Assembly (NCBI GenBank): GCA_031255975.1
Contig: JAIRRM010000037.1
Span: 1 to 14,712 of the forward strand
DNA: 14,712 nt
Origin: Propionibacteriaceae bacterium
Lineage (GTDB): Bacteria > Actinomycetota > Actinomycetes > Propionibacteriales > Propionibacteriaceae
Direction: 5' to 3'
The position numbers and the translations under genes are program-made. Below, piece after piece: positions 1 to 14,712 of this stretch. The notes under the pieces were generated by a model. The model worked only from the letters and a program-made list of their open reading frames with translations. It did not search any database and had not been told where the DNA came from. Each line of letters opens with the position of its first letter. Within the stretch, counting starts at the first letter, position 1.

Positions 1-32
1 ATCAGTTCTTGCAGGGCATCGTGGGTACCCAT
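1..32 (-). CDS. Start of an unidentified gene, cut by the window edge
   Basis: Only the first ten codons are visible, reading M-G-T-H-D-A-L-Q-E-L. An ATG at 32 is preceded by a strong Shine-Dalgarno (GGGGAGG, complement of 39-45) with a 6-nt spacer. The proC stop codon (36-38) lies between that site and the ATG, so the two genes are probably translationally coupled and form one transcript with asd and proC. Too little protein is present to name a function. Confidence 0.65.
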   Translation of the reverse strand, partial: MGTHDALQEL

Positions 33-35
33 GGG

Positions 36-848
36 CTACCTCCCCAGTTCGATTGATTTCTCGTAGCAGGCCTGCATCGCCTCGGTGAACGCCGTACGCA
101 GTTCGTAGGCTTCCAATACGCCAAGCGCCTGTGCCGTGGTGCCGCCGGGGCTGGTGACCATCTCCTTCAACACCGTGGGGTGTTCGCCGGTCTCCAGCAT
201 CAGCCGGGCCGCCCCCAGAATGGTTTGCTCGGTGAGTTGGGTAGCGAGCTGTCTGGTCAACCCCAATCGCACCCCGGCGTCGATCATCGCCTGTGCCACC
301 AAAAAGATGTACGCCGGGCCGCTGCCGGACACCGCCGTCACCGCGTCCTGGTATTTTTCGTCGATGATGACGACTTCGCCGCAAGCCTCCATGATGGTAC
401 GGGCGATGGTCACCTCGGCGTCCGTGGCGTGACCACCGGGGGAGATGGCGGACATGCCCGCCCCCACCTGAGACGGGGTGTTCGGCATCACCCGTATCAC
501 CGGGGTACCCTCGGGCAACGCGCGCTCCAGCTTTTCGGTGGTCAGCCCAGCGGCGAGCGAAATAACAAGCGCCCCTGGTTTCAACTGCCCGCCGATCTCC
601 GCCAGCACTCCCAGCACCTGATACGGCTTGGTGGCGAGGATAACCACGTCGGATTCCCTGGCGGCAGCCTTGTTATCGGTGGTGGTGGCCACGCCGTAAC
701 GCTCGGTGAAACGTGTCAGCTTCTCCGGGTGCGGGCCGGAGACAATCAAACGCACCGCCGGGAAACCCCCGGCCACCAGCGCAGCCAGCACCGTCTCCCC
801 CATCACCCCACCGCCGATGAAAGCGACCCGTTCTCCGCTTAAGCCCAT
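36..848 (-). CDS. proC: Pyrroline-5-carboxylate reductase (ProC)
   Basis: Catalyses the last step of proline synthesis, the NAD(P)H-dependent reduction of 1-pyrroline-5-carboxylate to L-proline in the cytoplasm. The 270-aa protein has the usual family length. Visible are the N-terminal Rossmann motif IGGGVMGE (residues 11-18), MPNTP (121-125), SGSGPAY (174-180) at the dimer and active-site region, and the C-terminal signature PGGTTAQAL (234-242). I chose the ATG at 848 because an AGAGG ribosome site sits about 8 nt upstream and the protein then begins just before the Rossmann strand. An in-frame upstream start at 875 would overlap asd by 10 nt and add nine basic residues. The gene lies 17 nt downstream of asd and runs into a further gene at the left edge, so it is part of an operon. 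Confidence 0.97.
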   Translation of the reverse strand: MGLSGERVAFIGGGVMGETVLAALVAGGFPAVRLIVSGPHPEKLTRFTERYGVATTTDNKAAARESDVVILATKPYQVLGVLAEIGGQLKPGALVISLAAGLTTEKLERALPEGTPVIRVMPNTPSQVGAGMSAISPGGHATDAEVTIARTIMEACGEVVIIDEKYQDAVTAVSGSGPAYIFLVAQAMIDAGVRLGLTRQLATQLTEQTILGAARLMLETGEHPTVLKEMVTSPGGTTAQALGVLEAYELRTAFTEAMQACYEKSIELGR

Positions 849-865
849 AGTTCGCCTCTTTACTG

Positions 866-2073
<1,208 letters not shown>

Positions 2074-2087
2074 TCATCGGCCGACCG

Positions 2088-2957
2088 CTACAACCAACTG
2101 AGCACGTTGTGCAGCAGGGCGTAACCGACGAACGACACCACGTCCAACAGCAGGTGCGCCAAGATGAGCGGCCAGAGTCGCCCCGTCTTCACATAGAACC
2201 ATCCGAACGCCACACCCATCACGAAGTTGCCGATGGCCCCACCAAACCCCTGGTACAGGTGGTAGCCGCCGCGAATCGCCGCCGAGGTGAGAATCCAGCG
2301 CCACGGCCCCCAGTTAAGCTGCGCCCAACGGGTGCCGAGATAACCCACCATGATGACTTCCTCGGTGAATCCGGCGCGGAACGCCGAGAGTACCAGCAGC
2401 GGAATCCTCCCCCAGTGGTCGGTGAGGTTGGCGGCGGCGATGGTGGTGTTGATCCCGATAGCTTTGGCAAACACGTAGAACGCCAGACCGGGAATGCCGA
2501 TGGCGGCGGCGATGGCGAAAGCTTGGGCGACATCACGGCCGGGGCGGGTAGCGTCGAGGCCCATCAGCCGGTACGGGGCATCGCTCGGCGGGAACAGGTT
2601 CTTGATGAGGAACAATGCCAGCAACGCCGGAACCAGCGGTATCAGGTAATCGGTGACGAGGTACATCACATCCAGCCAGGGGCGATCAGGCACCACCGAG
2701 TTGTTGATGGTGGTGGTCTGACTGCCAAGCGATTCGGGACGGGTCAGCTTCTCGATGAGGCTGAGTAGCGAGTAGATCGCGGAACGCCCCAGCGAGATAC
2801 CCAGAATGAGCGCTGTTTCCAGCAGCAGGATACGTTTCGTGCTGGCGTCCAAAACATCCCACTGGTGGGTGCGTCGCAATGGCAAGGTGCGTTCTGGGAG
2901 CGCGGCAACGCTCGCCGGGTCACCCGCCTCAGCTACATTCGGCTGCGCCTCATCCAT
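2088..2957 (-). CDS. CPBP-family intramembrane metalloprotease (CAAX protease/bacteriocin-processing type)
   Basis: A 289-aa multi-pass membrane protein of the CPBP (Abi/CAAX prenyl protease) superfamily. About seven hydrophobic segments span residues 43-285, after a hydrophilic N-terminal tail of about 40 residues. The motifs are in order: FTEEVIMVGYL with the glutamate pair at E199-E200, GGYHLYQG with H233, GNFVMG with N244, and LAHLLLDV with H268. These acidic, histidine and asparagine residues are the expected metal or active-site ligands. The family usually has arginine in EExxxR, and here that place is hydrophobic. The substrate cannot be inferred; members process peptides or act in envelope stress and immunity to bacteriocins. 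The ATG at 2957 has AGGA 7 nt upstream. It is transcribed away from the VOC gene and may read through to asd, though a 172-nt gap with repeats lies between. Confidence 0.86.
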   Translation of the reverse strand: MDEAQPNVAEAGDPASVAALPERTLPLRRTHQWDVLDASTKRILLLETALILGISLGRSAIYSLLSLIEKLTRPESLGSQTTTINNSVVPDRPWLDVMYLVTDYLIPLVPALLALFLIKNLFPPSDAPYRLMGLDATRPGRDVAQAFAIAAAIGIPGLAFYVFAKAIGINTTIAAANLTDHWGRIPLLVLSAFRAGFTEEVIMVGYLGTRWAQLNWGPWRWILTSAAIRGGYHLYQGFGGAIGNFVMGVAFGWFYVKTGRLWPLILAHLLLDVVSFVGYALLHNVLSWL

Positions 2958-3312
2958 GACTGCATCCTAACAACCCTGAGCGCTAATGCCTCCGGTGCCG
3001 GTTCGGATTCGCTCCTGGCTCAGGGGCATGGTTACGGTTCGGATTCACGCCCGACCCGTGATCGTGTCCGATTCGCGGTCGCGCGCCTCAGCTTGGATTT
3101 CAGCGGCCACGGCGACACCCGCTCAACTCGAAACCCCACTCTGGATACGCGCCACGCGAGGCATGTGGTATCGCGAAACGCACCGCAAGCGTAGCCATCG
3201 GTTTGCATCACCCCCCACCGAACCGTGGCCCCAAACCGGCACCGGATGCGGTGGTCGTCCGCGTCCGGGCCACGATTTCGTCGCAGACCACCCAGCAAGA
3301 CACAATGGTGGT
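2958..3312. other. Divergent intergenic region between the CPBP and VOC genes
   Basis: This 355-nt stretch separates two divergently transcribed genes and must hold both promoters. I see no convincing protein: the open frames crossing it are rich in Arg and Pro and look like GC-rich noise. It holds a 12-nt direct repeat, CGGTTCGGATTC, at 2999-3010 and 3035-3046, with a partial third copy (GTCCGATTCG) at 3066-3075. The right end is the probable start signal of the VOC gene. No tRNA, terminator or riboswitch was recognised. Confidence 0.6.
2999..3046. repeat. 12-nt direct repeat CGGTTCGGATTC, two copies
   Basis: Identical copies at 2999-3010 and 3035-3046 start 36 nt apart, with a degenerate copy (TCCGATTCG) near 3067. 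They lie 42-90 nt upstream of the CPBP start, where an operator could be, but the unit has no palindromic symmetry. Function unknown. Confidence 0.45.
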
Positions 3313-3313
3313 A
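3301..3313 (+). promoter_or_regulatory. Possible -10 box of a leaderless start for the VOC gene
   Basis: CACAAT at 3301-3306 lies six bases before the ATG at 3313, the distance expected between a -10 hexamer and the transcription start. No Shine-Dalgarno precedes this ATG. Both facts fit a leaderless mRNA beginning at the A of the start codon, which is common in actinobacteria. The -35 region is not convincing, so this is tentative. Confidence 0.3.
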
Positions 3314-3954
3314 TGCGTCTCGACTCGCTCAGCTTCGCCGCCGGCCCCGATGGTCTGAAAGCCGATGTGGCGAAGCTGTCCGATCTGCTGGGGGCGAAGT
3401 TCCGTGATGGCGGGGTACACCCGCGGTTCGGCACCCGTAACTACATCTTGCCGCTGGTCGGCGCGCGCTATCTGGAAGTGGTCGAGGTGCTCGATCATCC
3501 GGTGGCTGAAAAAGCATTTTTCGGCAAGGCGGTACGCGCCCGGCAGGAGGCTGGCGGCGGCTGGCTCACCTGGGTGATCTCGGTGGACGATCTCGGCGAT
3601 TACGAGAGAAGGCTCGGACGTGACGCGGCCCTGGGGCAGCGTCGTTTCCCCGACGGACGGCTGCTGGAATGGCACCAGATCGGCCTCATCGAGGGTATCG
3701 TCGCCGAGCGCGCGTTGCCGTACTTCATTCATTGGGACAGCCCGGAGGATGTGTTGCCCGGCGCGCTAGCCAGCGTCACCAGCGTCTCCAAACTGGAACT
3801 CTCCGGGTCGAAAGCCCACGTCGCGGAGTGGATCGGAGCCGAGATCGGCGACACTTTTGACGGGGTGGAGTTCAGTTTCCGCTCCCCCAACGGTAGGCCC
3901 GGCTTGGATGCCGTGACCTTCGTCACCGCCGACCGTCGCGTGGTGCGAATCTAG
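3313..3954 (+). CDS. VOC/glyoxalase-like domain protein
   Basis: A 213-aa soluble protein resembling the glyoxalase-like (PF13468 type) members of the vicinal oxygen chelate superfamily. Residues 1-125 look like one module: an N-terminal beta-alpha start (MRLDSLSFAA), HPRFGTRNYILPL (36-48), YLEVVEVLDHP (53-63), WLTWVISVDDL (84-94) and LEWHQIG (118-124). The second half, from about residue 136 (LPYFIHWD) through FSFRSPNGRPGLDAVTFV (188-204), looks like a further half-module. Histidines and glutamates that could bind metal are present (H36, E55, H121, H140), but I cannot assign ligands or a substrate. I rejected the longer in-frame start at 2986 because its added 109 residues are Arg/Pro-rich noise. 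The DUF501 gene starts 10 nt after the stop, so it leads the VOC-DUF501-ppx operon. Confidence 0.78.
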   Translation: MRLDSLSFAAGPDGLKADVAKLSDLLGAKFRDGGVHPRFGTRNYILPLVGARYLEVVEVLDHPVAEKAFFGKAVRARQEAGGGWLTWVISVDDLGDYERRLGRDAALGQRRFPDGRLLEWHQIGLIEGIVAERALPYFIHWDSPEDVLPGALASVTSVSKLELSGSKAHVAEWIGAEIGDTFDGVEFSFRSPNGRPGLDAVTFVTADRRVVRI

Positions 3955-3964
3955 GCGTCAACCG

Positions 3965-4516
3965 ATGGAATGCCCCTTCGAGACGGCCTCCGACGGGGGC
4001 TCTCCCAAGGATCGCGTCTCGCCGCAGCCCGCCACCGACCATGACATCGAGGTGATGTCGGCACAGTTGGGGCGCCCGGCGCGCGGCGCTATCGCCGTGG
4101 GGTGGCGCTGCCCTTGTGGCAACCCGGCGGTCACTCTGACCGCACCCCGTCTACCAGATGGCACCCCGTTTCCCACCATGTACTACCTCTCTTGCCCCAG
4201 GGCCGTCTCCGCCGTGTCTCGGCTAGAGGCAAATGGCCTGATGGATACGTATAACGCCCGACTTGCCACCGAACCGGAGCTGGCGGAGGCGTACGCGGCG
4301 GCGCATCAGTCATACCTCGCTGATCGTGCTGCGCTGCCCGGCGGCACCGCCGTACCTGAGACCGATGGAGTGAGCGCCGGTGGGATGCCGACGCGGGTGA
4401 AATGCCTGCACGCGCTGCTGGCTCACGCATTGGCCGCCGGGCCGGGTGTGAATCCCATCGGCGACGAGGTGCGGGAATTGATCGGCGAGTTCTGGGGTGA
4501 ACCGTGTCTGCCATGA
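3965..4516 (+). CDS. DUF501 family protein
   Basis: A 183-aa cytoplasmic protein of the actinobacterial DUF501 family, function unknown. Diagnostic stretches are RGAIAVGWRCPCGNPAV (residues 40-56), PRLPDGTPFPTMYYLSCPR (61-79), LEANGLM (87-93), and the C-terminal GMPTRVKCLHALLAHALA (140-157) with VNPIGDEV (162-169). The conserved C49, C51, C77, C147, H149 and H154 could form a metal site; that is inference. The first 30 residues look poorly conserved, and the ATG at 3965 lacks a clear ribosome site, so the true start could lie further in. In actinobacteria such as Mycobacterium the gene typically sits between the FtsB/DivIC gene and ppx, downstream of eno. Here a VOC gene takes the upstream place. 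It overlaps ppx. Confidence 0.93.
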   Translation: MECPFETASDGGSPKDRVSPQPATDHDIEVMSAQLGRPARGAIAVGWRCPCGNPAVTLTAPRLPDGTPFPTMYYLSCPRAVSAVSRLEANGLMDTYNARLATEPELAEAYAAAHQSYLADRAALPGGTAVPETDGVSAGGMPTRVKCLHALLAHALAAGPGVNPIGDEVRELIGEFWGEPCLP

Positions 4517-5436
4517 ACCGCACGGTTGCCGCCGTGGACTGCGGCACCAACACCATCCGGTTGCTCATCGCAACCCGCGACGGCGACGGCACCTTCACCG
4601 AACTGACCCGCGAGCAGCGCTTCGTTGGGCTGGGTCAAGGGGTGGATGCCACCGGCGCTTTCGATGACGCCGCGGTGGTACGTACCTTCGCTGCCTGTGA
4701 GGAATATGCCGCCATCATCGCCGAAAACCGCGTTGACCAGGTGCGCTTTGTCGCCACTTCCGCCACCCGCGACGCCGCCAACCGCGCCGAGTTTTTGAGT
4801 GGGGTGGCGCTGCGGCTGGGGGTGACCCCCGAGGTGATCTCCGGCGACGAGGAGGCCATTCTCAGTTTTCGGGGTGCCTTGTCGGGACTGGGAAACGTCA
4901 GGGGGCCCGTCCTGGTGATCGACTCCGGCGGCGGCTCCACCGAGTTGGTACGCGGCCTGACGGACGGCACCATCACCGAAGCGGTCAGCCTTGACATCGG
5001 CTCGCGGCGCATTCGTGAACGCTATCTGCTCAGCGACCCGCCCACCGAAGCGCAGGTTCACGCCGCCCGCAAAGAGGTACGCAAACTGCTGGGGGCGACG
5101 GGTATCGATTTTGACGAGGTACGCACCGCCGTCGCCGTCGCGGGCACCATCACCACCATGTCCGCGCTCGTCCAGGGACTGCCGGTATACGAGCGTAGCC
5201 GGGTGCACCTGTCACGGCTACGACGCGACAACATCGCCGATCTGACCGGACGGCTGCTCAGCAGCACCGCCGCCGAAATCGAGGCGATGGGGCCGGTGCA
5301 ACCAGAGCGCGCCAAGGTGCTAGCCGCCGGGGCGCTGCTAGTCAACGAGATAGCCCAACGCATCGGCCCTGCCGAGTTGACGGTGAGCGAATCTGACATC
5401 TTGGACGGCATCGCGTTAGGGTTATTATCGTCCTGA
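4504..5436 (+). CDS. ppx: Exopolyphosphatase/pppGpp phosphohydrolase (Ppx/GppA family)
   Basis: A 310-aa member of the ASKHA-fold Ppx/GppA family, which releases phosphate from polyphosphate ends or converts pppGpp to ppGpp. It matches the short actinobacterial form without the C-terminal HD-like domain. Visible are the first phosphate loop VDCGTNTIRLL (residues 11-21), ATSATRDAANR (84-94), GDEEA (114-118) with the catalytic-type glutamates, and the second phosphate loop IDSGGGSTEL (139-148). Two starts are possible. GTG at 4504 has GGGGTGA (4494-4500) close upstream, so I chose it; ATG at 4513 would give a classic ATGA overlap with the DUF501 stop and 307 aa. The final codons are unusual: three TTA leucines lie among the last seven sense codons, overlapping what looks like the promoter of the downstream tRNA. 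Confidence 0.95.
   Translation: MSAMNRTVAAVDCGTNTIRLLIATRDGDGTFTELTREQRFVGLGQGVDATGAFDDAAVVRTFAACEEYAAIIAENRVDQVRFVATSATRDAANRAEFLSGVALRLGVTPEVISGDEEAILSFRGALSGLGNVRGPVLVIDSGGGSTELVRGLTDGTITEAVSLDIGSRRIRERYLLSDPPTEAQVHAARKEVRKLLGATGIDFDEVRTAVAVAGTITTMSALVQGLPVYERSRVHLSRLRRDNIADLTGRLLSSTAAEIEAMGPVQPERAKVLAAGALLVNEIAQRIGPAELTVSESDILDGIALGLLSS
5401..5428 (+). promoter_or_regulatory. Probable promoter of the tRNA, inside the 3' end of ppx
   Basis: TTGGAC at 5401-5406 and TATTAT at 5423-5428 are 16 nt apart. The -10 matches the TATAAT consensus at five of six positions; the -35 match is weaker. Transcription would start near 5435, about 20 nt before the tRNA 5' end at 5455, leaving a short leader for RNase P. 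The -10 box is an AT-rich island in GC-rich DNA and creates the TTA codons at the end of ppx. Confidence 0.55.
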
Positions 5437-5454
5437 TAGCCACACCAGGCACCA

Positions 5455-5528
5455 GCCCTCATAGCCCAATAGGTAGAGGCAGGCGGCTTAAACCCGCCTT
5501 GTTGTCGGTTCGAGTCCGACTGGGGGCA
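5455..5528 (+). tRNA. tRNA with anticodon UAA (nominal tRNA-Leu) and a short, class-I variable loop
   Basis: A 74-nt cloverleaf folds by eye. The acceptor GCCCTCA (5455-5461) pairs with TGGGGGC (5521-5527), with one G-T pair and discriminator A at 5528. The D arm is 5464-5480, with GCC/GGC paired and the GG pair at 5472-5473. The anticodon stem GGCGG/CCGCC (5482-5486 and 5494-5498) closes a seven-base loop CTTAAAC, giving anticodon TAA at 5489-5491. The variable loop is TTGTT (5499-5503). The T arm is GTCGG-TTCGAGT-CCGAC (5504-5520). No 3' CCA is encoded. UAA reads the leucine codon UUA, but standard bacterial tRNA-Leu has a long variable arm, so charging with leucine is unproven. It lies 18 nt after the ppx stop. 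Confidence 0.88.
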
Positions 5529-5542
5529 CGGAGTTGGCTCCG
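5529..5542 (+). other. Small hairpin directly after the tRNA
   Basis: CGGAG and CTCCG (5529-5533 and 5538-5542) form a 5-bp stem with loop TTGG, starting at the base after the discriminator. There is no T-run behind it, so it is not a classical intrinsic terminator. It may help 3'-end processing or end transcription weakly. Between it and the convergent ATPase stop at 5647 I see only another 5-bp hairpin (TCGGG/CCCGA, 5611-5629). Confidence 0.35.
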
Positions 5543-5646
5543 ACCGGCTACCCGCTGGAACACCCACCTCAGGTGATGGCAAGTTTCTCAACAGCAGGGC
5601 CGAAACTCAATCGGGCAAGGTCAACCCGACCCACGGCCGGCGATCC

Positions 5647-6963
5647 TCAAACCTCAGAGCCGGGGCATAGCGAAGCGGCAGCATACAGCGGCAGTGACAC
5701 CACGCCGCCTTTACTGCCGAAATTGCGGGTGCTAAACCGAATGACGTACGGGGGATCAAATCGGCTCCGGTATGCCTCCAGGCTCGCAGACTTGACTCGT
5801 ATCCCCGCCTTGACCTCCAGCGGGATAACGCCCTCGTCGGTGTCCATGACGAAGTCGATTTCGGCATTGTTGTCGTCACGCCAGTAGAACAGCGGGACAC
5901 CGCGCGCGGCTAGCTGACAAGCGACGTAGTTTTCAGCGATTGCCCCTCTAAATGGCATGTCGTGGTCAAATAGCACGGCGGCGGCGCGTACCCCGGCTAG
6001 CTGGCAAAGCAGACCCGTGTCGTTCAGAAACAGCTTGAAAAAGCCGTCCCGTTCATACGCCCTGAGCGGGCTGGTCGGAGTACTGACCATGGTTACACAG
6101 CGAACGATCTCAGACGCGACGAGCCAACTGAGCGCCGAGGCGTAATCACGCGCCCGAGCCCCGGCACGCACTTCCGCGTACTGAAACTTACGACTGGCGT
6201 TGCCCAGTTGGGAGGGCAGCGAGCGATATACCGCCTGGATTCGCGCCGCTTCCATCGGGGTGAGAATGTGCTTCGACATGTCCGCCAGGTAGGACTCCGA
6301 AATGGCGTCCAGGATGCCACGGTCGGTACGTAGCGGATCGATGTCATGCGCAATCAGGTTAGCTACCGCCTCCGGCATTCCGCCTACCCAGAGGTAGCAC
6401 CGATACAGGTCGAGGCAATGTTCGTGCAACGGGGCAGGCAGTTGGGCGCGTTGCGCGCTGTGCTGCAAGATTTCATCCCAAAGCGCGTCTTGGCCGAGGG
6501 CGCTGAGATATTCGGGGAAGTCCATGGGAGCTAGCCGCAGTAATTCGACCTTGCCGACAGGGAACGATTTTGAGAATCTGGCCAGACTGACCCCCAACAG
6601 GGAACCGGCGCAGATGATCTGATACGGGGTGGGATCTTCGGCAAAGAACTTCAGTGATTCGATGAAATCCTCACTGACCTGCACCTCGTCAAAGAACAGC
6701 ACCGTCGATTCAAAATCGACAGCGTGGCCCAGTAGCAGTTGCAGCCGCTTCACCTTCCGCTCGGTGGGGATGGCTTCAGCGAACAGCGCCACGATGTCGG
6801 GGCGTTCGCTCAAGGTGATGGTCTCCGTCGCCGCGAACTCGCGGCGGCAGAACTCCTTTATGACGTATGTCTTGCCAACCTGCCTGGCACCGAGCACGAG
6901 TAGCGGTTTGGCCGCACCGCGACGTTTCCACTCCAGCAACTGACGGTAGATGCGACGTTTCAT
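5647..6963 (-). CDS. AAA ATPase with DUF4143 domain (AAA_14 family)
   Basis: A 438-aa protein of the widespread ATP-binding AAA_14/DUF4143 family, with no established cellular role; members are often lone, mobile genes. The N-terminal ATPase has Walker A GARQVGKT (residues 25-32), Walker B LFFDE (89-93) and the sensor-like AGSLLG (119-124). The middle, about residues 180-340, is helical with winged-helix character. The C-terminal DUF4143 region carries AENYVACQL (343-351), AEIDFVM (367-373) and PLEVKAG (381-387); E344, D370, E383 and K385 resemble a PD-(D/E)XK nuclease core. Whether it cuts nucleic acid is unknown. The ATG at 6963 has TTGGAG just upstream. The gene faces the tRNA convergently and is flanked by its own AT-rich upstream region, so it is probably a single-gene unit and perhaps an insertion into the ppx-tRNA/ftsB neighbourhood. 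Confidence 0.92.
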   Translation of the reverse strand: MKRRIYRQLLEWKRRGAAKPLLVLGARQVGKTYVIKEFCRREFAATETITLSERPDIVALFAEAIPTERKVKRLQLLLGHAVDFESTVLFFDEVQVSEDFIESLKFFAEDPTPYQIICAGSLLGVSLARFSKSFPVGKVELLRLAPMDFPEYLSALGQDALWDEILQHSAQRAQLPAPLHEHCLDLYRCYLWVGGMPEAVANLIAHDIDPLRTDRGILDAISESYLADMSKHILTPMEAARIQAVYRSLPSQLGNASRKFQYAEVRAGARARDYASALSWLVASEIVRCVTMVSTPTSPLRAYERDGFFKLFLNDTGLLCQLAGVRAAAVLFDHDMPFRGAIAENYVACQLAARGVPLFYWRDDNNAEIDFVMDTDEGVIPLEVKAGIRVKSASLEAYRSRFDPPYVIRFSTRNFGSKGGVVSLPLYAAASLCPGSEV

Positions 6964-7000
6964 GCCACTCCAACCACACCTTTTCGGTTCACTCTATGGC

Positions 7001-7056
7001 ATTAATTTACACATTTTCCGTGGTTTTTACACCAGCTAGTCGCACATTATCCTGGC
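7001..7056 (-). promoter_or_regulatory. AT-rich upstream region of the ATPase gene with repeated GTGTAAA
   Basis: In GC-rich surroundings this short stretch is markedly AT-rich. Read on the minus strand it holds GTGTAAA twice (complement of 7026-7032 and 7006-7012), exactly 20 nt apart, followed by AT-rich TTAAT next to the second copy. It lies 38-93 nt upstream of the ATPase start and downstream of the ftsB stop, so it most likely holds the ATPase promoter, possibly with a two-site operator. No exact -35/-10 pair can be fixed. Confidence 0.4.
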
Positions 7057-7098
7057 ATAGCGCTCAGACTGACCCCGTATGCGAGGGAAGAAGGTACG

Positions 7099-7731
7099 CT
7101 AGCGCGGCTCGTCGATGACACTCGGCTGCTTCGGGGCGGGCTCGGGGTCGTCGGCGGTACCGATGGAAAGCCACAGCCGCTCGAACCACATCTCGGGGTG
7201 TTCGTCCTCCGGCAGAGTGCCAGTGCGTTGGATGGGGGTTCCGGCACCAAGCGGTTGCCCGTCCGGCCCCAGTACGATGAAACCGATCTCGCCAGGTACC
7301 ACCCAGCCGAGCCGCTCCCGAGCCTGCACCTGTACGTAATTCGGGTCCTGCCAGCGCCGCAGTTCGTCCTCCAACTGGGTGATGGAGTCTTCCAGTCGCT
7401 GAATTTCTGCGGTAGCCTGCGCGGTGGCGGCACGCAACTCGAACAGCCGAATGACATCCCTGCCATACATCATGGCGAACACCACCGCTACGCCGACAAT
7501 CACCCAAGTGATGCCCACCGCACCCCGAATCCCGCGCCGCAGCGGAGCAGCCAACCCGGACGCTAGCTGCTCATCGGGTTGGGTGTCGGTGCCCAGCAAC
7601 ACGTCTTTAGCCGAGGTGTCGACGGGTCGTCCCGCTCGGAGATTCGGACGCGCCAACGTACGCGACCGCGGAGACCCTCGCCCCGGGCCCTCGGTCTGGG
7701 GAAGCTTATTTCTAGAGCCGGGCATCAACAC
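7099..7731 (-). CDS. ftsB: FtsB/DivIC-like septum formation initiator
   Basis: A 210-aa bitopic membrane protein of the FtsB/DivIC family, which forms part of the FtsQ-FtsB-FtsL divisome complex. A 65-residue basic, disordered cytoplasmic tail is followed by one membrane helix (about 70-89), a coiled coil (about 95-127, LFELRAATAQATAEIQRLED), and the family's conserved end DPNYVQVQARERLGWVVPGE (129-148). A Pro- and acid-rich tail follows. Three starts are stacked as GTG-TTG-ATG at 7731, 7728 and 7725, and no clear ribosome site is seen. The upstream stop lies 5 nt away, so coupling is likely. In other actinobacteria this gene normally sits between eno and DUF501 on the same strand. Here it is apart from DUF501-ppx, in the opposite orientation and last in a glycosidase-led operon. 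Confidence 0.87.
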   Translation of the reverse strand: MLMPGSRNKLPQTEGPGRGSPRSRTLARPNLRAGRPVDTSAKDVLLGTDTQPDEQLASGLAAPLRRGIRGAVGITWVIVGVAVVFAMMYGRDVIRLFELRAATAQATAEIQRLEDSITQLEDELRRWQDPNYVQVQARERLGWVVPGEIGFIVLGPDGQPLGAGTPIQRTGTLPEDEHPEMWFERLWLSIGTADDPEPAPKQPSVIDEPR

Positions 7732-7736
7732 CAGTA

Positions 7737-8459
7737 TTACACAGTGACCGGCTTACGAGCCGTCACGACAGCCCACGGCAGATACAGCACCACCCATACC
7801 AGCACCAGCAGCAGCAGCAGCAGTGGAATGTAAAACGCCCCGGCGAACGCTTGAATCGGCTCCATCGGCGAACCGGGAGCCGCCTGAGCCAGGAACATCA
7901 AGTTGCTGCCGTAACGTTGATTGAGCACGTAACACAGCACCGAGTACGGGGCCAGCAACAACGCCACCTGCCAGAGCCTCCGCCAATCCGGGCGAAACTC
8001 GCGCGCGACCAGCAGCATGATCGGATAAAGCGCCAACAGCCCATGTCCGAAAAACTGCTGTAGCGAGAAGACGTTCAGCATGGGTCTGCCCGCCCAATCC
8101 GGAAAGACCACGGCGGCCACCGTACCCCAAATCGTCAGCGAGTACATGACCTCCCGCGCCAGCGTCATGGAGCGAAGGCAGTCGATGAATATGACATAAA
8201 CCCCCAGCGAACACAGTTGCAGCGGGATACGTTCTGGGCTGTAATCACCGGGGATGAGGTACGCGAGCTGCACCACCACATCCATGCCGATGAGCAACCA
8301 ACCGATGACAAGCCGCATCCGGTGCCGCCCGGTCTCCCCCAGGCGTACATACAACAGCGTTGGCGCTATGACGGTGCCACCGAGCACGATCACAAGGGCC
8401 GTGACATGGGCTGGGCCGAAAAGCGTGAAACCGACCCCGTCCGGGATGGGCTGCGTCAC
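7737..8459 (-). CDS. YwaF/TIGR02206-type integral membrane protein
   Basis: A 240-aa polytopic protein with about seven hydrophobic helices, resembling the YwaF (TIGR02206) family of unknown function. Typical features are FGPAH (residues 14-18) near the first helix, IPLQLCSLGVY (78-88), FGHG (137-140), the helix LLALYPIMLLVA (141-152), and NLMFLAQ (186-192) in the place of the family's NYxFL motif. The last helix contains a run of six leucines encoded by a (CTG)6 tract. The start is a GTG at 8459 with no strong ribosome site. It lies 36 nt after the GtrA-like gene and 5 nt before ftsB, so it belongs to the same transcript. No transport or enzyme role can be assigned from the sequence. Confidence 0.8.
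   Translation of the reverse strand: MTQPIPDGVGFTLFGPAHVTALVIVLGGTVIAPTLLYVRLGETGRHRMRLVIGWLLIGMDVVVQLAYLIPGDYSPERIPLQLCSLGVYVIFIDCLRSMTLAREVMYSLTIWGTVAAVVFPDWAGRPMLNVFSLQQFFGHGLLALYPIMLLVAREFRPDWRRLWQVALLLAPYSVLCYVLNQRYGSNLMFLAQAAPGSPMEPIQAFAGAFYIPLLLLLLVLVWVVLYLPWAVVTARKPVTV
7800..7823 (-). repeat. Short trinucleotide tract in the YwaF-type gene
   Basis: One CAG, a CAC, then six CAG units (7806-7823) read as CTG leucine codons on the coding strand and encode part of the last membrane helix. Length change would add or remove leucines without shifting the frame. Probably low complexity with no special role. Confidence 0.7.
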
Positions 8460-8495
8460 CCGTAACCAGAAGTAGTCGAACGTGGCCCCAGCCCC

Positions 8496-9149
8496 CTATC
8501 CACCGTCAACCGCCGCCGGTAGCTGATCGGCCCCAGCCGTACCAGCTTCGCTGGCAAGCGGGGCATCCGGAACCGGTCGGAAGATAACTCGGAAGATCGG
8601 GAAGAACACCCAGAACGACACTGCGGAGTTGATGAGCATGGTTATCACGTCGGCCGCCACCTCACCCTGGGCACCCCAGCCCCAGGTATCGATGAACAGC
8701 CCGTAGATCGGCGCCTTGTACCAACCTTGCAACGCGGCGGCCAAGATGGTGATGACAAGGTATGCGACGAGGTACCACAGTGCCGCCTTCGCCACCGATC
8801 CGTTTGAACGGAAAGTGATATTGCGCTGCGCGAAGAAGTTGATTACCTGGGCGATGAGCAGTGTGATCTCTACTGCTAGGAAATACGCCAAACCGCCGCC
8901 GCCCTCCGGCAACGCCCCGGCGGCGTAATCGAAGATGTAGTACGGCGAGCCGTCTACGTCGTGCCCCACTGGCCAGTGCTGGAACGACTGGTTAATCAAC
9001 GTGGTGTGCGCAAACAGCGCCTTCATCGCCGGCATCAACGCCAATTGCAGTAACGTCACACCGTTGGACACCATGAAAAACACTAAAAACTGCGCCAGAC
9101 CGGGGCGATTCTCCTTGAAACCGGCCCAGGCCGTCGCCAGTCGCTTCAC
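8496..9149 (-). CDS. GtrA-like small membrane protein
   Basis: A 217-aa protein with four predicted membrane segments (about 18-42, 88-106, 122-143 and 166-190), the usual GtrA fold. It has the family-like motif INFFAQRNITFRS (103-115) after the second helix, matching the NFxxxRxxxF pattern. GtrA proteins are thought to move or present polyprenyl-phosphate-linked sugars in O-antigen, arabinogalactan or teichoic acid glycosylation. A larger than usual extracytoplasmic loop (about 45-87) separates helices 1 and 2. The GTG start at 9149 overlaps the stop of the cytoplasmic GH3 gene as GTGA, so expression is translationally coupled. This ties the protein to glycoside metabolism. No glycosyltransferase is visible beside it in the window. 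Family assignment rests on topology and one motif. Confidence 0.72.
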   Translation of the reverse strand: MKRLATAWAGFKENRPGLAQFLVFFMVSNGVTLLQLALMPAMKALFAHTTLINQSFQHWPVGHDVDGSPYYIFDYAAGALPEGGGGLAYFLAVEITLLIAQVINFFAQRNITFRSNGSVAKAALWYLVAYLVITILAAALQGWYKAPIYGLFIDTWGWGAQGEVAADVITMLINSAVSFWVFFPIFRVIFRPVPDAPLASEAGTAGADQLPAAVDGG

Positions 9150-11614
9150 GACATTCGCCCCCTCGCCGCTGCGGCCAACTGGGCGGCGGTGCGCTTGTTC
9201 GCCCGTCTGTTGGCGAAGAACGCCCTACCGCTTGCCCATACGCCTGAGAAGAAGTGCCCGTTCAAGATGCGTAACAACCCGGCGACCGTTGCGGCGTCCA
9301 CCATGCCTCCGGTGAGTTTCGTCATCTGGCTGAACGGCAGGTTGAGTACGAACAACAGGTTCAGGTCGAGGCCGCCAGCGGCCTCTGCGCGGCGAATCCG
9401 CCACCGCAGCACCTGGTGGATCAGTCGAGCCGACCAGCCGGAGACCGAGCCGACGTCGCCGATGAGTGACTCCGGCGTTAGCTCTTTGACCGGCCCCGCG
9501 ACGGGAACGGCTCGCCCCAGCAGTCGGGCAAACTCGGCGTCGTCCACGTTGTGAACGGTGCCGGCGACGTAGTTCGGCAGCTCGGCAGGTGGCGGCTGAG
9601 CGGGCGCACCGGCTACGTTCACGATTTCCATCAGCCGAATGTCAACGCAACTCGCTCCGACTCGTATCTCGTAATCTCCCGCTTCCACCGTCCAACCGGC
9701 TGCGGCCACGTCGTAGTGACGGAACGCCGCCTCGCCCAGGTCGATGGTCACCGTGGCGCTTGCGCCAGCGGGCAGTTCGACACGGGCGAACCCCTTCAAT
9801 TCCTGTTCCGGACGGATCACCCCGGCACCTTGACGATGCACATATACCTGCACCACCTCGGCACCATCACGGCTCCCGGTGTTGCTGACTTGCAGCGTGA
9901 CCTGCGTCGCGGTGGCCGTAAGGTCGGTGTACTCGAAGGTGGTGTACGACAATCCGAACCCGAACGGGAACGCCACCGGCACCCCGGCGCTACCGTAGTA
10001 GCGGTAACCGACGTAAGGCCCCTCCCGGTAGCAGGCGGCGCGCGTGGTGGCGGGGAACCAGGCGGCGGTTGGGGTATCGGCCAGCGCTACCGGCATGGTT
10101 TCAGCGAGCCGCCCGGACGGGTTCACCCGCCCCGTCAGCACGTCGAGCAGCCCGCCCGCCCCGGCTTGCCCGCCAAGGAACGAGTGTACGAGCGCCTGGC
10201 AATGCTCCAGCCATGGAGTCTCGACCACCCCACCCAGACTGAGCGTCACCACGATACGCGGATTCACCGCGGCTATCGCCGTCAGCAACTCAATCTGGTT
10301 GGCGGGCAACGCCAAGGTGCTGCGATCTTGCCCCTCTGACTCATCGGATTCGGCCAACCCCAGGGTGAGCAGCACCACGTCTGCGGTTTTAGCCAACGCC
10401 ACTGCTTCAGCCAGCAGTGCGGCGTCCGGGTTGCCGTTGCGGCGGAAACCAGCGGCGTACCCGTGTTTGACCAACCCGGATTCGGCGAACAACTCCAGCA
10501 CGGTATCAACCTGGGTGGGGTTCACCGCCGAAGAACCACCGCCTTGGTAACGCGGCTGAGCGGCGAAGTCACCGATGACGGCGACCCGCGTGCCCGCGGC
10601 AAGCGGCAACAGTTCGTCCTCGTTCTTCAGCAGCACCGTGCCCTGCGCGGCGGCACGGCGGGCAAGCGCATGATGGGCCAAAACATCGGCACGAGGTAAT
10701 ACGTCGGTTTCACCGGCTACGGCACCAGAGCGCGGCTCCGTGGCGGCAGCGCGGATCAGCGCCACCAACTCGGCCACCCGGGCGTCCACGTCGGCCTCGC
10801 TCAGCCGTCCTTCCTGTACGGCGGTGACGATCTCACGCAGTGACGCATACCCGGCGGCTGGCATCTCCAGCGTGCCACCGGCGGCGACGGCTTTGACGAG
10901 ATCACAGGAGCCGCCCCAATCGGTGATGACGGCCCCGTCGAAGCCCCATTCGTCGCGCAACACCGTACGCAGCAGCCAGGGGTGTTCGCTGGTGTGGGTG
11001 CCGTTCAACAGGTTGTAGCTGGACATGATGGTGCGCGGATGCGCCTCGCGCACCACGATCTCAAACGCGCTCAGATACAACTCCCGCAGGGTGCGCTCGT
11101 CGATCACCGAATCGCTGTCCATACGGCGCAACTCCTGGGAGTTGGCGGCCAAGTGCTTGGGACAAGCCGCCACCCCCTGCGATTGGATGCCGCGCACATA
11201 TCCCGCGGCGAGTTTGCCGGAGAGCAGCGGGTCTTCCGAGAAGTACTCGAAGTTACGCCCGCCCAAGGGGCTCCGTTTTATGTTCAAGCCGGGGCCGAGG
11301 ATGACGTCCACGGCTTGCGCGTTCGCCTCGGCTCCGATGGCGGCCCCGATCTCGTACGCCAACTCCGGGTTCCAACTGTTCGCCACACTCGCTTCAGCCG
11401 GAAAGCAGGTGGCGGGCAATGACGGGTTCAACCCGAGTTGGTCTCCCGCCCCCGCCTGACGCCGTACCCCGTGCGGCCCGTCCGCCATCCAAAGCGAACG
11501 TAACCCGACGTGTGGGAAACCATGGGTCTCCCAGACCGTTTTGCCGATTAGCAACGCGGCCTTTTCGATCAGGGACAGGGCGGGAGCATTCGCCGTTACT
11601 GAAACGTCGGCCAT
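9146..11614 (-). CDS. Glycoside hydrolase family 3, cytoplasmic (beta-glucosidase-like)
   Basis: An 822-aa retaining GH3 enzyme in the usual domain order, acting on beta-linked sugars; specificity unknown. The TIM barrel (about 1-290) contains DGPHGVR (45-51), NIKRSPLGGRNFEYFSEDP (111-129), the substrate-binding K153-H154, and the nucleophile D232 in VITDWGG. The alpha/beta sandwich (about 310-550) has LLKNEDELLPL (328-338) and the probable acid/base E427 in ESEGQDR. A fibronectin-III-like domain (about 560-660) follows. A C-terminal extension of about 145 residues (678-822) is not part of the basic GH3 plan. No signal peptide or membrane helix is seen, so it works in the cytoplasm. The ATG at 11614 is fixed by a perfect AAGGAGG five bases upstream; a GTG at 11644 lies inside an inverted repeat and is unlikely. 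Confidence 0.94.
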   Translation of the reverse strand: MADVSVTANAPALSLIEKAALLIGKTVWETHGFPHVGLRSLWMADGPHGVRRQAGAGDQLGLNPSLPATCFPAEASVANSWNPELAYEIGAAIGAEANAQAVDVILGPGLNIKRSPLGGRNFEYFSEDPLLSGKLAAGYVRGIQSQGVAACPKHLAANSQELRRMDSDSVIDERTLRELYLSAFEIVVREAHPRTIMSSYNLLNGTHTSEHPWLLRTVLRDEWGFDGAVITDWGGSCDLVKAVAAGGTLEMPAAGYASLREIVTAVQEGRLSEADVDARVAELVALIRAAATEPRSGAVAGETDVLPRADVLAHHALARRAAAQGTVLLKNEDELLPLAAGTRVAVIGDFAAQPRYQGGGSSAVNPTQVDTVLELFAESGLVKHGYAAGFRRNGNPDAALLAEAVALAKTADVVLLTLGLAESDESEGQDRSTLALPANQIELLTAIAAVNPRIVVTLSLGGVVETPWLEHCQALVHSFLGGQAGAGGLLDVLTGRVNPSGRLAETMPVALADTPTAAWFPATTRAACYREGPYVGYRYYGSAGVPVAFPFGFGLSYTTFEYTDLTATATQVTLQVSNTGSRDGAEVVQVYVHRQGAGVIRPEQELKGFARVELPAGASATVTIDLGEAAFRHYDVAAAGWTVEAGDYEIRVGASCVDIRLMEIVNVAGAPAQPPPAELPNYVAGTVHNVDDAEFARLLGRAVPVAGPVKELTPESLIGDVGSVSGWSARLIHQVLRWRIRRAEAAGGLDLNLLFVLNLPFSQMTKLTGGMVDAATVAGLLRILNGHFFSGVWASGRAFFANRRANKRTAAQLAAAARGRMS

Positions 11615-11619
11615 CTCGG

Positions 11620-11626
11620 CCTCCTT
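11620..11626 (-). promoter_or_regulatory. Strong Shine-Dalgarno fixing the start of the cytoplasmic GH3 gene
   Basis: Read on the minus strand the site is AAGGAGG, five bases from the ATG at 11614. It is among the strongest ribosome sites in the window. The base of the upstream inverted repeat ends only three bases away, so folding of that stem could affect ribosome access. Confidence 0.85.
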
Positions 11627-11629
11627 GTG

Positions 11630-11700
11630 CTCGGGGTGTGACACCGGGGGTCCTCACGCCACGCCACAGCGCGGCTCCAAAGCCCCGGTGTCACACCGAG
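11630..11700 (-). promoter_or_regulatory. Long inverted repeat with two 11-bp palindromes between the GH3 genes
   Basis: The arms 11630-11649 and 11683-11700 are complementary over 18 positions with a 2-nt bulge, around a 33-nt loop. Each arm contains a palindrome GGTGT-N-ACACC, at 11635-11645 and 11687-11697. Their centres are 52 bp apart, five turns of DNA. It could be a pair of operator sites for a repressor of the second GH3, an RNA stem that insulates or stabilises one half of the transcript, or a Rho-independent-like stem. No T-run follows it. The stem starts 7 nt after the stop of the upstream GH3 gene. Confidence 0.75.
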
Positions 11701-11707
11701 TGAGAGA

Positions 11708-14629
11708 TCACTCCGCGACGGCGTCCGTCGGCTCGTCGGCAGTGTCCGTCTTTCTACCCTGACGCAACAACCTGCTGGTCGTCAAGCCCACCAGCGCCAG
11801 TGCCGCGCCGCCCAACAGCACGTCCACCCCGTACAGCGCCCAGCGCCACAGCGGGGTTATCTGCTCGATACGCGCCCCGGCGGAGATACCGTTCATCGCG
11901 TTGCTGTGTACCACGGCATAGGCCACGTTGTGCGCGGCACGACGGATACCCGCTTGCACGGTTGGCGTCATGTCGGCATCATCCAGCTGCCACAGTGAGG
12001 CGTCGGTGTTGAGCCACAGGTCGGTACCGGCGGCCAACCCCATCCGGTAGTCCTCGTACGAGAACACCGAGAACGAAGCCTGGTCGGTGATTACCACACC
12101 CGTGAAGCCCCACTCGTCGCGTAATGTCTCGGTCATCAGCCCCGCGTGAGCCCCCACCCACAGGGTGCCGATGCGGTTCATGGCCGCCATCATTCCGATT
12201 GCCCCGCCGTCGCGCACGCTCAACTCGAACGGCTTCAGGTAGATCTCGCGCAAAGACTGTTCATTGGCCATCATCGCGCCGCCCATACGGTTGGTCTCCT
12301 GGTCGTTTACCGCAAAGTGCTTCACGAACGGGATGACACCCTTCGATTGCGCGCCGCGCACCAGCGCCGCACCCATTCGTCCGGAGATCACGCCGTCTTC
12401 GGAGAAATACTCGAAGTTACGGCCACTGTACGGGCTGCGATGGATGTTCATGGACGGGGCGTACCATCCGGCGACTCCGAGATAGATCGAATCCTCGCCG
12501 ATTGCCTTGCCCATCTCTTCAGCCAACGCATCATTCCAGGTTGCCGCCAGCACGGAAGCCGGTGGGTAACCCATCCCGGAACTGCCGCCGACCAGGGTGC
12601 CGGAGATGCCCGCAGGGCCGTCTTTATCGACGGTGGCCGGCAGGCTGATCGATTCGACGCCCAGGGTCGCATAGCCGCCAACACGCACCAACTGCTCAAG
12701 TTCATCAAGACTGGCCTGATCGAGCAGGGTATCCCACAACGGATCGTCCCATTCGATTTCGCGCAGCATCGCCGCGGTGAGAGTGCCGAGTTCAGGATCG
12801 GTGGTGTCATACTTCGGCACTTCGGCCGCTGGATCGGTGGGGACGCTGAGTTCAAGTGCCCGCACGAAATCGGCAGGAGCCGTCCAGACGCCATCCGCGT
12901 ACGTCTTTGGCCAGGTGCCTGCCCAGTCGGAACGGCTGAGGTACTTAAACGATGCATCCCACGTCTTCATATCCGCACTGGTGAACTGATTGCTGATCGT
13001 CTCGCCGGTAGCCTCGGAGACCGCGTAGGTTTCGGTATCCAGGCTGGTGCGCGTGATCTGATGCGCCTTGGCGGGGTCGCCCGCGGCGTCCATGCCATCG
13101 GCGGTGGTGAAACCTTTGGTGGCCAGAATGTTGTTCAGCGCGTCGTGAGCGTTGTCACCGACTGCCAAGAAATAGTCGCCCGGCTCGACGATGTAGCTGC
13201 CGTAGCCGTAGCTGTCCCAGACCTTCAGATACTCCTTGGGCACGCTGACGGTGACATTCTGACTGCCGCCCGCGGCGATGAGGTCGGTCTTGGTGTAGCC
13301 GACCAGTTCGACGGCGGGTTTCTCGATGCCGTTGACTTTGTCATAGTCGGTGTACGGGCGCTGTAGGTAAACCTGCACGATGTCTTTGCCCGCTGTATCT
13401 CCCGTGTTGGCGACGGTGATCTTCACCTCGTATGTGTCATCCGTCTCGCTCACCGCGAAACCGCTCCAAGTGAACTCGGTGTACGAAAGGCCGTAGCCGA
13501 ACGGGTACTGCACCGTCTTGGCGTAGTCGTAACTGCCCACCCCGGTGGTGCCGAGCACCGCGTCCTCATAGCGGGTCTCGTAATAGCGATAACCGACGTA
13601 AACGCCCTCGGCGTACACCAGGTAGGTGTTGCCCCACATGATCTCGGAGTTGGCGATCTGGTAGGAGCCGAAGTTTGCCATCGCCGGGGAACTCATCACG
13701 TCATACGCATAGGTGTCAACCACGGCACCGGATGGATTGACCGTGCCAACCAGCATCTCGCCGACGGCTGTCGCACCGGTCTGCCCGAACGCGCCGATCC
13801 ACACCACGGCGTCGATGTCGTAGCTGTCGAGCACACCCAACTCAATCGTGTTGTCGGTGTTGAGCATCACGATCACCGTATCGAAGTGCTCGGTGGCGAG
13901 CGCCAGCATGTCGCGTTCTTCGTTGTCGATCTGTAGGTAGCCGAAACCGGCGTCGGTCGGGGTGAACGTCAGATCTGCGGTCTCGCCGCCAGCCCGTCCG
14001 ATAACGACAATCGCCGCATCCGCGTAATCGGCGAAGCTGGCGATCACGTCGGCGGTGTAAGTACTACGCGGCACCTCGTTCACGGTGTATTCACCCTGGC
14101 CGTAAACGTCCTTCGTCGTCTTGCGGTACGCCGCGCCCGGGCCGGTCTCGTAGAAACTCCACAGCGTCGGATTAACCTGCAATCCGGCGTCGGCCAACCC
14201 CTGCCCCAGAGTCACCACGTTGCTGGTGCTGATGGAGCCGGCACCGCTACCGCCGTACACCGGATCGACCGAATCCTGCCCGAACACGCTGATACGTGCC
14301 CCTGCGGCCAACGGCAGCGCGCCGTTGTTTTCCAGCAGAGTGATACCTTCGCGCTCGATGTCGGTGGCCACCTTAGTCAGATGCGCCTGGCGACTCGCCT
14401 CGTCGGTGAAGTCACTCTTGTAATAGTCGGACGGAGTGCTGTCGTCCGGGATGATGCGCTGCGTCGCTTGATCGAAGAACACTGAGATCAAGCCGGAGTA
14501 ACGGTTGGCATAGATGTTGGCGACGACAAGCGCCACCACGATGGCTACCGCTCCTACATAACGTACGATGGCCGCTACCGTGCCAAGCGGGCGCCGCTCC
14601 TGCGCCTTACTAGTTGTGGATGAACTCAT
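11708..14629 (-). CDS. Membrane-anchored GH3 glycosidase with inverted domain order
   Basis: A 973-aa GH3 enzyme whose two catalytic domains are swapped relative to the usual order, an arrangement known from some rumen bacterial beta-glucosidases. After a basic cytoplasmic tail and a membrane helix (about 18-39) comes the alpha/beta-sandwich domain (about 75-330), with ITLLENNGALPL (96-107) and a probable acid/base E216 in GRAGGETADL. A fibronectin-III-like domain (about 376-490) follows the hallmark YPFGYGLSYTEF. The TIM barrel is last (about 600-905), with DGPAGI (670-675), NIHRSPYSGRNFEYFSED (728-745), K770-H771 and nucleophile D849 in VITDQAS. A second helix (about 931-952) and a basic tail end the protein. 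Both ends should be inside and the enzyme outside. The ATG at 14629 has AGGGGA six bases upstream. It is the first visible gene of the operon. Confidence 0.93.
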   Translation of the reverse strand: MSSSTTSKAQERRPLGTVAAIVRYVGAVAIVVALVVANIYANRYSGLISVFFDQATQRIIPDDSTPSDYYKSDFTDEASRQAHLTKVATDIEREGITLLENNGALPLAAGARISVFGQDSVDPVYGGSGAGSISTSNVVTLGQGLADAGLQVNPTLWSFYETGPGAAYRKTTKDVYGQGEYTVNEVPRSTYTADVIASFADYADAAIVVIGRAGGETADLTFTPTDAGFGYLQIDNEERDMLALATEHFDTVIVMLNTDNTIELGVLDSYDIDAVVWIGAFGQTGATAVGEMLVGTVNPSGAVVDTYAYDVMSSPAMANFGSYQIANSEIMWGNTYLVYAEGVYVGYRYYETRYEDAVLGTTGVGSYDYAKTVQYPFGYGLSYTEFTWSGFAVSETDDTYEVKITVANTGDTAGKDIVQVYLQRPYTDYDKVNGIEKPAVELVGYTKTDLIAAGGSQNVTVSVPKEYLKVWDSYGYGSYIVEPGDYFLAVGDNAHDALNNILATKGFTTADGMDAAGDPAKAHQITRTSLDTETYAVSEATGETISNQFTSADMKTWDASFKYLSRSDWAGTWPKTYADGVWTAPADFVRALELSVPTDPAAEVPKYDTTDPELGTLTAAMLREIEWDDPLWDTLLDQASLDELEQLVRVGGYATLGVESISLPATVDKDGPAGISGTLVGGSSGMGYPPASVLAATWNDALAEEMGKAIGEDSIYLGVAGWYAPSMNIHRSPYSGRNFEYFSEDGVISGRMGAALVRGAQSKGVIPFVKHFAVNDQETNRMGGAMMANEQSLREIYLKPFELSVRDGGAIGMMAAMNRIGTLWVGAHAGLMTETLRDEWGFTGVVITDQASFSVFSYEDYRMGLAAGTDLWLNTDASLWQLDDADMTPTVQAGIRRAAHNVAYAVVHSNAMNGISAGARIEQITPLWRWALYGVDVLLGGAALALVGLTTSRLLRQGRKTDTADEPTDAVAE

Positions 14630-14690
14630 AGTGAATCCCCTACCTGCTTGTTGAAGCCCGCTCCCGACTGCCCTGCCGCGTCGCGGAACT

Positions 14691-14696
14691 GTTATA
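14691..14696 (-). promoter_or_regulatory. Possible -10 box of the glycosidase operon
   Basis: Read on the minus strand the hexamer is TATAAC, five of six matches to TATAAT, 61 nt upstream of the GH3 start. Its -35 box would fall just beyond the right edge, so it cannot be tested here. The 83 nt between the start codon and the edge show no other gene. Confidence 0.35.
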
Positions 14697-14712
14697 CGCC
14701 CACGCTAAATCG

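Follow-up and report, generated by a model that had tools for sequence, protein, structure and literature searches.

A short tRNA-Leu(UAA) beside ppx in a Propionibacteriaceae bacterium as the probable UUA decoder

The tRNA gene and its neighbours

The window, as the whole 14,712-nt stretch analysed is called here, contains a single tRNA gene according to both ARAGORN and Rfam RF00005. It lies directly behind ppx, and the features of the locus are:

3965..4516, + strand: gene for a DUF501 protein (PF04417), upstream of ppx
4504..5436, + strand: ppx (Ppx/GppA family, PF02541), ending 18 nt upstream of the tRNA on the same strand
5455..5528, + strand: class I tRNA-Leu(UAA), 74 nt, CCA not encoded (ARAGORN, Rfam RF00005, fold and letters)
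5464..5480, + strand: D arm GCCC-AATAGGTAG-AGGC (letters), with A14 at 5468, A15 at 5469, G18G19 at 5472–5473, A20a at 5475 and a C13·A22 mismatch at 5467/5477
5489..5491, + strand: anticodon TAA, within the 7-nt loop 5487–5493 (CTTAAAC)
5499..5503, + strand: variable loop TTGTT, 5 nt, with T48 at 5503
5528, + strand: discriminator A73 (letters)

ARAGORN called a tRNA-Leu(taa) at 5455–5529, and RF00005 matched 5455–5528 over its full length with 58.4 bits against a cut-off of 29, which places the RNA in that family. The cloverleaf (−32.1 kcal/mol, z −2.45) was equalled by 2 of 200 shuffled sequences. Read from the letters, it has an acceptor stem of 7 bp, a D stem of 3 bp plus C13·A22, and anticodon and T stems of 5 bp each. 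In RNA form the anticodon loop is CUUAAAC, with the leucine anticodon UAA, and the variable loop is UUGUU, its 5 nt falling short of the 10 nt or more of a class II arm. The original prediction of a clean fold, a seven-base anticodon loop, a UAA anticodon and a five-base variable loop was thus borne out by ARAGORN, RF00005, the fold and the letters.

The contig carries ppx, proC and divIC-type genes and is therefore bacterial, so the tRNA is not an organellar gene of the animal mitochondrial tRNA-Leu kind. Among 152 loci, ppx was found upstream on the same strand at 33, within 150 nt at 14 of these, and on the opposite strand at three others; many of the loci hold less than 1.5 kb of upstream sequence and the counts are limited accordingly. 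In G317, which belongs to another family, eno is followed by ppx, one further ORF and the tRNA. The original statement that similar tRNAs occur near ppx in other actinobacteria therefore holds for part of the group. Just downstream of the window tRNA, on the minus strand at 5647–6963, is an AAA_14/DUF4143 ATPase gene with a GC content of 0.59, compared with 0.59–0.67 in the other ten window genes examined.

Distribution and the search for a class II counterpart

With an 80-base query, the tRNA was matched in 13 of the 17 genomes of the window's family (G000–G016), each time with a 5-nt loop; the four genomes giving no match are metagenome-assembled genomes (MAGs) of 71–81% completeness. A sequencing error in the variable loop, raised in the original prediction, is therefore unlikely. 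The suggested comparison across actinobacteria extended the short form beyond these 13 genomes to many Actinomycetes.

The broader search pattern fixed only the anticodon loop and the T loop, leaving the D arm free. Among the matches listed, variable loops measured 5–6 nt in two families of the order, one of them that of the window, 8–10 nt in a third and 13–15 nt in a fourth, and short and long UAA tRNAs were both present across the class and the phylum. The fetched loci gave 78 distinct UAA tRNAs, comprising 52 short (5–6 nt), six intermediate (8–9 nt) and 20 long (13–17 nt) forms. The intermediate loops (8–10 nt) of family f4 (G019, G022, G025, G028 and others; L055, L060 and L063) are combined with a short-type D arm. 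Some Kribbella-like genomes (f2: G023, G050, G053, G065 and G109) have two or three long UAA copies among the matches listed. For the 23 genomes of f18 there was no UAA tRNA among the matches listed; the pattern misses some T-arm variants, and the absence probably reflects such a variant.

Carriers of the short form among the 80 named loci listed include Acidipropionibacterium, Microbacterium, Arthrobacter, Nocardia, Tsukamurella, Corynebacterium, Mycolicibacterium, Pseudonocardia, Streptosporangium and others, as well as Acidimicrobiales MAGs and a number of MAGs with labels of other phyla. Such labels among the matches listed were Planctomycetota, Rokuibacteriota, Deltaproteobacteria, Acidobacteria, Myxococcales and Alphaproteobacteria. 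Contigs labelled as non-actinobacterial may have been misbinned; the tRNAs were viewed in eight of them and the ORFs in two (L210 and L153). On L210, labelled as an alphaproteobacterial MAG, three short tRNA-Leu genes (GAG, CAG and UAA) follow one another at 3218–3475, the GAG tRNA having an apparent G73 and an acceptor-stem mismatch.

The short form was not confined to the UAA anticodon. A short tRNA-Leu pattern gave 65 matches in 48 of 80 chosen genomes: 28 TAA, 25 CAA (in 24 genomes), 11 TAG and one GAG-like, with UAA, CAA and UAG short forms together in four of the 80. Viral contigs provided at least 120 stretches with short tRNA-Leu; 80 viral loci among those listed carried 70 UAA, 14 CAA, 5 UAG, 2 GAG and 1 CAG short forms.

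The original prediction had envisaged the short tRNA as a second UAA reader beside a class II tRNA-Leu(UAA). In the window genome no such second tRNA was found among 39 tRNAs; its class II tRNA-Leu are CAA, GAG and TAG. This MAG is 88.6% complete and tRNA-Leu(CAG) was likewise not found, so a class II UAA tRNA may still be present, a point that counts against the preferred reading given below. For this reason all RF00005 matches of class II length (79 nt or more) were read in five other genomes; complete reading of the short-length tRNAs covered G317 alone (all 40 tRNAs). The results were:

G009 (same family, one contig): 10 class II-length matches; Leu CAA, TAG, CAG and GAG long; UAA short only
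G862 (Pseudonocardia dioxanivorans CB1190): 7 class II-length matches; Leu CAG and GAG long; UAA, CAA and UAG short (L300, L301 and L302)
G863 (Leucobacter coleopterorum): 9 class II-length matches; Leu CAA, TAG, CAG and GAG long; UAA short only
G317 (one 1.35-Mb contig): 6 class II-length matches; Leu GAG and TAG long; UAA and CAA short; no CAG
G868 (Mycolicibacterium moriokaense): 8 class II-length matches; Leu TAG, CAG and GAG long; UAA and CAA short

Each of the five has a short UAA tRNA, and none of their class II-length matches is a tRNA-Leu(UAA), contrary to the idea of a second UAA reader. That the RNA is a pseudogene, a non-decoding tRNA-like RNA or a product of assembly error is hardly credible: its class is unusual for the anticodon, but its cloverleaf is intact, the same form recurs in 13 of the 17 family genomes, and none of the class II-length tRNAs in the five genomes has a UAA anticodon.

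Leucine identity and the meaning of the codons

According to a 2023 review (PMC9976931), leucylation in E. coli needs A73, A15–U48, G18G19 and A20a, and the long arm is dispensable. The same review gives the long arm a part in leucine recognition in Haloferax, which counts against the preferred reading. All of the E. coli-type marks (A73, A14, A15–U48, G18G19 and A20a) are present in the window tRNA. With the D arm left free in the search, all 46 distinct short UAA tRNAs had A14, A15, T48, G18G19, A20a, C13·A22 and A73, as did all 52 once similarity matches of the window tRNA were added. The long UAA tRNAs carry A14, A15–U48, G18G19 and A73 in 20 of 20 cases and A20a in 19. By the parse used, A20a is absent from the six distinct intermediate UAA tRNAs (8–9-nt loops), which again counts against the preferred reading. 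Two individual deviations were seen in the named set with a fixed D arm: the short UAA tRNA at 6186–6261 of L227, a contig labelled planctomycete, apparently has G and not A as its discriminator, and L191 has a second, degenerate copy lacking most of the marks.

The specificity of the marks was examined in the non-leucine short tRNAs of three genomes. The five combined marks (A14, A15–T48, a 13·22 mismatch, GG.A and A73) occurred in 0 of 29 in G000, 0 of 31 in G317 and 0 of 25 in G868, for which 35 of the 46 tRNAs were read. When a slightly different set without 13·22 was used, one of 28 non-leucine short tRNAs of G000, tRNA-Gln(CTG), qualified as well, and the set is therefore not strictly unique.

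Of eight genomes examined for LeuRS, six have short UAA tRNAs and two have long ones; each of the eight has a single LeuRS above the curated cut-off. Two divergent LeuRS types, about 37% identical to one another, occur in Actinomycetes (L336–L343); they are about 37% and 58–70% identical, respectively, to that of the window organism. Each type is found alongside both short and long UAA tRNAs, and no special LeuRS seems, therefore, to be needed for the short tRNA-Leu.

The meaning of the codons was then compared in test genes. In LeuRS genes, codons of the short tRNAs fell at leucine in 49 of 68 cells in two genomes with class II UAA tRNAs, the control codons CTC/CTG giving 373 of 553. At conserved LeuRS columns the corresponding figures were 16 of 17 (16 Leu, 1 Val) and, for the control, 110 of 111 (110 Leu, 1 Arg). 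In Mfd of G317, 11 of the 12 TTA codons could be aligned, one lying outside the alignments; counted by eye, 26 of 33 cells in three solved homologues were leucine, with Met, Ile, Val or Phe in the remaining seven. Both TTA codons of the G317 enolase gene (2 of 2) are at leucine, the three chains compared being near-identical.

These results bear on the possibility that another synthetase charges the short tRNA, so that UUA would mean another amino acid or be ambiguous. Many features of the short tRNA are those of class I, the long variable arm helps to distinguish class II tRNAs (PMC9976931), and the G000 tRNA-Gln(CTG) shares the mark set without 13·22. Against this, the leucine marks are kept in all 46 distinct short UAA tRNAs of the D-arm-free search, the UUA, UUG and CUA codons of short tRNAs are mostly at leucine positions, and the UUG reader found in G317 and G868 is likewise short. 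Charging by another synthetase is thus extremely improbable. The original suggestions that a different synthetase charges the tRNA, that it is charged poorly or that it does not decode are not favoured by the intact identity set, the one LeuRS in each of eight genomes and codons lying mostly at leucine.

A further alternative is that the tRNA decodes but acts chiefly in regulation, delaying TTA-containing genes because it is scarce or poorly charged. Regulation of the bldA type is known in Streptomyces-like genomes, and UUA is rare here, the 11 window genes examined having 12 TTA among their 4348 codons. Streptomyces bldA is thought to delay TTA-containing genes and provides a precedent (PMC4932002). 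However, three of the last codons of ppx in the window are TTA (305, 307 and 308), and proC, asd and others have one each. G317 (GC 49% at the locus) likewise relies on the short form; there, TTA makes up 12 of the 63 leucine codons of the Mfd fragment and is also used in the enolase and LeuRS genes. The Streptomyces-like family f19 shows long, class II UAA forms among the matches listed. A mainly regulatory role is accordingly considered very unlikely.

It is very likely, then, that 5455–5528 is an ordinary LeuRS-charged UUA decoder that happens to lack the long arm; as judged from sequence, it is probably charged with leucine in the usual way. The tRNA would be transcribed beside ppx and CCA added post-transcriptionally. 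The single bacterial LeuRS would then charge it with leucine, recognising the marks that it has in common with the genome's own class II tRNA-Leu (A73, A14, A15–U48, G18G19 and A20a) and the D stem with its non-Watson–Crick 13·22, and the charged tRNA would read UUA on the ribosome.

Relation to known tRNAs and possible origin

The 2023 review places the long arm in tRNA-Leu everywhere but in animal mitochondria (PMC9976931), and a short UUA decoder contradicts that general statement. In the part of the open-access literature that was covered, no description of a class I tRNA-Leu as the normal bacterial UUA reader was found. Many actinobacteria apparently rely on leucine tRNAs without the long arm to decode UUA, and some do so for UUG and CUA too. 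With one LeuRS per cell for both forms, they offer a natural test of LeuRS requirements. They also call for caution with annotation tools that take the long arm as a mark of leucine, and are relevant to the interchange of tRNA classes I and II.

The bacterial tRNA-Leu(UAA) of class II include E. coli leuZ and Streptomyces bldA. The short form shares with class II tRNA-Leu(UAA) the anticodon, A14, A15–U48, G18G19, A73 and, in all but one of the 20 long ones, A20a; 13·22 is non-Watson–Crick in most class II forms too. It differs in its variable loop (5–6 nt against 13–17) and in having C12–G23 and C13·A22 in place of the usual G12–C23 and G13·A22. Animal mitochondrial tRNA-Leu(UUR) also has no long arm and is reported to depend mainly on A73 and A14 (PMC9976931), but the present tRNA is bacterial with a complete canonical fold, and would be charged by a normal bacterial LeuRS that in five genomes also serves class II tRNA-Leu. 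Armless E. coli tRNA-Leu variants made in the laboratory are reported to stay active with A73 and D/T-loop contacts (PMC9976931); those are engineered, whereas here the gene is natural and conserved. A short variable loop has also been described in a tRNA-Leu(TAG) of a mycobacterial cluster, an unusual copy accompanied by a normal class II isoacceptor (PMC6582537), whereas no class II UAA counterpart was found in the five genomes. One recent mutant, judged by sequence to derive from tRNA-Met, likewise combines a leucine anticodon with no long arm, but the window tRNA, unlike it, bears the leucine marks.

The origin of the short form was examined with 60 concatenated core positions of 305 distinct tRNAs, short Leu being taken as a variable loop of up to 10 nt. 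The nearest neighbour outside the short Leu group was a long Leu for 64 of the 146 short Leu, Lys for 31, a tie for 18 and others for the rest. With the hinge alone the neighbours were ties (64), Trp (30), Cys (27) and long Leu (3). The best FastTree split for short Leu united 87 of the 146 with one intruder at a support of 0.65. Given these mixed neighbours and this split, neither a single origin nor loss of the arm emerges from similarity and FastTree on the 60 positions, and descent of the short form from a class II tRNA-Leu is weakened.

As a tentative reading, plausible though not probable, the class I leucine tRNAs may form a separate mobile lineage, partly virus-borne, that displaces class II in Bacteria box by box: UUA, followed by UUG and CUA (P. 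dioxanivorans has all three short) and locally even CUC/CUG. If this were true, leucine tRNAs throughout Bacteria could keep their identity with or without the long arm, and evading proteins such as SerRS or toxins that recognise the arm could favour losing it.

In two MAG contigs, L153 and L163, the short form adjoins tRNA-Cys. In L153 it follows Gly-Cys, and the resulting Gly-Cys-Leu order is that of glyW-cysT-leuZ in E. coli.
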